Source: Bacteroidota bacterium (GTDB lineage Bacteria; Bacteroidota; Bacteroidia; Bacteroidales; FEN-979). From it: a DNA stretch of 64,000 nt. The position numbers and the translations under genes were made by a program. Under the pieces are notes generated by a model. The model ran no database searches. It was not told the origin of the DNA and worked only from the letters and a program-made list of their open reading frames with translations. The stretch's first letter is position 1, and each line of letters starts with the position of its first letter. Positions 1 through 64,000 of this stretch are shown here, one piece after another. The DNA lies in contig JAPLDK010000009.1 of NCBI GenBank assembly GCA_026391775.1, positions 1 through 64,000 of the forward strand. Reading direction: 5' to 3'.

Positions 1-487
1 CAATAAAATTTATATCATCCGGAATAAAAGAGTTATGATCGACAGGGATCTTGCTGAATTATATTGTGTTGACACAAGAACTCTCAATCAGGCCGTAAGA
101 AGAAATATCCTGAGGTTCCCTGAAGACTTTATGTTTCAACTGAATAATGAAGAGTTTCAGAATTGGATGTCACAAATTGTGATATCCAAAAAAGAACTTA
201 TGGGATTAAGGAAAAATCCACTGGTCTTCACAGAACAAGGTGTAGCGATGTTATCAGGGATTCTTAAGTCATCGCATGCCATCAACGTGAACATGGCAAT
301 TATGAGGGCATTTGTAATGATTCGCGAATATCTGGAATCCAGTAAAGAATTGAGTTTGAAAATCAGAGAACTGGAAAAATCAATCATAGGACAGGATGAA
401 AAAATTAAACTGATTCTGCAAGCCATTAAGGATTTGATAACAAAAAATGAAGACAAAAAAGTTACTCGAAGGCCAATCGGTTATTAA
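1..487 (+). CDS. ORF6N domain-containing protein (5' end cut by the window edge)
   Basis: Frame is open upstream of the listed ATG (NKIYIIRNKRVMIDRDLAELYCV...). ORF6N/KilA-N-type motifs: MIDRDLAELYxVDTRTLNQAVRRNxxRFPEDFMFQL and LVFTEQGVAMLSGILKS. Confidence 0.85.
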   Translation, partial: NKIYIIRNKRVMIDRDLAELYCVDTRTLNQAVRRNILRFPEDFMFQLNNEEFQNWMSQIVISKKELMGLRKNPLVFTEQGVAMLSGILKSSHAINVNMAIMRAFVMIREYLESSKELSLKIRELEKSIIGQDEKIKLILQAIKDLITKNEDKKVTRRPIGY

Positions 488-497
488 AAAGCGCTTT

Positions 498-1683
498 AAA
501 TCCGCTAAACAATTGAAAGGTGATATGATTTTTCGATAGTTTATTTTGAGCCAAATTCCGGATTAAACCTTGAAGACCGGGAATTCTACCTGAAAAAACC
601 GCCGCTCCCTCATCCGCCAGCTGAAATAGTCTTTAAAAAATGAGAATTCCATCAATATGGCGCTGTTCCTGAACGGGATCCCGATACTGACAATGGAACT
701 GAAAAACCAGCTTTTGGGGGAAGTGCAAGATGGTCGAGAAACAGAAGGAACTGCTCATCTTCCCGCGTTACCACCAGCTCGATTGCGTGCGGAAGATCAG
801 GGACCAGGTGAGGGTGGAGGGAACGGGACATCATTACCTGATCCAGCATACTACCGGCTCGGGAAAATCGTCCGAGATCGGCAGGCTGTGGGACTTGAAC
901 AGACCAAGGGGGTGGTGAACAGCGTGGATTCTCATCCCCAGACGATAATACAAAAGGTAAAGATCATCCTTCAGCAGTTTGTTGGTAAAACTTCCCGCAC
1001 GATCAATGGCAAGGGTTTTAATTCCAGACGGGCTCTGATGAACTTCTGCTACAGGCGATGTTCGTCGATAAGAAACTATCGGGGGTGCAGTGCGTGCAAA
1101 CGCTTTCCCGGCTGAACCGTACCTGCCCAGGCAAGACCGAAACCTTTGTCCTGGATTTCGCAAACGATACTTCGGAAGTAATTGAGGCCTTCCAGCCATT
1201 TTATACCTCCACCGAGCTATCCGGCGAAACCGACCCGAACAAGCTTTATGACCTGGAGACCAAAATTCGGGCTTCCAACTTGTTTACCAAATACATGGTC
1301 GATGAGTTTTGTCGCATGTTCTATTCTGAGCGGCATTCGGATGAAATGCTTCAACCTCCTTTGAACCAGGTCGTGGCCAAGTGGAATGAGATCGGTGATC
1401 CAGAGCAGAAAAACGAGTTCAAGTCGCTGATCCAGTCGTAAGTACGCCTGTACGGATATATCAGCCAGATCATCACCTTCGAAGACATCGAACTCGAGAA
1501 ACTGTTCATCTTCCTGAAATATGTGAATAAGAAGCTGCCCAAAGGAGATCCCGGCTTTGTCGATATCAGCGGATCGGTGGAACTTTCATCATTACGAATC
1601 CAGAAAATCGGGGAATACCGCCTCGGCCTCGAAGACGTTTCCGGCGTTTTAAGCCCCATGGCCGCCGAGGGAGGTGGCGGCAA
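498..1683 (+). pseudogene. hsdR (relic): Relic of type I restriction enzyme R subunit (HsdR), copy 1: frameshifts, stop and internal deletions
   Basis: HsdR-like pieces in order but in different frames: EPNSGLNLE / NRRSLIRQLK*SLKNENSINMALFLNGIPILTMELKNQLLG / MVEKQKELLIFPRYHQLDCVRKIRDQVR..HYLIQHTTGSGKSSEIGRL / QTGSDELLLQAMFVDKKLSGVQCVQTLSRLNRTCPGKTETFVLDF / YVNKKLPKGDPGFVDISGSVELSSLRIQKIGE. Confidence 0.85.
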
Positions 1684-2230
1684 GACCGAAGAGATTAGAC
1701 AACTCTTTAATCAATTTGAGGCAGCAGCAAGCGAGTTGGAAGGAATAGAATGCTGGAGTGCCCGTGAACTTAAGAAGCTGCTTGGTTATTCTAAATGGGA
1801 AAATTTCGAGAAAGTCATTACTAAAGCAAAAGAGGCTTGTACTAACGCAGGGGAACAACCCAAATATCACTTTCCTGACGTCAGGAAGGTGATCGAGGCA
1901 GGTAAAGGTGCTCAACATGAAATAGATGAGATTTTACTGACCCGTTATGCTTTTTACCTCATCGCCCAGAATGGAGATAGTCGAAAACCTGAAATTGCGT
2001 TCGCCCAGAACTATTTTGCAGTGCAAACCCGCAGGGCTGAGTTGGTTGAACAACGCCTATTAGAGTTTGAAAGAGTTAAAGCCCGGGAAAAACTAAGCCA
2101 TACCGAAAGCCAGTTATTAGGAATTTTATACGAACGAGGAGTAGATAGTCAAGGTTTTGCAATAATCCGATCAAAAGGTGACGACTCACTATTTGGGTTA
2201 AACACCCTAGTGCTGAAAAAGAAAAAGTAA
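1684..2230 (+). pseudogene. dinD (fragment): DinD-like (DNA-damage-inducible protein D) fragment, C-terminally truncated, in frame with the hsdR relic (joint ORF 1523-2230)
   Basis: KTEEIRQLFNQFEAAASELEGIECWSARELKKLLGYSKWENFEKVITKAKEAC...HEIDEILLTRYAFYLIAQNGDSRKPEIAFAQNYFAVQTRRAELVEQRLLEFERVKAREKLSHTESQLLGILYERGVDSQGFAIIRSKGDDSLFG is DinD-like. Ends ...LVLKKKK*, short of the usual C-terminus. Confidence 0.8.
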
Positions 2231-2234
2231 TGAT

Positions 2235-2259
2235 ATTTGCTACGCACTGCGTAGCAAAT
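2235..2259. repeat. Perfect hairpin: 11-bp stem, 3-nt loop (ATTTGCTACGC-ACT-GCGTAGCAAAT)
   Basis: Read directly: 2235-2245 is the exact reverse complement of 2249-2259. Confidence 0.95.
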
Positions 2260-2264
2260 TGACC

Positions 2265-2630
2265 TAAACTCATCACCGGCTTGTCATGCGAGTAAATAGT
2301 CCAGATGCCAGGGCATATTATTTCAGAGAATGTGAAACTCAGAATTGGAGCTCGCGTGAACTTGAAAGGAACATAAATACTTTTTTCTATGAGAGGATTT
2401 TATCTTCAAAAAACAAGGCTGAGCCCTTAGTTCTGAACGGCAAAAGTGATCAATTCTCGCTTGCCGATTTCATCAAAGATCCTTATATTTTCGAATTCCT
2501 GAATATCTCTCAACCGGCGTATTCACAGGAAAAACAGATTGAGACAGCTCTTATTTTCTTGGCAGTTGACAAATCGGTATATGGGAAATGGATAACAACG
2601 ATGTCCCCTCTTATAAATCCTTCCACTTAA
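2265..2630 (+). pseudogene. DUF1016/YhcG-type (PDDEXK nuclease family) fragment, truncated at both ends
   Basis: THHRLVMRVNSPDARAYYFRECETQNWSSRELERNINTFFYERILSSKNKAEPL...FIKDPYIFEFL matches the middle of the DUF1016 family. Upstream ~100 aa missing; after ETALIF the reading departs from the family. Confidence 0.7.
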
Positions 2631-2812
2631 TCCGTCAACAATTGGAAAGTGAAATAATTTTTCCATGGTTTATTCCGAGCCAAATTCCGGATTGAACCTT
2701 GAATACGGGGAGCACTACCGGCAAAACCGCCGCTCCCTCATCCGCCGGTAATAATATTTATTATAACATGAAAATTAATATTCCCGCGTTACCACCAGCT
2801 CGATTGCGTCCG
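2628..2812 (+). pseudogene. hsdR (relic): Second relic of the hsdR 5' region (copy 2)
   Basis: Parallels 498-620 and 760-795. Shares 24 bp aaaaccgccgctccctcatccgcc and 29 bp ttcccgcgttaccaccagctcgattgcgt. Encodes EPNSGLNLEYGEHYRQNRRSLIRR**. Confidence 0.85.
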
Positions 2813-2853
2813 TAAAATCCTTTTTTTTCATATATTTGGCCAAAATGATTACG

Positions 2854-4749
2854 ATGAGGAAATATCAAATTCTTCTGTCTCTTGCAATTCTTGCAGGAAA
2901 CTTTGCCAATGGCCAGCAGAATTTCACCTGCCAGCCTTCTCACCCCAGGCCCGGGGATGTGATCACGGTTCAGTATACTCCTGAGGGCGACCTGGCTCAT
3001 ACGAAAGAACAGGTTGAAGCGGTGTATTATCTGTTCTCCCGTAATGGATATAAGGCGGATGATCTTCCGCTGAAACGTTCGGGGAATTCGTATACGGCAA
3101 CAATCACCACCGACACTTCTGTCAATTTCATTCAACTTGGCTTTTACGCTGACAAGACTTTCGACAACAATTTCAGCGAGGGATATTATATCCGGTTATG
3201 GGACGGGGATAAGTTGTGCAAAGGCTGCTATGCCAACCTGTCGATGATTTATTTCCAGACCGGCAGAAAAACCGGAGTAGATACCGACTTTAAGAAAGCC
3301 CTGACCATGATGGAAAAGGAACGCAGCATTTATCCTAACGGGTTTCAGGAGTACGAATGGAAGTATTACTATATCCTGAGCAAGGTTAAAAAGGATACGC
3401 TTCCCGGTCTGCTGCAAAAGGAGGTCGAAGCAGCGATGAAAGCCGGTCTCAGGACCGATGAAGATTATCATAGGGTGGAGATGCTGTATGACCAGGCGGG
3501 ATTCAAAGAGCAGTCGGCCTTCTTCAGAAACCTGAGAAAGGAAAAGTTCCCTGATGGTACCTGGAGAATCCAGGATGAGATCCGCAGCATTACTTCGGAA
3601 ACGGACCCTTCCAAAGCCATGGCCATATATCTCCGTTTTGAAAGCAGTAAGGATGCAAAGGTGATCACATGGAACGAAAGCTATGGCCGGACTGTGATCC
3701 TGCAACGTTATGCTGAAAATAATCTTTGGGATTCCCTGAAAAAATTCGAGGATAATAAAACCTTCCGCATGGAACTGGCAGGCTTTTACAATGATCAGGC
3801 CTGGCAGATGCAGGAATCGGGCAAAGACCTGAAAAAAGCCGAAGAACTTTCATCATGGGCAACGATAGTCGTAAAAAATGAACTGGCTTCCCCTGCCGAA
3901 CCCAAACCGGATGATCTGACCACGAAAGAATGGAACTGGAACCGGGCGTACAAGTATGCAATGTATGCCGATACTTACGGAATGGTCGAATACAAACTGG
4001 GTAATTACAGCAAGGGATTCCCGTTTTCGGAAGAAGCTGCGCTGAAAATCAGCCAAGGCCAGGATGCCGACCAGAACAATACGTTTGCCCTGCTGGCCGA
4101 AAAGGTGCTCAAACCCGCAGAATGCATGAATAAACTTTCGCGGTTCCTGAAAGATGGCAAAGTTACCGACAGCATCAGGGCCATCCTGAAACGCTCGTAT
4201 ATCACGGTGAAAGGCTCAGCCGAAGGGTTTGACGTTTATGTCGCAGGACTTGAGAAGGAGAGCAAACTGAAAATAGCATCCGAAATAAAGAAAAGCATGA
4301 TCACTCAGACAGCGCCTGTATTCAAGTTAAAGACCATGAGCGGGGAGGAAGTGGACCTCGAGAAACTCAAAGGCAAAGTCGTGGTGCTCGATTTCTGGGC
4401 CACCTGGTGCGGTCCCTGCAAGGCCTCGCTCCCCTCCATGCAAAAGGAAGTGAACAGCTACAGAAGCAATCCGGATGTGCAGTTTTTCTTTGTCGATACC
4501 TGGGAACAGGGCGATCAGTCAGCAAAACTCAACAGGGCTAAAGATTTCATCGAAAAGAACAAATATAATTTCACCGTTCTGATGGATGATGACAATGCCG
4601 TGATCGTAAAATACAAGGTCGAAGGCGTCCCTACCAAGTTCGTCATCGATAAAAATGGCATGATACGATTCAAGTCCGTAGGTTTCTTCAACGCATTCAA
4701 GCTGGAACAGGAGATCGAGACCATGATCGGCATCTGCCAGTCTCTTTAA
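2854..4749 (+). CDS. Secreted TlpA/thioredoxin-like disulfide reductase-type protein with long N-terminal region
   Basis: Signal peptide MRKYQILLSLAILAGNFANGQ; C-terminal KGKVVVLDFWATWCGPCKASLPSMQKEV (WCxPC). The ORF track starts at 2836 (TTG); ATG 2854 is the likelier start. Confidence 0.85.
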   Translation: MRKYQILLSLAILAGNFANGQQNFTCQPSHPRPGDVITVQYTPEGDLAHTKEQVEAVYYLFSRNGYKADDLPLKRSGNSYTATITTDTSVNFIQLGFYADKTFDNNFSEGYYIRLWDGDKLCKGCYANLSMIYFQTGRKTGVDTDFKKALTMMEKERSIYPNGFQEYEWKYYYILSKVKKDTLPGLLQKEVEAAMKAGLRTDEDYHRVEMLYDQAGFKEQSAFFRNLRKEKFPDGTWRIQDEIRSITSETDPSKAMAIYLRFESSKDAKVITWNESYGRTVILQRYAENNLWDSLKKFEDNKTFRMELAGFYNDQAWQMQESGKDLKKAEELSSWATIVVKNELASPAEPKPDDLTTKEWNWNRAYKYAMYADTYGMVEYKLGNYSKGFPFSEEAALKISQGQDADQNNTFALLAEKVLKPAECMNKLSRFLKDGKVTDSIRAILKRSYITVKGSAEGFDVYVAGLEKESKLKIASEIKKSMITQTAPVFKLKTMSGEEVDLEKLKGKVVVLDFWATWCGPCKASLPSMQKEVNSYRSNPDVQFFFVDTWEQGDQSAKLNRAKDFIEKNKYNFTVLMDDDNAVIVKYKVEGVPTKFVIDKNGMIRFKSVGFFNAFKLEQEIETMIGICQSL

Positions 4750-5088
4750 GCAGGTGATCCTGTGGCGACTTATCATGAATTGAAGATTATAATCGCAGAT
4801 ATACCGGTATATTATGGAATATAACTTTCAAAACACAAAATAGTTCACTTACACAAAAGCCCGGATCATCTTCGATGGGAACCGAGGCCGGAAGCTGCGA
4901 GATCAAAATTACTGGCTATCATTATTCATTACTTTTTTTGAGGCCTTGGTTTTCATAAAGTTAGATCATTGTGAGATAATAATTTAATGTAAAGATTATC
5001 AAGACATTACGTGCATTTTTTAGCATACTTATAGCCAAGTTTTTAACATATTATATTGAATATCAGATAGATAAAAATACGTCATATA

Positions 5089-5123
5089 TTAAGACAATTA
5101 GTATTAGTTTTACTATGTCTTAA
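5089..5123. repeat. 8-bp inverted repeat TTAAGACA...TGTCTTAA, 19-nt spacer, just upstream of the 5135 ATG
   Basis: 5089-5096 and 5116-5123 are exact reverse complements. Confidence 0.8.
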
Positions 5124-5134
5124 ATCAATATCCC

Positions 5135-7261
5135 ATGAAAAGTAAATCTTTTTTCCTTTGGGCAATGATCTTTGTGATCATTGAAATGGGAGGAATTCAT
5201 CCCGTTTTTTCCTATTCAAACAAGCTGGAAGCAGATTCAATAATCCGGGCAGGTGTAAAACTAAACGGCACCACTCTGACAGATTCCTTATATATGCGGA
5301 TCACTTCCGGCGGGAACCAGGTGGAAGCCAGAAAATTCATGCAGATGCTTGGAGGAGGCTTTTGTCCTTTTTCACATGTGTTTCATCAGAATGGCTTCAT
5401 GACTCAGTACGGAAGATATATCTCGTTCACCGGACTGGGTTTTGACCAGGGCATGGTCAACCTCCAACTGATCAACATGGTACCACCGGCAATCAACCGG
5501 TTTATTGCCGGTGATTCGGTTTATTTCACCCCGCTGGCCTTTCTGGCACAGACCCTGGGAGGGACTATCACCTATGATGCTATTGCAGCCAGGCTTGAAA
5601 TTACCGCTCCACCGCCACCGGATTTCGGGGTTGTGTTCCCTCCGGCTGCTCCGGTCGCCCATGCCCTCCGGGATTTGGGATATGTCGTTCAGCAGGGGGA
5701 GATAAATAAGGAGAATCCCATTGAATTCTGCCTTGCAGGATACACGTCGAACGCCAACGGGAACAATGCCGATTTTCCCTATTTCGGCATCCAGTTACCG
5801 CCCCATCTGGGATCCGATAGCATATTTTCACCCCCGATCAACTTTACATTTCAGGAAAATGAAGCCATGGTCTATATCGGCCTGACACCGCCTGAATGCA
5901 AGTATTACAGCTTCCGCAGCTACTTGATGAACCGGTACTACGAATTTCCCTCTCCTGTGCGTATCAAGATCAATGCCAGCCTGGGGGAGACGACCAGCCT
6001 GTACCGCATGCGGCCTGATCTTCCCCTGAATGCCATGTTCGGACGTAAATTTGCCCTCATCATGTCGGCCGACAGCCTGGTCGCTATGCAGATCATGCAG
6101 ACGATCCTTGCCGCCACCCCCGATATAGCCGAAGCAGATATACATTTTGATATCATTCCTGCGGAGATATTCCATCTGGGGCTCCAGCCGCAGAGCGACT
6201 GGGGCAACTTCCTCTGCCGGGCCGTCCTTTTCGCCGATAGCGCCGCCCAGCAGGCCTATATGAACAATGTTCCGGTAGAGATCATGCGGGTAACCCCCGT
6301 TCCATCTGCTCCGCAGCTTCCTTTCAGCCTGCATCCATTCCTTCCAAGGGCCTGCGGGACCACTGAATTCGCCTTGCTCCCCGATATAGCGCTTCTGGAG
6401 GAAGCAATCTATAACACCTACCATGCAAACTATGAGATGATCATGCTTCTTTCCACTCCACTCGACATGGAGGGGTTTACCGCCATTCAGCTGGGGCAGG
6501 ATGCCAACGGTGACAACCATGATGCCCTGTACATCTTCACCTCCGATTTCCAGTTCAGGGATAAGGACAGGATCCTGGCTTACGGGGTGAATCATAACCT
6601 GACCGGAAAGGCTGAATACACCAATGTCGATATTTACGGAAGAAAATACATGAACGGTTTCGGCGGGATCTCGAACACGATGCTGGAAAAGAGCGCACGG
6701 CAATTCATTGCCGATACCGTCATTGCCGACCAGTTGTTCGCCTGGACCTTCACCCGGCATCCCATTCCGGGGAACCCCTGTACCTACATCGTTCCGTCAG
6801 ACACCAATAATACCCTGGAAGGAATCAATGTGAACGATACAGCTTTTTTCATGTTCCGATTGTATGTGAACACGGCGACCAAAATCGGGCCCGATCCTTT
6901 GGAGGTGACCATGGACCGGACGGTTTTACTCCGGCCATTTAGTTCCGGAATCCCGGAAAACAGAAATGATAACCAGTACCCGGTCATGAAGGTTTTTCCC
7001 AATCCGGTTACCGATAAAACAACCCTGGAATTCTTTGTTCCGGAATGGTCAGACGTTAATCTGTCAGTTTACAATTCGTTCGGCCAGGAGGTGGGTTCAA
7101 TGATCCGGATCAATCATGTAAGGGGAACAGTGTTGCAAGTTTTAACGCTCTGCGGGAATCTCCCATCCGGAATCTATTTTATCCGGGGAATGGTCTGTGA
7201 GAAGGAAACAGGCCAATCCTATCCAATGACCACAAGGATAGTGGTTCCTGGTGGAAAATGA
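5135..7261 (+). CDS. T9SS type-A sorting-domain protein with N-terminal stalk (Cu-amine-oxidase-N-like) domain
   Basis: N-term VYFTPLAFLAQTLGGTITYDAIAARLEIT resembles Cu_amine_oxidN1/stalk repeats. C-term MKVFPNPVTDKTTLEF...VYNSFGQEV...LPSGIYFIRG is a T9SS sorting domain. Confidence 0.75.
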   Translation: MKSKSFFLWAMIFVIIEMGGIHPVFSYSNKLEADSIIRAGVKLNGTTLTDSLYMRITSGGNQVEARKFMQMLGGGFCPFSHVFHQNGFMTQYGRYISFTGLGFDQGMVNLQLINMVPPAINRFIAGDSVYFTPLAFLAQTLGGTITYDAIAARLEITAPPPPDFGVVFPPAAPVAHALRDLGYVVQQGEINKENPIEFCLAGYTSNANGNNADFPYFGIQLPPHLGSDSIFSPPINFTFQENEAMVYIGLTPPECKYYSFRSYLMNRYYEFPSPVRIKINASLGETTSLYRMRPDLPLNAMFGRKFALIMSADSLVAMQIMQTILAATPDIAEADIHFDIIPAEIFHLGLQPQSDWGNFLCRAVLFADSAAQQAYMNNVPVEIMRVTPVPSAPQLPFSLHPFLPRACGTTEFALLPDIALLEEAIYNTYHANYEMIMLLSTPLDMEGFTAIQLGQDANGDNHDALYIFTSDFQFRDKDRILAYGVNHNLTGKAEYTNVDIYGRKYMNGFGGISNTMLEKSARQFIADTVIADQLFAWTFTRHPIPGNPCTYIVPSDTNNTLEGINVNDTAFFMFRLYVNTATKIGPDPLEVTMDRTVLLRPFSSGIPENRNDNQYPVMKVFPNPVTDKTTLEFFVPEWSDVNLSVYNSFGQEVGSMIRINHVRGTVLQVLTLCGNLPSGIYFIRGMVCEKETGQSYPMTTRIVVPGGK

Positions 7262-7516
7262 TGGAAAATAAACTCGTTACGCACTGGATTTGGAGCTTAA
7301 TCCGTTGCGACCTTCTTGTCAATGACCGGTTTCTTCACCACAGTGGCTAATGAAGACCGCATCCCGGATTGGCATAGAGGGTTATTTTCAGTCCGGTCTC
7401 CTTATGTATCTTCGGATTATCAGCCGGGTTTGTTCGATTCGTTTATTTGTATTGATCTACAAAAACCGGAAGCCTTCTGAAGTAAAATAAGCAATAGTTT
7501 AACTCACTCTACCCCG

Positions 7517-7963
7517 TTAAGCTTGCCGGCTTACTTTCATTTCCTTCCAGTTCAGAATAGTACCTGCGGCATAGGTAATACCTGCAGCCAGGAACACCAG
7601 GGAGGAAGTCCAGGCGGCGGTCAGGATCTCACCTTTCGCCATCCCGATGAATATCAGGATAGTCCGGATGACCGACAGTCCCCGTAAAAGAAAAATGACG
7701 CTGAGGATTACAAGTATGACCCGCAATAAAGGAAGATGACGGATACTGCCGGCTCCCGACAGTGCATACAAGCCGCCGATGGCTAAAAGGACTGCTGCTG
7801 CTCCGCCAATGAAAAACAGCATCCACCTGTCCGCAAGAAGTTGCGGAGGACCCTGAAAATAAGCGGCTGCCGCAGGTGAAAGGGAAATGATCATCTGGCA
7901 TACGGCCATGAAAAAGCTGAATCCGGCTGCATAATAGAGCCATAGTTTTTTGTTCATATTCAT
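7517..7963 (-). CDS. Small integral membrane protein (about 4 TM), unknown function
   Basis: 148-aa ORF with four hydrophobic segments; start in NMNKKLWLYYAAGFSFFMAV. Confidence 0.65.
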   Translation of the reverse strand: MNMNKKLWLYYAAGFSFFMAVCQMIISLSPAAAAYFQGPPQLLADRWMLFFIGGAAAVLLAIGGLYALSGAGSIRHLPLLRVILVILSVIFLLRGLSVIRTILIFIGMAKGEILTAAWTSSLVFLAAGITYAAGTILNWKEMKVSRQA

Positions 7964-8109
7964 AGGTGTTTCATATATTCCAAGACGAATTATTTTGCAT
8001 TTTGTTACTTCCTGTTCTGTTAAAGATTAAAGCTAATGGTTTAATTTTGATTGTGACAATAATTTAAGTGCAACTCACGGATTAGAAATGATCTTAAAAA
8101 ATCAGAAAT

Positions 8110-8895
8110 ATGAAAGTCACTGCATTTATTGGTAACGCACAGAAGAGGCATACTTATAATGCCACTGTGCAATTCCTTGAAAAACTGCAATCGCTTGGAG
8201 ATATAGAATGTGAAATCGTTCAGCTGAGTGAATATCACCTTGAAACATGTAAGGGATGCAGATTGTGTTTGGATAAGGGTGAAGAATTCTGTCCCTTAAA
8301 AGACGACAGGGATCTGCTTATTGAAAAAATCATGAATTCAGACGGCGTCATATTCACGTCTCCCAACTACTCTTTTCAGGTTTCTGCCTGGATGAAAATA
8401 TTCCTCGACCGGCTTGGCTTCTTGTTTCATCGGCCCCTGTTTTTCGGGAGAACTTTTACCAGTTTGGTTAACCAGGGAATTTACGGTGGAGGGAAGATTG
8501 TAAAATATTTGAATTTCGTTGCCTTCGGATTAGGATTCAATGTTGTGAAAGGTCATGTTTTATTGACCATTGAACCTGTAACCGAAGAAATGCAGAGAAT
8601 GAATAATAAGATAATTGAAAGGCTGAGTAAAAGATTTTATTCAAAATTGATTGAAAATAAATATCCTGCTCCATCCCTGATCAAACTTTTTTTATTCAGA
8701 ATGGCGCGATCGAGCATGAAAATAATGCTGAATGAGAATAACCGGGATTATGCATTCTATATGAAAAACGGGTGGTTTGAATCGGATTACTATTATCCTG
8801 TAAAATTAAGTCCTGTAAAAGGCTTTGCCGGCAGGTTATTCGACAGAAGGGTGGCTTATGTGGCAAGGACTAAAAACAGGGTAGGGCTTTTTTAG
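8110..8895 (+). CDS. NAD(P)H-dependent oxidoreductase / flavodoxin-like FMN reductase
   Basis: MKVTAFIGNAQKRHTYNATVQFLEKL...CKGCRLCLDKGEEFCPLKDD...DGVIFTSPNYSFQVSAWMKIFLDRLGFLFHRP. Confidence 0.85.
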   Translation: MKVTAFIGNAQKRHTYNATVQFLEKLQSLGDIECEIVQLSEYHLETCKGCRLCLDKGEEFCPLKDDRDLLIEKIMNSDGVIFTSPNYSFQVSAWMKIFLDRLGFLFHRPLFFGRTFTSLVNQGIYGGGKIVKYLNFVAFGLGFNVVKGHVLLTIEPVTEEMQRMNNKIIERLSKRFYSKLIENKYPAPSLIKLFLFRMARSSMKIMLNENNRDYAFYMKNGWFESDYYYPVKLSPVKGFAGRLFDRRVAYVARTKNRVGLF

Positions 8896-8907
8896 CGCAC
8901 AAATACT

Positions 8908-10845
8908 TTACGAATAGACCCTCAACGCTGCTGCTTCAACGAATTCATTCATCTGCTGTTTCACTTTTGCCCTGGAAAGCGCGGATGTTCCCTTCACCGT
9001 AGAAATAGTATTTGTGTCTGCGGAAGTCATTTTGGGTTTCGCTGCGATATTTCCCAGTACCCGGATCAGGGTATCGATATCCTCCCTGGTGTTTTCTATT
9101 CCCAGGCTGATGCGCACAAGGCCGGGCAGCGTGATCCTGGGGAACAGGGTCACGATGGTACGCTGTATAACTTCCAGCGTGGGAGTAAAATGCAGGAGCT
9201 GCTTGATGATCAGATGAGCGCAGTGACAACCCGACCGCACACCGATCCCGCCTTGCAAGGCCAGTTCTTTGGCAAGGCGGGTTGCAATAACACCCTTCAG
9301 ATTAAACAGAATGACTCCCCCTTTTTGGTTGAAACGGGGTGAGTCGGGATCTTTGATTCCGTAAATCGTGAGCCCGCGTATCTGCGACAGATCGTGTAAA
9401 GCTTGCTTTGTCAGGGCCTGTTCTTCTTCCCTGATCAGGTCCAGGCCGATCCTCTGTAACAGGATCAGCACTTTTCCCAATGCGGCAATTCCGCCTGCGT
9501 TTTCCTCGCCCGAAGACCGGATAAGATCCGCTTCCGGGGAGCTGAAGCCAGGCAGCCCTTTTCTTACAACAAGCATACCGGTCCCGAATGGTGCATACAT
9601 TTTGTGGGCTGAGAAGGCGAGATAGTCGAACCCTCCCGCTTGCATGTTCACTTTGCGGTGAGCCACCATCTGCGCGGCATCCACGAGCATGCGTGCTCCG
9701 TACCGGTGGACGATGCTGCTGATCTCCTCCAGTTTGTTAAAGACACCAAGTACGTTTGAAGCGCCGCTCACGGCTACAAGCCTGATCCGCTTTTTTCCGT
9801 GCATGCCATCCCGGTTGTACGCGCTCATGAGTGTCTCAAGTTCGTTCAGATCCACCATGCCTTCATCGTCAACTCCAAGCCTGATAAGCGAAAAACCGGG
9901 ATACATTCGCCACGGCAACTCGTTGGAGGAGTGTTCGAGGATGGTGTTGAGTATTACGGTTTCGGTATCCCGGAAGGCTTCACGGCTCAGGTTTTCAGCA
10001 GCCAGGTTAATGGCTTCGGTGGTATTGGAAGTGAAGATCAGATCATACTCGTCCTGCGGAGCGCCCAGGAATTTGGAGCAAATGGATCTGACTTCGTGAA
10101 TGATCTCCTGCTGTACCTGCAAAGGCTGGCACCATGTCCTGCAAACGGCCTCCCAAACCGGTTCGAAGGTGGGAGTACTTGCAGCATTATCGAGGTTGAT
10201 AAAGGGTCTGTCGCCTTCCGTAGTGGACACAACATTATTGTGGCCAACCAGGGTCTGTCTGAGTCTGTCGAACAGCTCATGGCCTGAGTATCCCTCCAGA
10301 TCGTCACGATACAGGATATCTTCGGCGGAAAGTTTTCCGGCGGTATGATCCGTGAAAGATAGTTTTCCGTTATGACGGATCATCCTGAACGCTTTGGCAA
10401 AAGCAATGATATTGATGATGGCAGGCGTGCCGGCTTCGAACTTGTCAGGTGCATCAGCCCACATCACCCAGCCGGGAGCAATAAGCTTTGCCGTTCCTCC
10501 GCCGGTCTGGAACGGAGCGCCTTTGGGCAGTGCTTTCCGTTTGACTGCCATTGCGCTTACACCTAAACACAGGCCTGTATCACGGCCCGATACAATGGTA
10601 TAGCTTCCCGGTTCAAGCATTGCCTTGAGCACATATGCTCTTGCCGTGGTGCAAAAGATGACGATGTATCTGCGTTTGTCCAGCTCCAGGAATTCCAGGA
10701 TAATGTCCCTGGCCTGTTCGAATAAATGTGTGGTCGCCATCGAGTAATGCCCGCTTCCCCGGTGAACATTCGAATAGGTCTCCAATGCTGCACGGACCCC
10801 CCGTTCCAGCTCTTTAAATCCTTCTGCATTTGTAAATGAATCCAT
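8908..10845 (-). CDS. Aminotransferase class V-fold PLP-dependent enzyme (cysteine-desulfurase-like) with extra N-terminal degenerate aminotransferase-like module
   Basis: C-terminal part: INLDNAASTP, TSNTTEAINLAAENL, LVDAAQM, FSAHKMYAPFGTG, GVRSGCHCAH. N-terminal part: SNVHRGSGHYS...PFQTGGGTAKLI...PDKFEAGTPAIINIIAFAKAF. Confidence 0.8.
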   Translation of the reverse strand: MDSFTNAEGFKELERGVRAALETYSNVHRGSGHYSMATTHLFEQARDIILEFLELDKRRYIVIFCTTARAYVLKAMLEPGSYTIVSGRDTGLCLGVSAMAVKRKALPKGAPFQTGGGTAKLIAPGWVMWADAPDKFEAGTPAIINIIAFAKAFRMIRHNGKLSFTDHTAGKLSAEDILYRDDLEGYSGHELFDRLRQTLVGHNNVVSTTEGDRPFINLDNAASTPTFEPVWEAVCRTWCQPLQVQQEIIHEVRSICSKFLGAPQDEYDLIFTSNTTEAINLAAENLSREAFRDTETVILNTILEHSSNELPWRMYPGFSLIRLGVDDEGMVDLNELETLMSAYNRDGMHGKKRIRLVAVSGASNVLGVFNKLEEISSIVHRYGARMLVDAAQMVAHRKVNMQAGGFDYLAFSAHKMYAPFGTGMLVVRKGLPGFSSPEADLIRSSGEENAGGIAALGKVLILLQRIGLDLIREEEQALTKQALHDLSQIRGLTIYGIKDPDSPRFNQKGGVILFNLKGVIATRLAKELALQGGIGVRSGCHCAHLIIKQLLHFTPTLEVIQRTIVTLFPRITLPGLVRISLGIENTREDIDTLIRVLGNIAAKPKMTSADTNTISTVKGTSALSRAKVKQQMNEFVEAAALRVYS

Positions 10846-11073
10846 TTGAAAAAAATAAAATACTCCGAATCTGACGAGATAATTGACGCATGGTTACAAG
10901 GAGCTAAGTCAACGACCGCGTCGATTTCTACCGGAAACTTGAGAATCCCCACTTTGCCTGTACCGTCCCGGCAATAATTATTCAGCCACCCTATTGCATT
11001 TCGCTCTTGAATTACTTATCTTTACGGTACAATATATATCCTTCTTTCATATACCAATATAATTTTCACCCCC

Positions 11074-12519
11074 ATGAAATCAATAAAAAAACTGGCTTTC
11101 CTCCTGCTTATTGCTATGCTGGCCGGCATCTGCGGACCTGTCCAGGGCCGGACGATGCCACCCGGGAACCCCCTTGACACACTTTACCCACCGCTCAATT
11201 TTGCAGGCACTGGAATAGAATATGCAGCCTGGTTACACTGGCAAAAACCACAGAAACCCGACGGAACAACTCCGGCCGGATTGGTGGGCTATTACATGTA
11301 CCGCGGAGGTATTTTGATCGCCTATATCAATACACCGGACTCACTTTTTTATTTTGACTTTAACATTTGGTACGGAACATTTTCCTATACCCTTAAAGCC
11401 AATTATGACCTTACTTACTACGGCTCTCCCGGCCAGTTCGGGACATCTCCGCCCGTCGGTCCTGTTGTCATAGGTATTTATTGCAGTTGTCCGTTACCAA
11501 TGTTCGAACACTGGGACCAGGGCACCTTTGCTTTTAACGACTGGCGGTTTGTTCCCGGACAATCTAACTGGAACATACAGCTATCCCAGGGAAACCCTGC
11601 GCCCACCGCAGCTTTCAAAGGAAGCCCCGGTCTCCGGAACTACGACATTACCCTCAAGTCGACGATACGTGACTCTCATCCTTGGCTTTGTGCCAATATG
11701 TACCTGGATTTTGATTATCAGCTTTCCGATATTTCCGCCAATGGAACTGAACTTTTGACTGCGGGCTACTTTAACGACTCCGGCTGGCACCCTGTTTACC
11801 AGATCTCAAACCACGGAACCACCGGATGGATTCACGAGAAAATTGATATTTCAGTTGCAATGGGTCCCGGGATACAGGTTGGTTTCAAGGTAAGTGGAAA
11901 TAACAGTTCAAACATTGAAAAATGGTCGATCGACAACATTAAGGTTTATCCCGTATGTAAAGGTCCCCTTGGTTGCGACCACACGCAAAGCGGAAAGGTC
12001 GTCCATCTCTTCTGGCAGAAGCCGGATTGCGACAGCGTGCAGGTGGTTATCGGGTATAATGTTTACAGGAGCCCGGGGCTTCCTGCTCCCTTCGCAAAAC
12101 TGAACGCATCTCCGCTTGCGGCACTTGAGTATTTTGATAACCTGCCGGCAAATGACACATGCAGCAAATACTACTATTACATCACCGCCCTGCATCACGA
12201 TCTTGTAACCAATACATTCCTGTGCGAGGCCCCGTGCGATACCATGCCGGTCGACCTGAAAATGGGCATCGAAACGCTTGGTAATAACAGGATCCTGGTA
12301 TTTCCAAATCCTGCAACTGATCTTTTAACTGTGCAAAGCAACACAGCTGTTGAATCGGCCGAACTGATCAATTTCACAGGGCAAAGGATTTTAGTGATGA
12401 ATGCGGGCATGAAAACGGAGTTCAGCATCCCGGTCTCTGCAATTCCTTCGGGAATCTATAGTATCAGGATAAAAAATTTGGCTGGAACAACCCTGAAAAA
12501 GATCACCGTTTTACATTAG
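11074..12519 (+). CDS. T9SS type-A sorting-domain secreted protein
   Basis: Signal peptide MKSIKKLAFLLLIAMLAGICGPVQG; C-term ILVFPNPATDLLTVQS...LINFTGQRIL...IPSGIYSIRIKNLAGTTLKKITVLH. Confidence 0.8.
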   Translation: MKSIKKLAFLLLIAMLAGICGPVQGRTMPPGNPLDTLYPPLNFAGTGIEYAAWLHWQKPQKPDGTTPAGLVGYYMYRGGILIAYINTPDSLFYFDFNIWYGTFSYTLKANYDLTYYGSPGQFGTSPPVGPVVIGIYCSCPLPMFEHWDQGTFAFNDWRFVPGQSNWNIQLSQGNPAPTAAFKGSPGLRNYDITLKSTIRDSHPWLCANMYLDFDYQLSDISANGTELLTAGYFNDSGWHPVYQISNHGTTGWIHEKIDISVAMGPGIQVGFKVSGNNSSNIEKWSIDNIKVYPVCKGPLGCDHTQSGKVVHLFWQKPDCDSVQVVIGYNVYRSPGLPAPFAKLNASPLAALEYFDNLPANDTCSKYYYYITALHHDLVTNTFLCEAPCDTMPVDLKMGIETLGNNRILVFPNPATDLLTVQSNTAVESAELINFTGQRILVMNAGMKTEFSIPVSAIPSGIYSIRIKNLAGTTLKKITVLH

Positions 12520-12537
12520 TTTTATTGACCATCTGTT

Positions 12538-13662
12538 CTACTTGTTAATGGTGAAGGTATCGAACACGCTGTAGGCCCCCTTGTAGCCACTATAACTGTT
12601 TACCGTTACGGTGTTGCCGGAGATGTCCACAACGCTGAAATAATAGGTTTTGGCGTCATTGTGCACGTTCCAGGCGGTTTTGATGGCCGGATCGATGGTG
12701 CCTGCGTCGGGGCCGGCGCCGCATGTGCCGTTGAGGAGCTGGACGACATTGTTCTGCCAGGAGGGAGTGGGGGGTGTGGTCTGCGGATTCGGGGCGACGC
12801 TGCTGTCAATGGTTCTGCGGGAAAAGAGATGCGAATGTCCGCAGGCGTAGAAGTCGAACTTGTTGGAGTCGAGGAAAGCCCAGAGCCCGGTATAAGTCTG
12901 GTTTGCAGCGGATGGTTCCTCCGGGTCGTCGGAGACATAGTAATAGGGCGTGTGAATGAAAAGGAATTTGTGTGTCGCCTTGGTCTGGGCCACCTGTGCT
13001 CTTAACCATGACATCTGGGCGGCATCGATGTTGCCCCCCAGGTTCAGTGGGAAGGAGTCATGGGTCAGGTAGTAGGCATCCAGTACCGCGAAAAAGGAGC
13101 TTCCTCCCGGGGAAGTGAAGGAATAGGCCAGGTGCTCGTAGCCGGCCGGACCGTTGGAGGGGTTCTCGGAAAACACATCCTGGAACTGTTGCTGGTTGCC
13201 GAGCATGAAACCGGAATCAGAGTGCTCATAATACAGCTCATGGTTGCCTACGGAGGTGTATAGGGGGATTCCATTGCCGGTCAGTGGTGCAAACAGGTCT
13301 TTCCATGCCTGGAATGTGTAGGAGGGTTTGATATAGCCCCTGTAGGACATGTCGCCACCGAATATCATAAAGGACGGTTTGGGTGACAATGTGCCGATTT
13401 GGCTGATGATGGCGTTCAGCACCTCGTAGTTCACGGGATGCTGAAGCGAGTCACCGCGGCTATCGGCCAGCCAGACGAAACGAAGTGTTTCACCCGTTCC
13501 ACCCTGTTGGTCCGATGTGCTTTTCTTGCAACCGCTCAGCATCGCGACAACAACAATCAGCAACGTTATAGTGACGATGTTGAAAAGGCTTTTCACGATC
13601 CGGACCGGCTTCATGCCTTCCCTGTGTTTTGATTTGATATTGATATTTAATGTGTCCGACAT
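12538..13662 (-). CDS. Secreted/lipoprotein metallophosphoesterase
   Basis: Metallophosphatase motifs FVWLADSRGDS, FMIFGGDMSYRG, TSVGNHELYYEH, KFLFIHTPYY, FYACGHSHLFSRR; hydrophobic N-term with MLSGCKK lipobox-like site. Confidence 0.85.
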   Translation of the reverse strand: MSDTLNINIKSKHREGMKPVRIVKSLFNIVTITLLIVVVAMLSGCKKSTSDQQGGTGETLRFVWLADSRGDSLQHPVNYEVLNAIISQIGTLSPKPSFMIFGGDMSYRGYIKPSYTFQAWKDLFAPLTGNGIPLYTSVGNHELYYEHSDSGFMLGNQQQFQDVFSENPSNGPAGYEHLAYSFTSPGGSSFFAVLDAYYLTHDSFPLNLGGNIDAAQMSWLRAQVAQTKATHKFLFIHTPYYYVSDDPEEPSAANQTYTGLWAFLDSNKFDFYACGHSHLFSRRTIDSSVAPNPQTTPPTPSWQNNVVQLLNGTCGAGPDAGTIDPAIKTAWNVHNDAKTYYFSVVDISGNTVTVNSYSGYKGAYSVFDTFTINK

Positions 13663-13703
13663 AGCTTTTCTCCTTTCTTCTATAAGTTTGGCAGATAAAT
13701 GCT

Positions 13704-14312
13704 CTATTTCAATTCTTTTTTAATATCTCTTAAATAATACATCGCCTGTCTGTTTGGGTAGCTCCAATAATTCATGAATCCATAACCTTTTGGTTTATAG
13801 GAAACATGCTTTATCAGTAAAGGTGTGAGATCATTTACCCGAAAAAACACCACTGCAATCGTTGCACTTTTATTTGTTTTACTGATATTCTCCTCGCAAA
13901 AAACAAGACCAATATTGTCCTTATACTTTTGTTTATCTATTTTTAATTCTCCAATCATTTGTTGAATAGTCTCATCAGAGAGTTTGTAAGCCAAATCATC
14001 GGAATAAACCTGATGCCAATCTACCTGTGCATTTTTGACAGTGACAAATGAAAAATCCTTAACAACTTCACGTTTAAGGGCACCACTGGGTTGCTCATAA
14101 GAAACAACATCTTTTACAATGTTATTATTATCAACAAAGAATCTTAAAATCTGATCCAGGTTAGTATATTCTTCCTTTTTTGTAAACATGGCATTTGAAT
14201 AATCACATCCAAACCAGACCATAGGAGTATTTGGATTTATGATATCCTTTTTACTTTGCGCTGAGCAAAAATATGCACTTATTAAAAGGAATGAAAAGAG
14301 GATCTTTTTCAT
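13704..14312 (-). CDS. Hypothetical secreted protein
   Basis: 202 aa, signal peptide MKKILFSFLLISAYFCSAQ. Confidence 0.6.
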   Translation of the reverse strand: MKKILFSFLLISAYFCSAQSKKDIINPNTPMVWFGCDYSNAMFTKKEEYTNLDQILRFFVDNNNIVKDVVSYEQPSGALKREVVKDFSFVTVKNAQVDWHQVYSDDLAYKLSDETIQQMIGELKIDKQKYKDNIGLVFCEENISKTNKSATIAVVFFRVNDLTPLLIKHVSYKPKGYGFMNYWSYPNRQAMYYLRDIKKELK

Positions 14313-14388
14313 GATAACGATAGTTAAGGATCAATACTGATTTATATTTTTAATGGTAATTAACAGTCGATAAAGGTAAGAAAAACTT

Positions 14389-14742
14389 TTGGGAGTTTGT
14401 CCTTCAGGTTGGCATTTACCCAGCGATCAAGAATGGTCGATCCTTGCATCTTATCTTGGTGAAGATGTTTCAACAGGAGGTAAATTAAAAGAGGATGGCA
14501 CTTCACATTGGTACTCCTCCAATGGTGGAAATAACGAATCTGGTTTTTCAGCCCTTCCGGGGGGATACCGCCTAAGCAACAATATTTTTAGTAATCTCGG
14601 CGAATACACCTACTTCTGGTCCTCAACAGAAAAATCCCCGACTCATTCATGGGTTCGGCACCTCTATTATAGTAATAATGAGATATACCGTTACCATAGT
14701 AACAAGGCTACTGGTTTTAGTGTTCGTTGCTTGCGGAACTGA
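14389..14742 (+). pseudogene. FISUMP (Fibrobacter succinogenes major paralogous) domain fragment, lacking N-terminus and signal peptide
   Basis: GVCPSGWHLPSDQEWSILASYLGEDVSTGGKLKEDGTSHWYSSNGGNNESGFSALPGGYR...FWSSTE...ATGFSVRCLRN. Begins mid-domain with only a TTG start. Confidence 0.7.
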
Positions 14743-14753
14743 AAATGATTAAT

Positions 14754-14950
14754 CCCAAATAAGTATCCAGAACATTGAAAAGGCGATGGCATTTATTGAG
14801 GATACGGTAAAGGATTATCCAATCAACCGGGCATTCATCAGCGAGATGCATAAAATGATCGTTGATGGACTTTGGGTAGTCAACACTGTCGGCTTGTCCG
14901 TCATGGTGAATATACATCCTGTATGCAACGGACCGAGAACCCATATAACT
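14754..14950 (+). pseudogene. Possible Fic-family N-terminal fragment
   Basis: SQISIQNIEKAMAFIEDTVKDYPINRAFISEMHKMIVDGL resembles the helical region before the Fic core; no HPFx(D/E)GN motif follows. Confidence 0.35.
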
Positions 14951-16196
14951 TGGTATTCGTAAACCGGTCCACATACACATGCTGGTGATAAATGCCAATG
15001 CGCCAGGCGCTGGTTTCATTGTATTGTGAAGATGACCATAAATATCCATTACTGGTGAGTATGCCGAAACCACTGTCTTCGCCTTTGTTCCCTCCCGGAA
15101 TTGCGGTAAATCCGCTGCTGTTGGTAGCGCCAATATTGGGATCAGCCCAATGAACTGTGCCTGTCTCCTTGAGCTTTCCGCCTGCAACTAAATCACCTCC
15201 CAGGTAAGTGATGAGGGTTGTCAATTCCGAATCTGCCGGTATATGCCAGCCTTCGGGACAAATCCCTTTCGTTCCTTCAGTATTTTTATATTGCATCATT
15301 TCATCCCAGTCGTAAAGCCCTCCGTATACAGTGCAATTGCTTTCCAGGTTATCAAAACAGTATTTTTCAATGATCCCGTTATTGCCTGAACGATCGCTGC
15401 TGAAAATTTTTTTCCCGACATTCAGGTTTTTGGCCATCCAGCATTGCAACCCGATCAGGACTGTAGGGTAATCACCCCCGCCATAAGACAAAGCCATTCC
15501 ACAATTCTTTGTTGTGAACTGCTTGATCTCAGTGCTGTACGAGGTTCCCTTTTCATTCGTGGCATATGCGGTAATGTAATATGTCGTCCCGATAGTAAGT
15601 CCTTTGATACTGCTTTTAAAGGTCCCCATCCCGCTGCTGTCGGAAGTATGTGATATGCAATCTTCAAGCCTTGGGTTCCCGCTTGTGTTCCAGCACACAC
15701 CTCTTGCTGTTATTTTCAACCCGCTGTCGGCAGTTACTTTGCCTCCCGCAACCGCTGAATACATAGAGATCCTCGTTACATCAGCGGCCAGAACCAAAGG
15801 TAAGCCGGTTTTCATTGAAATAAATTCCACCTCGGGGCCGTAAATAACGGCAGCCTGGTAAATAACATAGGGCCTTACAAAATATCTTGTGCCGGTTAAT
15901 AAAGATCCGATGTTGCTTGAAAATGTTCCTGTCTGCACCTGTTGACCAAGAGAAGAATGGGGATCCTTAACCGTAGGATTATTTTGTGTGCTCCAGCAAT
16001 GTCCGTGCTGGTCAATCACTGTCCCGTTGGTAAAACTAAGATGAGTAGTGACAAATGCTCCATTATATGGGAGAGAGTCGATGGTTGTCGGTTGCATGGT
16101 GATGTCAATGGAAATTTCTGACGGAACCTTGTCTTTATGGCAGGATAATAAGATCAGACTAAACATCAGAACGCAAATGAATGTTTCAGACCTCAT
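14901..16196 (-). CDS. FISUMP domain-containing lipoprotein with fibronectin-III-like repeats
   Basis: MRSETFICVLMFSLILLSCHKDK lipobox; GICPEGWHIPADSELTTLITYLGGDLVAGGKLKETGTVHWADPN...GFTAIPGGNKG...WSSSQYNE...YGFSVRCIQD. Confidence 0.8.
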   Translation of the reverse strand: MRSETFICVLMFSLILLSCHKDKVPSEISIDITMQPTTIDSLPYNGAFVTTHLSFTNGTVIDQHGHCWSTQNNPTVKDPHSSLGQQVQTGTFSSNIGSLLTGTRYFVRPYVIYQAAVIYGPEVEFISMKTGLPLVLAADVTRISMYSAVAGGKVTADSGLKITARGVCWNTSGNPRLEDCISHTSDSSGMGTFKSSIKGLTIGTTYYITAYATNEKGTSYSTEIKQFTTKNCGMALSYGGGDYPTVLIGLQCWMAKNLNVGKKIFSSDRSGNNGIIEKYCFDNLESNCTVYGGLYDWDEMMQYKNTEGTKGICPEGWHIPADSELTTLITYLGGDLVAGGKLKETGTVHWADPNIGATNSSGFTAIPGGNKGEDSGFGILTSNGYLWSSSQYNETSAWRIGIYHQHVYVDRFTNTKLYGFSVRCIQDVYSP

Positions 16197-16506
16197 AACC
16201 GATGTCTTTAATAAAAGTACTGTAAATATACGAAAAAAGCAGGGAAAGTCAAGCGGGTTAAGTACGGCTTATCTGTGATAGAGTTTTTGATCTTGGTGCA
16301 AGATAATGATCTTCGTCCAATGCATTATGTTTTGTCATATATTTACTTTCTTATATTTGCAGGGGACAGGTCGTTGCAGTTTTAATCCATACTTTTTTTC
16401 TCTTGCAGATATTAATTCATGCACAAGCAATGATCCCTTTACATTGAATGATCAGGTCTGATGCGAATCTGAACCATAAAAGCTTAAAGTTCAGCTAAAA
16501 CTCTTC

Positions 16507-17748
16507 CTACTTCCCGAACTTCCCGAGCAGATCCTTTACTGCATCTTTGTGCACCATAAAATCCATCATCTTTAGCTTAACGTAATCTCCGCGGAAGAAA
16601 TAATATCCGAACTCGGGCGTGGTCTCGTCGTTATTCCTTGAACCTGAACCTGAATCCTTGATGAGGTACCAGTCGGTCCCGTCTTTTTCGTACCAGCCTA
16701 CGAGGTGCATGCCGTGGTCATCGGTTGTCGTTTTGTTCGAGAACCTGAATTGCCTTGCGTTATCATCGATGTCGGCAACGGCAATGTCAAAACTGGGAAT
16801 TAAGGCTACCTGTGCCTCACGGCTGAATCCTGCTTCGGAAACATCACCCCCGATCACTATGGTATAATGGTTCCTGATGGCATTTTTCAAGGCATTCATA
16901 TAATCCTCCAGGGGGACGTTGTAATACTCCTTACTGTGCCACCAGTTATCCGGCACTTCGTATTCCACCTTTTGCCAGAAGGGTTGCTGGAGGTATGAAA
17001 GGACATCAATATAATCATCCATCTGCAGCTTCAGATAGTCCTGAAGGAATTCTTTAGGGGTATAGCGTTTCCCTTTCCATTCAAATGATTCGGGGGGAAC
17101 GCCCATGTAATGGTTCAAAATGCTCTTTACAGTAGAAACAACCTGTGATTCATCCCAGGCATTCGTGTTCTTTACATTATCCATGTACTGACCGAGTTCT
17201 TTGAACATCTTTGCATGGGTATAGAATTTACATCCGGGCTCCATGCCGTTGTAAACTTCCCTGGGGACTATCCCGTATTTTTTAAACTCACGGATCACGG
17301 CATTGGCCTCGGAACCTTCAGTAAAGGCTGAATTTCCTCGTTCTGAAACAAAGCGTTTGGCCCTTTCCACATACTCCCAGTAAACGGTATACATTTCTGA
17401 AAGCTTGACTTCCTGTCCTGTGAGCCGGTGGACCTCCGATTCAAAAAAGGAAGTGGTTGAAAAGCACCAGCATGTGTTCGTGTTTCCCTGGGATACCGGA
17501 GGAAGGCGCCATTCTGACTGATACAAGCTGACTTTGTTCGGGAAACTCATCCCGCTGAGGTCGGCCTGGAAGCGTTTTTCTTTTTTAGCGGGTTCAGTGG
17601 CTTCCTCCGTTGCCCTGATATCCTTCATGATGGTGTTCTGGAAATAACCGGGCTTGCCTTCTTTTATGATCCCCGTAGTCTTTGGCTGCTGGGCGAAAGC
17701 TGCAGTTGCAATGATAAAAACTGAGATTGCAAAAATGATCTTCTTCAT
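16507..17748 (-). CDS. C1 family (papain/bleomycin-hydrolase-like) peptidase, secreted
   Basis: QGNTNTCWCFSTTSFFESEVHRL (catalytic Cys region), DDHGMHLVGWYEKDGTDWYLIKDSGSGS (His/Asn region). Likely start MKKIIFAISVFIIATAAFAQ at 17748. Confidence 0.85.
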   Translation of the reverse strand: MKKIIFAISVFIIATAAFAQQPKTTGIIKEGKPGYFQNTIMKDIRATEEATEPAKKEKRFQADLSGMSFPNKVSLYQSEWRLPPVSQGNTNTCWCFSTTSFFESEVHRLTGQEVKLSEMYTVYWEYVERAKRFVSERGNSAFTEGSEANAVIREFKKYGIVPREVYNGMEPGCKFYTHAKMFKELGQYMDNVKNTNAWDESQVVSTVKSILNHYMGVPPESFEWKGKRYTPKEFLQDYLKLQMDDYIDVLSYLQQPFWQKVEYEVPDNWWHSKEYYNVPLEDYMNALKNAIRNHYTIVIGGDVSEAGFSREAQVALIPSFDIAVADIDDNARQFRFSNKTTTDDHGMHLVGWYEKDGTDWYLIKDSGSGSRNNDETTPEFGYYFFRGDYVKLKMMDFMVHKDAVKDLLGKFGK

Positions 17749-17947
17749 GGATACCGTATTTTTTTGCAAATTACAGGAAAATTTGCAACAACTAAACACC
17801 AAAACTGTTTTTCCTGGAGGAGACTCATCCGCAGTCATGGAAAATGATAAAACAAGCAAATATTAACGACAATCCATAGGGTATTTTCATCCTGAAGTAT
17901 CTTAAAGATATAAGCATCAAAAATCTGAACCTGAAAAACTATCAGCC

Positions 17948-19198
17948 ATGAAAACATTCAACAAGAACCTGCTCCGTTTTGGCATGCTATTTTTGCTTTT
18001 TGCCGCATATGGCGCAACTATGGCGCAAACTTCATTTGTTACCGTTACCGGAACGCTGAAGGATGCCAAAACCAATGAAAAAATCAATTATGCCGCGATC
18101 ACTGTCCCCGGCACTGGTATCGGAACAGTATCGAATTCCGACGGGGATTTCACCTTAAAAGTGAATTCATCGCTCAATGCCGGATACTTTGAAATATCGC
18201 ACCTGGGTTATGCAACGACACGGTTTAAGATAAGCGAAGCTGTGGATAAAGAAAAAACATACTATCTCGATGTTCAGCCTGTCAAATTACAGGAGATATC
18301 CGTTATACCTAAAGATGCACGGGAAATTGTGGATATGGCGATCCAGAACCTGAAAAAGAATTACAGCCAGGTGCCTAATATGATGACCGGTTTCTATCGT
18401 GAGTCGATCAGGCAGCGCCGGACTTATCTTTCAGTCTCCGAAGCGGTTGTCGATATCTATAAAGCTCCCTATTCAGGTTTGCAGAACGACAAGGTGAAAA
18501 TTTTCAGGGGCCGAAAGGCTACCAATGTGAAACGGGCCGATACCCTGATGGTCCAGCTTCAGGGTGGTCCGCAGATATCGATGCTGCTGGATATTGTTAA
18601 AAATACCAATCTCAGCATAGCCTTGGATAACCTCGATAATTATCATTTTGAATTCGCGTCGATAGTCAATATAGATAATAAGCTGAACTGGGTGATCAAT
18701 TTTTCGCCTGAAATTGTAAAAGAAGAACCGCTTTATAACGGAAAGCTGTACATCGAGCAGGACAACTATGCAATGACCCGGGCTGAATTCAGCCTTGATC
18801 TCAGTGATGAAGAAAAGGCAGCGCGCGTTTTTGTCCAGAAAAAACCATCGGGATTGATCTTTATGCCGACTTCGACAGGCTACCTTGTTACCTATAAAGA
18901 ACAAAACGGCAAGTTCTATCTCGACTATGTGCGCGTGGATCTGAAATTCCGTTGCGACTGGAAGAAGCGGCTGTTCAAAAATTCCTATTCGCTGATGTCG
19001 GAATTAGCGATTACAGACAGGCGGACGGACAATATCGTTAAATTTGCAAACCAGGAAGTATTCAGGTCGAACATGGTGTTTACCGATAAAGTCCAGGCTT
19101 TTACAGATGTTGATTTCTGGGGTGAAAACAACATCATTGAACCGGACAATTCCATCGAAAATGCCATCAAAAAGCTTTCAAAAAGCATGAAGAAATAA
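17948..19198 (+). CDS. CarboxypepD_reg-like domain-containing protein (paralog of 20630-22249)
   Basis: VTGTLKDAKTNEKINYAAITVPGTGIGTVSNSDGDFTLKVNSSLNAGYFEISHLGYATTRFKI; remainder aligns by eye with the 20630 product. Confidence 0.8.
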   Translation: MKTFNKNLLRFGMLFLLFAAYGATMAQTSFVTVTGTLKDAKTNEKINYAAITVPGTGIGTVSNSDGDFTLKVNSSLNAGYFEISHLGYATTRFKISEAVDKEKTYYLDVQPVKLQEISVIPKDAREIVDMAIQNLKKNYSQVPNMMTGFYRESIRQRRTYLSVSEAVVDIYKAPYSGLQNDKVKIFRGRKATNVKRADTLMVQLQGGPQISMLLDIVKNTNLSIALDNLDNYHFEFASIVNIDNKLNWVINFSPEIVKEEPLYNGKLYIEQDNYAMTRAEFSLDLSDEEKAARVFVQKKPSGLIFMPTSTGYLVTYKEQNGKFYLDYVRVDLKFRCDWKKRLFKNSYSLMSELAITDRRTDNIVKFANQEVFRSNMVFTDKVQAFTDVDFWGENNIIEPDNSIENAIKKLSKSMKK

Positions 19199-19235
19199 GG
19201 ATCAGTTTTCGGGCTTATAAACTCTTCAAATCCCT

Positions 19236-19781
19236 ATGAACCTAAGTGATTTGTATATACAGAAGAAAATCCAGGCTGGCGATATCAGAGAATTTGAACG
19301 GCTTTTTATGAAATACTATGACCCTTTGTGCCATCATGCCGATAAAATTCTGAGTGATATGGATACTGCGGAAGACGTGGTGCAGGAGTTTTTCTATCAT
19401 TTCTGGAAAGACAGGGAAAGCTTCACTTTGAAGTTTTCTTTGAACGCCTACCTGTACCGGGCTATTCGTAATAATGCTCTTCGTTATCTTGAACATCTCT
19501 CCATTCGAAAAGGCTATGCCGAAAAGGTTCTCAGCGATTTCAGGGATATAATGCCGGCACATGTTCAAACAGATGTTGACCTGAAGGAGCTGGACAAAGC
19601 AATACACTCAACCTTGCAGCAAATGCCTGAACGCTGCTCCCGTGTATTCAGGATGAACAGGTTCGAAGGGAAGAAATATCGCGAAATAGCTGAGATCTTA
19701 TCTGTTTCGGTGAAAACAGTTGAAGCGGATATGGGGAAAGCCCTGCAGATATTCAGAAAATCCTTAAGAGATTACTTTTAA
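19236..19781 (+). CDS. RNA polymerase sigma-70 factor, ECF subfamily
   Basis: EFERLFMKYYDPLCHHADKIL...DTAEDVVQEFFYHFWKDRE, LPERCSRVFRMNRFEGKKYREIAEILSVSVKTVEADMGKALQIFRKSLRDYF. Confidence 0.9.
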   Translation: MNLSDLYIQKKIQAGDIREFERLFMKYYDPLCHHADKILSDMDTAEDVVQEFFYHFWKDRESFTLKFSLNAYLYRAIRNNALRYLEHLSIRKGYAEKVLSDFRDIMPAHVQTDVDLKELDKAIHSTLQQMPERCSRVFRMNRFEGKKYREIAEILSVSVKTVEADMGKALQIFRKSLRDYF

Positions 19782-19794
19782 AAATAATAACATA

Positions 19795-20679
19795 ATGACG
19801 GCCATGGAAGAAGTTAAGGATACCAAATCACTTCACACCTGCGAAGCCTGGGATAAGCTGTATGCCCGGCTTCAGGATGAGGACCTGATCCCTGCAAAGC
19901 AGCCTGATTCAAAGAATCAGCTGGTTTATTATGGTCTGCAGATTGCCGCTCTGGCATTGATCCTGCTGGGTATAGGCGCTGTTATTTATATGAATATCAG
20001 CAGGAAGCCGGCAATTGCCATGGTTAAGCTTAATACCGTCAATGAGGCAAATACCCTTATTAAAACCCTGGCCGATGGCTCGGTGATTTATCTTGCACAG
20101 AATTCGTTGTTCTCTTATCCGCAGGAATTTAAGTTAACATCCCGCAATGTAGAACTTAAAGGGGAGGCTTTTTTCGATATTACACCCGATCCTGCTAAAC
20201 CTTTTATCATTGAAACGGATGAAGTTCTGGTAGAGGTCCTGGGCACGGCATTTAATGTGAAAACAATAAATGATAATGGCTTCGAACTTTTTGTAGACAG
20301 GGGAAAGGTCAAAGTCACCTTAAAAAAGGATCCTTCCCATAGCGAACTGGTGCTGGCAGGGGAAAAGATATCAAGCCTTAATAACAGCCTGGTTAAATCG
20401 AAGCATATTGAAACCGATGCCATTTACTGGTATAAGCAGCGCATGCATTTTAAGGATGAAAAACTCCGGGATATTATTACCGTGCTGAATCGGAATTTCA
20501 ACACTAACTTTGTGTTGGCAGATAATGAGATCGGGCAACATAAGCTTACAGTTACTTTCCAGAACGAAACTGCCGGAACAATGACCGAGCTCATTTGTGC
20601 GGCTCTGAACCTGAAAAGCCAAACTATCAATGGGTCTGTTGTGTTATCAGAAAATAAGGAAGGCGCAAAACACAATTAA
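19795..20679 (+). CDS. FecR-family anti-sigma factor
   Basis: Single TM near residue ~45; ADGSVIYLAQNSLFSYPQEF..RNVELKGEAFFDITPDPAKPFIIETDEVLVEVLGTAFNVKTI, typical FecR. Confidence 0.9.
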   Translation: MTAMEEVKDTKSLHTCEAWDKLYARLQDEDLIPAKQPDSKNQLVYYGLQIAALALILLGIGAVIYMNISRKPAIAMVKLNTVNEANTLIKTLADGSVIYLAQNSLFSYPQEFKLTSRNVELKGEAFFDITPDPAKPFIIETDEVLVEVLGTAFNVKTINDNGFELFVDRGKVKVTLKKDPSHSELVLAGEKISSLNNSLVKSKHIETDAIYWYKQRMHFKDEKLRDIITVLNRNFNTNFVLADNEIGQHKLTVTFQNETAGTMTELICAALNLKSQTINGSVVLSENKEGAKHN

Positions 20680-22249
20680 GTCTTGTGAATGCGGATTTCG
20701 GTATTACCTTACCCAGGCTTGTATTTTAAATGCATTCCTTATACTGTGTCCGTCAAATGCAGCTTTCGGGCAGGTGTCGTTGCTCGAAAAAGTCATCAGC
20801 ATACCTAAACAAAATACCACTCTTTACGAGGCGTTGAACCTGATTTCGCAAAAAGCGAACTGCCTTTTTCTTTATGAAAGCGAAACCATTGAAAGCGATA
20901 AAAAGGTTAAGATGCATGCCGAAAACCAGCCATTGCATGCAGTACTTGATAACCTGCTTTCAGATCCCTCAATTGAATACAAAGTTTTTGGAAAGCATAT
21001 CCTGATTTGTAAAGCGAAACAAGACGCAAATCCTGTAAGTAAGATACAACCGGATATCCCTGCAAAGGATACCATCAAAAATGTTATCATCAAAGGGCAT
21101 ATTTACGACAAGGAAAACAAAACAGCGGTACCTTTTGCCACTGTTGGCATCGTTGAGGAAAACATCGGGACCGTTACGAACAGCGATGGGGTTTTTACGA
21201 TCAAAATTCCTTCCTCACTCATTGGAACCTCGCTGGTTGTATCGCATCTGGGATATATGAGCCAGACCATCCCGGTTCGCCTGCTTAACGAGCAAAACGT
21301 TGATCTTTTCCTTGACCGAAGGGTAATTTCAATCCAGGAAGTGATCATCCGTTACATCGACCCGGACCTGATCATTGAGAAAGCAATGGAACTGCGGAAG
21401 CTGAATTATGCTGTTGATCCTGCTTATTTTACAACGTTTTACCGTGAAGGTGTGCGTAAAAATAACAAGTACATCAGCTATTCGGAGGCAGTTTTCAGGA
21501 TATATAAATCACCCTATACTGCCGGTGAGCATGCCGACCAGGTGAAACTCCTGAAGTCGAGAAAATTTAAGGATGCAAATCCCCGGGATACCGTTTTCCT
21601 GAAACTTAAAGCCGGTGTTCAGTCAGCCCTGCAGCTTGATATTGTTAAAAATGTCCCGGGCTTCCTTGATCTAACACCGCCTGTCGAATACACCTATAGA
21701 TACTCTGACCTTGTTTCTTATAATGCCAAAGATGCTTATGCTATCACCTTTGTGCAAAAGCCCGATCTGAAAAAACCCTTATATACCGGAACAGTGTACA
21801 TTGAGAAAGAGGGTTTTGCATTGCTTGGCGCTGATTTCGAAATAAATCCCGCTTACATCGATATTGCAGCCGGGGACCTCGTACTGAAGAAAAGCAGCAG
21901 GCTGATCGTAAAACTCGAAAAGATCAGTTATTCCATCAGCTATATGCCATTTAACGGCAGGTATTATCTCAGTCATGTGCGCTGCGATATACAGTTGAGA
22001 ACGCGTTTAAAGAACCACCTGTCCACCGATAATTTTTATACATTCCTGGAACTCGCCAACTGTAATATTGATACTGCAGGCGTTATAAAATTTCCCAGAC
22101 AGGAGATACTGAAACCCAATGTTGTGTTTTCGGAGCAGCCATACCAGGGTGATGATGCTTTCTGGGGCGATTTTAATACCATCACACCCGAAACAAAGCT
22201 GAGTGAAGCCCTGTCGAAGATCATAGGTAAGATCGAGGAGATCAGGTAA
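20630..22249 (+). CDS. STN domain + CarboxypepD_reg-like protein, no TonB-receptor barrel; overlaps the fecR-like gene by 50 bp
   Basis: STN-like LYEALNLISQKANCLFLYESETIESDKKVKMHAENQPLHAVLDNLLSDPSIEYKVFGKHILI; then IKGHIYDKENKTAVPFATVGIVEENIGTVTNSDGVFTIKIP...SHLGY. Ends at 539 aa. Confidence 0.8.
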   Translation: MGLLCYQKIRKAQNTIKSCECGFRYYLTQACILNAFLILCPSNAAFGQVSLLEKVISIPKQNTTLYEALNLISQKANCLFLYESETIESDKKVKMHAENQPLHAVLDNLLSDPSIEYKVFGKHILICKAKQDANPVSKIQPDIPAKDTIKNVIIKGHIYDKENKTAVPFATVGIVEENIGTVTNSDGVFTIKIPSSLIGTSLVVSHLGYMSQTIPVRLLNEQNVDLFLDRRVISIQEVIIRYIDPDLIIEKAMELRKLNYAVDPAYFTTFYREGVRKNNKYISYSEAVFRIYKSPYTAGEHADQVKLLKSRKFKDANPRDTVFLKLKAGVQSALQLDIVKNVPGFLDLTPPVEYTYRYSDLVSYNAKDAYAITFVQKPDLKKPLYTGTVYIEKEGFALLGADFEINPAYIDIAAGDLVLKKSSRLIVKLEKISYSISYMPFNGRYYLSHVRCDIQLRTRLKNHLSTDNFYTFLELANCNIDTAGVIKFPRQEILKPNVVFSEQPYQGDDAFWGDFNTITPETKLSEALSKIIGKIEEIR

Positions 22250-22430
22250 GTGTGAACTGTAAATCGTGAACCGTGAACCGGGAACCATGATCCGGTGTTT
22301 GATCCTTCTTGCCGAAAAATTTCAAGGGTTTACCGATTTGATTTCCTTATCACATGAGGGCTGATTATTTTTGTAACATAATTTCAGAATTACCGTCATT
22401 TGCAAGGTATTAACCCTATTTGATCCTGAT

Positions 22431-23531
22431 ATGTCACTGACCCTGTTTAACATCCTTACCGTCATCAGCGTGTTCGTCACACTGATACTATCCTTGTTTT
22501 TCTTCATCAATAAAAGGGGATTTATCCTTGAAAATAAGATACTTGCAAGCCTGCTGCTGATCTTCGGCCTGCAGATCTTCTATTCGTTTGCTACAAGCTC
22601 TTTCGCATTTCAGTATTTCCTTGACTGGCACAAACCGCTATTCCTTCTCAGGCAGGCCTCTTTCCTCACCGGGCCGCTAATCTGGTTCTACGTGAATTCC
22701 TTCCTGAAAAAAAAGGATGTGTTCAATGCCCGTTCAGCTGTCCACTTTTTACCTTTCGTTATGGCCGTGATCTTCCTGCTGTTGACGTACAGGGTTATGA
22801 ATGGGTTTGTTATATGGGAGTCGGTATTGGACCTGAACTTCACCATCCTGATCCTGGCGCATAACCTGGTGTATATCGTCCTCACCCTCTTAAGCATGAA
22901 GACAACAACGATCAGCTTCAAAGGATTTTATAAGAATATCCTGATATCCGCCCAGCATCCCTGGCTTCAGATACTGCTTGTTGGTTTTATCATTATCTGG
23001 ATAATAAACCTCAATTCATTCGCTATTTATATGATCGTCAAAAAGCCGGGCTGGTGTGCTTATACTGCAAGCATCTATGCCCTGGTGGCGTTTCTGTTCA
23101 TCAGCACCATCATGTTCTTCCTTCTGCTGAAGCCCGACGTATATTACATCATTGCGAAGTATAAAAACACTAAGCTCAAGGCGGATGACAGATCAGAATA
23201 CCTGCAGAAACTGTCACATTACATGGAGACCCAACAACCCTTCCTAAACCCCGACATTACACTTGAATCCCTTGCAACAGACATTTCAGTGAATCCCAGG
23301 ATACTTTCACAGATCATCAACGAGACTTATAAAAAGAATTTTAAAAGCTACATCCTCGAATACCGCATCAGGGAAAGCATGCGGATTCTGGCTGATGAGA
23401 AACACAGTAACCTCACTATCCTTGAAGTCCTGTACCAGGTGGGGTTCAATTCAAAGTCAGCTTTCAATAATCAGTTCAAATTATTTACCAACCTGACTCC
23501 CATCGAATACCGGTCAAAAGCCATTGGCTGA
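22431..23531 (+). CDS. AraC-family (HTH_18) transcriptional regulator with N-terminal multi-TM region
   Basis: Several hydrophobic segments, then NPRILSQIINETYKKNFKSYILEYRIRESMRIL...NLTILEVLYQVGFNSKSAFNNQFKLFTNLTPIEYR. Confidence 0.85.
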   Translation: MSLTLFNILTVISVFVTLILSLFFFINKRGFILENKILASLLLIFGLQIFYSFATSSFAFQYFLDWHKPLFLLRQASFLTGPLIWFYVNSFLKKKDVFNARSAVHFLPFVMAVIFLLLTYRVMNGFVIWESVLDLNFTILILAHNLVYIVLTLLSMKTTTISFKGFYKNILISAQHPWLQILLVGFIIIWIINLNSFAIYMIVKKPGWCAYTASIYALVAFLFISTIMFFLLLKPDVYYIIAKYKNTKLKADDRSEYLQKLSHYMETQQPFLNPDITLESLATDISVNPRILSQIINETYKKNFKSYILEYRIRESMRILADEKHSNLTILEVLYQVGFNSKSAFNNQFKLFTNLTPIEYRSKAIG

Positions 23532-23616
23532 TCGAAACATCGACAGCATTTGTAACAAATCGAAATGCGAACGGTCATTTTCATGGTAATACCTTAACAA
23601 TTAAATCAGGAACAAA

Positions 23617-23724
23617 ATGAAAATATTTATTTGCCTGCTAATGTCGATGATCGTGCTTGAATGTCAATCACAAACAGCACCATTGGAAATCCTCAATACT
23701 CCAGGGAAACGGAAAGCAAAATAA
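23617..23724 (+). CDS. Short ORF: signal-peptide-like leader, out of frame with the downstream serine hydrolase
   Basis: MKIFICLLMSMIVLECQSQTAPLEILNTPGKRKAK*; overlaps 23661-25094 in another frame. Confidence 0.6.
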   Translation: MKIFICLLMSMIVLECQSQTAPLEILNTPGKRKAK

Positions 23725-25094
23725 AAAGAATAACGGAAAATCTGAAAGTTGCAGGACAATTCTGGACTTCCTGCAAAAACGCAACTCTGGCAAATAGGTT
23801 AGCTTATTATAAAATACCCGGAATTAGTATTGCCGTGATAAATAATGGGGAAATTGAATGGGCACGGGGATTTGGAGATAAGGATGTAAGTACAAAGGAG
23901 CCAGTTGTACAAAGCACACTTTTTCAGGCCGCCTCAATCAGTAAAGTGTTAACTGCAATCGCCTTTATGAAATTGAAGGAAATGAATGAAATCGATTTGG
24001 ATGCCGATGTAAATTTATATCTGAAATCATGGAAAGTACCTTCGAATAACGGATGGCAGCCAAAAGTGACACTCAGGCAGCTTTTAAGTCACACGGCCGG
24101 TATGACAGTAAGTGGATTTGGCGGATATTCCATTAAGGAAGCCAGACCAAAAACAATACAAATATTGGATGGAGCCTGGCCGGCTAATTCATTACCCGTG
24201 AAAGTAAATATTTTCCCAGGTACACATGCAAGATATTCGGGAGGAGGATTTATCGTTGCACAATTAGTCCTGGAAGATAAATTCAAACGGCCGTTTAATA
24301 TAATCATGGATAGTCTGGTTATGTCTCCACTGAATCTTAAATCGAGCACGTTTGACCAACCCATCTCAAAATCAAAACTGCCATTGGCGGCCACGGGGTA
24401 TGTTTTGGATTATCAGCCAATAAACGGAGGGTGTGACATTCATCCCGAGATGGCAGCGACAGGTCTTTGGACCAATCCCTCGGAATTAGCGAAAATGATC
24501 ATAGAAATTCAAAAAGCTGTTCAGGGCAGATCAGGTTTTATCAGTGCCAAAAGTGTGAATGAGATGCTTACACAGCAGAACACCGATGCGACCGGCATTG
24601 GCCTGGGATTTTGGCTGTATCAGGATGCCAGGGGAGATTCTTTGTTGTTTACCCATGCAGGCGGAAATGATGGATTCCAATCATTATTCTTCGGTTACAA
24701 AAATTTGGGTAAAGGAGTTGTTGTCATGATAAATTCCAGCAATGATTACGAACTGATGTATGAAGTGATCCGATCGGTAGCGTTGGAAAACAATTGGCCC
24801 GATCGTTTTACCAGGGAAATTAAAAAGTATGATATAAAGGATGAAACCTTGAATGCATATGAAGGGAAGTATGTTTTTGATAAAACCGGCGAAATAATCA
24901 TTAAAAAAGCCGGAAATAAATTATCCCTCGAAATACAATCGCAGGCTCCTTTTTATCTGTTTGCTGAAAGTGATGATCAATTTTCTTCTGAACAGTTAAA
25001 TATTAAAGTGATCTTTAATAAATCGGGAGCAAAAGTTGAAGGAATGGAAATACAACAAGACGGAGCAAACAGTATAACCGCAAAAAGAATTTAG
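23661..25094 (+). CDS. Serine hydrolase (beta-lactamase class C / PBP4* family)
   Basis: LFQAASISKVLTAIAFMKL (SxxK), LLSHTAGMTVSG, HARYSGGGFIVAQLVLE (YSG), FTHAGGNDGFQS. Confidence 0.9.
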   Translation: MSITNSTIGNPQYSRETESKIKRITENLKVAGQFWTSCKNATLANRLAYYKIPGISIAVINNGEIEWARGFGDKDVSTKEPVVQSTLFQAASISKVLTAIAFMKLKEMNEIDLDADVNLYLKSWKVPSNNGWQPKVTLRQLLSHTAGMTVSGFGGYSIKEARPKTIQILDGAWPANSLPVKVNIFPGTHARYSGGGFIVAQLVLEDKFKRPFNIIMDSLVMSPLNLKSSTFDQPISKSKLPLAATGYVLDYQPINGGCDIHPEMAATGLWTNPSELAKMIIEIQKAVQGRSGFISAKSVNEMLTQQNTDATGIGLGFWLYQDARGDSLLFTHAGGNDGFQSLFFGYKNLGKGVVVMINSSNDYELMYEVIRSVALENNWPDRFTREIKKYDIKDETLNAYEGKYVFDKTGEIIIKKAGNKLSLEIQSQAPFYLFAESDDQFSSEQLNIKVIFNKSGAKVEGMEIQQDGANSITAKRI

Positions 25095-25154
25095 AATTTT
25101 TCACCAATTGATTTATTTGCAACGGAATTAACCTTTTATCCAAACTTTCAGGCC

Positions 25155-26276
25155 ATGAAAAAAACCATTTTATTTATTTGTATCGTTTTCTTCTCTTTAC
25201 TGATATTCGGGCAGGAGTCCAAAACAAAAAGTCAGGATTTGTCAAGTCATTATCCTTTGCCGAAAGTTGACAGGCGGACAGAACTTCTGAGCATTGTTTT
25301 TCGCCTTGCAGGCAATTTTGAATACAATGATGATGTTTACAAAAGCTACGTTTCGGATATCCACAGCCACTTTGATAAATACAAGGATCATCCTCTCATT
25401 GCATTTGCTATTGAAATGCGCGAAAAAAACGGGGTGAGTTTTGATGCTGTGATGTACATGGCTATCTATCTTTCGCAGCCTCCGTCACTGGATCCGCTTG
25501 TTACGTTTTCATCAAAGGTCCCGGAAGGCAGGTGGGGGCAAGACAATGCTAATAAATTCGCCGGCTTACTGAAGCAATTTTACACGGATGCCAAATGTGA
25601 AGCCTTTTTCAAAGAGCATGAAAGTTTGTATGGTATCGCGCAGGAAAAATTCATGCCTGTTTACAAAGCCCTGGATGTAAACTGGTACAACCAGTATTAT
25701 GGGGTTCAACCTGAAGGCAGCCTGAATATCATAATAGGAATGGGCCTTGGAGGAAGCAATTTTGGCCCCAAAGTAAAATATCCCGACGGGAAGGAAGACA
25801 CTTATGCCATCATGGGAACCTGGTCCATTGACAGCACAAATAAACCTCTTTATACTGTTGATGATTATCTGCCAACGATTATTCACGAATTTAACCACTC
25901 CTATGTAAACCATCTGACAGCAAAATATGAAAAGGATTTTGAGAATTCCGGTACAAAGCTTTTCGACCTTGTTAAAGCGGGTATGGGAAACCAGCATTAT
26001 ACCAGCTGGCAGACCATGATGAATGAGTCTTTGGTCAGGGCTTCTGTCATCAGGTACTTGTTAAAACACAACCCCGATGGTAAAGCAGCCAAATACCAAT
26101 TGATATCTGACTTTGGAAGAGGTTTTTTCTGGATGAAAGGACTTGTTGAAACCTTAGGGGTTTATGAAAAAAACAGGAATAAGTATCCCACGCTTGAAAG
26201 CTATATGACGGTTTTAGCTGATTTTTATAACAGGGTGGCCACAGAGAGCGGGTCAATGTTTGAAATAAAAGAATAA
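25155..26276 (+). CDS. DUF4932-like secreted protein with HExxH metallopeptidase motif
   Basis: Signal peptide MKKTILFICIVFFSLLIFGQ; zinc motif IIHEFNHSYVN. Confidence 0.7.
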   Translation: MKKTILFICIVFFSLLIFGQESKTKSQDLSSHYPLPKVDRRTELLSIVFRLAGNFEYNDDVYKSYVSDIHSHFDKYKDHPLIAFAIEMREKNGVSFDAVMYMAIYLSQPPSLDPLVTFSSKVPEGRWGQDNANKFAGLLKQFYTDAKCEAFFKEHESLYGIAQEKFMPVYKALDVNWYNQYYGVQPEGSLNIIIGMGLGGSNFGPKVKYPDGKEDTYAIMGTWSIDSTNKPLYTVDDYLPTIIHEFNHSYVNHLTAKYEKDFENSGTKLFDLVKAGMGNQHYTSWQTMMNESLVRASVIRYLLKHNPDGKAAKYQLISDFGRGFFWMKGLVETLGVYEKNRNKYPTLESYMTVLADFYNRVATESGSMFEIKE

Positions 26277-26311
26277 CAATTGTAATAGCGATATAACTAA
26301 AAACCTGCGGA

Positions 26312-26677
26312 ATGAAGAAGTTTTACCTGTTATTGATTACTTGCCTGATTCACATGAACCTAAGCGCCCAGGACCTGGTTTCTGTCGGAAATTACCGGAA
26401 ATTCAAATCCACCGTACTCGGCGGTGAAGTCACCTAACTGGAACATCTGCCCGAAGGGTATGATAGATCGGGTAAAACCTACCCGGTCATCATCACGATG
26501 AACGGACAGATCATTATCAGCCTGTATCCTGACTCCGAGCATTACTATTGGTATCTTGGCAATCTATACCAGGAAAAAGGAGAGTTGGAATCAGCTAAGG
26601 AAAATTACAACAAAGCGCTCAGCATCAATCCTGATTTCGGGCGGGCAAAGGATGCACTCAAAAAACTGAATAAATAA
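26312..26677 (+). pseudogene. Putative esterase/TPR protein relic with one in-frame stop (TAA at 26435)
   Basis: Single frame: MKKFYLLLITCLIHMNLSAQDLVSVGNYRKFKSTVLGGEVT*LEHLPEGYDRSGKTYPVIITMNGQIIISLYPDSEHYYWYLGNLYQEKGELESAKENYNKALSINPDFGRAKDALKKLNK*. Confidence 0.7.
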
Positions 26678-26848
26678 CAAACATCCGATGAAAGATCAAA
26701 CCGCAGAAAATTCTCAACAAAAAACTGTTAAAATTGCAGGTTACGAATCAATAATTTGAAATAAATGGTCCATTAACCTGCAAAAGGTCGATTCAGACAA
26801 TTCTTTTGGGTCAATTTGCAGCTGATTCACATAATTAAAAAATGTAAT

Positions 26849-28276
26849 ATGAAAAAATCAGCAGTGACCTCAATCCTTATTCTGTTATTTGGAGTTATAC
26901 TATCCGCACAAACAATCCCTCCCGATAGTTTATATATGGGACAAACACCTCCCGGTAACACTCCCCGGATTTTTGCCCAGGGAATTATATCCTTGACCGG
27001 AAGAACTGAATATGGCATTTCTATCTCGCCGGATGGGGATGAAATGTTATTTGCCATTGGGAACTGGCCAAATAAGCGCACGATGATCATGAAATATGAA
27101 AATAACCACTGGACAGGCCCTGATACTGTTTCTTTTTCATTAACCAGATCGGCCGAGGAAGCTATTTATTCAACCGGTGGCCAGCGGGTTTATTATTACG
27201 CTTATAATCCACCAAATCCGGTAGGAGGGGCCGATTTATGTTATAGCGAAAAAAACGGATCGGTCTGGGGTGACCCTGTTAACCTTGGAAGCCCGCTGAA
27301 TACCTCCCAGGATGAATACCATCCTTGCGTTGTGGCAGATAGCTCTGTTTATTTTGAAAACTCCGCCGGGAAAATATGTTATTCAAAATACCAAAATGGC
27401 GCTTACCAGCCAAGAATTGTTTTGCCCTCCATGTTCAACGATCCAAACATGGCATGGGGCAATCCTTACGTATCGCCCGACGAGAGCTACTTCATTTTCA
27501 ATTCCTCCCGGCCCGGCGGTTTCGGGAGCACTGATTTATACATTTCCTACAAAAAAAATGACGGTACATGGACCAATCCAAAGAATCTCGGAAACATAAT
27601 AAACACCTCAACCTCTGAAAACGGGGCTGAAATAACCGACGATAATTTGTATATGACATATGTGTCGAATAATGATATTTATTGGGTGGGATCGGATTTT
27701 ATCGATAGTCTTAAATATACCAATTTTGTACCTTATGTTAAAAATCCGATTCCTGAACAGACAGGCATTGTAGGGCAGTTCTTCAATTATGCTGTCCCCG
27801 ACAGCACGTTTATTGACGATGATGGCAATAATACACTTTCCTACAGTGCTGCACTTACCAACGGTAGTCCTTTACCATCATGGTTAACTTTTACCGACAG
27901 CACAATCACATTTTCAGGAACGCCATCTGAAACCCAAACCCTGAATGTCAGGGTAACAGCTACTGATACAGCAGGAGCAACCGCCTCAACAACATTCAAA
28001 ATTATAATAGGATATCCGACTGCAATTGATCAAATGGAAGGACAAACTGTCAGGATCTTTCCAAACCCGACAAGCGGGCTGATAAATCTGACTCTGAAGT
28101 CAACAGCAGTTAACACCGCAATTGCCGAGGTGTACAATTTGCAAGGGAAAGTCATAAAGACCGGTACATTCAACAAGTGTATTCGTATGGATATGACCGG
28201 CAATCCAAAGGGGATTTATATTCTCAAACTGCTTATTGATGATGAGATTTCGGTAAGCAAAATTTGCATTCAATAG
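26849..28276 (+). CDS. PD40 (WD40-like propeller) + putative-Ig (He_PIG) + T9SS sorting-domain protein, paralog A
   Basis: IPPDSLYMGQTPPGNTPRIFAQGIIS, ISPDGDEMLFA, VSPDESYFIFNSSRPGGFGSTDLYISYKKNDGTWTNPKNLG, FIDDDGNNTLSYSA, VRIFPNPTSGLINLTL. Confidence 0.85.
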   Translation: MKKSAVTSILILLFGVILSAQTIPPDSLYMGQTPPGNTPRIFAQGIISLTGRTEYGISISPDGDEMLFAIGNWPNKRTMIMKYENNHWTGPDTVSFSLTRSAEEAIYSTGGQRVYYYAYNPPNPVGGADLCYSEKNGSVWGDPVNLGSPLNTSQDEYHPCVVADSSVYFENSAGKICYSKYQNGAYQPRIVLPSMFNDPNMAWGNPYVSPDESYFIFNSSRPGGFGSTDLYISYKKNDGTWTNPKNLGNIINTSTSENGAEITDDNLYMTYVSNNDIYWVGSDFIDSLKYTNFVPYVKNPIPEQTGIVGQFFNYAVPDSTFIDDDGNNTLSYSAALTNGSPLPSWLTFTDSTITFSGTPSETQTLNVRVTATDTAGATASTTFKIIIGYPTAIDQMEGQTVRIFPNPTSGLINLTLKSTAVNTAIAEVYNLQGKVIKTGTFNKCIRMDMTGNPKGIYILKLLIDDEISVSKICIQ

Positions 28277-28502
28277 GCTAAAGATTTCCCTAAGCACACA
28301 TGGATGAATACAAATAAAAATATTGATTGGACCTGAAAATTATGAAAACTTGATCTGTACAAGAATTATTCTGTGTCATCAAACTGATAAAAATGGATTT
28401 GAATACTGACAATGGGTACTTCACCATCAAAAATCTTAGACCTGATTTAAGTACAACAGACAATACTCATATTAAGAGCTTTAAATATAATACTGTAAGC
28501 TT

Positions 28503-29885
28503 ATGAAAAATTTTATGACTTTTTTTATTTCCTTCTTTTTAGTTTCAAATTGCTGTGCACAGGATAACTGTAATTGTGATCAGGCTTTAAAACAATTAAT
28601 CCAAAAAGTAGAAACCGAATACCCGGGGTTTAACGAAAAAACAAAAGATAAGCCGGTATATAATAATTATAAAGAGAATCTGCTTATAAAGGCACGGAAT
28701 ACCCACGATTCTGCTTGCATCGAATTATTGAGAGCGTATAAAGAATTTTTTAAAGACGGGCATATTAGCATATTCCAGGTTGAAACAGGGCAAAATGCCC
28801 AGCAAAACAAAAAGCAAAGTAACAAGGTCACCATCAGCCCGGAAGAATTTCAAAAGCGTATACTCAACACAACCGATCCAATGGAAGGGATTTGGAGATA
28901 TGCTGTCTATAAAGTTGGAATAGTTAAGCTGAACAATGAATACCAGGGATTTATTATAGAGGCTGACACGGCCTACTGGAAAGTTGATGAAATCAAATTC
29001 AGGTTATTCGAAAACGGAAAGGCAAATTACTATTTGAGGGATCACTCTTTGTCGGAAGAAACCTATGAATTGGTAGATGGATGGATCTTGTATTTTAATT
29101 CCTCTAAATATATAAAAGAATGGCCAAAGCCGAACCTGTCGGAAAATGAGATCAAATCGAAAATATACGAGATTGAAGGATGTTATTTTAAAAAGGTATC
29201 AGAAAAAACGGCTTTGCTTTGCCTATCCAGCTTTGAACATAATTATGTTGAACGTATTAAGAAATTATTGGCAGATAACAGGAAGGCAATTGAAAGCAGC
29301 GAGAATTTAATTATTGACATACGGAATAATCCGGGAGGCACGTATGATGCTTATGAAGGGCTGTTCCCATACATTCTTACAAATAATGTCAGGGGATTAG
29401 GAATGGAATTCCTGGTTACACAAACCTTAATTGATGGAATCCAGGATTGGTATGATGATGAGGAAGGTAAGAAAAAGGCTAAAGAATGGATAAACATATT
29501 TAAAGGGAAAATGGGTGAATTTGTAAATACCGATACTACCGATATATACATAAATGAAGTAAAACTTGCAGAACGCAGCCCAAAGCAGGTTGTTATCCTG
29601 GCAAATCGCAGAACAGCCAGTTCGGGAGAGGCTTTTCTGCTGGATGCCAGGCAAAGCAAAAAGGTAAAAGTATTGGGAACCCCAACCTATGGAGCACTGG
29701 ATTACGGAACTGCGAGTTTTTTCAATTTTGGATGCAAAAACTATAAGCTAATGATGCCAACATGGAGATCCATGAGGCTCCCCGATTATCCGATAGACAA
29801 TATCGGAATACAACCCGATATCTACCTGGATAAATCGGTTAAAGACTGGATCCGGTTTGCAGTAAATTATCTGGAGAATAAATAA
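28503..29885 (+). CDS. S41 family peptidase (C-terminal-processing-protease-like)
   Basis: ENLIIDIRNNPGGTYDAYEGLFPYIL ... VVILANRRTASSGEAFLLDARQSKKVKVLGTPTYGALDYG. Confidence 0.85.
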   Translation: MKNFMTFFISFFLVSNCCAQDNCNCDQALKQLIQKVETEYPGFNEKTKDKPVYNNYKENLLIKARNTHDSACIELLRAYKEFFKDGHISIFQVETGQNAQQNKKQSNKVTISPEEFQKRILNTTDPMEGIWRYAVYKVGIVKLNNEYQGFIIEADTAYWKVDEIKFRLFENGKANYYLRDHSLSEETYELVDGWILYFNSSKYIKEWPKPNLSENEIKSKIYEIEGCYFKKVSEKTALLCLSSFEHNYVERIKKLLADNRKAIESSENLIIDIRNNPGGTYDAYEGLFPYILTNNVRGLGMEFLVTQTLIDGIQDWYDDEEGKKKAKEWINIFKGKMGEFVNTDTTDIYINEVKLAERSPKQVVILANRRTASSGEAFLLDARQSKKVKVLGTPTYGALDYGTASFFNFGCKNYKLMMPTWRSMRLPDYPIDNIGIQPDIYLDKSVKDWIRFAVNYLENK

Positions 29886-29963
29886 CAATTGTTATTCCTG
29901 TTTTCAAGGCCTCATTCGTTGGGCGTTGTTTTTAAACAGACCGTAAAACTTAAAATAAAAAAT

Positions 29964-30872
29964 ATGAAAACACTTCGCTTTGCAATTATTATTTCAATAT
30001 TAGTTAACGCCGGTTTTACACAAACAATTCCTCATGACAGTTTATACCTCGGCCAGACACCGCCAGATACGATACCAAAAATTTTTGCTCCGGGAATTAT
30101 TTGCCTGGATAACAGGGTTGAAGGCACCGGAGCATTTTCCCCGGACGGGAGAATGATTTTTTTTACAGTTACAAATGGGAATTTTTCTTCTCAGAAATTA
30201 TTTTTCAGTGAATATGTTAAAAATAAATGGACTAAACCTGACACCGCCAGTTTCTCGAAAGTATTTAACAACCTCGAACCCTTCTTTTCTTATGACGGGA
30301 AAAAGCTCTACTTTTCCTCTGACAGGGATAAGAAGACGAAAGAGAACAGGAGGGATTTTTATTATGTCAATAAGTTGAAAAACGGATGGTCTGAGCCTGT
30401 CAAACTGGAAACTCCCATAAATTCAGATTACACGGAATTTTTTTTCCGCCAATCTAAAAACGGGACAATTTACTTTGCCTCGAACCGGCCCGGTGGGTAT
30501 GGGATGGTTGATATTTATTTCGCAAAACCAGACCATGGAAAATATGAGAAAGCAAGTAATATCGGAAATGTGATAAATGTAAACGGAGGCTATGCTGGAG
30601 ATCCATGTATTGCACCTGATGAGAGCTATATCATATTTCCATCGGTACGAACAGCAGGTGCAAACAATAGTGATTTATTTATAAGCTTCAATGAGAATGG
30701 AACCTGGACAGAACCAGTTAATATGGGAAATCTGATAAACACCCAGGCGAATGAATATGGTCCGTTTCTTTCACCGGATGGGAAATACTTGTTTTTTATC
30801 AGGCATAATGGGATAAAAGGAGATATATATTGGTTAAATGCGGGCATAATAAAAAAATTAAGAAAAACATGA
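29964..30872 (+). CDS. PD40 propeller protein, paralog B (no Ig/T9SS tail)
   Basis: IPHDSLYLGQTPPDTIPKIFAPGIICLDNRVEGTGAFSPDGRMIFFTV..FYFASNRPGGYGMVDIYFAKP; likely start MKTLRFAIIISILVNAGFTQ. Confidence 0.85.
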   Translation: MKTLRFAIIISILVNAGFTQTIPHDSLYLGQTPPDTIPKIFAPGIICLDNRVEGTGAFSPDGRMIFFTVTNGNFSSQKLFFSEYVKNKWTKPDTASFSKVFNNLEPFFSYDGKKLYFSSDRDKKTKENRRDFYYVNKLKNGWSEPVKLETPINSDYTEFFFRQSKNGTIYFASNRPGGYGMVDIYFAKPDHGKYEKASNIGNVINVNGGYAGDPCIAPDESYIIFPSVRTAGANNSDLFISFNENGTWTEPVNMGNLINTQANEYGPFLSPDGKYLFFIRHNGIKGDIYWLNAGIIKKLRKT

Positions 30873-31004
30873 TCAAAAACCTCAAACGTTGTCTAAGCGA
30901 AAATATTTATCCGAAAATGGTCCATTTACACGTATCAGGTCGATATGGGAAATTCTTCTCAGTTATTTTGTGCAAAAAATTAATAACTATTAATCTTTTG
31001 CAAC

Positions 31005-32438
31005 ATGAAAACATCAGTACTGTCATTAATGCTTATTTTATTGTCAGGGGGATTTATATCTGCACAGCCAATACCCACTGACAGCCTTTACCTCGGGCAG
31101 ACACCTCCCGGGAATACTCCGGTAAGATTTAATCTGTTCGTAAACACCGGATCATTTGCTGCCGAAAGAATCGCAATTTCCGGCGATGGCAAGGAAATTT
31201 ATTATTCTGAAGTGCATTCTTATTATCCTACCGCAGGTGATACAATTAAGTATTATAAATATTCCGGCGGTCATTGGACAGGTCCATTCAAGCTATTTCA
31301 GGGTTATATAGCTCCCGGATTATCGATTACCGGAGATACAATGTATTTTCAAAATAACAGTATACCTTATCAAACACTTTTTTCAGTTAGAAATGGCACG
31401 AGTTGGAGTAATCCGCAAAGAATTTTATACAACCTGAATTCAGCACATTATTTACAGGAAACCAATAATGGAAATTATTATGTTTCATCAATTTCAAATC
31501 CGGGCATAGGCGGTTCAGACTGGTGCAAATTACATATCAATGGTTCCGATACCACTGCTGTAAGTTTAGGACTGCCGCTGAATTCCAATTTAAATGATTT
31601 GGATTTATTCGTTGCAAAGGATGAATCTTTTATGATTGTAGCTAAATACGCGGGATATGTAACGAGTTTATACATAAGCTATTATAAAAGTAACGGGGAC
31701 TGGACGAACCCTAAAAGCTTAGGTCCTACGATAAACTTTGGACTTGGAGCATGGGGTCCGTATGTATCCTCTGATAATAAATACTTGTTTTACACTGCAG
31801 GAACTAATCCAAATTATTCTGACACATATATATATTGGGTTCGGGTTGACAATGTCATCGATAGTCTCATGCACACTAATTTTGTTCCCTATGTAAAAAA
31901 CCCCATCTCTTCCCAGTCAGCTGCGATGGGCGAGCTGTTCACTTTCACAATCCCCGACACCACATTTATCGATGATGACGGCAACAACACACTCACCTAT
32001 CATGCAAAACTTACCAGCGGAAATCCCTTACCTGCATGGTTGGCATTTGACACAATTACAGGAACATTTGCAGGCACACCTTCAAACATCGAAACATTGA
32101 ATATCTGGCTATCGGCTACCGATACTGCCGGAGCATCTGCTTCAACAACCTTTAAAATTACAGTGACTCCGCATACTTCGATCGAAAAGATAAACGGGAA
32201 AAATGACGGTGTCATGATCTTCCCAAACCCAACGAACGGGCTGGTAACAATAGCATTAGATAAGCTAAAGGACAAGCTTGCGGTTATTGAACTATATAGC
32301 ATAAAAGGGGAAATCATTCAAACAAATACTTTTAAAAGCAGCATATGCCTTGATCTGACAACCAGGCCAGGAGGAATATATTTTGTAAAAGTATTGGTTG
32401 ATAGTGAGATACTTATCGGAAAGATATGCGTTAATTGA
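31005..32438 (+). CDS. PD40 + He_PIG + T9SS sorting-domain protein, paralog C
   Basis: IPTDSLYLGQTPPGNTPVRF; FIDDDGNNTLTYHAKLTSGNPLPAWLAFDTITGTFAGTPSN; VMIFPNPTNGLVTIAL...GGIYFVKV. Confidence 0.85.
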   Translation: MKTSVLSLMLILLSGGFISAQPIPTDSLYLGQTPPGNTPVRFNLFVNTGSFAAERIAISGDGKEIYYSEVHSYYPTAGDTIKYYKYSGGHWTGPFKLFQGYIAPGLSITGDTMYFQNNSIPYQTLFSVRNGTSWSNPQRILYNLNSAHYLQETNNGNYYVSSISNPGIGGSDWCKLHINGSDTTAVSLGLPLNSNLNDLDLFVAKDESFMIVAKYAGYVTSLYISYYKSNGDWTNPKSLGPTINFGLGAWGPYVSSDNKYLFYTAGTNPNYSDTYIYWVRVDNVIDSLMHTNFVPYVKNPISSQSAAMGELFTFTIPDTTFIDDDGNNTLTYHAKLTSGNPLPAWLAFDTITGTFAGTPSNIETLNIWLSATDTAGASASTTFKITVTPHTSIEKINGKNDGVMIFPNPTNGLVTIALDKLKDKLAVIELYSIKGEIIQTNTFKSSICLDLTTRPGGIYFVKVLVDSEILIGKICVN

Positions 32439-32482
32439 GAAAAATTAACCTCACTCAAACGATATCACACGCTTTTGCTCAT

Positions 32483-32655
32483 TCATAGTATTGTAATAAA
32501 TGACCGATCTCGAAGTGGAGGTGAGGTGCATCGGAATTCCCCGAATTGACCAGCAGCGCTAAAGGCTGACCTTTTTTCACCTTGTCGCCGGCTTTCACCA
32601 TGAAGGAACCCTTCACACAATGAGCATACATGGCGTTACACCCGTTGCCGATGTA
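32483..32655 (-). pseudogene. M23 (LytM) peptidase C-terminal fragment
   Basis: Reverse strand: CYIGNGCNAMYAHCVKGSFMVKAGDKVKKGQPLALLVNSGNSDAPHLHFEIGHLLQYYE*, with the HLHFE motif and MYAHxxKGS but no N-terminus. Confidence 0.8.
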
Positions 32656-32809
32656 GCAGGATCACACAAATATTAAAATTGTAATTCAAGGTGCAGCAGA
32701 AGTCTTTTTTTCTCCTTTTGCCGCAAACTGATTTTTTTATTTTTATTTAGATTGAATTAACAATACCTTTGTTAAGTTTTAATTTACAAATTATTAGAAT
32801 AATAAACAG

Positions 32810-35209
32810 ATGAAAAGAATTTTAATAATTATAATAGCGACATTGATTATATTTCAATATGGGGTTAATATATCTTTCGGACAGCTTCCCGGTTCAACCC
32901 AAACTGTCTTGGACCCTTCCACAGTTCCGCAGTTTGTCGATCCATTGCCTCACTTTGCAGGATTAAGACTGGATGCAAAGGCTGGCGGACAACTTATAAT
33001 TAAAACCGTTCCTCATCAGCAAATAGCGGTTTCCACGGGTACAGTACTTGCCAATGGCACGGTAGGGCCTGCAAATCCGGGTACCGGTCTTGCAAACTTC
33101 TGGACATACAGTATCTCAAAAGATGGGGGGAATACCTGGACACCACCTTTATGGCCCTCATTTACCATTGAGGCTCAACGCGGTAATCCTCTCGACGTAA
33201 CATACAGGAACGGGCTGGTCGGGCAAACCTATGCTGCTGTCAATCTTGCTGTCGACCAAAGCATTATGTGGGCAGCACCCTTGGTCACCGGGAATGTTAT
33301 GCATGATCCGTATACAGGACCTGTTCCTGTTTGTGTTCACCTGCATGGAGCACAGGTATCTTCAACTTCAGATGGAGGGCCAAATACATGGTACACTCCC
33401 GGCTATGCTTTAAAAGGGTCTTCCTTTCAACAGGGCGTTGATTCTGTTTATCATTATCCGAATTCACAGGAAGCGGCAACTTTATGGTTCCATGATCATC
33501 CGATGGGCGCAACCCGCTTAAATGTATATGCCGGCCTGTCAGGGTTTTATTTTCTCAGGGGTCCTGATGAAGAGGCTGATCAATTGCCCGGATGGTCGGG
33601 TGATGACCTTGTAAAGGAAGTTGCCCCGGCAGGGACCAGTGGTACTTTTAATTCCAATCCCTACCTTCCTGAAATCGAGATTGCCATCCAGGACAGGATG
33701 TTTGACACCTACGGTGGCCTTTACTGGCCGATCGATCCTCCAAACCCTGAAGTCCATCCTTTCTGGACGCCTGAATTTTTCGGAACTTTCATGACAGTGA
33801 ACGGTAAAACCTGGCCTTACCTGAGTGTTGCACCTCGTAAATACCGTTTCCGCATTCTCGATGCCTGTAACGCCAGCTTCCTTAATATGTGGCTTAAAAA
33901 TATTACCACCGGTGCTCCGGGTCCGGTCATCACTCAAATAGCAACAGATGGCGGATTGCTGGATTCAACTGTTGTCTTTGACCCTGCGCAAGGGCAGGCG
34001 CTTTTTCTGGCTCCCAGTGAACGAGCTGAGGTTGTTATCGATTTCTCAGCTGTTGCACCGGGATCTGTATGGACCCTTGTGACCAATGCAAGGCGGCCTT
34101 ATCCTACGGGTGATCTGCCGGATTCGTTATATGATGGAAGGATTATGCAATTTGTCGTGAACGGACGAATGGTTTCTGCTGAAAATCCAAATGATCCTGG
34201 TACAGATAATAGCCATATTCCGTCAGATTTACGATCAACTCCTCTGGTAAAGCTTACCGATTTTGCAGGAAACCTCAATGTGATTCCTGTTGTAAAAAGG
34301 GAACTGACGTTGAATGAATCTGAAGGACCTGGTGGTCCCGAATTGATCCTTGTTAACAATTCCCGGTTTGATTCCATGCAAGGTCCCGGACAATTCGGGG
34401 AAATTACAGAGAAACCGGTTGAAGGCACATCGGAGATCTGGCAGATTGCCAATCTCACCGAGGATGCACATCCTGTTCACATACATCTAGTTCAGTTCCA
34501 GCTCGTCAGCCGCCAGAATTTCCATGATTCGCTGTATATGATAGCCTATAACAACGGCTTCCCCGGATCTAACTGGATAGGAGGGGAAGGGCCTCCCAAC
34601 GCATATAACTACCCGAATACAGACGGCGCTTTAGGCGGCAATCCGGCGACATCAGGTTTTACTTATGGAGCCGTATTGCCTGCTGACCCTGATGAGAGGG
34701 GATGGAAAGATACTTTTAAATGCTTCCCGGGCCAGTTAACAACATTCATCCTTCGGTTTTGTCCGACTGACAAACCGGTGAATGCAGCCCCGAATACACT
34801 ATTATTCGGCTTTGACCCTGGCATAGGACCAGGTTACGTCTGGCATTGCCACATCCTGGATCATGAGGATAATGAAATGATGCGACCATATACTGTTATC
34901 CGTTCTCCATTCAGAGAGAATGGTATCCTTTTGACCCGGAATACCGACGGGTATAGCCTTGGACAGAACGAACCCAATCCAATAACCGGTGAATCGAAGA
35001 TCAACTTTACAATTCCTGAAAGAGATCATGTGCAATTGATACTATTCAACAATATGGGATCAGAAATGCAAACGTTGATTGATGCCGATGCCCCGGCCGG
35101 ATTACATACGGTTGTTTTCGATGGCTCCAATCTGCCGGATGGCATTTATTTTTATCAGTTAATTGCCGGAAATTATTCCGCAGTTAAAAAAATGGTGGTA
35201 TCAAAGTAG
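32810..35209 (+). CDS. Multicopper oxidase (CotA/bilirubin-oxidase-like) with T9SS C-terminal sorting domain
   Basis: Copper motifs HLHGAQ, WFHDHPMG, HPVHIHLVQF, HCHILDHEDNEMM; C-term NEPNPITGESKINFTIPERDHVQLILFNNMGSEMQTL...LPDGIYFYQL. Confidence 0.9.
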   Translation: MKRILIIIIATLIIFQYGVNISFGQLPGSTQTVLDPSTVPQFVDPLPHFAGLRLDAKAGGQLIIKTVPHQQIAVSTGTVLANGTVGPANPGTGLANFWTYSISKDGGNTWTPPLWPSFTIEAQRGNPLDVTYRNGLVGQTYAAVNLAVDQSIMWAAPLVTGNVMHDPYTGPVPVCVHLHGAQVSSTSDGGPNTWYTPGYALKGSSFQQGVDSVYHYPNSQEAATLWFHDHPMGATRLNVYAGLSGFYFLRGPDEEADQLPGWSGDDLVKEVAPAGTSGTFNSNPYLPEIEIAIQDRMFDTYGGLYWPIDPPNPEVHPFWTPEFFGTFMTVNGKTWPYLSVAPRKYRFRILDACNASFLNMWLKNITTGAPGPVITQIATDGGLLDSTVVFDPAQGQALFLAPSERAEVVIDFSAVAPGSVWTLVTNARRPYPTGDLPDSLYDGRIMQFVVNGRMVSAENPNDPGTDNSHIPSDLRSTPLVKLTDFAGNLNVIPVVKRELTLNESEGPGGPELILVNNSRFDSMQGPGQFGEITEKPVEGTSEIWQIANLTEDAHPVHIHLVQFQLVSRQNFHDSLYMIAYNNGFPGSNWIGGEGPPNAYNYPNTDGALGGNPATSGFTYGAVLPADPDERGWKDTFKCFPGQLTTFILRFCPTDKPVNAAPNTLLFGFDPGIGPGYVWHCHILDHEDNEMMRPYTVIRSPFRENGILLTRNTDGYSLGQNEPNPITGESKINFTIPERDHVQLILFNNMGSEMQTLIDADAPAGLHTVVFDGSNLPDGIYFYQLIAGNYSAVKKMVVSK

Positions 35210-35251
35210 ATGGAATTCTTAACTGACTGAAAGACCGTGGTTTTCACCGGG

Positions 35252-35815
35252 TTATGACGGTTTTTTTGCCTCTGAAGTTGCTTTCTCCAACTGAGGCGAA
35301 AGGTCTGTCTGATGATGAACCAATTTCCATTTTCCGTTTTCCAGGTGGAATATGTTTGTTGCCCTATGGCTCACCAACACAGGTTTGCCTTTTGCACTCA
35401 TATTTTCACCTTCTTCTACACAGACCGTATATCCCATATCTGTTCCGGCATAAATGTGCAGTTCTTTGCAAACAATCTTGCCTCCCAGTCTCATACCGGC
35501 TTCCTTGTTAAATTCTGCACCCACAGCTTCCCAACCTGTAAGACGGCCACCGAAAGGACCCATATCAGTTACATTATCAGTATGCGACCAAAGATTATTC
35601 ATTGGTTCCAGCTTACCGGTGAACATTGCATTGAGTGCAGCATACAGTGAATCGTTAGCGGCATGCAGTTCCTGTTCGGTCTTGAATTTAGTATCATTTA
35701 ATGTTGTAGCGCTTGCAGCGTTTTGTTCATCGGTTTTCTTGGGGCCGCAGGATGAAATTAGGAATGAAGTAAACAGGATTACTCCAAAAATTGCTATTAA
35801 CTTTTTCATTTTCAT
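35252..35815 (-). CDS. SnoaL/NTF2-like lipoprotein
   Basis: MKKLIAIFGVILFTSFLISSCGPKK lipobox; NNLWSHTDNVTDMGPFGGRLTGWEAVGAEFNKEA...SHRATNIFHLENGKWKLVHHQTD. Confidence 0.8.
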   Translation of the reverse strand: MKMKKLIAIFGVILFTSFLISSCGPKKTDEQNAASATTLNDTKFKTEQELHAANDSLYAALNAMFTGKLEPMNNLWSHTDNVTDMGPFGGRLTGWEAVGAEFNKEAGMRLGGKIVCKELHIYAGTDMGYTVCVEEGENMSAKGKPVLVSHRATNIFHLENGKWKLVHHQTDLSPQLEKATSEAKKPS

Positions 35816-35873
35816 TTTTGAATTTAAATGTAATTTGTTGAAGATTCAGACTTGCTATAATGTTTTAATAATG

Positions 35874-36401
35874 CTACATAATACGTGGGGGCAATTCCGG
35901 ATTAAGTACTTTGCGGGCACTTTCCGCTCCGCATACCGGCAAACCTGTTGGGTCCAGTAAACCAACTTGCACCAAAACACTTGCCTGATCCCAATAAATA
36001 TGTTCGTGTGAAATTTTATCATCTTTAAATCCGACAATAGCAACTACTGCCAATTCAACGGGCTTACCCGTGGGAGGAACACCTGGGAGCAGCCAGTCTA
36101 TCGAAATTGTATGTGTAAAACTGATCACCAGTTCATCTACAATCTGATGGTCACCAATGGTGCTGGAAATGTTCGTTATTTTAACATCGGGCGGAAAGAA
36201 TTTCCCAACTAAATGATTGCTGTAAAATTGGCGAACTCCCTCCCTGCCAACCCCACCTGCCATTACAGGTACATGATTAAGATGGGGGGAGTCCGACATT
36301 GTTGCCATGGTGGTCTCAAGGTCTCCGTTTAATTCGGCGTTCATGTGCTGCGCGAATAAATCTACCATCTTTTGCTGAGTTGTTGTTATATTTCCTGTCA
36401 T
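35874..36401 (-). CDS. SnoaL-like / ester cyclase family (NTF2-like) protein
   Basis: NAELNGDLETTMATMSDSPHLNHVPVMAGGVGREGVRQFYSNHLVGKFFPPDVKI..FKDDKISHEHIYWDQASVLVQVGLLD. Confidence 0.8.
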   Translation of the reverse strand: MTGNITTTQQKMVDLFAQHMNAELNGDLETTMATMSDSPHLNHVPVMAGGVGREGVRQFYSNHLVGKFFPPDVKITNISSTIGDHQIVDELVISFTHTISIDWLLPGVPPTGKPVELAVVAIVGFKDDKISHEHIYWDQASVLVQVGLLDPTGLPVCGAESARKVLNPELPPRIM

Positions 36402-36760
36402 GTTTTCTTAATTATAATTTCAAATTTTATTCATTTATTGCTTGTTGCGAAGTTAAGATAGACTAAATAAAAACAAAGATACAGTTAAATAAGCCTGAAG
36501 CCAATTATTTTAATCTAAATTGTGTATAATACTCCCTAAAATCCAGACCGTTGGCCAAAGTGATATGACTTCCAGCAATCAGATTATTTTGCAGCGATAA
36601 ACAATTTGGATCATACAAATTGTTTAATAAAAACGTCTGACAGGCATTGACTGTCCAGTATTTGTTCTTAAATTTGAGGGACTTTAACTTACGAATTCAC
36701 TGAACCGGATCAATAAAACCCTCTCTTCAATTTTTAGAAATAGACTCAAACTTTATTTTT

Positions 36761-39700
36761 ATGAAAAAAATTTATTTGTTAATGGTATTTATGGTTGTTA
36801 CATCCATATTGTATTCGCAACCCTGGTTAAAAAATTTACCTCAGAACAAATCTAAAGGAGAGTTGAATTTTTATGACTACAAAAATGCTTTTAATGAATA
36901 CTGGGCCCCGTTTAATGTTGACAAGGGCTATTATGTTGAAAATGGAATTAAGAAAAAAGCAGCAGGCTGGAAACAATTTCAACGTTGGGAGTATGAAGTG
37001 GAAAACCAAATGAACCCAACAACTGGTGAATTCCCGAAACAAACGGCCCAGGAGGTCTATAATGAATATTTGAGATCAAATCCCCAGTCGGAAAATTCAA
37101 ATTCAGCAAACTGGATATGCCTGGGAACAAATAGTACTCCCGGCGGCTATGCCGGGATCGGTCGTATAAATTGTATTGCATATCACCCTTCCGATAATAA
37201 TACGTACTGGATTGGCGCTGCTTCGGGCGGATTATGGGTTACAACCAATAACGGTTCAAGCTGGACTTGCCTCACCAGTACTCTCGACGCTCTTGCTGTA
37301 AGTGATATCGTTATTCCTTCGGATTATGCTACATCCAATACAATTTATATAGCTACCGGAGACAAGGATCATTGGGACAATCGCAGTATTGGTGTGCTCA
37401 AGTCAACAAATGGCGGTTCTACATGGAATACCACCGGAATAACCTATCAGTTATCTGACAATAAAATGGTGAACCGCTTATTGTTAGACCCGGGTAATAA
37501 TCAAATTATAATAGCTGCTACAACAAACGGTGTTTATAAAACTACTAATGGTGGTACCACCTGGAACACCCAGCTTACCTCTAATAATTTTATTGATATG
37601 GAATATAAGCCCGGGGATTTCAGCACATTCTACGGCTCAACCACAAATGGTACAATCTATGTCTCTTCAAACGGAGGAACTTCCTGGACGCAGGCTTTCA
37701 GCGATGCTAATGCTTACAGAATAGAATTAGGGGTTTCGGCAAATCAATCCGGCTGGGTTTATGCTATTGCTGTAAATTCAGCCAGCGGGCTGTATGGTAT
37801 TTATAAATCCATAAACAGCGGCGCTACATATAGTCAGGTCTTCTCAGGAACGACCCTGAATTTATTAGGATGGAATTCTAATGGGGGTGATTCCGGGGGA
37901 CAGGGCTGGTACGATCTTTGCCTTGCCGTTTCTCCTTCAAATGCCAATACCTTGCTTGTCGGAGGCGTAAATTCATGGCGTTCAACAAATGGAGGAACTG
38001 CCTGGTCCATTGTCAATCATTGGTGGGGAGATGGTGTTCCGGCAGTTCATGCCGATAAACATAAATTATCATTCCGGAGCAATGGCGATTTATTCGAAAC
38101 CAACGATGGGGGTGTTTATTTTTCAGGCAATAACGGAACAGGCTGGACAGACAAAACCAACGGAATCGTTATCAGCCAGATGTATAAACTTGGCGTTTCG
38201 CAAACAGTTTCAAATGAAACGATCACCGGATTACAGGATAATGGGACTAAACTTTTTTCAGGTGGAATCTGGGAAGATGTTAAAGGTGGTGATGGCATGG
38301 AATGTTTGATTGATTATACCAATGTTAATATCCAATATGGCACTTACGTTTACGGACAAATTGACCGGACAACAGATCATTGGAACAATGCCACCCAGAT
38401 TCAGCCTTCCGGCGCAGGAAATGGAGCATGGGTTACACCATATATCATTGACCCGGTCAATCCTCTGACATTGTATGCAGGATACGCCGATATCTGGAAA
38501 ACAACAAACAGGGGTACCAGCTGGACAAAGATTTCCACCATGAACAATTCCGATAAAATCCGGTCCATGGCCATTGCAACTTCAAACACCCAGGTTTTAT
38601 ATGTTGCCTCCCCGTACAAGATCTGGAAGACTGCAAACGGAGGGACTTCATGGACTGAAATTACCGGAACCTTACCTGTGGGCTCAGGAAGTATTACTTA
38701 TATAGCCATAAAGAATGATGATGCAAACACTCTTTGGGTTACGATGAGTGGGTACAATGCAAATAAAGTGTATCAATCTGCAAACGGCGGAACTTCGTGG
38801 ACCAATATTTCGACCGGATTACCCCAGATCCCGGCTTATGCGATAGTTCAAAATAATCAATCAACCACTGAAGTCCAGTTATATGCCGGCACCGAACTTG
38901 GTGTTTATTTCAAAAAAGGTTCTGATAACTGGATTGCCTTTAACACAGGTTTACCCAATGTGAAAATAGGCGAAATTGAAATTTACTATGCTGCCAGTCC
39001 GCAAAACAGTATTTTAAGAGCTGCAACATTCGGAAGAGGACTCTGGGAAACGCCTGTATATTATTCCTGCACTCTTCCGGCATCGCCTGTCGTTGGAACA
39101 ATTACTCAGCCAACCTGCACTCTGGCAACAGGAAGTGTAGCTTTAACAGGTTTGCCGGCAACAGGAACCTGGACAATAAACCCCGGGGGCTATACCGGAA
39201 CAGGAACCAGTACGATCATTTCAGGACTTACAACAGACACATATAATTTCACAGTAACAGATGGAACCTCAGGCTGTACTTCATTGCCATCAGCCGATGT
39301 GGTTATCAATGCCCAACCACCAACACCTTCTGCTCCGATAGTTGGACTAATTACCCAGCCAAGCTGTACGTTGGCAACAGGAAGTGTTGTGTTAAATGGT
39401 TTGCCGCCGACAGGAACCTGGACGATAACCCCGGGAGGTATTACCGGAACGGGAACAAGTACAACCATATCGGGACTTGTAACGGGAACGTATAACTTCA
39501 CAGTAACAGATGGAACCTCGGGCTGTACTTCATTACCGTCAGCCGATGTTGTTATCAATGTCCAACCACCAACACCTTCTGCTCCGGTAGTTGGACTAAT
39601 TGCTCAGCCAAGCTGTACATCGGCAACAGGCAGTGTTTTATTAAATGGTTTGCCTTCAACCGGAACCTGGACAATAAACCCGGGAGGTATTACCGGAACA

Positions 39701-40273
39701 GGAACCAGTACTACGATATCGGGACTTGCAACAGGCACCTATAACTTCACAGTAACAGATGGAACTTCAGGATGTACTTCAGTACCATCGGCCGATGTTG
39801 TTATTGACGCCCAACCGGAAACGCCACCTACGCCAACAATAACCGCGAATGGATTTATTTTAAGTTCTGACGCTGCATCCGGCAACCAATGGTATAATCA
39901 AAGCGGTTTGATAATTGGTGCAACCAACCAGAATTATACCGTCACTACCAACGGGGATTATTATGTTATTGTAACCTTAACTATATGCAGCTCACAACCA
40001 TCCAACATAATATCGATTACAAATGTTGGTATTGGGCCTGTCGGGGACCCGGGATCAATCCAGGTTTACCCCAATCCTGCAAGGAATGAATTAATTATTG
40101 AACTAAAAGAGAACAGACAAAATATAAAATTTGAAATATTGAATTCAATAGGGCAGGTTGTTTTCAAAGGAACCCTGTTAGAAAAGACGGTTGTCCCAAC
40201 AAACTGTTTTGCTCCGGGGATGTACCTGATAAAACTTGAGAATAACAAGATTTTTAGATTAATGAAGATTTAA
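36761..40273 (+). CDS. Large T9SS protein: BNR/sortilin-like propeller repeats + three tandem 83-aa repeats + sorting domain
   Basis: Repeated KSTNGGSTWNTT, KTTNGGTTWNTQ, VSSNGGTSWTQA motifs; three SGCTSLPSADVVINxQPPTP repeats; IQVYPNPARNELIIEL...MYLIKLENNKIFRLMKI. Confidence 0.85.
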   Translation: MKKIYLLMVFMVVTSILYSQPWLKNLPQNKSKGELNFYDYKNAFNEYWAPFNVDKGYYVENGIKKKAAGWKQFQRWEYEVENQMNPTTGEFPKQTAQEVYNEYLRSNPQSENSNSANWICLGTNSTPGGYAGIGRINCIAYHPSDNNTYWIGAASGGLWVTTNNGSSWTCLTSTLDALAVSDIVIPSDYATSNTIYIATGDKDHWDNRSIGVLKSTNGGSTWNTTGITYQLSDNKMVNRLLLDPGNNQIIIAATTNGVYKTTNGGTTWNTQLTSNNFIDMEYKPGDFSTFYGSTTNGTIYVSSNGGTSWTQAFSDANAYRIELGVSANQSGWVYAIAVNSASGLYGIYKSINSGATYSQVFSGTTLNLLGWNSNGGDSGGQGWYDLCLAVSPSNANTLLVGGVNSWRSTNGGTAWSIVNHWWGDGVPAVHADKHKLSFRSNGDLFETNDGGVYFSGNNGTGWTDKTNGIVISQMYKLGVSQTVSNETITGLQDNGTKLFSGGIWEDVKGGDGMECLIDYTNVNIQYGTYVYGQIDRTTDHWNNATQIQPSGAGNGAWVTPYIIDPVNPLTLYAGYADIWKTTNRGTSWTKISTMNNSDKIRSMAIATSNTQVLYVASPYKIWKTANGGTSWTEITGTLPVGSGSITYIAIKNDDANTLWVTMSGYNANKVYQSANGGTSWTNISTGLPQIPAYAIVQNNQSTTEVQLYAGTELGVYFKKGSDNWIAFNTGLPNVKIGEIEIYYAASPQNSILRAATFGRGLWETPVYYSCTLPASPVVGTITQPTCTLATGSVALTGLPATGTWTINPGGYTGTGTSTIISGLTTDTYNFTVTDGTSGCTSLPSADVVINAQPPTPSAPIVGLITQPSCTLATGSVVLNGLPPTGTWTITPGGITGTGTSTTISGLVTGTYNFTVTDGTSGCTSLPSADVVINVQPPTPSAPVVGLIAQPSCTSATGSVLLNGLPSTGTWTINPGGITGTGTSTTISGLATGTYNFTVTDGTSGCTSVPSADVVIDAQPETPPTPTITANGFILSSDAASGNQWYNQSGLIIGATNQNYTVTTNGDYYVIVTLTICSSQPSNIISITNVGIGPVGDPGSIQVYPNPARNELIIELKENRQNIKFEILNSIGQVVFKGTLLEKTVVPTNCFAPGMYLIKLENNKIFRLMKI
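39086..39832 (+). repeat. In-frame tandem repeat, 3 units x 249 bp (83 aa) within the 36761-40273 CDS
   Basis: Unit starts at 39086, 39335 and 39584 (exact 249-bp spacing), each encoding PxVGxIxQPxCTxATGSVxLxGLPxTGTWTIxPGGxTGTGTST... Confidence 0.95.
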
Positions 40274-40306
40274 TAGAACAGCCGCATTCAATTCGTGAGC
40301 CAATTT

Positions 40307-40420
40307 ATGAGATATTCGATCTTGCTTACACCCCTCCTTTTGTTATTTTCACTTGCTGTTCATGCACAGGCGGTGATCATCGATTGGCAGCAGTGCTATG
40401 GGGGAAGTGAATGGAAGTGA
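40307..40420 (+). pseudogene. N-terminal fragment of a secreted T9SS-type protein (signal peptide + 17 residues)
   Basis: MRYSILLTPLLLLFSLAVHAQAVIIDWQQCYGGSEWK*; WQxCxGGSxxD is the usual start of a large Bacteroidota secreted repeat family. Confidence 0.5.
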
Positions 40421-40460
40421 ATCCGGACGGGGATTCTCAGTTTTATGGGATAATCCCGTG

Positions 40461-40790
40461 TTAATTTCTATGAAAAAATTTGTTTAGAAATGAATAATAA
40501 AACTTCTCAATTGGATGGTATTTGTGATCAGAGAGGAACACCGCTTCGATCTCTTGTAAGGCGCTGTCAATCTTTTCATTTGTGAGAAGGAAGATTTTTT
40601 GGTATTCAAGAATAAGATCAATCCGTTGTTGGTCATTCATAGTCAGGATCAATTGTTTCATTTGGATATATTCATCTTTTGTATTGTATTCAAGAATTTT
40701 AATTATCTCTTCTTTATCCAGTGACTGATCAGCATAAGCTGCGAAAAGAAGCAGAAATGCCAAATATTCATGATAGTTAAGCTTTTTCAT
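40461..40790 (-). CDS. Hypothetical protein
   Basis: 109-aa ORF, plausible codon usage, no recognised domain. Confidence 0.5.
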   Translation of the reverse strand: MKKLNYHEYLAFLLLFAAYADQSLDKEEIIKILEYNTKDEYIQMKQLILTMNDQQRIDLILEYQKIFLLTNEKIDSALQEIEAVFLSDHKYHPIEKFYYSFLNKFFHRN

Positions 40791-41020
40791 GGTATTTGTT
40801 CAAGTTAATTTTTAACGTATTTTTTTCGAACCTTAAAAATAATACAATTCAAGAAATTTCAGTACCTAAAAGTTAAATCTGGTAGGGTAAATCTGTGAAT
40901 GTTGTAATTCTTTAGAGGAAATATGTATTGCATTCCGAAAATAAAGGACTTACCTTTGGATTGTGAAAACCTATTCACATCTGTCCCGCCAGGTGCGGAG
41001 ATACATTTATATCTTATAAC

Positions 41021-41833
41021 ATGGCTAGCACAAAAAAAGTAATTTCCGGGTTTGCAATCCTTGCAGCATTAATTTTGCTGATAGCCTGTGGAAGTAAAGA
41101 TAATTCCACTCCTGCTCCCGCCAGAAACACGACTTATAGTCTGAAGGTAAAGGATGTCCTCGGGGTAACCGGTACAGTTACTTTCACCGAGACAAGCAGT
41201 ACTTTAACTACCATAAGTATAGCGCTGACAGGTGCTCCTTCGGGCACTCATCCGGCAGAACTATGCATGAATTCGGCAGTTGAAGGAGGTACCGTTGTTG
41301 TAGAACTTAATCCTGTTGACGCTACCGGTAAAAGTTCAACAGCTGTACCTGCGATGCCTTACACCCAGCTGATTGCTTACGACGGATTTATAAAAGTCGT
41401 TAAAAGCAGCAGCGAACCCGGTATAATTCTTGCGATGGGCGATATTGGTGGTAATGTGATAACCGGTACAAATAAAACCTATAAACTGGATACTATAGGT
41501 GGATTCGGTGTATCCGGAACTGCATTATTTGAAAAAAGGGTAAATGGAAGTACCCTGGTAACCATTACGCTTACAGGAGCTATTGCCGGCGAGTTATATC
41601 CGGCAACAATTAACCTGGGTTCAATCGCCAACGTGGGTGGCGGTCCTGTTGTTGTGACACTAAGCAATGTAAATGGAACAACAGGTAAAAGCTATACTAA
41701 CATCCGAAAACTTGATAGTGGAATTGTTATCACTTATGATAATTGGTTAGTATATGCTGGTTATATAAATATCTATCAAACTGCAGTAACTTATGGCAAT
41801 ATTATTTGCCATGGTAATATAGGCTCGAATTAG
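41021..41833 (+). CDS. Lipoprotein with two tandem CHRD-like domains
   Basis: FAILAALILLIACGSK lipobox; repeated pattern LTGAPSGTHPAELCMNSAVEGGTVVVELNPVDATGKSSTAV...LIAYDGFIKVVKS..ILAMGDIGGN and LTGAIAGELYPATINLGSIANVGGGPVVVTLSNVNGTTGKSYT...ITYDNWLVYAGYINIYQT..NIICHGNIGSN. Confidence 0.65.
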   Translation: MASTKKVISGFAILAALILLIACGSKDNSTPAPARNTTYSLKVKDVLGVTGTVTFTETSSTLTTISIALTGAPSGTHPAELCMNSAVEGGTVVVELNPVDATGKSSTAVPAMPYTQLIAYDGFIKVVKSSSEPGIILAMGDIGGNVITGTNKTYKLDTIGGFGVSGTALFEKRVNGSTLVTITLTGAIAGELYPATINLGSIANVGGGPVVVTLSNVNGTTGKSYTNIRKLDSGIVITYDNWLVYAGYINIYQTAVTYGNIICHGNIGSN

Positions 41834-41851
41834 GCTGATTTCCTTTATTGA

Positions 41852-42937
41852 TTATTTCTTATGTTGCTGTTCATCAGGCAGTCTTTTATGCCGAAGATAG
41901 ATTTTAGCTTCAGCCGGGGTTCCTAAAAGTATTGCGAGCCATCGTGTTTTCTCATTCTGTTCCAGGATGATTTTAATGGTCATCGTGAGAGGAACTGACA
42001 GGAACATACCCACTGTTCCCAATATAAATCCCCAGAAGAGAAGAGACAGGAATACAACCAGTGTTGACAGGCCTAAACCTTTTCCCATGACCCTGGGCTC
42101 AACAAAGTTTCCAAGAACATTGTTGATAACCAGAAATGAGCCAAGAGTCCAGAATGCGCCACCTAATCCGAGTTGCACCAGGGCAAAGAGAACTGCCGGT
42201 ACAGCGGCAATGATGGAGCCGATATTCGGAATATAATTCATAAGCCCTGCAATCAATGCCCATAGCAGAGGATAGTCGACTCCAATGATCAATAATGCTA
42301 CATAGATAAGAATCCCTATTGATAAACATACTAAGGTTTTTATCCCAAGGTAGTGACGGATATTTTTTATTATGGTAGAAAAATAAGAAATGGATTCATC
42401 CGATCCGCTCAGAATTGCTTTTGCTTTAACAGAAAAACTGCCGGATTCCATAAGCATAAATAAAATGATAAGGAAAATCAGGAAGGTATTCCCCATCATA
42501 TTTAACAATCCATTAACAGCGCTTGCGGTAAATTCCAGTATCCTGGCAGGTTGAATGAAATTTGATACCTGGTCTGGCCGGATCTTTAACCCTTTCTCAT
42601 TTAAAACCTGAATAAAAGAGTTGCTTATTGCTGTAAGAGTAGACTCATATTTTGAAACATTGCTTGAAAAGGATGATACTGTTCCTCCGATCAGAAAAGC
42701 AAATCCGGAAAAAAGTATAATCAACCCCAAAATTACAATGATAAGTGCAAGCCATCTTGGTATCCTCTTTTTCTCAAGCCAGGAAATGGGTTGCGCACAA
42801 ATGATACTTATGAATAACGCGAGTAAAAAGGTAGTGATGATAGATTTTGCATAAATCACCCCTGCAATAATGATTATTAATGCAGCGACTTTTATAACTG
42901 GTGAACCCTCCATTGACCCAATGCTCTTGCTGTTCAT
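41852..42937 (-). CDS. AI-2E family transporter (PerM-like)
   Basis: Multi-TM; ISWLEKKRIPRWLALIIVILGLI, LLWALIAGLMNYIPNIGSIIAAVPAVLFAL, NFVEPRVMGKGLGLSTLVVFLSLLFWGFILGTVGMFLSVPLTMTIKIILE. Confidence 0.9.
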   Translation of the reverse strand: MNSKSIGSMEGSPVIKVAALIIIIAGVIYAKSIITTFLLALFISIICAQPISWLEKKRIPRWLALIIVILGLIILFSGFAFLIGGTVSSFSSNVSKYESTLTAISNSFIQVLNEKGLKIRPDQVSNFIQPARILEFTASAVNGLLNMMGNTFLIFLIILFMLMESGSFSVKAKAILSGSDESISYFSTIIKNIRHYLGIKTLVCLSIGILIYVALLIIGVDYPLLWALIAGLMNYIPNIGSIIAAVPAVLFALVQLGLGGAFWTLGSFLVINNVLGNFVEPRVMGKGLGLSTLVVFLSLLFWGFILGTVGMFLSVPLTMTIKIILEQNEKTRWLAILLGTPAEAKIYLRHKRLPDEQQHKK

Positions 42938-43053
42938 TTCAAAATAGTTTTACTGATCTTCAATATGTTTAATTAACCCAAAATTTCAAATTTTAGATTC
43001 TCTGAAACTCCTGATGATACAAAACTTCCTGGAAGGATGTCGCTTATGTAAGA

Positions 43054-43284
43054 TTATACTTTCGGTTTCTTGATAAAGATATTGAGCCGGCTGTCCCTGC
43101 GCAATTGATACCTTTCTCTTGTTTCCGCTTCTTTGGTGAGATCGGCAATAAATAATGTTGTTCTTCCACCATCAAGGATGATGGGAAATAAACCTGTTAG
43201 CGAGCCCGTCAATAGTTTTGCATTGGGGATTTTTAAGCGGTTATGTTCAAGCATCATCCTGTATTCAAGAGTGGTTTTTTTCAT
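43054..43284 (-). CDS. Small hypothetical protein
   Basis: 76-aa ORF, no recognised domain. Confidence 0.45.
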   Translation of the reverse strand: MKKTTLEYRMMLEHNRLKIPNAKLLTGSLTGLFPIILDGGRTTLFIADLTKEAETRERYQLRRDSRLNIFIKKPKV

Positions 43285-43414
43285 TTTTCGTTTGTCCTGT
43301 TAGAAAATGTAAGTTCTGGTATTTCTACAAGATACGGATAATTATCGGATTTTGGAAGAATTACTTTTGGGCACAGATGGGCTTTGTGGTTTTTCTGCCC
43401 GTATACTCCTATCA

Positions 43415-44179
43415 TCAGAAAACACAAAAAACCCCGGTCTCCTCATAACGTGAGGCTACAAAGATCTTTGTGCCGTTGGCATGACGGCTGAAGAGTTCAT
43501 GTACCAAATGGGGGCGGTTGTTCTCGGCCGAAAGATGGGATAGGACCAGGAGCTGCATCCAGGAAGGTTTGTGGGTTGTAAAGAGGTCAAGGGCCTGGTC
43601 GTTCGACAGATGTCCTTCCATGCCCCTGATGCGACGTTTCAGATAAATGGGATAACGGCCGTTTTCGAGCATTTCCTCATCATAATTCGCCTCGAGGAAA
43701 GCTGCGTGGCATTGTGCGAAATGGTGTGCTACATGCTCGCAGCTTGAACCTATATCGGTGAAAACGCCGGCTGTTATGCCGTTCGCACTCACGATAAAAC
43801 TATGGGGTTCGGAGGCATCATGCCATTTGGGAAATGGGTTTACATTGAGTTCGCCAACCTGGACCGGGATGCCGGCAGTAAAGGGTTTCACCAGTTCCGG
43901 ATCGAGCATTAAGCGTCCACTGCGGTGGGTTGCAGCGGTAATGTATACGGGGATACGATGCTTTCGTGAGAGCACTTCAACGCCCCGGGTATGATCGGTA
44001 TGCTCATGGGTGATGAATATCGCTTTAACGTTTTTAACCGGCAACCCCAGGCGGGTCATCCTGCGCTCGGTTTCACGGCAGGAGAGGCCGGCATCGATGA
44101 ACACGGCTACTGTTTCGTTGCCGATGTAATAGCAGTTTCCGTTGCTGCCCGAATTGAGAGAGGCGAGGTAGAGTGGCAT
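43415..44179 (-). CDS. MBL-fold metallo-hydrolase (YycJ/WalJ-like)
   Basis: LASLNSGSNGNCYYIGNETVAVFIDAGLSCRETERRM; FITHEHTDHTRGVEVLSRKHRIPVYIT; FLEANYDEEML; HLSNDQAL. Confidence 0.85.
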   Translation of the reverse strand: MPLYLASLNSGSNGNCYYIGNETVAVFIDAGLSCRETERRMTRLGLPVKNVKAIFITHEHTDHTRGVEVLSRKHRIPVYITAATHRSGRLMLDPELVKPFTAGIPVQVGELNVNPFPKWHDASEPHSFIVSANGITAGVFTDIGSSCEHVAHHFAQCHAAFLEANYDEEMLENGRYPIYLKRRIRGMEGHLSNDQALDLFTTHKPSWMQLLVLSHLSAENNRPHLVHELFSRHANGTKIFVASRYEETGVFCVF

Positions 44180-44268
44180 GATGCAAAGAAAGTGAAAATT
44201 AAGCAGGGTAGCGGCTGGTTCTCATCCGCAGACAAAAAAAATCCTTATATTCACGAAAAAAAATCGGT

Positions 44269-46449
44269 ATGGTCAGGTACTGCTTATCCATTTTACTTCT
44301 TTCATGCCTGATATGTCTGGCCTCATGCAAGCGGCCCAATCCTTCAGAAACTGATCAATCCCAGGCAGCTTATTGGGGTAAAATTGAAGACATGGCGATT
44401 GCGGCGAGCAAAGCAAACCTCGACAGCATGCTTTATTATTCCAGCCTGCTTCATTCTAAAGCTGTAAAGGCAAAGGACCCAAGATGGGAGGCGAAATCCC
44501 TGGTACTCCTGGGTTACTGGAATTCACTGAAGGGGGAGACCGACACTTCAATTATACTGTTGCAGAAAGCGATAAAGCTGGGCGACTCCATACAGGACAG
44601 CGCTATTGTTGAACAGGCACACAACTATCTTGGATCCCGTTATCTCGGAACGGGCTTGTTCAGAAAGGCCGGGTCGGAATACCTTGCAGGACTAGCCTAT
44701 GCGGAGAAGAAGCATGATACTTCTGAGATCGTAAAGTATTACAATAACCTGGGCAATGTAATGGAGAATCTCGACAATCTGGGCATGGCCCAGGAATATA
44801 TGAACAAAGCCCTTACCCTTTCTGAAAAACACAGGGATACACTTACAATGGCTTCTTCGATGCGAAACCTGGCCTGGGTTATAAAGAAAAGCGGAGACTC
44901 CGTGCAGGCTTCCCGGTATTTCAGGTCCTCCCTTGCCTTATTTACCAAATTGAACAATCAACGATGGGTGGCAAAGCTTTATAGCGATCTGGGAATTTTT
45001 TACCGCTATCAGGCCCCTGATTCAGCCTATTATTATTACAAGAAAGCCATTGAAATATATACCTCGCTTGGCGATAATGGCACTGTGCTCATCACGGAAT
45101 TTAACATGGCAAACCTTCTTTTTGACAAGGGAAAATACGGGGAAGCGGAAAAGATCTTTTCACGGATCTATAAGAAAACACTTGAGACGAACAACCTGAT
45201 AGGTATGGCATATAGCAGCATAAGCCTTGCTTCCACCTATAACAAGCTTAAGGATTTCCCAAAAGCCGATTTTTTTATTCAAAAATCGGAAACGCTTGCA
45301 GCTCAATGGAACCAGCCTGATTTCACCAGGAATGTATACGCTTACAAGATTGAACTCCTGAAATCCCAGGGAAAATACAAGGAGGCTGTCCCTGTATACG
45401 AGAAGTATGTCAACCTGAAAGACAGCCTGAGTTCAGCTGAAAATAAAACGAGAATCCTTGAGCTGCAGAACCAGTTCAATTCCGAAAAGAAAGAATTTGA
45501 AATAACCACCTTAAAACAGCAAACCACAATCCAGCAGACCAAACTGCATAACCGCTCCCTTCTGATCATAAGCCTGGTGGCGCTTATTGTCGTCATCACT
45601 CTTTCCATGGGTGTGATCCTGCTTTTTTACAGGAGGGGCGTGATCGTCAATCAGAAGCTGACCATGCAGAGCGAGGAACTGAAAAAGGAAATTCAGAACC
45701 GGGAAAAGATCCAGAAGTACCTTACCGAAAGCGAAAGGCAGCTCCTGAAAATGAACGCTTCCAAAGACAAGTTTTTTTCCATTATCGCACATGACCTGAA
45801 AAGCCCGTTTAATACGATTTTCGGGTTTACCGACTTGTTAACCACAGATTTTCAGAATTTTAATAAGGACGAGATTAAGCGTTTCATCGAGAATATCAGC
45901 AATGCATCCAAACAGGCTTACGCTTTGCTTGAAAACCTGTTGGTTTGGGCTCAGACTCAGAACAAAAGCATAGAATTCAATCCCCAGGTTATCGATCTGG
46001 AAAAACAAGTCGGGGATGCCCTTGCCCTGGTTGAAACCCAGGCAAAAGCAAAACAGATTTCCATAACGTCTTTTATCAAAAAAACCCATTGGGGTATTGC
46101 CGATGTGAATCTGATCGGGACTATTCTCAGGAACCTGCTTTCAAATGCAATTAAATTCACGCCCCAGAATGGTTCGGTTGAAGTTTCGGCCCTGCTTCGC
46201 GACAAGCAGGTCTGGATTTCCGTGAATGATACCGGTGTGGGGATATCGAGAGAGCGTCTCCCACATATGTTCGAAATTGAAGGCATGAAACGGACTATGG
46301 GTACCGAGAAAGAGAAGGGGAGTGGACTGGGTCTGATCTTATGCAAGGAGTTTGCCGAGATGCAGGGTGGCAGGATCTGGGTTGAAAGTGAGCCAGGCAA
46401 GGGAAGTACCTTCACATTCTCCGTTCCTGCGGTAACTACCGGCAAATAA
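44269..46449 (+). CDS. TPR-repeat sensor histidine kinase
   Basis: Lipobox-like N-term LICLASCKR; TPR repeats; TM LLIISLVALIVVITLSMGVILLFY; HisKA FFSIIAHDLKSPFNTIFGF; HATPase NLLSNAIKFTPQNGSVEV, VNDTGVGIS, GSGLGLILCKEFAEMQGGRIWVESEPGKGSTFTFSVP. Confidence 0.9.
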   Translation: MVRYCLSILLLSCLICLASCKRPNPSETDQSQAAYWGKIEDMAIAASKANLDSMLYYSSLLHSKAVKAKDPRWEAKSLVLLGYWNSLKGETDTSIILLQKAIKLGDSIQDSAIVEQAHNYLGSRYLGTGLFRKAGSEYLAGLAYAEKKHDTSEIVKYYNNLGNVMENLDNLGMAQEYMNKALTLSEKHRDTLTMASSMRNLAWVIKKSGDSVQASRYFRSSLALFTKLNNQRWVAKLYSDLGIFYRYQAPDSAYYYYKKAIEIYTSLGDNGTVLITEFNMANLLFDKGKYGEAEKIFSRIYKKTLETNNLIGMAYSSISLASTYNKLKDFPKADFFIQKSETLAAQWNQPDFTRNVYAYKIELLKSQGKYKEAVPVYEKYVNLKDSLSSAENKTRILELQNQFNSEKKEFEITTLKQQTTIQQTKLHNRSLLIISLVALIVVITLSMGVILLFYRRGVIVNQKLTMQSEELKKEIQNREKIQKYLTESERQLLKMNASKDKFFSIIAHDLKSPFNTIFGFTDLLTTDFQNFNKDEIKRFIENISNASKQAYALLENLLVWAQTQNKSIEFNPQVIDLEKQVGDALALVETQAKAKQISITSFIKKTHWGIADVNLIGTILRNLLSNAIKFTPQNGSVEVSALLRDKQVWISVNDTGVGISRERLPHMFEIEGMKRTMGTEKEKGSGLGLILCKEFAEMQGGRIWVESEPGKGSTFTFSVPAVTTGK

Positions 46450-46576
46450 CAGGCAGGATTGCTTTTTGCATCCGGGGCTCACTGCGATCATGCAGAGCGC
46501 ACATAAAAGGATAAGGATCTTAGGGTAAGTATTCGTTTTCATAAAGCAGGGGACATAAACCCGCTTATATCCCAAT

Positions 46577-46611
46577 ACCTGCCTTTCAATAGCCAAAACC
46601 TGCCTTTCAAT
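46577..46611. repeat. 14-bp direct repeat ACCTGCCTTTCAAT x2, 21-bp period
   Basis: Exact copies at 46577-46590 and 46598-46611. Confidence 0.9.
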
Positions 46612-46733
46612 GAGAAACTATTACCGTTCATTCATTTCCGCAGCATCGTCCTGATATTTGCTTTACAATTGTATTATCCAATGGAAGAATTAATTCAAAA
46701 CAAGATAGTTTACTGAAATTTAAATTTGCAGCT

Positions 46734-49700
46734 ATGAAGAAGATCTTTTTACTTTTTTGCTTTATTTTCTGTTCTATCCTGATGAATGCGCAGGTATGGT
46801 ATTTTGGAAATAAGGCCGGATTGGATTTTACCTCCGGGATAGTTTCTCCGGTCAGTAATGGACAGTTAATTAATACGGGCGAGGGATGTACCATGGCATA
46901 TGATGACCATTGTAACCTGCTTTTTTATTCTGACGGGATTACTGTTTGGGATAGAAATAACGTAGTTATCAAAGATGGAAATAATAATTTCGTAACCGGT
47001 GCTGCCAATGGCTTATATGGTGATCCGAGCTCAACACAGTCGGCAATTGCTGTACCAAAACCAGGGACTAATTTTGATGAGTTTTATATTTTCACTACAG
47101 ATAAAGGAGCCAATATAGACCAGGGCGCTCCTGCTTATAAAGGATTCCGTTATACAACAGTGAAACATTGCCTTTCAACCCCCGAGGTTGACCTTAAAAA
47201 CATACAACTCTCACCCTTGAAATCCACCGAAAAAATATCTGTCACCAGCATCCCCGGTGGTGGTTTCTGGGTTCTTGTTCATGATTTCAATATGACTCCG
47301 GAGAATGGTTGCAACTATTATGCTTATAAAATTGATCCTGCGGGTAATTTACATACCACGACACCTGTAATCTCGAATATCGGGACCCAGCATCAGGGAG
47401 CTTATGCCAATGTTCAGGGGCAAATGAAGTTTTCTCATGACGGAACAAAAGTTGCTGTAGCAATCCCCCAGGCCAGGATTATTGAAATACTTGATTTTGA
47501 CAACTCAGGAAATGCTCCAAACAGTGGCAAATTAACTAACCCCAGGAGAATAAAATTTCCGAAGGATTCATGCGTGGATTGCGAACTGTATGGCCTGGAG
47601 TTTTCTCCGAATAACCGGTATTTATTTATTGGAGGTGAGTATCACTGTGGGTGCGATAATGCCAAACACAGGATTTACCAGGTTGACCTGAATACATTTT
47701 TATTTCCTGATCTCCAGGCGACAAACTGCGGGTCTGATATACCTACAAAAACATTTTTCTTCGTTCCTGATATCCAAAGTATACCTCTGCAAATCAGGGT
47801 GATATATAATGGGATCAGTTCATTGGATATTGGCCAGTTTCAATTAGCCCGGGATCAGAAAATTTACGTAGCCAGTTGGACTGACCCTAACACATTCGGT
47901 GATTTAGTCGGCTGCATTGATAATCCTGATATATACCCGGCAACTTTTAATGCTGCCGCGGTTCAATTAAATACTCCCCAACAATGCCAGGCGGGGCTTC
48001 CCACACTACTCCAGGATCAGTTTAACTGTAATCCTTCGGCTCCTTCCTGTGATTCCTGTTTGACTCCTGTTAAATATCTTCATACCGGCATGTGGCAGGG
48101 GCCGGGGCAAAATGATCCATACTGGAGGTTGTCGCCTTCGGGTAATGCTGCGGTTATTGTCAATACTCCGTTAAATTATTCCTCACCTATGGGAGGTTCT
48201 CAATGGATTTCATCATCTTTTCCTCCTCCATCTGTCCAGGGAACATATAGTTATAAAATTCCTTTTTATATATACGACTCACTTTGTCCCCCGCCAAAAA
48301 CATTTGAATTGGTTGGCTGCGTGCTTGCTAATAATGCTACAATATATCTCAAGCAAGGCAGTAATCAATATACGCTTGGAACCGCTAATTCTGTGATAAA
48401 TCCTACCACCTTTACATTCAACCAGGGATTTACAGCAGGAAATTATGAACTGATTATTGATGTCAATAATCCCGCCGGTTCATTGCCTGTGATCGATGTT
48501 AAGGCCTGGGTCTGCTGCATCCCGGACTCCACACCCCAGATTATTCCTATACCATGCCCTTTTGAGGAAGGATCGAGCACATCATTTCCAAATACGATCA
48601 TAAACTATAACTGCAGCCCTCCTGCTGTGTGTCCAGGGAATGAAGCCATGTATTCCTTGTCTCTTTCAGGCACATATACAGTTACAGCAGCGATATCCGG
48701 CTCAGCGAGTACGCGCATATTTGTTCTGTCAGCTATCCCAACCCCTGCCAGCGCAATGTCAGGCATCGTCGCCTGCGGTGACATATATAATCCGGCAGTA
48801 TTCACGTACAGCGGTTTTTCTCCGTATTATATCGTGATCGATGATCTCTGGCCAGGAACGCATAACTTCGGCCTCTATGTAAGATGTGACGAAGTGCCGG
48901 ATTGTGATTCCTGCCATTATCCTAATTTGCCAAAAGCTTATCTTCATACCGGGATCAGTACCGCATGGAACCTGACCAGTTCTCCAGGTGTTGGGACAGG
49001 CACTGCAGGCATCGTGACAAATCCCGGGTCCTATGGAATACCTGACCCCCTGCAAGGAACACATTGGATCGCAGGGACCGGGACTTCAATGCCTACAACA
49101 GGAGGTACGTATATATACGAAAATACATTTAACCTCGTTTCACCTGCAGGTTGTCCATGTGCTCCAAATCAGGTCCCCCAGCTTAAATTATGTATCCTGG
49201 CTGATAGTGCAATCGTTTATCTCAATGGAAATCAGGTCGGAACTGTATCATCCCTGACTACATCAACAAGGATCGTAACAGTACCTGGACAATATATGTC
49301 CTGTCCCGGATCAAATACCCTGAAGGTGAAAGTGATCAATCAGGCAGGAAGCTATCCCGTGGCTGATGTAAAAGCATGGGTCTGCTGTGCTGATACAATT
49401 CAGGAAATTCCATGTCCGTTTGCAATTTCGGGATATACAGCCTATCTCAATAAAATACTGTCTGCTGATGTTATGAGTACGGTAGCTCTTCCCGGAAAGG
49501 AAGCAATTTATTCGTTAAATCTCACATCTCCCACCCGTGTAACTATTAAATCAAATTCAAATTCAACAACCGAGGAAATATTACTACTTAACACTTTACC
49601 GAATTCCTGGCCAAACCCGGGGCAGGTTCAACACCAGAATATCATGGCATTCCTGCCGCAACTTGGATCTGCCGTTCCTTACTCCATGACCGCTGACATA

Positions 49701-50519
49701 TACACCCCCGGACATTATTTTATCGTGGTTGATGATCAATCCAGTTCATGGAGCCATTTCTATAATTTCCAGGTAGATTGTGAACCTATTCCTGAATGTG
49801 ATTCCCCTTGTAAAGACAGCGTTGATGTTTTTTATTCAGGTAAAACAAACGGAAACAATTACGATATCCACTGGGGTATGTGGGGTAACGGACAGGCAAT
49901 CGTTGTTGCCAATCCTGCATTGTATGGATGGGCGCCGCCTCAAACCGGATCACAATGGATATCCAATGCAACATCGCCGGTAAATACTCCGACAATTATT
50001 TTGTTTACTCATCTGTTTACTATTCCGGATACATGTCAGAGTCCCTATTTAAGTTTATGCCTTATGGGGGATTATACTTCCGTTCTTCTGAATGGTACAT
50101 GGATCGGTAACACAAATTCAACTTTGATACCGCTGAACATTGTCAATTCGAACCTGCTGAAACCGGGATTACCCAATGATATCTTGATTATCAATATGAA
50201 CCCGCTTAATAAGTTTCCGGGAATAAATATCATCGGGGAAGTTTGCTGCAAGCAACCGGCCGGGATTAATGAAACACCCGTTGAGGAGGAGTCCTTTAAG
50301 ATCTATCCGAATCCTGCCCGTGATCAGGTGATGCTTGAAAGCAGGATCGGGATAGACTATGTCTCTATTTATAATTCCATCGGTAACAAGATGTTCGAAA
50401 CACGAGCCATCGGTGAGCTGACAAAAATAGATCTGAATAGCTTGCAGAACGGACTTTATTTCCTGATCATTCAGACAAAGAAAGGATTCTACACTAAAAA
50501 AATGATCATTTTGCATTAA
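46734..50519 (+). CDS. Very large T9SS protein: N-terminal gliding-type propeller region + three Cys-rich repeats + sorting domain
   Basis: VWYFGNKAGLDFTSGIVSPVSNGQLINTGEGCTMAYDDHCNLLFYSDGITVWDRNN; three CDSC...DVKAWVCC-like repeats; FKIYPNPARDQVMLES...LQNGLYFLIIQTKKGFYTKKMIILH. Confidence 0.85.
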   Translation: MKKIFLLFCFIFCSILMNAQVWYFGNKAGLDFTSGIVSPVSNGQLINTGEGCTMAYDDHCNLLFYSDGITVWDRNNVVIKDGNNNFVTGAANGLYGDPSSTQSAIAVPKPGTNFDEFYIFTTDKGANIDQGAPAYKGFRYTTVKHCLSTPEVDLKNIQLSPLKSTEKISVTSIPGGGFWVLVHDFNMTPENGCNYYAYKIDPAGNLHTTTPVISNIGTQHQGAYANVQGQMKFSHDGTKVAVAIPQARIIEILDFDNSGNAPNSGKLTNPRRIKFPKDSCVDCELYGLEFSPNNRYLFIGGEYHCGCDNAKHRIYQVDLNTFLFPDLQATNCGSDIPTKTFFFVPDIQSIPLQIRVIYNGISSLDIGQFQLARDQKIYVASWTDPNTFGDLVGCIDNPDIYPATFNAAAVQLNTPQQCQAGLPTLLQDQFNCNPSAPSCDSCLTPVKYLHTGMWQGPGQNDPYWRLSPSGNAAVIVNTPLNYSSPMGGSQWISSSFPPPSVQGTYSYKIPFYIYDSLCPPPKTFELVGCVLANNATIYLKQGSNQYTLGTANSVINPTTFTFNQGFTAGNYELIIDVNNPAGSLPVIDVKAWVCCIPDSTPQIIPIPCPFEEGSSTSFPNTIINYNCSPPAVCPGNEAMYSLSLSGTYTVTAAISGSASTRIFVLSAIPTPASAMSGIVACGDIYNPAVFTYSGFSPYYIVIDDLWPGTHNFGLYVRCDEVPDCDSCHYPNLPKAYLHTGISTAWNLTSSPGVGTGTAGIVTNPGSYGIPDPLQGTHWIAGTGTSMPTTGGTYIYENTFNLVSPAGCPCAPNQVPQLKLCILADSAIVYLNGNQVGTVSSLTTSTRIVTVPGQYMSCPGSNTLKVKVINQAGSYPVADVKAWVCCADTIQEIPCPFAISGYTAYLNKILSADVMSTVALPGKEAIYSLNLTSPTRVTIKSNSNSTTEEILLLNTLPNSWPNPGQVQHQNIMAFLPQLGSAVPYSMTADIYTPGHYFIVVDDQSSSWSHFYNFQVDCEPIPECDSPCKDSVDVFYSGKTNGNNYDIHWGMWGNGQAIVVANPALYGWAPPQTGSQWISNATSPVNTPTIILFTHLFTIPDTCQSPYLSLCLMGDYTSVLLNGTWIGNTNSTLIPLNIVNSNLLKPGLPNDILIINMNPLNKFPGINIIGEVCCKQPAGINETPVEEESFKIYPNPARDQVMLESRIGIDYVSIYNSIGNKMFETRAIGELTKIDLNSLQNGLYFLIIQTKKGFYTKKMIILH

Positions 50520-50536
50520 TTCCCTGACTCAGGAGA

Positions 50537-51229
50537 TTATTGCAGTGGCCGGAATGTAAGCTTTGTCTTAACGGGACGTTTTGCTTTGGATTTGACTTCG
50601 TAGCTGTTGACTGCCGGTAAGGTTACTTCACCTATGCCGGGCCCGCTGAGGATCTCGTAATCCCAGGATTTACTGGTCCATAAGAGCGTGTTCTTCGTAT
50701 CGGGGTATAGGCTGCAGCCTGGAACCGAACTGATACTCACCCATCTTCCGGGTGGGATGGTGACATCAAATGAAATGAAAATCTCTTCAACTTTATCCAG
50801 GTACCAATCGTCATCACCCGAAAGGTAGGTCGCAAATACCTGGGCGTTGTAATACGTTTCGTCCTTTCCATTATACGACAGCAGCTGTAAGTCAAGACGA
50901 AAATCAATTCTCAGATCGGTACGGGCAATGCTGGTGATCGCTGCCTGTTTAAATTCAGTGATCCTGTCAAAACTCCAGCCCGGTATCTGTTTTCCGATCA
51001 GGTCCGTTTTGATCCTTTCAATTCCGGGTTCAGTGAATGTTTTTGATGCAGGCTGATGGCCCTCTCCCGTATAAACAGTCTGTTCGGCGGTAGATCCGGG
51101 GCTAACCATGGAAAGCGCTTGATTCCTGAGAAAGGGGTTCACTATGATGGTTCTCAGAGCCGGGATTGAAAACACCACTACGGCCGTAACAATAAGCAGC
51201 AGAAATATCAAAAGAAGGAATTTCCTCAT
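50537..51229 (-). CDS. Hypothetical membrane-anchored protein
   Basis: 230 aa with N-terminal TM (FLLLIFLLLIVTAVVVFSIPAL). Confidence 0.6.
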   Translation of the reverse strand: MRKFLLLIFLLLIVTAVVVFSIPALRTIIVNPFLRNQALSMVSPGSTAEQTVYTGEGHQPASKTFTEPGIERIKTDLIGKQIPGWSFDRITEFKQAAITSIARTDLRIDFRLDLQLLSYNGKDETYYNAQVFATYLSGDDDWYLDKVEEIFISFDVTIPPGRWVSISSVPGCSLYPDTKNTLLWTSKSWDYEILSGPGIGEVTLPAVNSYEVKSKAKRPVKTKLTFRPLQ

Positions 51230-51286
51230 CAGCAGAAAGCGTATTTTTGCATTTCCTCATCCAAAGGTATTAATATTATTATTTAT

Positions 51287-53344
51287 ATGAAAACCCTTAC
51301 AATTATTGCTATCATGAGCATTGCGGCAAGTATGATGTCCTGTGGAGGACCTGAGAAAGATGAAACTTCAAACCAGGATAAGTTCAAATACCTCACCGAA
51401 CAGTTTGGCGATTCGAAGATCCTCAGATACCAGGTGCCGGGCTTCGACAGCCTCAGCCTGAAACAGAAAAAACTTATTTACTTCCTGAGCCAGGCAGCGC
51501 TTTGCGGCAGGGACATCACCTATGACCAGAACTGCAAATACAACCTGCTTGTCCGCAAGACTTGCGAAGCTGTTTACGTAGGTTTTAAAGGGGATCGCTC
51601 ATCCGCAGACTTTATAAATTTTAGACTTTACCTCAAGGAGCTGTGGTTCAACAACGGGCTTCACCATCATTATTCCACAGATAAGACCCAGCCTGAGTTT
51701 TCGAAAGATTTCTTTGTGTCGGCATTAGAAGCCAGCGGGACAGGGAACCTTCCCCTGGCCAAAGGGCAAACAATAGAACAGTTCACCGAAGAGATTTCAA
51801 AGATCATCTTCGATCCTTCGGTAGCATCCAAACGGGTTTCCCTGGATCCCTCAAAAGACCTGGTGCTTGCTTCGGCCTGTAATTTCTACGAAGGGGTGAA
51901 CCAGAAGGAAGCCGAGGAGTATTATACAAAACTTAAAGAGGCTGATGGCAAAGCTAAAAAGGATACAAGGATCTCCTATGGTTTGAATTCCAGGCTCGTT
52001 AAGGAGAACGGCAAAATTAAAGAGTTGCCCTGGATGGTGGGCGGATTATATTCCCCGGCCATTGAAAAGATCGTTTACTGGCTTAATCTGGCGCTTCCCC
52101 TCACTGAAACGCCCGGGCAGAAGGCTTCTGTGGAAAAGCTGATAGAGTATTATAAAACCGGAAGCCTGGTCGCCTGGGATGAGTACAATGTGCTATGGGT
52201 CAAGGACCTGGATGCCCTCGTGGATTTCGTGAACGGTTTCATCGAATCATACGGTGATCCTATGGCAATGAAAGCCACCTGGGAGTCGGTTGTGAATTTC
52301 AAGAACCTGGAGGCTACCAAGCGTACGATGATCATCAGCGGCAATGCGCTGTATTTTGAGACGAATTCACCTACCGATCCGCAATACAAAAAAAAGGAAG
52401 TGAAAGGTGTTACAGCCAAGGTGATCACGGTGGCCCAGCTTGGTGGGGAATGCGACCCGACTACGCCGATCGGGATTAATTTGCCGAATGCGAACTGGAT
52501 CCGCAGCGAATACGGTTCCAAGTCGGTGACCATGGATAACATAACCTATGCATACGACCAGGCCTCTCTGGGCAATGGTTTCCTGGAAGAATTTGCGGCT
52601 TTGCCGGATGAGGTTGCGAAAATAAAGGAATACGGGTACGCGGCTTCAAGCCTCACAACCGACATGCATGAATGCCTCGGTCATGCTTCGGGCCAGCTGA
52701 AGCCCGGTGTTACCCATGATATGCTGAAGAACTACCATTCCTCTATCGAAGAATCCCGTGCCGACCTGTTTGCCTTGTATTACATCCTCGACACGAAAAT
52801 GGAGGAACTGGGGCTGCTGAAATCGATGAAAGCGGGTGAAGCGGAATATGATGCTTTTATGCGGAACGGACTGATGACCCAGCTGGTGCGCATCAAGCCG
52901 GGCAAGGATATTGAAGAGTCGCATATGCGCGACCGCTCGCTGATCGCCCATTGGGTATACGAAAAAGGCAAGGATAAAAAGATCGTTGAGAAATTCAGCC
53001 GCGACGGGAAGACCTATTTCAGGGTGAACGATTACAAGGGCCTGCGTACGCTTTTTGGCCAGTTGCTGAACGAGATCCAGAGGATAACTTCCGAAGGGGA
53101 TTATAAAGCAGCAAGGGAACTCATCGAGACTTATGCTGTGAAGGTAGACCATGACCTGCATAAGGAAGTCCTGGAGCGTTACAAAAAGCTGGATATCGCC
53201 CCTTATACAGGTTTCATCAATCCGGCCTATGAATTGGTGATGAAAAGTGATACAATTGAGAATGTCATCGTTTCCTATCCAGATGATTTTGCAACACAGA
53301 TGATGGAGTATTCGAAAAAATATTCGTTCTTACAGGCGAGATAA
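51287..53344 (+). CDS. Dipeptidyl-peptidase III-like (M49) metallopeptidase, lipoprotein
   Basis: HECLGHASGQL (HExxGH, M49-type), downstream EESRADLFALYYI; N-term lipobox MMSCGG. Confidence 0.8.
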   Translation: MKTLTIIAIMSIAASMMSCGGPEKDETSNQDKFKYLTEQFGDSKILRYQVPGFDSLSLKQKKLIYFLSQAALCGRDITYDQNCKYNLLVRKTCEAVYVGFKGDRSSADFINFRLYLKELWFNNGLHHHYSTDKTQPEFSKDFFVSALEASGTGNLPLAKGQTIEQFTEEISKIIFDPSVASKRVSLDPSKDLVLASACNFYEGVNQKEAEEYYTKLKEADGKAKKDTRISYGLNSRLVKENGKIKELPWMVGGLYSPAIEKIVYWLNLALPLTETPGQKASVEKLIEYYKTGSLVAWDEYNVLWVKDLDALVDFVNGFIESYGDPMAMKATWESVVNFKNLEATKRTMIISGNALYFETNSPTDPQYKKKEVKGVTAKVITVAQLGGECDPTTPIGINLPNANWIRSEYGSKSVTMDNITYAYDQASLGNGFLEEFAALPDEVAKIKEYGYAASSLTTDMHECLGHASGQLKPGVTHDMLKNYHSSIEESRADLFALYYILDTKMEELGLLKSMKAGEAEYDAFMRNGLMTQLVRIKPGKDIEESHMRDRSLIAHWVYEKGKDKKIVEKFSRDGKTYFRVNDYKGLRTLFGQLLNEIQRITSEGDYKAARELIETYAVKVDHDLHKEVLERYKKLDIAPYTGFINPAYELVMKSDTIENVIVSYPDDFATQMMEYSKKYSFLQAR

Positions 53345-53348
53345 CAGA

Positions 53349-55079
53349 ATGACCAAACTCATCATAATCTCTGTTGTCTCATGGATGCTGCTGCTGCCAG
53401 GAAATATACCGGTGGGTGCCACCAGTTATCCCCAGCATTACTTCCGCTCGCCTGTGGATTTCCCAATCGCTCTGGCCGGATCTTTCGGGGAACTGAGGAA
53501 GAACCACTTTCATTCGGGGATTGATATCCGCACGGGAGGCAAAACGGGAAAACCTGTGTTTGCCTCCGCCGACGGGTATATTGCCAGAGTGTTTGTCTCT
53601 CCTGCGGGATTCGGCAAAGCCTTGTATATTGCCCATGCCAACGGCTACACCACGGTTTACGGGCACCTGCTGAGATTCAACGGGGCTGTCGGGAACTGGA
53701 TTGCCAGGCAGCAATACAGCCAGGAATCCTTTGCTCTGGATATGCAGGTCCCCAAGGGATTGCTTAAGGTAAAGAAGGGTGAGGTCATTGCCCTCTCAGG
53801 TAATTCAGGGGCTTCTGGCGGCCCCCATCTGCATTTCGAGGTTAGGGAATCGGCCAGCCAGGAGGTGATCAATCCCCTCGAGTTCGGCTTTGATGTGCCC
53901 GACAACACTCCGCCAAAGATCACAGCTGTAAAGATCTATCCGTTCGACGCCATAGCCATGGTGAATTACACAGATAAGGCCCTGATGCTTGGGGTTACAG
54001 GAGGAGGTGGAAAATATTCCATTAAAACTGCGGATACTGTAAAAGTCACCGGGAATATTATCTTCGGGCTGGAAACAACGGATTTCTCAGATAATTCGGG
54101 GATGAAAAACGGGGTGCCTTCAGTAGCCCTCACCATCGATAATGAGCAGGTGTATTCGCATCACCTTGAAAAGTTTGCCTTTGCCAATACCCGTTACGTG
54201 AACAGCCTTGTGGATTATCCGCTGATGATCCACAGCAACCGAAAGATACAACGCTCCTACATTGCCCCCAACAACAAAAACGATATCTACGGCAAGGTGA
54301 AGAACAACGGCATTATTAATTTCAGTGATAACAGGGCTCACAAGATTGTCTACATTGTGACAGATTTGTTTGGCAATGCTTCCTATCTTGTATTCTGGGT
54401 GAAAAGCCATCCGCCCGCAGGGCGTCGTACTGAAAACAAGATACAGCAAGGTGTTCAGATGATGCACTGCCTGGAGGAGAATCACTTTGCCAGGCCCGAT
54501 ATTGTTCTGGATATCCCGAAAGATGCCCTGTATGAGGACCTGGACTTCGAATATTATGCCGAACCCCAAGTCGCGGGTACATACGCCCGCCTCCACAGGA
54601 TTCATAACGGGGATACTCCTTTGCATGTGAATTGCAGTCTTGCCATAAAACCGGGCAACCTGCCGAAAGAACTTATGGATAAGGCCGTTATTGTGGCTGT
54701 TGAACCAGGCCACAGATTTTATGCAAAAGGCGGTGTATGGGAGAAGGGTTTCCTGAAAACCCAGATCCGTGATTTCGGTGATTACAGCATTGCAGTCGAT
54801 ACTGAACCTCCGGTGATCAGGCCGGTGAATGTGAAAACCGGCAAGAACCTGAACGGACAGGGGAGTATTATGCTGAAGATCACCGATAACCTGGCAGGAA
54901 TAAAGTCATACCGCGGGACCATGAATGGGAAGTGGATACTGATGGATTACGATGCCAAGAACAACTTGCTCACTTACCTCATCGATGAGCATATGCCAAA
55001 AGGCAAAAATAATTTTCTACTGGTAGTGACCGATGGAGTTGGCAACCAGAGCCGGTATGATGCGGTATTTTTAAGGTGA
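53349..55079 (+). CDS. M23 family metallopeptidase (LytM)
   Basis: HFHSGIDIRTGGKTGKPVFASADGYIARV...YGHL...GNSGASGGPHLHFEVRES. Confidence 0.9.
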   Translation: MTKLIIISVVSWMLLLPGNIPVGATSYPQHYFRSPVDFPIALAGSFGELRKNHFHSGIDIRTGGKTGKPVFASADGYIARVFVSPAGFGKALYIAHANGYTTVYGHLLRFNGAVGNWIARQQYSQESFALDMQVPKGLLKVKKGEVIALSGNSGASGGPHLHFEVRESASQEVINPLEFGFDVPDNTPPKITAVKIYPFDAIAMVNYTDKALMLGVTGGGGKYSIKTADTVKVTGNIIFGLETTDFSDNSGMKNGVPSVALTIDNEQVYSHHLEKFAFANTRYVNSLVDYPLMIHSNRKIQRSYIAPNNKNDIYGKVKNNGIINFSDNRAHKIVYIVTDLFGNASYLVFWVKSHPPAGRRTENKIQQGVQMMHCLEENHFARPDIVLDIPKDALYEDLDFEYYAEPQVAGTYARLHRIHNGDTPLHVNCSLAIKPGNLPKELMDKAVIVAVEPGHRFYAKGGVWEKGFLKTQIRDFGDYSIAVDTEPPVIRPVNVKTGKNLNGQGSIMLKITDNLAGIKSYRGTMNGKWILMDYDAKNNLLTYLIDEHMPKGKNNFLLVVTDGVGNQSRYDAVFLR

Positions 55080-55170
55080 ACCTGACATTTCCGGCTCCCG
55101 GGCTTATAAAAAATATTCTACTGTTCCTGTCTTTTTCATAGCTTTGGGTTTTGCATTCAAGCATTAACCC

Positions 55171-56142
55171 ATGACAAGAGCCAGACTGATCATCCATTGC
55201 ATACTGCTGGTCAGTATTGCAATGCTTTTTTCCTGTAAAAAGAAATCAGATAATCCGGGCGATAACCCCTCAAACGTTTACAGGGTAACCCAGCAAAGGG
55301 ATTATGCAAATAATATAATGGAAACGAGATACGATTATACATACTCGGGGAACCTGCTTTCGGAGATCCTCATGTATGAACAGGGCACAACAACCAATGC
55401 CGGCGCAAAGCTTGCAGTTGAATACAATGGGGGGAATATTTCAAAGATTTCAGTATTCGTTGATACCAACGGAGTGTGGAGCATTATGGAGGAAGTGATT
55501 GTAAACAGCTATACAGGCAGTTTGCCGGCGGAAAGGATAATTAAGACCTATGATGACACCGGAACGCTTACAAACCAGATTCGCTATACGGATACCTACC
55601 TGAATGGCCAGGTAAGCGAAGAGAAGTCTTACTCAATGCAGAGCGGTTCATGGGAACTTGAGGACAGGGATACATATACATACAACGCCCAGGGACAATT
55701 ACAGAAGATCGGGAGCTACTCGGGCAGCGGTGATCTGGGATCAACTACTACGTATACCTGGCAGAATAATCTTATTGTGAGTGAGCTTAGCATCAAAACC
55801 GACAGTTCAATGCTTCACAATGTTATATATGATTATTCAGGAACCAGGTTGATCAAGGCTTCCAGATCATTTTACGTGAACAATTCCTGGACGCCGACCG
55901 GCACCACCGACTATGTGTATGATGCCAATGGAAATCTTGTAAGTCAGACGGATAATTATGTGCCGGCCTCAGACGTTTTCAAGACGGAATTTGATTATAC
56001 TGCTGCGCAGGGCAACTTCCGCCAGGTATTTACCGTGATGGGTGCTGCGGAATTGTGGAATGGTGCTCCCGACCCCATGCCGACAAAAAGTTCAGGTTTG
56101 CCTTCCGGTCAAATCAGATCTGCTTTTGGCCTGAGCCAATAG
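55171..56142 (+). CDS. Hypothetical lipoprotein with YD-repeat-like text
   Basis: IAMLFSCKKK lipobox; repeated YDYTYSGN, YTYNAQGQLQKIG, YVYDANGNLVSQ. Confidence 0.65.
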   Translation: MTRARLIIHCILLVSIAMLFSCKKKSDNPGDNPSNVYRVTQQRDYANNIMETRYDYTYSGNLLSEILMYEQGTTTNAGAKLAVEYNGGNISKISVFVDTNGVWSIMEEVIVNSYTGSLPAERIIKTYDDTGTLTNQIRYTDTYLNGQVSEEKSYSMQSGSWELEDRDTYTYNAQGQLQKIGSYSGSGDLGSTTTYTWQNNLIVSELSIKTDSSMLHNVIYDYSGTRLIKASRSFYVNNSWTPTGTTDYVYDANGNLVSQTDNYVPASDVFKTEFDYTAAQGNFRQVFTVMGAAELWNGAPDPMPTKSSGLPSGQIRSAFGLSQ

Positions 56143-56199
56143 AAACGGCTTTAGTTATTCTGCCTGTTTTCCTTACAGATTTCTTGCTATTTTTGCATT

Positions 56200-57729
56200 A
56201 TGCAGGAAACAATTCTAATTCTCGATTTCGGATCCCAGTATACCCAGCTTATTGCGCGCAGGGTCAGGGAACTGAATGTGTTTTGTGATATTCATCCCTA
56301 TAATAATTTTCCGAAGGACCTTCCCGGCCTGAAAGGGGTGATCCTTTCGGGAAGCCCTTTCTCGGTGCGCGACCAGAACGCCCCCTTTCCCGATCTCTCG
56401 GGAATCAAAGGTGCAGTGCCGGTCCTTGGCGTCTGTTACGGCGCCCAGTACCTGGTGCATTTTTCGGGAGGGGAAGTCGCTCCTTCGAAAATACGCGAAT
56501 ACGGCCGGGCCAACCTGGGTTTCATCGACCAGAGGTGCCGTTTGGTAAGGGGCATGTCAACGGGTACACAGGTGTGGATGTCGCATGCCGACACTATTTT
56601 GAAAGCTCCTGCCTCGTTTAAGATCACAGGTTCTACTTCGGATGTGGAATACGCTGCGTTCAAGATAGAGGGCGAAGAATCGTATGGCATACAGTTTCAT
56701 CCGGAGGTATACCATACCACTGAAGGACTGCATTTGTTGAAAAATTTTGTTGTGAATATCTGCGGCTGCAAACAGGACTGGACCCCCGACCTGTTTGTTG
56801 AGGCAACCGTTAGTGAGCTGAAGGCCAAACTCGGGAACGACAGGGTAGTGCTCGGCTTGAGCGGAGGTGTTGATTCTTCGGTCACAGCCATGCTGCTCAA
56901 CAGGGCTATCAACAAAAATCTGTATTGCATTTTTGTTGATAATGGGTTACTGCGGAAGGACGAATTCCGCAAGGTGCTTGAGCGCTACGAAAAGCTGGAC
57001 CTGAATGTGATCGGTGTTGATGCCACGGACCAATTCCTGGATGCGCTTAAAGGAGTTGCAGATCCCGAAAAGAAACGCAAGATCATCGGCAAGACCTTTA
57101 TCGATGTGTTCGATCAGGAGGCCCATAAGATACAGGGCATAACCTGGCTTGCACAGGGGACGATCTACCCCGATGTAATCGAATCCAGATCTGTTAAAGG
57201 GCCTTCAGCTACCATTAAATCGCATCATAATGTTGGCGGATTACCGGAGCACCTGAAACTGAAAATTGTCGAACCTTTAAGTTTCCTGTTCAAGGATGAG
57301 GTCCGCCGGGTTGGCCTGAAACTGGGTTTGGATCCTGAATTCATCAACCGCCATCCTTTTCCCGGCCCCGGCCTGGCAGTGCGAATCATCGGCGATCTTA
57401 CACGTGAAAAGATCCGCCTGCTGCAGGATGTGGATGATATTTATATTTCCGGACTGCGTAAGTACGATCTCTATCATAAGGTATGGCAGGCCTTTGCTAT
57501 ACTTCTTCCGGTACAGTCGGTTGGCGTGATGGGGGATGAGAGGACTTATGAAAATGTGGTAGCTTTACGTGCCGTGACTTCCACCGATGGAATGACTGCC
57601 GACTGGGCTCACCTTCCGCATGAATTTCTGGCGAAAGTCAGTAACGATATCATTAACAAGGTTAAAGGAGTGAACAGGGTGGTTTATGACATTTCGTCCA
57701 AACCGCCGGCGACGATTGAATGGGAGTAA
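56200..57729 (+). CDS. guaA: GMP synthase (glutamine-hydrolysing)
   Basis: [82 protein letters not shown]. Confidence 0.97.
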
Positions 57730-57749
57730 CCTTGAACCGGTAATCGATA

Positions 57750-57780
57750 ACCGGATCATTTGTGCAGAATACCGGATCAT
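57750..57780. repeat. 10-bp direct repeat ACCGGATCAT x2, 21-bp period, 15 bp upstream of the 57795 ATG
   Basis: Exact copies at 57750-57759 and 57771-57780. Confidence 0.85.
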
Positions 57781-57794
57781 GATAAATCTGAACA

Positions 57795-59252
57795 ATGTCT
57801 AAATTCTTCTGCATTCTTGCGCTTATAACAGCCACACTGAGCCTGAACGCCCAAACCTACCAGGACCAGCTAAGGGCTATTCATTCTACTGTTATTGAAC
57901 AGAAAGACGGGAAGTCCTTCTATGTTCATACTGTTAAAAAGGGGCAAACGCTGTACATGATTTCAAAGGCTTATGGGGTGGAGGTGAATGATATCATTGC
58001 TGAAAATCCCATTGTGAAAGAAGGCCTGAAGCCAGACCAGAAAATCCTTATCCCTTTCCCCGGCCAGAAACCTTCCTCCGGCAGCCAGAAGCCTGCTTCT
58101 GTCTCACCGGATCCCGGATCCCGGATCCCGGATTACGCAGAGGCAGCTATCCCCTGCGTCTCCGATACCACGGCCCGGCATAAAAAATACAAAGTGGTGC
58201 TGATGCTTCCCTTGTACCTCGGAGAAGTTGATGCGATGAACCCCGAAACTGCAACCCAGGAAGCCATCGACAACTGGAATCCTGTGAAGTACCTTCCATT
58301 CTACGAAGGCTTCAGGCTGGCCGTGGATTCGCTTCAGAAACAGGGCCTTAATATCACCATTCATGTGTACGATGTGGGCAAGGATACCCTGAAAACCCCG
58401 CAACTGCTGAAGAAAGCAGAGCTCAGGTCGGCCGACCTGATCATAGGCCTGCTCTTTAATAAAAACTTCCAGATTGTTGCAAAATTTGCCCATGAGAATA
58501 AAATCCCCATCATAAACCCCCTGAGCGAACGCAGCGATGTTGTTATTAACAATGACATGGTTTTCAAAGCCAATCCTTCACGGAACTCCCAGCTTGAAAG
58601 CCTTGCCGGGTTTATGCAGAAAAGCATGTACCGGGGTCAGATCATAATCATCAGGAACGGGCAGTTTAAGGATAAGGATATCGCTGACAAGTTGAAAAAG
58701 GAATGCCTGGATAGGAATCTGAATGTGTTCCTGGCCGAGGGTCAGGATGTCGCTATTGGAAGGCTCTCCAAGGGAAAGGAAAACGTGGTGGTTGCATTTG
58801 CCGATAACAATGCATACGCACTTGACCTCATGCGCAGGTTCTTTGAGCTCAGGAACGATTATACGCTGAGCCTTGTGGGCCTTACCGACTGGGAGAAGAT
58901 CGAAGGCCTGGAAACTGATTTTCTAAACGGACTGAATACACACCTGGTTTCGCCTTACTTTGTTGATTATTCAGGTGCAGGAGTGAAAAAGCTGGTGCGC
59001 CGGTTCCAGGAACAGTATAAGGCCGATCCGGAGCCATTGGCATTCGAGGGTTTCGACATAGGGTTTTATTTCCTTTCGGCCCTGATGAAATTCGGAAAAC
59101 AATTTCCCGATTGTATACAGGATTTTAACTTGAAAACATCCCAAACCAGCTTTGAGTTCCGCAGGGCAGACAATAATGCCGGTAACGGCTTCGAGAACCG
59201 GCACTGGTCGGTATACAAATATGAAAATTTTAAGCTGGTGAGGGTCGATTAA
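57795..59252 (+). CDS. LysM domain + periplasmic-binding-protein-like (ABC type-1) protein
   Basis: YVHTVKKGQTLYMISKAYGVEVNDIIAENP..LKPDQKILIPFPG; later LMLPLYLGEVDAMN... with PBP-like IIGLLFNKNFQIVAKFAHENKIPIINPLSE. Confidence 0.85.
   Translation: MSKFFCILALITATLSLNAQTYQDQLRAIHSTVIEQKDGKSFYVHTVKKGQTLYMISKAYGVEVNDIIAENPIVKEGLKPDQKILIPFPGQKPSSGSQKPASVSPDPGSRIPDYAEAAIPCVSDTTARHKKYKVVLMLPLYLGEVDAMNPETATQEAIDNWNPVKYLPFYEGFRLAVDSLQKQGLNITIHVYDVGKDTLKTPQLLKKAELRSADLIIGLLFNKNFQIVAKFAHENKIPIINPLSERSDVVINNDMVFKANPSRNSQLESLAGFMQKSMYRGQIIIIRNGQFKDKDIADKLKKECLDRNLNVFLAEGQDVAIGRLSKGKENVVVAFADNNAYALDLMRRFFELRNDYTLSLVGLTDWEKIEGLETDFLNGLNTHLVSPYFVDYSGAGVKKLVRRFQEQYKADPEPLAFEGFDIGFYFLSALMKFGKQFPDCIQDFNLKTSQTSFEFRRADNNAGNGFENRHWSVYKYENFKLVRVD
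58107..58134 (+). repeat. Heptanucleotide tandem repeat (CCGGATC)x3 + CCGGATT inside the LysM protein CDS
   Basis: Read directly; four 7-bp units, the last with one mismatch. Confidence 0.95.
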
Positions 59253-60127
59253 TGTTGCCCCAGGGGTAATGCCAGCAGGGGCACATTCGTTGCAAAGAGG
59301 TTCTTCTTAGTGATATTCCGCGTAAATACCATGTAAACCAGTGAACGCTTATGCGGCTGGAAGGCAATAAGGTTAATGAGCTTGCCTTTCACGAACTGGT
59401 CTATGGTTTCCTGGTTTTCTCCCTCGATCTCAATCACATTGAAATGTATCCGGCCTTCAGCAGCCTCCTTTGAAAAACCCAACTGCAGTGCTTTCATTTT
59501 TACCTCTGCATCAGGCAATTTGGTTGAGTGGCAGAAATGAACTGCATGCACCTGGTTTTTAAACGGCATGAACAGCTCAAGCAGGGTTGCAAGCGTATGA
59601 CGGTTGCCTTCCGAGAGGTCGGCGGCGAACATCACGTTATCAAAGCTTTTAAAGCCCTTCATGACAGGAATAGTAAACACAGGGACCTTTACATGATCGA
59701 TGATAAATGTTGAGACTTTGCCCCATACGTTAAGGTTGTTGCCTCTACCCGTGGTGCCTATCACGATCATGTCGGGTTTGAATTCATTGTAGATCTCCAT
59801 GAGCTCATGCTCCACCTCGCCTCCGTTCACATGGGTCGTGATCGTGACATTCCCTATATTCTTTTCTTTTATACGGGCCTCAAGCTTTTCATGAAGCTCT
59901 TTCATGCTGGCTTCAGATTGCTTGAAAATTTCCCTCATCAGCTGTTCGTTGTAAAGGGTAGTCATGTCGAGAGTGTCGGGGAAACTGGTATCGGTGAGAA
60001 TGATCTGGTCAAAATAAGTATGGAACAGTTTTAGCTCGGCTCCATAGGTGGAGGCAAGTTCAAGGGCGTACTGACATGTGATGTCGGTATGCTGCGAAAA
60101 ATCAACGGGGACTAATATTTTTTTCAT
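59249..60127 (-). CDS. Universal stress protein, tandem UspA domains
   Basis: MKKILVPVDFSQHTDITCQYALELASTYGAELKLFH; DMIVIGTTGRGNNLNVWGKVSTFIIDHVKVPVFTIP; second half FDNVMFAADLSEGNRHTLATL. Confidence 0.9.
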   Translation of the reverse strand: MKKILVPVDFSQHTDITCQYALELASTYGAELKLFHTYFDQIILTDTSFPDTLDMTTLYNEQLMREIFKQSEASMKELHEKLEARIKEKNIGNVTITTHVNGGEVEHELMEIYNEFKPDMIVIGTTGRGNNLNVWGKVSTFIIDHVKVPVFTIPVMKGFKSFDNVMFAADLSEGNRHTLATLLELFMPFKNQVHAVHFCHSTKLPDAEVKMKALQLGFSKEAAEGRIHFNVIEIEGENQETIDQFVKGKLINLIAFQPHKRSLVYMVFTRNITKKNLFATNVPLLALPLGQH

Positions 60128-61253
60128 GATGTAAAGTTAATAAATTCATCAGTTCTTTGCAATTTTTTTTATTCGAAAAAGTGGCTTCCAGGTGCATCAG
60201 CCTGGCCTGAATCATCTCCTCTGTGAATTCCTCTTCGAAGCAGCTCATAGCCTTTTCCCTCAGCGCTTCAGGGGTGTTGGCAATAATGCAGAGGGGTGCA
60301 AGGTTGGTGCCTGCAACCATCTGCTCGTTTACAAGGCAAAACCTCCCGTTATACAGTGCGTTCAGAAGTTTCAGCTTTAAGCCTGTAGGCTGAAAGGTAA
60401 CCATGATGTGCAGGTGGGCGTCATGGATCAGTTCAAACATCTTTTCTTCGGCAGGATTTGAGAGTATACGGATGTTCTTTTTCCCTCTTGCCAGCATGCT
60501 CAGGGCTGGCGAAGGATTCTGACCGGCGACCACCAGCTCGGGCATTGAAGGGTCCCATACTTCTGCAATGAGATACCTTGCTGCCTCTTCGTTCTCGGGA
60601 ACACTGAGTTTTCCATGATACAAGGCAAAATTGCCCCTGCCTTCCTTCATGAAAATCCCGTCTTCCTTATGAAAACTGGGCATGTATTCTATGCGTTTTG
60701 ACGGGAAGATCTTTTTCAGGTATTTCTGGTCTTCTTCCGAAACAACCAGAATGAGATCGGCATGTCTCAGGTATTTCTGGAAATTTCTGAGGCGAAGGCT
60801 TTCAATAAAGAAAAACGTTTTCTTTTTTAGTCGTTTTTCGGCCCTGTACAGATGGAAATAATACTTATGCTCTATATTGCTTTCACGGTAGATCTTAAGG
60901 CGTTTTGCAAACTGCCGGTCCTTCAGGAAATGGCAGGTATGCAGTCCCTCAAACAGTATGGGATATTGGTCTTTTAAAAGGTTTTTTTCGAGGTCTGTTG
61001 ATATCCTGCTACCGACAATATATGGTTTGATGCTCAGATGTGTTCTCAGGTCGTTCTTCCTGGGATAATAGTTTACAGTGAAACATAGTTCCTCAAGTTT
61101 TTTCTCGGGCTTGCGGTTATACTCGAAGCAATGCAGGTGGATTTTTATACCGGCCTCACTGAGGGTTTTGATCTTATAGTACACATCGATCACTCCTCCG
61201 TAATCGGGAGGATAGGGGATGTCGAAAGAGACAATATGCAGGTGCAGTTCCAT
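60102..61253 (-). CDS. Glycosyltransferase-like protein
   Basis: DIPYPPDYGGVIDVYYKIKTLSEAGIKIHLHCFEYNR; GKLSVPENEEAARYLIAEVW; FQPTGLKLKLLNALYNGRFCLVNEQMVAGTNL. Confidence 0.8.
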   Translation of the reverse strand: MELHLHIVSFDIPYPPDYGGVIDVYYKIKTLSEAGIKIHLHCFEYNRKPEKKLEELCFTVNYYPRKNDLRTHLSIKPYIVGSRISTDLEKNLLKDQYPILFEGLHTCHFLKDRQFAKRLKIYRESNIEHKYYFHLYRAEKRLKKKTFFFIESLRLRNFQKYLRHADLILVVSEEDQKYLKKIFPSKRIEYMPSFHKEDGIFMKEGRGNFALYHGKLSVPENEEAARYLIAEVWDPSMPELVVAGQNPSPALSMLARGKKNIRILSNPAEEKMFELIHDAHLHIMVTFQPTGLKLKLLNALYNGRFCLVNEQMVAGTNLAPLCIIANTPEALREKAMSCFEEEFTEEMIQARLMHLEATFSNKKNCKELMNLLTLHHEKNISPR

Positions 61254-62389
61254 CAGTTAGCTTTTAAATTCTCCAGCACTCCCATCAGTATCTTCTCTTC
61301 GTTTTCCCAACAAAGGTCTTCGGCTGCACGTACCAGGTTTTGCCTGTATAGCTCCATCCTTTCTGTATTCATCAGCATAGCATCGATGCGCCCTGCCAGG
61401 TAATGAGGATCATGGTTTTCAATTGTTTCTCCAATGAAATACTTATCCACAACGGCTTTCATCTCGGGAAAAGGGGAGATAAGCACCGGTACACCGGCCT
61501 GTATGTAATCCATGAATTTATTCGGCAATGCATAGTGGTAATTCAGGCTTACATCTTTTTCTATCGACAGGCCCAGGTTAGCCATCAGTGTTACCGGATG
61601 AAGCTCCTGGAAAGGCACCTGCCCCAGGAAAACGACTTTCCCTGCTACTTTCTGATCCGTTGCGAACTTTTTTATTTTTTTAAACACATCCCCTGTGCCG
61701 GCAATGACAAGCTTTGCATCGGTCCTCAGGAATTTCATGCACTGTATAGCTTCCTCCAGGCCGCGGTCAACATTCACCGCCCCCTGGTAAAGGATCACCT
61801 TCTGGCCGGGCTCAATTCCGAACTTCGCTTTGTCGGCAGGAGCTGTGACTTCGTGCCTGAAAGGAACATTCCTTATTACCGTCACCGGTAGGCTGTATTC
61901 CTGTTCATAAAGCCTGGCTATGCTCTGGTTCACTGCGATGACTGCATTGAGTTTGGGAAAAATATGATCTTCGATAGCTTTCCAGATGCGGGTAGTGAGT
62001 TTGCGCCCCACCAGTTCGGGAACCCCCCTGAAATATTCGTGGCAATCGTGCAGCAACCTGGCCTTACGCCCGCACAGTCTTTTAACTTTAAGGGCAGTAT
62101 AACATCCAGCCAGGGTATCCAGGTCATTGGAAACGATAAGATCGGTATGCTTCCCCATCAGGAAAAAAAACAAACGGAGATTATAGTTGGCATAAAACAA
62201 AGGGCCTTTGTCGAAGCTCAGTTTCATACGGTGCATGCCATATGCCCGGGGAGCAAGGGGTAGGCTGTTTTTCCGTTGCCTTCCAACAAGCAGCACCTCG
62301 TACCCGGCCTTGCTTAGTGCCATGCAGGTTCTATGAACCCTCTGGTCGGTAGTAAGGTCGTTGGTAACCGAAACTATGGCTTTCTGCAT
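61253..62389 (-). CDS. Glycosyltransferase family 4-like protein
   Basis: VSVTNDLTTDQRVHRTCMALSKAGYEVLLVGR; ILYQGAVNVDRGLEEAIQCM; YHYALPNKFMDYIQAGVPVLISPFPEM. Likely start MQKAIVS at 62389 rather than 62449. Confidence 0.88.
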   Translation of the reverse strand: MQKAIVSVTNDLTTDQRVHRTCMALSKAGYEVLLVGRQRKNSLPLAPRAYGMHRMKLSFDKGPLFYANYNLRLFFFLMGKHTDLIVSNDLDTLAGCYTALKVKRLCGRKARLLHDCHEYFRGVPELVGRKLTTRIWKAIEDHIFPKLNAVIAVNQSIARLYEQEYSLPVTVIRNVPFRHEVTAPADKAKFGIEPGQKVILYQGAVNVDRGLEEAIQCMKFLRTDAKLVIAGTGDVFKKIKKFATDQKVAGKVVFLGQVPFQELHPVTLMANLGLSIEKDVSLNYHYALPNKFMDYIQAGVPVLISPFPEMKAVVDKYFIGETIENHDPHYLAGRIDAMLMNTERMELYRQNLVRAAEDLCWENEEKILMGVLENLKAN

Positions 62390-62443
62390 CAGGTTATTGG
62401 TCCCGGGTTTACATAGCAAAGTTAATTTTTTTACTTTTGATGC

Positions 62444-63457
62444 ATGCAAGTACTTGAGAACATCTCCTTAAAATCATATAACACCTTCGGTATTGAAGTA
62501 AAGGCAAAGTATTTTGCCGAACTTCATTCCGATAATGATATAGCCGCTTTTTTCAGCGCTCTTACGCCTGAGAGTATGCCCGTGCTTATCCTTGGAGGCG
62601 GCAGCAATGTGTTATTTACAAAGGATTTCGAAGGCAGCGTGGCCTGTATCCGGAGCAAAGGCATTGTGAAGCTGATGGAAGATGAAAAACATGTTTACCT
62701 GAAAATAGCTGCCGGTGAGGTATGGGACGACGTGGTGAAATATGCAGTGGACCATGGCCTTGGCGGTATAGAGAACCTGTCGCTTATTCCCGGGAATGCA
62801 GGAACCGGGCCTGTACAGAACATAGGCGCTTACGGGGTTGAGTTAAAAGATGTGTTGTATTCGGTGGAAGTAGCCGATGTGGTGGCTCAGCATTACCGGG
62901 CTTTCAGGCCGGCCGACTGTGAATTCGGGTACCGGACCAGCATTTTCAAGAAACAGGGAAAGGACCGCTTTGTCATCACCAGCCTCTGCCTTAAGCTCGA
63001 TAAACAGCCTGTTCTGAAGCTTGACTACGGTGACATACGCAAGGAACTGGAGAAAGTGGGGATCAAAACTCCGACGATATCCGCTATAAGAGATATAATT
63101 ATAAAAATTCGCAGCAGCAAGCTCCCCGATCCTTCAATACTCGGTAATGCCGGCAGTTTTTTTATGAATCCTGTTGTTTCTGCGGATGAGTATGCACGTT
63201 TAATCCAGGAGTTCCCGCATATGCCTTCCTTTAAAAGCGGTGATGAGGTAAAGGTCCCCGGGGCCTGGCTCATCGAACGCTGCGGCTTTAAAGGCAAACG
63301 TTTCGGCGATGCCGGCGTTCACAAGGATCAGCCTTTGGTCCTGGTCAATTACGGGAATGCAAGCGGGCAGGGGATACTGGCCCTGGCCGAAAACATCATA
63401 GCTTCCGTGAAAGAGAAATTCGGGATTATGCTTGAAATAGAGGTGAATGTGTTCTAA
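62444..63457 (+). CDS. murB: UDP-N-acetylmuramate dehydrogenase
   Basis: [85 protein letters not shown]. Confidence 0.96.
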
Positions 63458-64000
63458 CATACTTTTAATGCCCCGATAATATCCCTGGCCGAGGCAATGT
63501 TGTGGCGGTCGAGATATTCATTGATGCCTTCAATGATTTTGGGGGCTACCATGGGATCTATGAAATTGGCAGTTCCTACCTGGATAACCGAAGAGCCTGC
63601 CAGCATGAATTCTATAGCATCGGTGGCGTTCATGATGCCGCCAAGGCCGACAATGGGTATTTTCACTGCCTTGAAAACCTGCCATACCATGCGGAGTGCA
63701 ACGGGCTTGATCGCAGGGCCGGATAAGCCGCCGGTTATGGTTGAGATCACCGGTCTTTGGGTTTCGGCATTGATGGCCATCCCAAGCAGGGTGTTGATGA
63801 GAGTAAGGACATCGGCGCCTCCATCCACAACGGCTTTGGCTATTTCGCTGATGCTGGTGACATTGGGTGAAAGTTTCACCATCAGCACTTTTTTATAAAC
63901 GTCGCGCACGGCCCTGGTGACTTTGGTTGCGGTCGATGGCACGACTCCAAAAGCCATCCCTCCCTCCTTTACATTGGGGCAGGAGATATTCAGCTCTATA
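63454..64000 (-). CDS. pyrD: Dihydroorotate dehydrogenase, catalytic subunit (5' part beyond window)
   Basis: [123 protein letters not shown]; open to the right edge. Confidence 0.95.

Follow-up and report, generated by a model that had tools for sequence, protein, structure and literature searches.

Cell-surface signalling systems such as FecI-FecR-FecA and FoxI-FoxR-FoxA combine, in a tight operon, a FecI-type ECF sigma factor, a FecR anti-sigma factor with a transmembrane segment and a C-terminal signalling domain, and a third partner that carries an STN domain. In FoxR/FoxA the FecR_C-like and STN domains interact (PMC11637429), and PupR/PupB contain the same kind of interacting domain pair (PMC11429574). 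A different arrangement is found in RpoE-RseA-RseB and AlgU-MucA-MucB, where RseB and MucB are LolA-like partners of the anti-sigma factor and lipids dissociate MucB (PMC7400510). Bacteroides moreover possesses Dma/Das and EcfO-Reo, ECF systems with a presumed role in outer-membrane surveillance, in which a single anti-sigma chain reaches across both membranes and has a barrel at its end (PMC13088901, PMC9308784).

The locus described here lies in a 64,000-nt stretch of a Bacteroidota bacterium genome (the window; contig JAPLDK010000009.1, positions 1 to 64,000), where positions 17948-22249 hold four genes, confirmed as open reading frames: X1, an ECF sigma factor, FecR and STN-X.

17876..17904, + strand: promoter-like site ATAGGGT-N17-TCTTA, 43 nt upstream of the start of X1; candidate target of the sigma factor encoded in the cassette
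17948..19198, + strand: X1 (ORF), with signal peptide, CarboxypepD_reg-like domain (residues 33-118; Pfam CarbopepD_reg_2, E 2.6e-12) and X domain (about 119-416)
19236..19781, + strand: ECF sigma factor, Bacteroidetes FecI-like (TIGR02985; Sigma70_r2 and r4_2)
19795..20679, + strand: FecR anti-sigma factor, with cytoplasmic N-terminus, one transmembrane segment (about residues 45-67), FecR domain (PF04773, 1.6e-14) and FecR_C signalling domain (PF16344, 1.8e-9)
20443..20640, + strand: FecR_C domain (profile matches), expected docking site for the STN domain
20630..20679, + strand: fecR/STN-X reading-frame overlap, 50 nt (ORF coordinates)
20630..22249, + strand: STN-X, with signal peptide, STN (residues 55-128), CarboxypepD_reg (about 152-240) and X domain (about 241-539)
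20792..21013, + strand: STN domain of STN-X (Pfam STN in orthologues; alpha/beta fold in the model)
21350..22246, + strand: X domain of STN-X, predicted as an open beta-sheet of about 10 strands with helices; LolA-like and like the N-terminal part of DUF5686

The elements listed above for FecI-FecR-FecA and FoxI-FoxR-FoxA are all present; however, lacking plug and barrel, the STN carrier itself has no means of taking up a substrate in the manner of a TonB receptor, and the first gene encodes a second, STN-less paralogue and is preceded by a promoter-like site. Judged by sequence, the system appears to work like cell-surface signalling, but without its defining receptor. With RpoE-RseA-RseB and AlgU-MucA-MucB it shares a soluble protein in the periplasm that partners the anti-sigma factor, and for which the model suggests a LolA-type half-barrel, a proposed hydrophobic signal and an RseP-type protease, the gene for which is present in the genome. 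In contrast to these systems, the anti-sigma factor is a FecR rather than RseA or MucA, docking is expected via STN and not via the RseB C-terminal domain, and no sequence relation was detected. Unlike in Dma/Das and EcfO-Reo, FecR (294 aa, one transmembrane segment, ending in FecR_C) and the soluble transducer are separate, and there is no barrel.

Domain make-up and location of the proteins

A first-pass annotation, made from the letters of the sequence, had described an ECF sigma/FecR pair between two paralogous CarboxypepD_reg proteins, with fecR and the last gene overlapping by 50 bp, and the reading frames, Pfam and TIGR02985 bear this out. The sigma factor scores 162 bits against TIGR02985 (cut-off 126), the FecR and FecR_C matches of the anti-sigma factor are both above cut-off, and CarbopepD_reg_2 is matched in both X1 and STN-X. 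These two are 33% identical over 381 aa (E 9e-68), and each contains the shared region-X motifs that had been pointed out (FYRE, DIVKN, DYVRVDL/SHVRCDI and FWGxxNxIxP). The long overlap is kept in most close relatives, and the sigma and fecR genes usually overlap by 4 nt across cassettes.

The STN domain proposed for the last protein is upheld by its orthologues and by the predicted fold: Pfam STN matches 23 of 35 diverse STN-X orthologues (best 7e-8) and the predicted models match STN/N0 and signalling-domain structures, the window protein itself being sub-threshold (E 0.17). The absence of a TonB-receptor barrel was also read correctly. Pfam detects no Plug or TonB-receptor domain in the proteins of the operon, and the 35 orthologues are all free of Plug and barrel domains; the model is likewise without a receptor barrel, and the closest Plug match of the contig lies some 50 kb off. 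As for location, surface and periplasm had both been entertained, of which the periplasm is the likelier. The N-termini of X1 and STN-X look like signal peptides, and neither protein has a transmembrane segment; across 75 cassettes a lipobox is found in none of the X1 proteins, which also show no later transmembrane segment, and a lipobox-like match in just three STN-X proteins, a survey that does not support lipoprotein or transmembrane anchoring of either protein. Both would hence be soluble periplasmic proteins, a position at the surface being less likely.

Region X and its fold

Searches of Pfam, NCBIfam and PDB sequences return no name for region X. By hhalign, it aligns with the N-terminal part of DUF5686 (probability 96-98%), and this part alone aligns, by profile, with neither X1 nor STN-X giving a PF18939 (DUF5686) match at E<=1. 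The likeness includes the architecture, as DUF5686 proteins display a CarboxypepD_reg domain followed by an X-homologous region that ends in the shared FW motif, whereas the family continues for about 400 further residues missing from X1 and STN-X and is without STN. No paper on DUF5686 was found in our literature search.

The predicted structure has a mean pLDDT of 83. In Foldseek the X model matches LolA-superfamily structures with probability 1.00, at modest TM-scores (0.35-0.41 of target) and an rmsd of about 10 A that make the fold class suggestive rather than proven. The high-probability matches aligning to X are mostly proteins with hydrophobic ligands: LolA-type, DUF1329, lipovitellin, MTP and ApoB. 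No LolA-type Pfam family is matched by the proteins of the operon or the 35 STN-X orthologues. By model and profile comparison X is not a plug, and the model is not a closed outer-membrane barrel; the likeness that they suggest is to LolA and other lipid-carrying half-barrels and to DUF5686 ahead of its barrel.

Conservation of the cassette and a promoter-like motif

The gene order first read from a single contig is widespread, with the full four-gene set in the same order and orientation in 75 of the 80 best public loci. These come from Bacteroidales of gut and environment: Bacteroides, Phocaeicola, Parabacteroides, Dysgonomonas and uncultured Bacteroidales. In B. rodentium (L101) sigma factor, FecR and STN-X occur without an adjacent X1, and at another locus (L107) STN-X is present with sigma factor and FecR not nearby. 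No flanking gene beyond the cassette is common to more than 9 of the 80 loci, and the attempt to learn the function from conserved neighbours was given up; around standalone X1 relatives, too, no gene neighbourhood is conserved. In the tree, STN-X forms a single clade (support 100/91) that mirrors X1, and has a single origin. Uncorrected for species descent, the pairwise distances of the four cassette proteins correlate strongly; shared vertical descent by itself would have this effect, and the correlation carries little weight.

Of 70 testable cassettes, 68 have ATAGGGT-N17-TCTTA, with at most 2 mismatches, roughly 42 nt ahead of X1, the spacer being 17 in 68/68, as compared to 55 of 4000 random 260-nt windows and 1/70 for the reversed control. 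Upstream of the sigma gene the motif is found in 0/75, and a promoter at that position was rejected; X1 relatives that have no sigma gene beside them lack it as well. One exact site each is found in genomes G000, G003, G005, G006 and G007, in G000, G005, G006 and G007 directly before X1 by coordinates, while G001 has a second exact motif, located ahead of a 476-aa gene. Further regulon members were not accepted from the motif: the window's own genome contains a single exact site, and many matches elsewhere look like background, being equalled or exceeded in number by those of the backwards control. Promoter, cassette conservation and the identity of X had no place in the first-pass account.

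A proposed envelope-sensing loop

We favour, with moderate confidence, that the operon is a self-contained envelope-sensing loop joining FecI-FecR switching to a carrier-fold sensor. In our best reading STN-X is a barrel-less transducer that may sense via X, by analogy to RseB and MucB. FecR would hold the sigma factor at the inner membrane, and the STN domain of the soluble, barrel-less periplasmic STN-X would bind the periplasmic FecR_C. Counted in favour of this model is that domains of these two kinds interact in FoxR/FoxA and PupR/PupB, and that in this genome neither FecR_C nor a convincing STN was found outside the operon. The predicted open LolA-type half-barrel of X may bind a hydrophobic envelope component, most likely a lipoprotein acyl chain, lipid A or phospholipid, which would alter or release the STN-FecR contact. 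FecR could then be cut by periplasmic and RseP-type proteases, and the freed sigma factor would transcribe its own operon from the motif before X1. X1, the first product and proposed main output of the system, with the same X domain but without STN, may carry or clear the same ligand, providing negative feedback. Since the usual sigma/anti-sigma switch appears to be kept and the nutrient receptor to be replaced by a carrier-shaped periplasmic protein, it is probably the cell envelope, and not food, that the system monitors.

A degenerate or split form of cell-surface signalling, with STN-X as the leftover N-terminus of a TonB receptor and a SusC-type receptor elsewhere as the true FecR partner, would account for the order STN-CarboxypepD_reg, with which signalling SusC-type receptors normally begin, and for the SusC NTE-like reg domain (9hfj, structure comparison). 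We nevertheless consider it very improbable. Profile searches of this genome find one FecR and one FecR_C, both in the operon together with the one convincing STN-bearing protein, STN-X, and detect no STN on its 14 Plug matches, a distribution that does not easily accommodate a hidden SusC/D partner; furthermore, X shows conservation of its own without being a plug, and STN-X is intact across dozens of species. The annotation itself had set against its receptor-less sensing system a SusC/D pair as partner of FecR and a published assignment of the architecture, and no paper with such an assignment was found in the literature search. With the identity of region X, the partner question and the literature all in its favour, the receptor-less system is supported.

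It is a less likely, yet tangible, alternative that X senses or modifies a non-lipid such as an unfolded outer-membrane protein, a glycan or a peptide, the LolA-like fold being incidental. The modest TM-scores to lipid binders would agree with this, the invariant FYRE, E286, D337, E474 and W512 could form a specific site, and CarboxypepD_reg domains are common in glycan-uptake proteins; on the other hand, the Foldseek matches favour hydrophobic ligands and no glycan or PUL gene is conserved near the cassette in the 80 loci. The direction of the switch, which is not readable from anatomy alone, could also be the opposite, with ligand-bound STN-X pushing FecR to activate the sigma factor, as in the classical FecA/FecR model summarised in PMC11637429, instead of protecting FecR until ligand removes STN-X. 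Work on FoxA/FoxR (PMC11637429) and MucB/MucA (PMC7400510) would by analogy favour protection without signal, and such an activator role appears improbable.

With the envelope-sensing loop, FecR/STN signalling would seem not to depend on TonB receptors and to be capable of reading the periplasm. Gut Bacteroides, Phocaeicola and Parabacteroides carry the cassette, and B. thetaiotaomicron alone has 50 ECF sigma factors, many without known function (PMC12596196). X1 is a candidate output in a phylum where lipoprotein transport is only partly understood, and where a mutant without all five LolA/LolB homologues is reported to be viable (PMC11885536). More tentatively, the cassette may represent a circuit for envelope stress that extends across the Bacteroidales and arose when, on a single occasion, a duplicated periplasmic carrier of lipids or lipoproteins, fused to STN, took the place of the cell-surface signalling receptor; the cell would then measure its own lipoprotein or lipid traffic with a copy of the sigma-induced carrier.

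Gene content of the cassette and predicted fold of the X domain

The gene order and coordinates of the first-pass annotation were borne out, with all four genes recovered in place and the identities of sigma and FecR unambiguous from profile matches.

17876-17904, promoter-like site before X1
17948-19198 (+), X1, CarboxypepD_reg followed by the X domain
19236-19781 (+), ECF sigma factor
19795-20679 (+), fecR, anti-sigma factor
20630-22249 (+), STN-X, comprising STN, CarboxypepD_reg and the X domain

Congruent with the same annotation, fecR and STN-X overlap by 50 nt, X1 and STN-X are paralogous (33% identity across 381 residues, with CarbopepD_reg_2 of Pfam detected in both), and neither plug nor barrel is present, the nearest Plug (a TonB-receptor domain) on the contig being ~50 kb off. 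The STN assignment holds in 23 of 35 diverse orthologues and is weak in the window protein itself (Pfam, E 0.17). A papain-type gene (Peptidase_C1_2, 16507-17859, minus strand) is divergent from X1, and a shared upstream region for the two is confined to the closest relatives.

X, the ~300-aa region shared by X1 and STN-X, falls outside every Pfam model. When a profile of 126 X sequences was compared with one of 28 DUF5686 proteins, E-values referring to a single template, X aligned to the first ~290 residues that follow CarboxypepD_reg in DUF5686 (probability 96-98%), ending at an FW motif common to both, and one distant relative displays a sub-threshold DUF5686 match inside X (Pfam, E 1.7e-4). 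The DUF5686 chain continues past the point where X1 and STN-X end, the remainder beyond the X-like part being a barrel. An AlphaFold2 model based on a 126-row alignment (mean pLDDT 83, X mostly above 90) predicts X as an N-terminal helix and approximately 10 strands, while the pTM of 0.56 renders relative domain placement uncertain. Using Foldseek, X matched LolA-superfamily proteins (3bk5 and P. gingivalis LolA3, 9tp6) as well as DUF1329, lipovitellin and microsomal triglyceride transfer protein, all with probability 1.00 and TM-scores of at most 0.41. A LolA-like fold is likely, rather than proven. In the same search CarboxypepD_reg matched the SusC NTE (9hfj, TMt 0.85), and the matches of the first model included the PupR signalling domain (6ovm).

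Conservation and origin

Two surveys of the cassette were made, one among genomes close to the window and one in a public genome collection. Every complete, ATG-to-stop STN-X found in the close genomes stands behind X1, sigma and fecR. The public collection yielded 253 stretches encoding a relative, and X1, sigma, fecR and STN-X occur in the same order and orientation in 75 of the best 80, a choice that favours the closest relatives and a proportion not transferable to the other 173. Among these 75 are Bacteroides, Phocaeicola, Parabacteroides, Dysgonomonas, Paludibacter and Lentimicrobiaceae. Most of the five exceptions are accounted for: contig ends cut two cassettes (L090, L137), the sigma sequence of L122 is present, under the score cut-off used, and in Bacteroides rodentium (L101, 4500-6700) a frame that looks like an integrase N-terminus occupies the expected place of X1, with X1 and the promoter motif both missing upstream of sigma-fecR-STN-X. 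In L107 STN-X has neither sigma nor FecR nearby. Gene families other than those of the cassette are common to at most 9 of the 80 loci, and the cassette is thus a unit standing alone.

Some loci carry additional genes. Genome G050 has two tandem X1 genes ahead of sigma-fecR-STN-X (L051:7107-13176). In several Bacteroides (L106:8057-12370; L110, L115, L120, L126, L134) another ECF sigma gene lies within ~0.5-3 kb after the cassette, accompanied by genes for a ~117-aa protein, without a Pfam match in L106, and a small DUF4890/Spy-like protein. A large gene comes next, clearly so in L106, L110, L115 and L126, encoding a CarboxypepD_reg outer-membrane barrel protein in L106. The layout is similar to the cirYZ-spy colitis-induced locus of P. 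vulgatus (PMC13114119).

A maximum-likelihood tree built from 79 X sequences groups all 31 STN-X proteins in one clade (support 100/91), the branching of which largely mirrors that of X1; solitary X1 relatives are also found in a further family of the same class. Most simply, an old X1-type protein would have been duplicated once and STN added, with vertical descent in Bacteroidales thereafter.

A promoter-like motif upstream of X1

A spaced-word search upstream of X1 gave one clear outcome, ATAGGGT-N17-TCTTA. With up to two mismatches it precedes X1 in 68 of 70 testable cassettes, which are related and so not independent, always with a spacer of 17 and at a median distance of 42 nt. It turned up in 55 of 4000 random 260-nt windows of the same loci, in 1 of 70 reversed upstream sequences and in none of the 75 regions preceding sigma. 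The promoter-like site is convincing because it is spread across several families. The motif is absent at X1 relatives without an adjacent sigma, namely ten of family f47 (L195-L204), L210 (from the genus of genome G314), L057 and L056, the last being a 4.6-kb contig so that a distant sigma is possible. This pattern of presence and absence fits the cassette's own sigma reading the predicted site, and X1-sigma-fecR-STN-X forming one putative autoregulated operon.

The exact motif occurs once per genome in G000, G003, G005, G006 and G007; that of G003 shares a contig with the cassette and has the expected spacing, and the others have coordinates just before X1. A second strong motif in G001, a perfect copy (L222; G001:C5:200693-200721), lies 44 nt before the gene of a 476-aa protein, possibly an extra regulon member in one species; the protein starts like a secreted one. 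Within the open-access literature searched, we found no paper that mentions TAGGGT alongside ECF sigma factors; the B. thetaiotaomicron SigW-1 and SigH-1 motifs comprise TGTT near -10, and a -30/-10 box (PMC12596196).

Partner search and a possible envelope sensor

A TonB receptor elsewhere in the genome is an unlikely alternative partner for FecR. The assembly, 90.7% complete, holds a single FecR domain, a single FecR_C (its C-terminal signalling domain) and a single STN in a protein of full length, and all three belong to this operon. Two more weak STN matches fall in reading frames 47 and 43 codons long, and STN was not detected on Plug proteins, the 14 Plug matches all lying in other proteins. 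A divergent STN could escape detection, since the STN model is weak even on STN-X, and a receptor may reside within the missing tenth of the genome. Genome G060 has a second sigma-FecR pair ~2 kb from its barrel-less cassette (L049:901-5008), with an 883-aa partner of classical receptor type (FecR_C-like/STN, CarboxypepD_reg and a weak Plug match); both architectures thus coexist.

In Pseudomonas, the C-terminal domains of FecR-type proteins are known to bind STN-type signalling domains (PMC11637429, PMC11429574), and in the Fox system the anti-sigma factor stays protected by STN for as long as no signal arrives. MucA is protected by the LolA-like protein MucB, which lipids cause to dissociate (PMC7400510). 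The cassette would work like cell-surface signalling, yet lacks the receptor defining that family; it resembles the logic of RseB/MucB, without their anti-sigma family, and differs from Dma/Reo, where the anti-sigma itself carries the barrel.

STN-X combines the docking part known from the FecR/STN pair with what is probably the sensing part of MucB, and on this basis we propose it as an envelope sensor setting FecR stability. Beyond what is observed here (anatomy, conservation, motif, single origin and absence of other detected partners), STN-X would bind FecR, sense a hydrophobic envelope component as ligand and set FecR stability towards a protease, in a direction we presume to be protective. 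STN-X may thereby control, through use of the predicted promoter, an operon whose first product, X1, has the same sensing domain, providing feedback.
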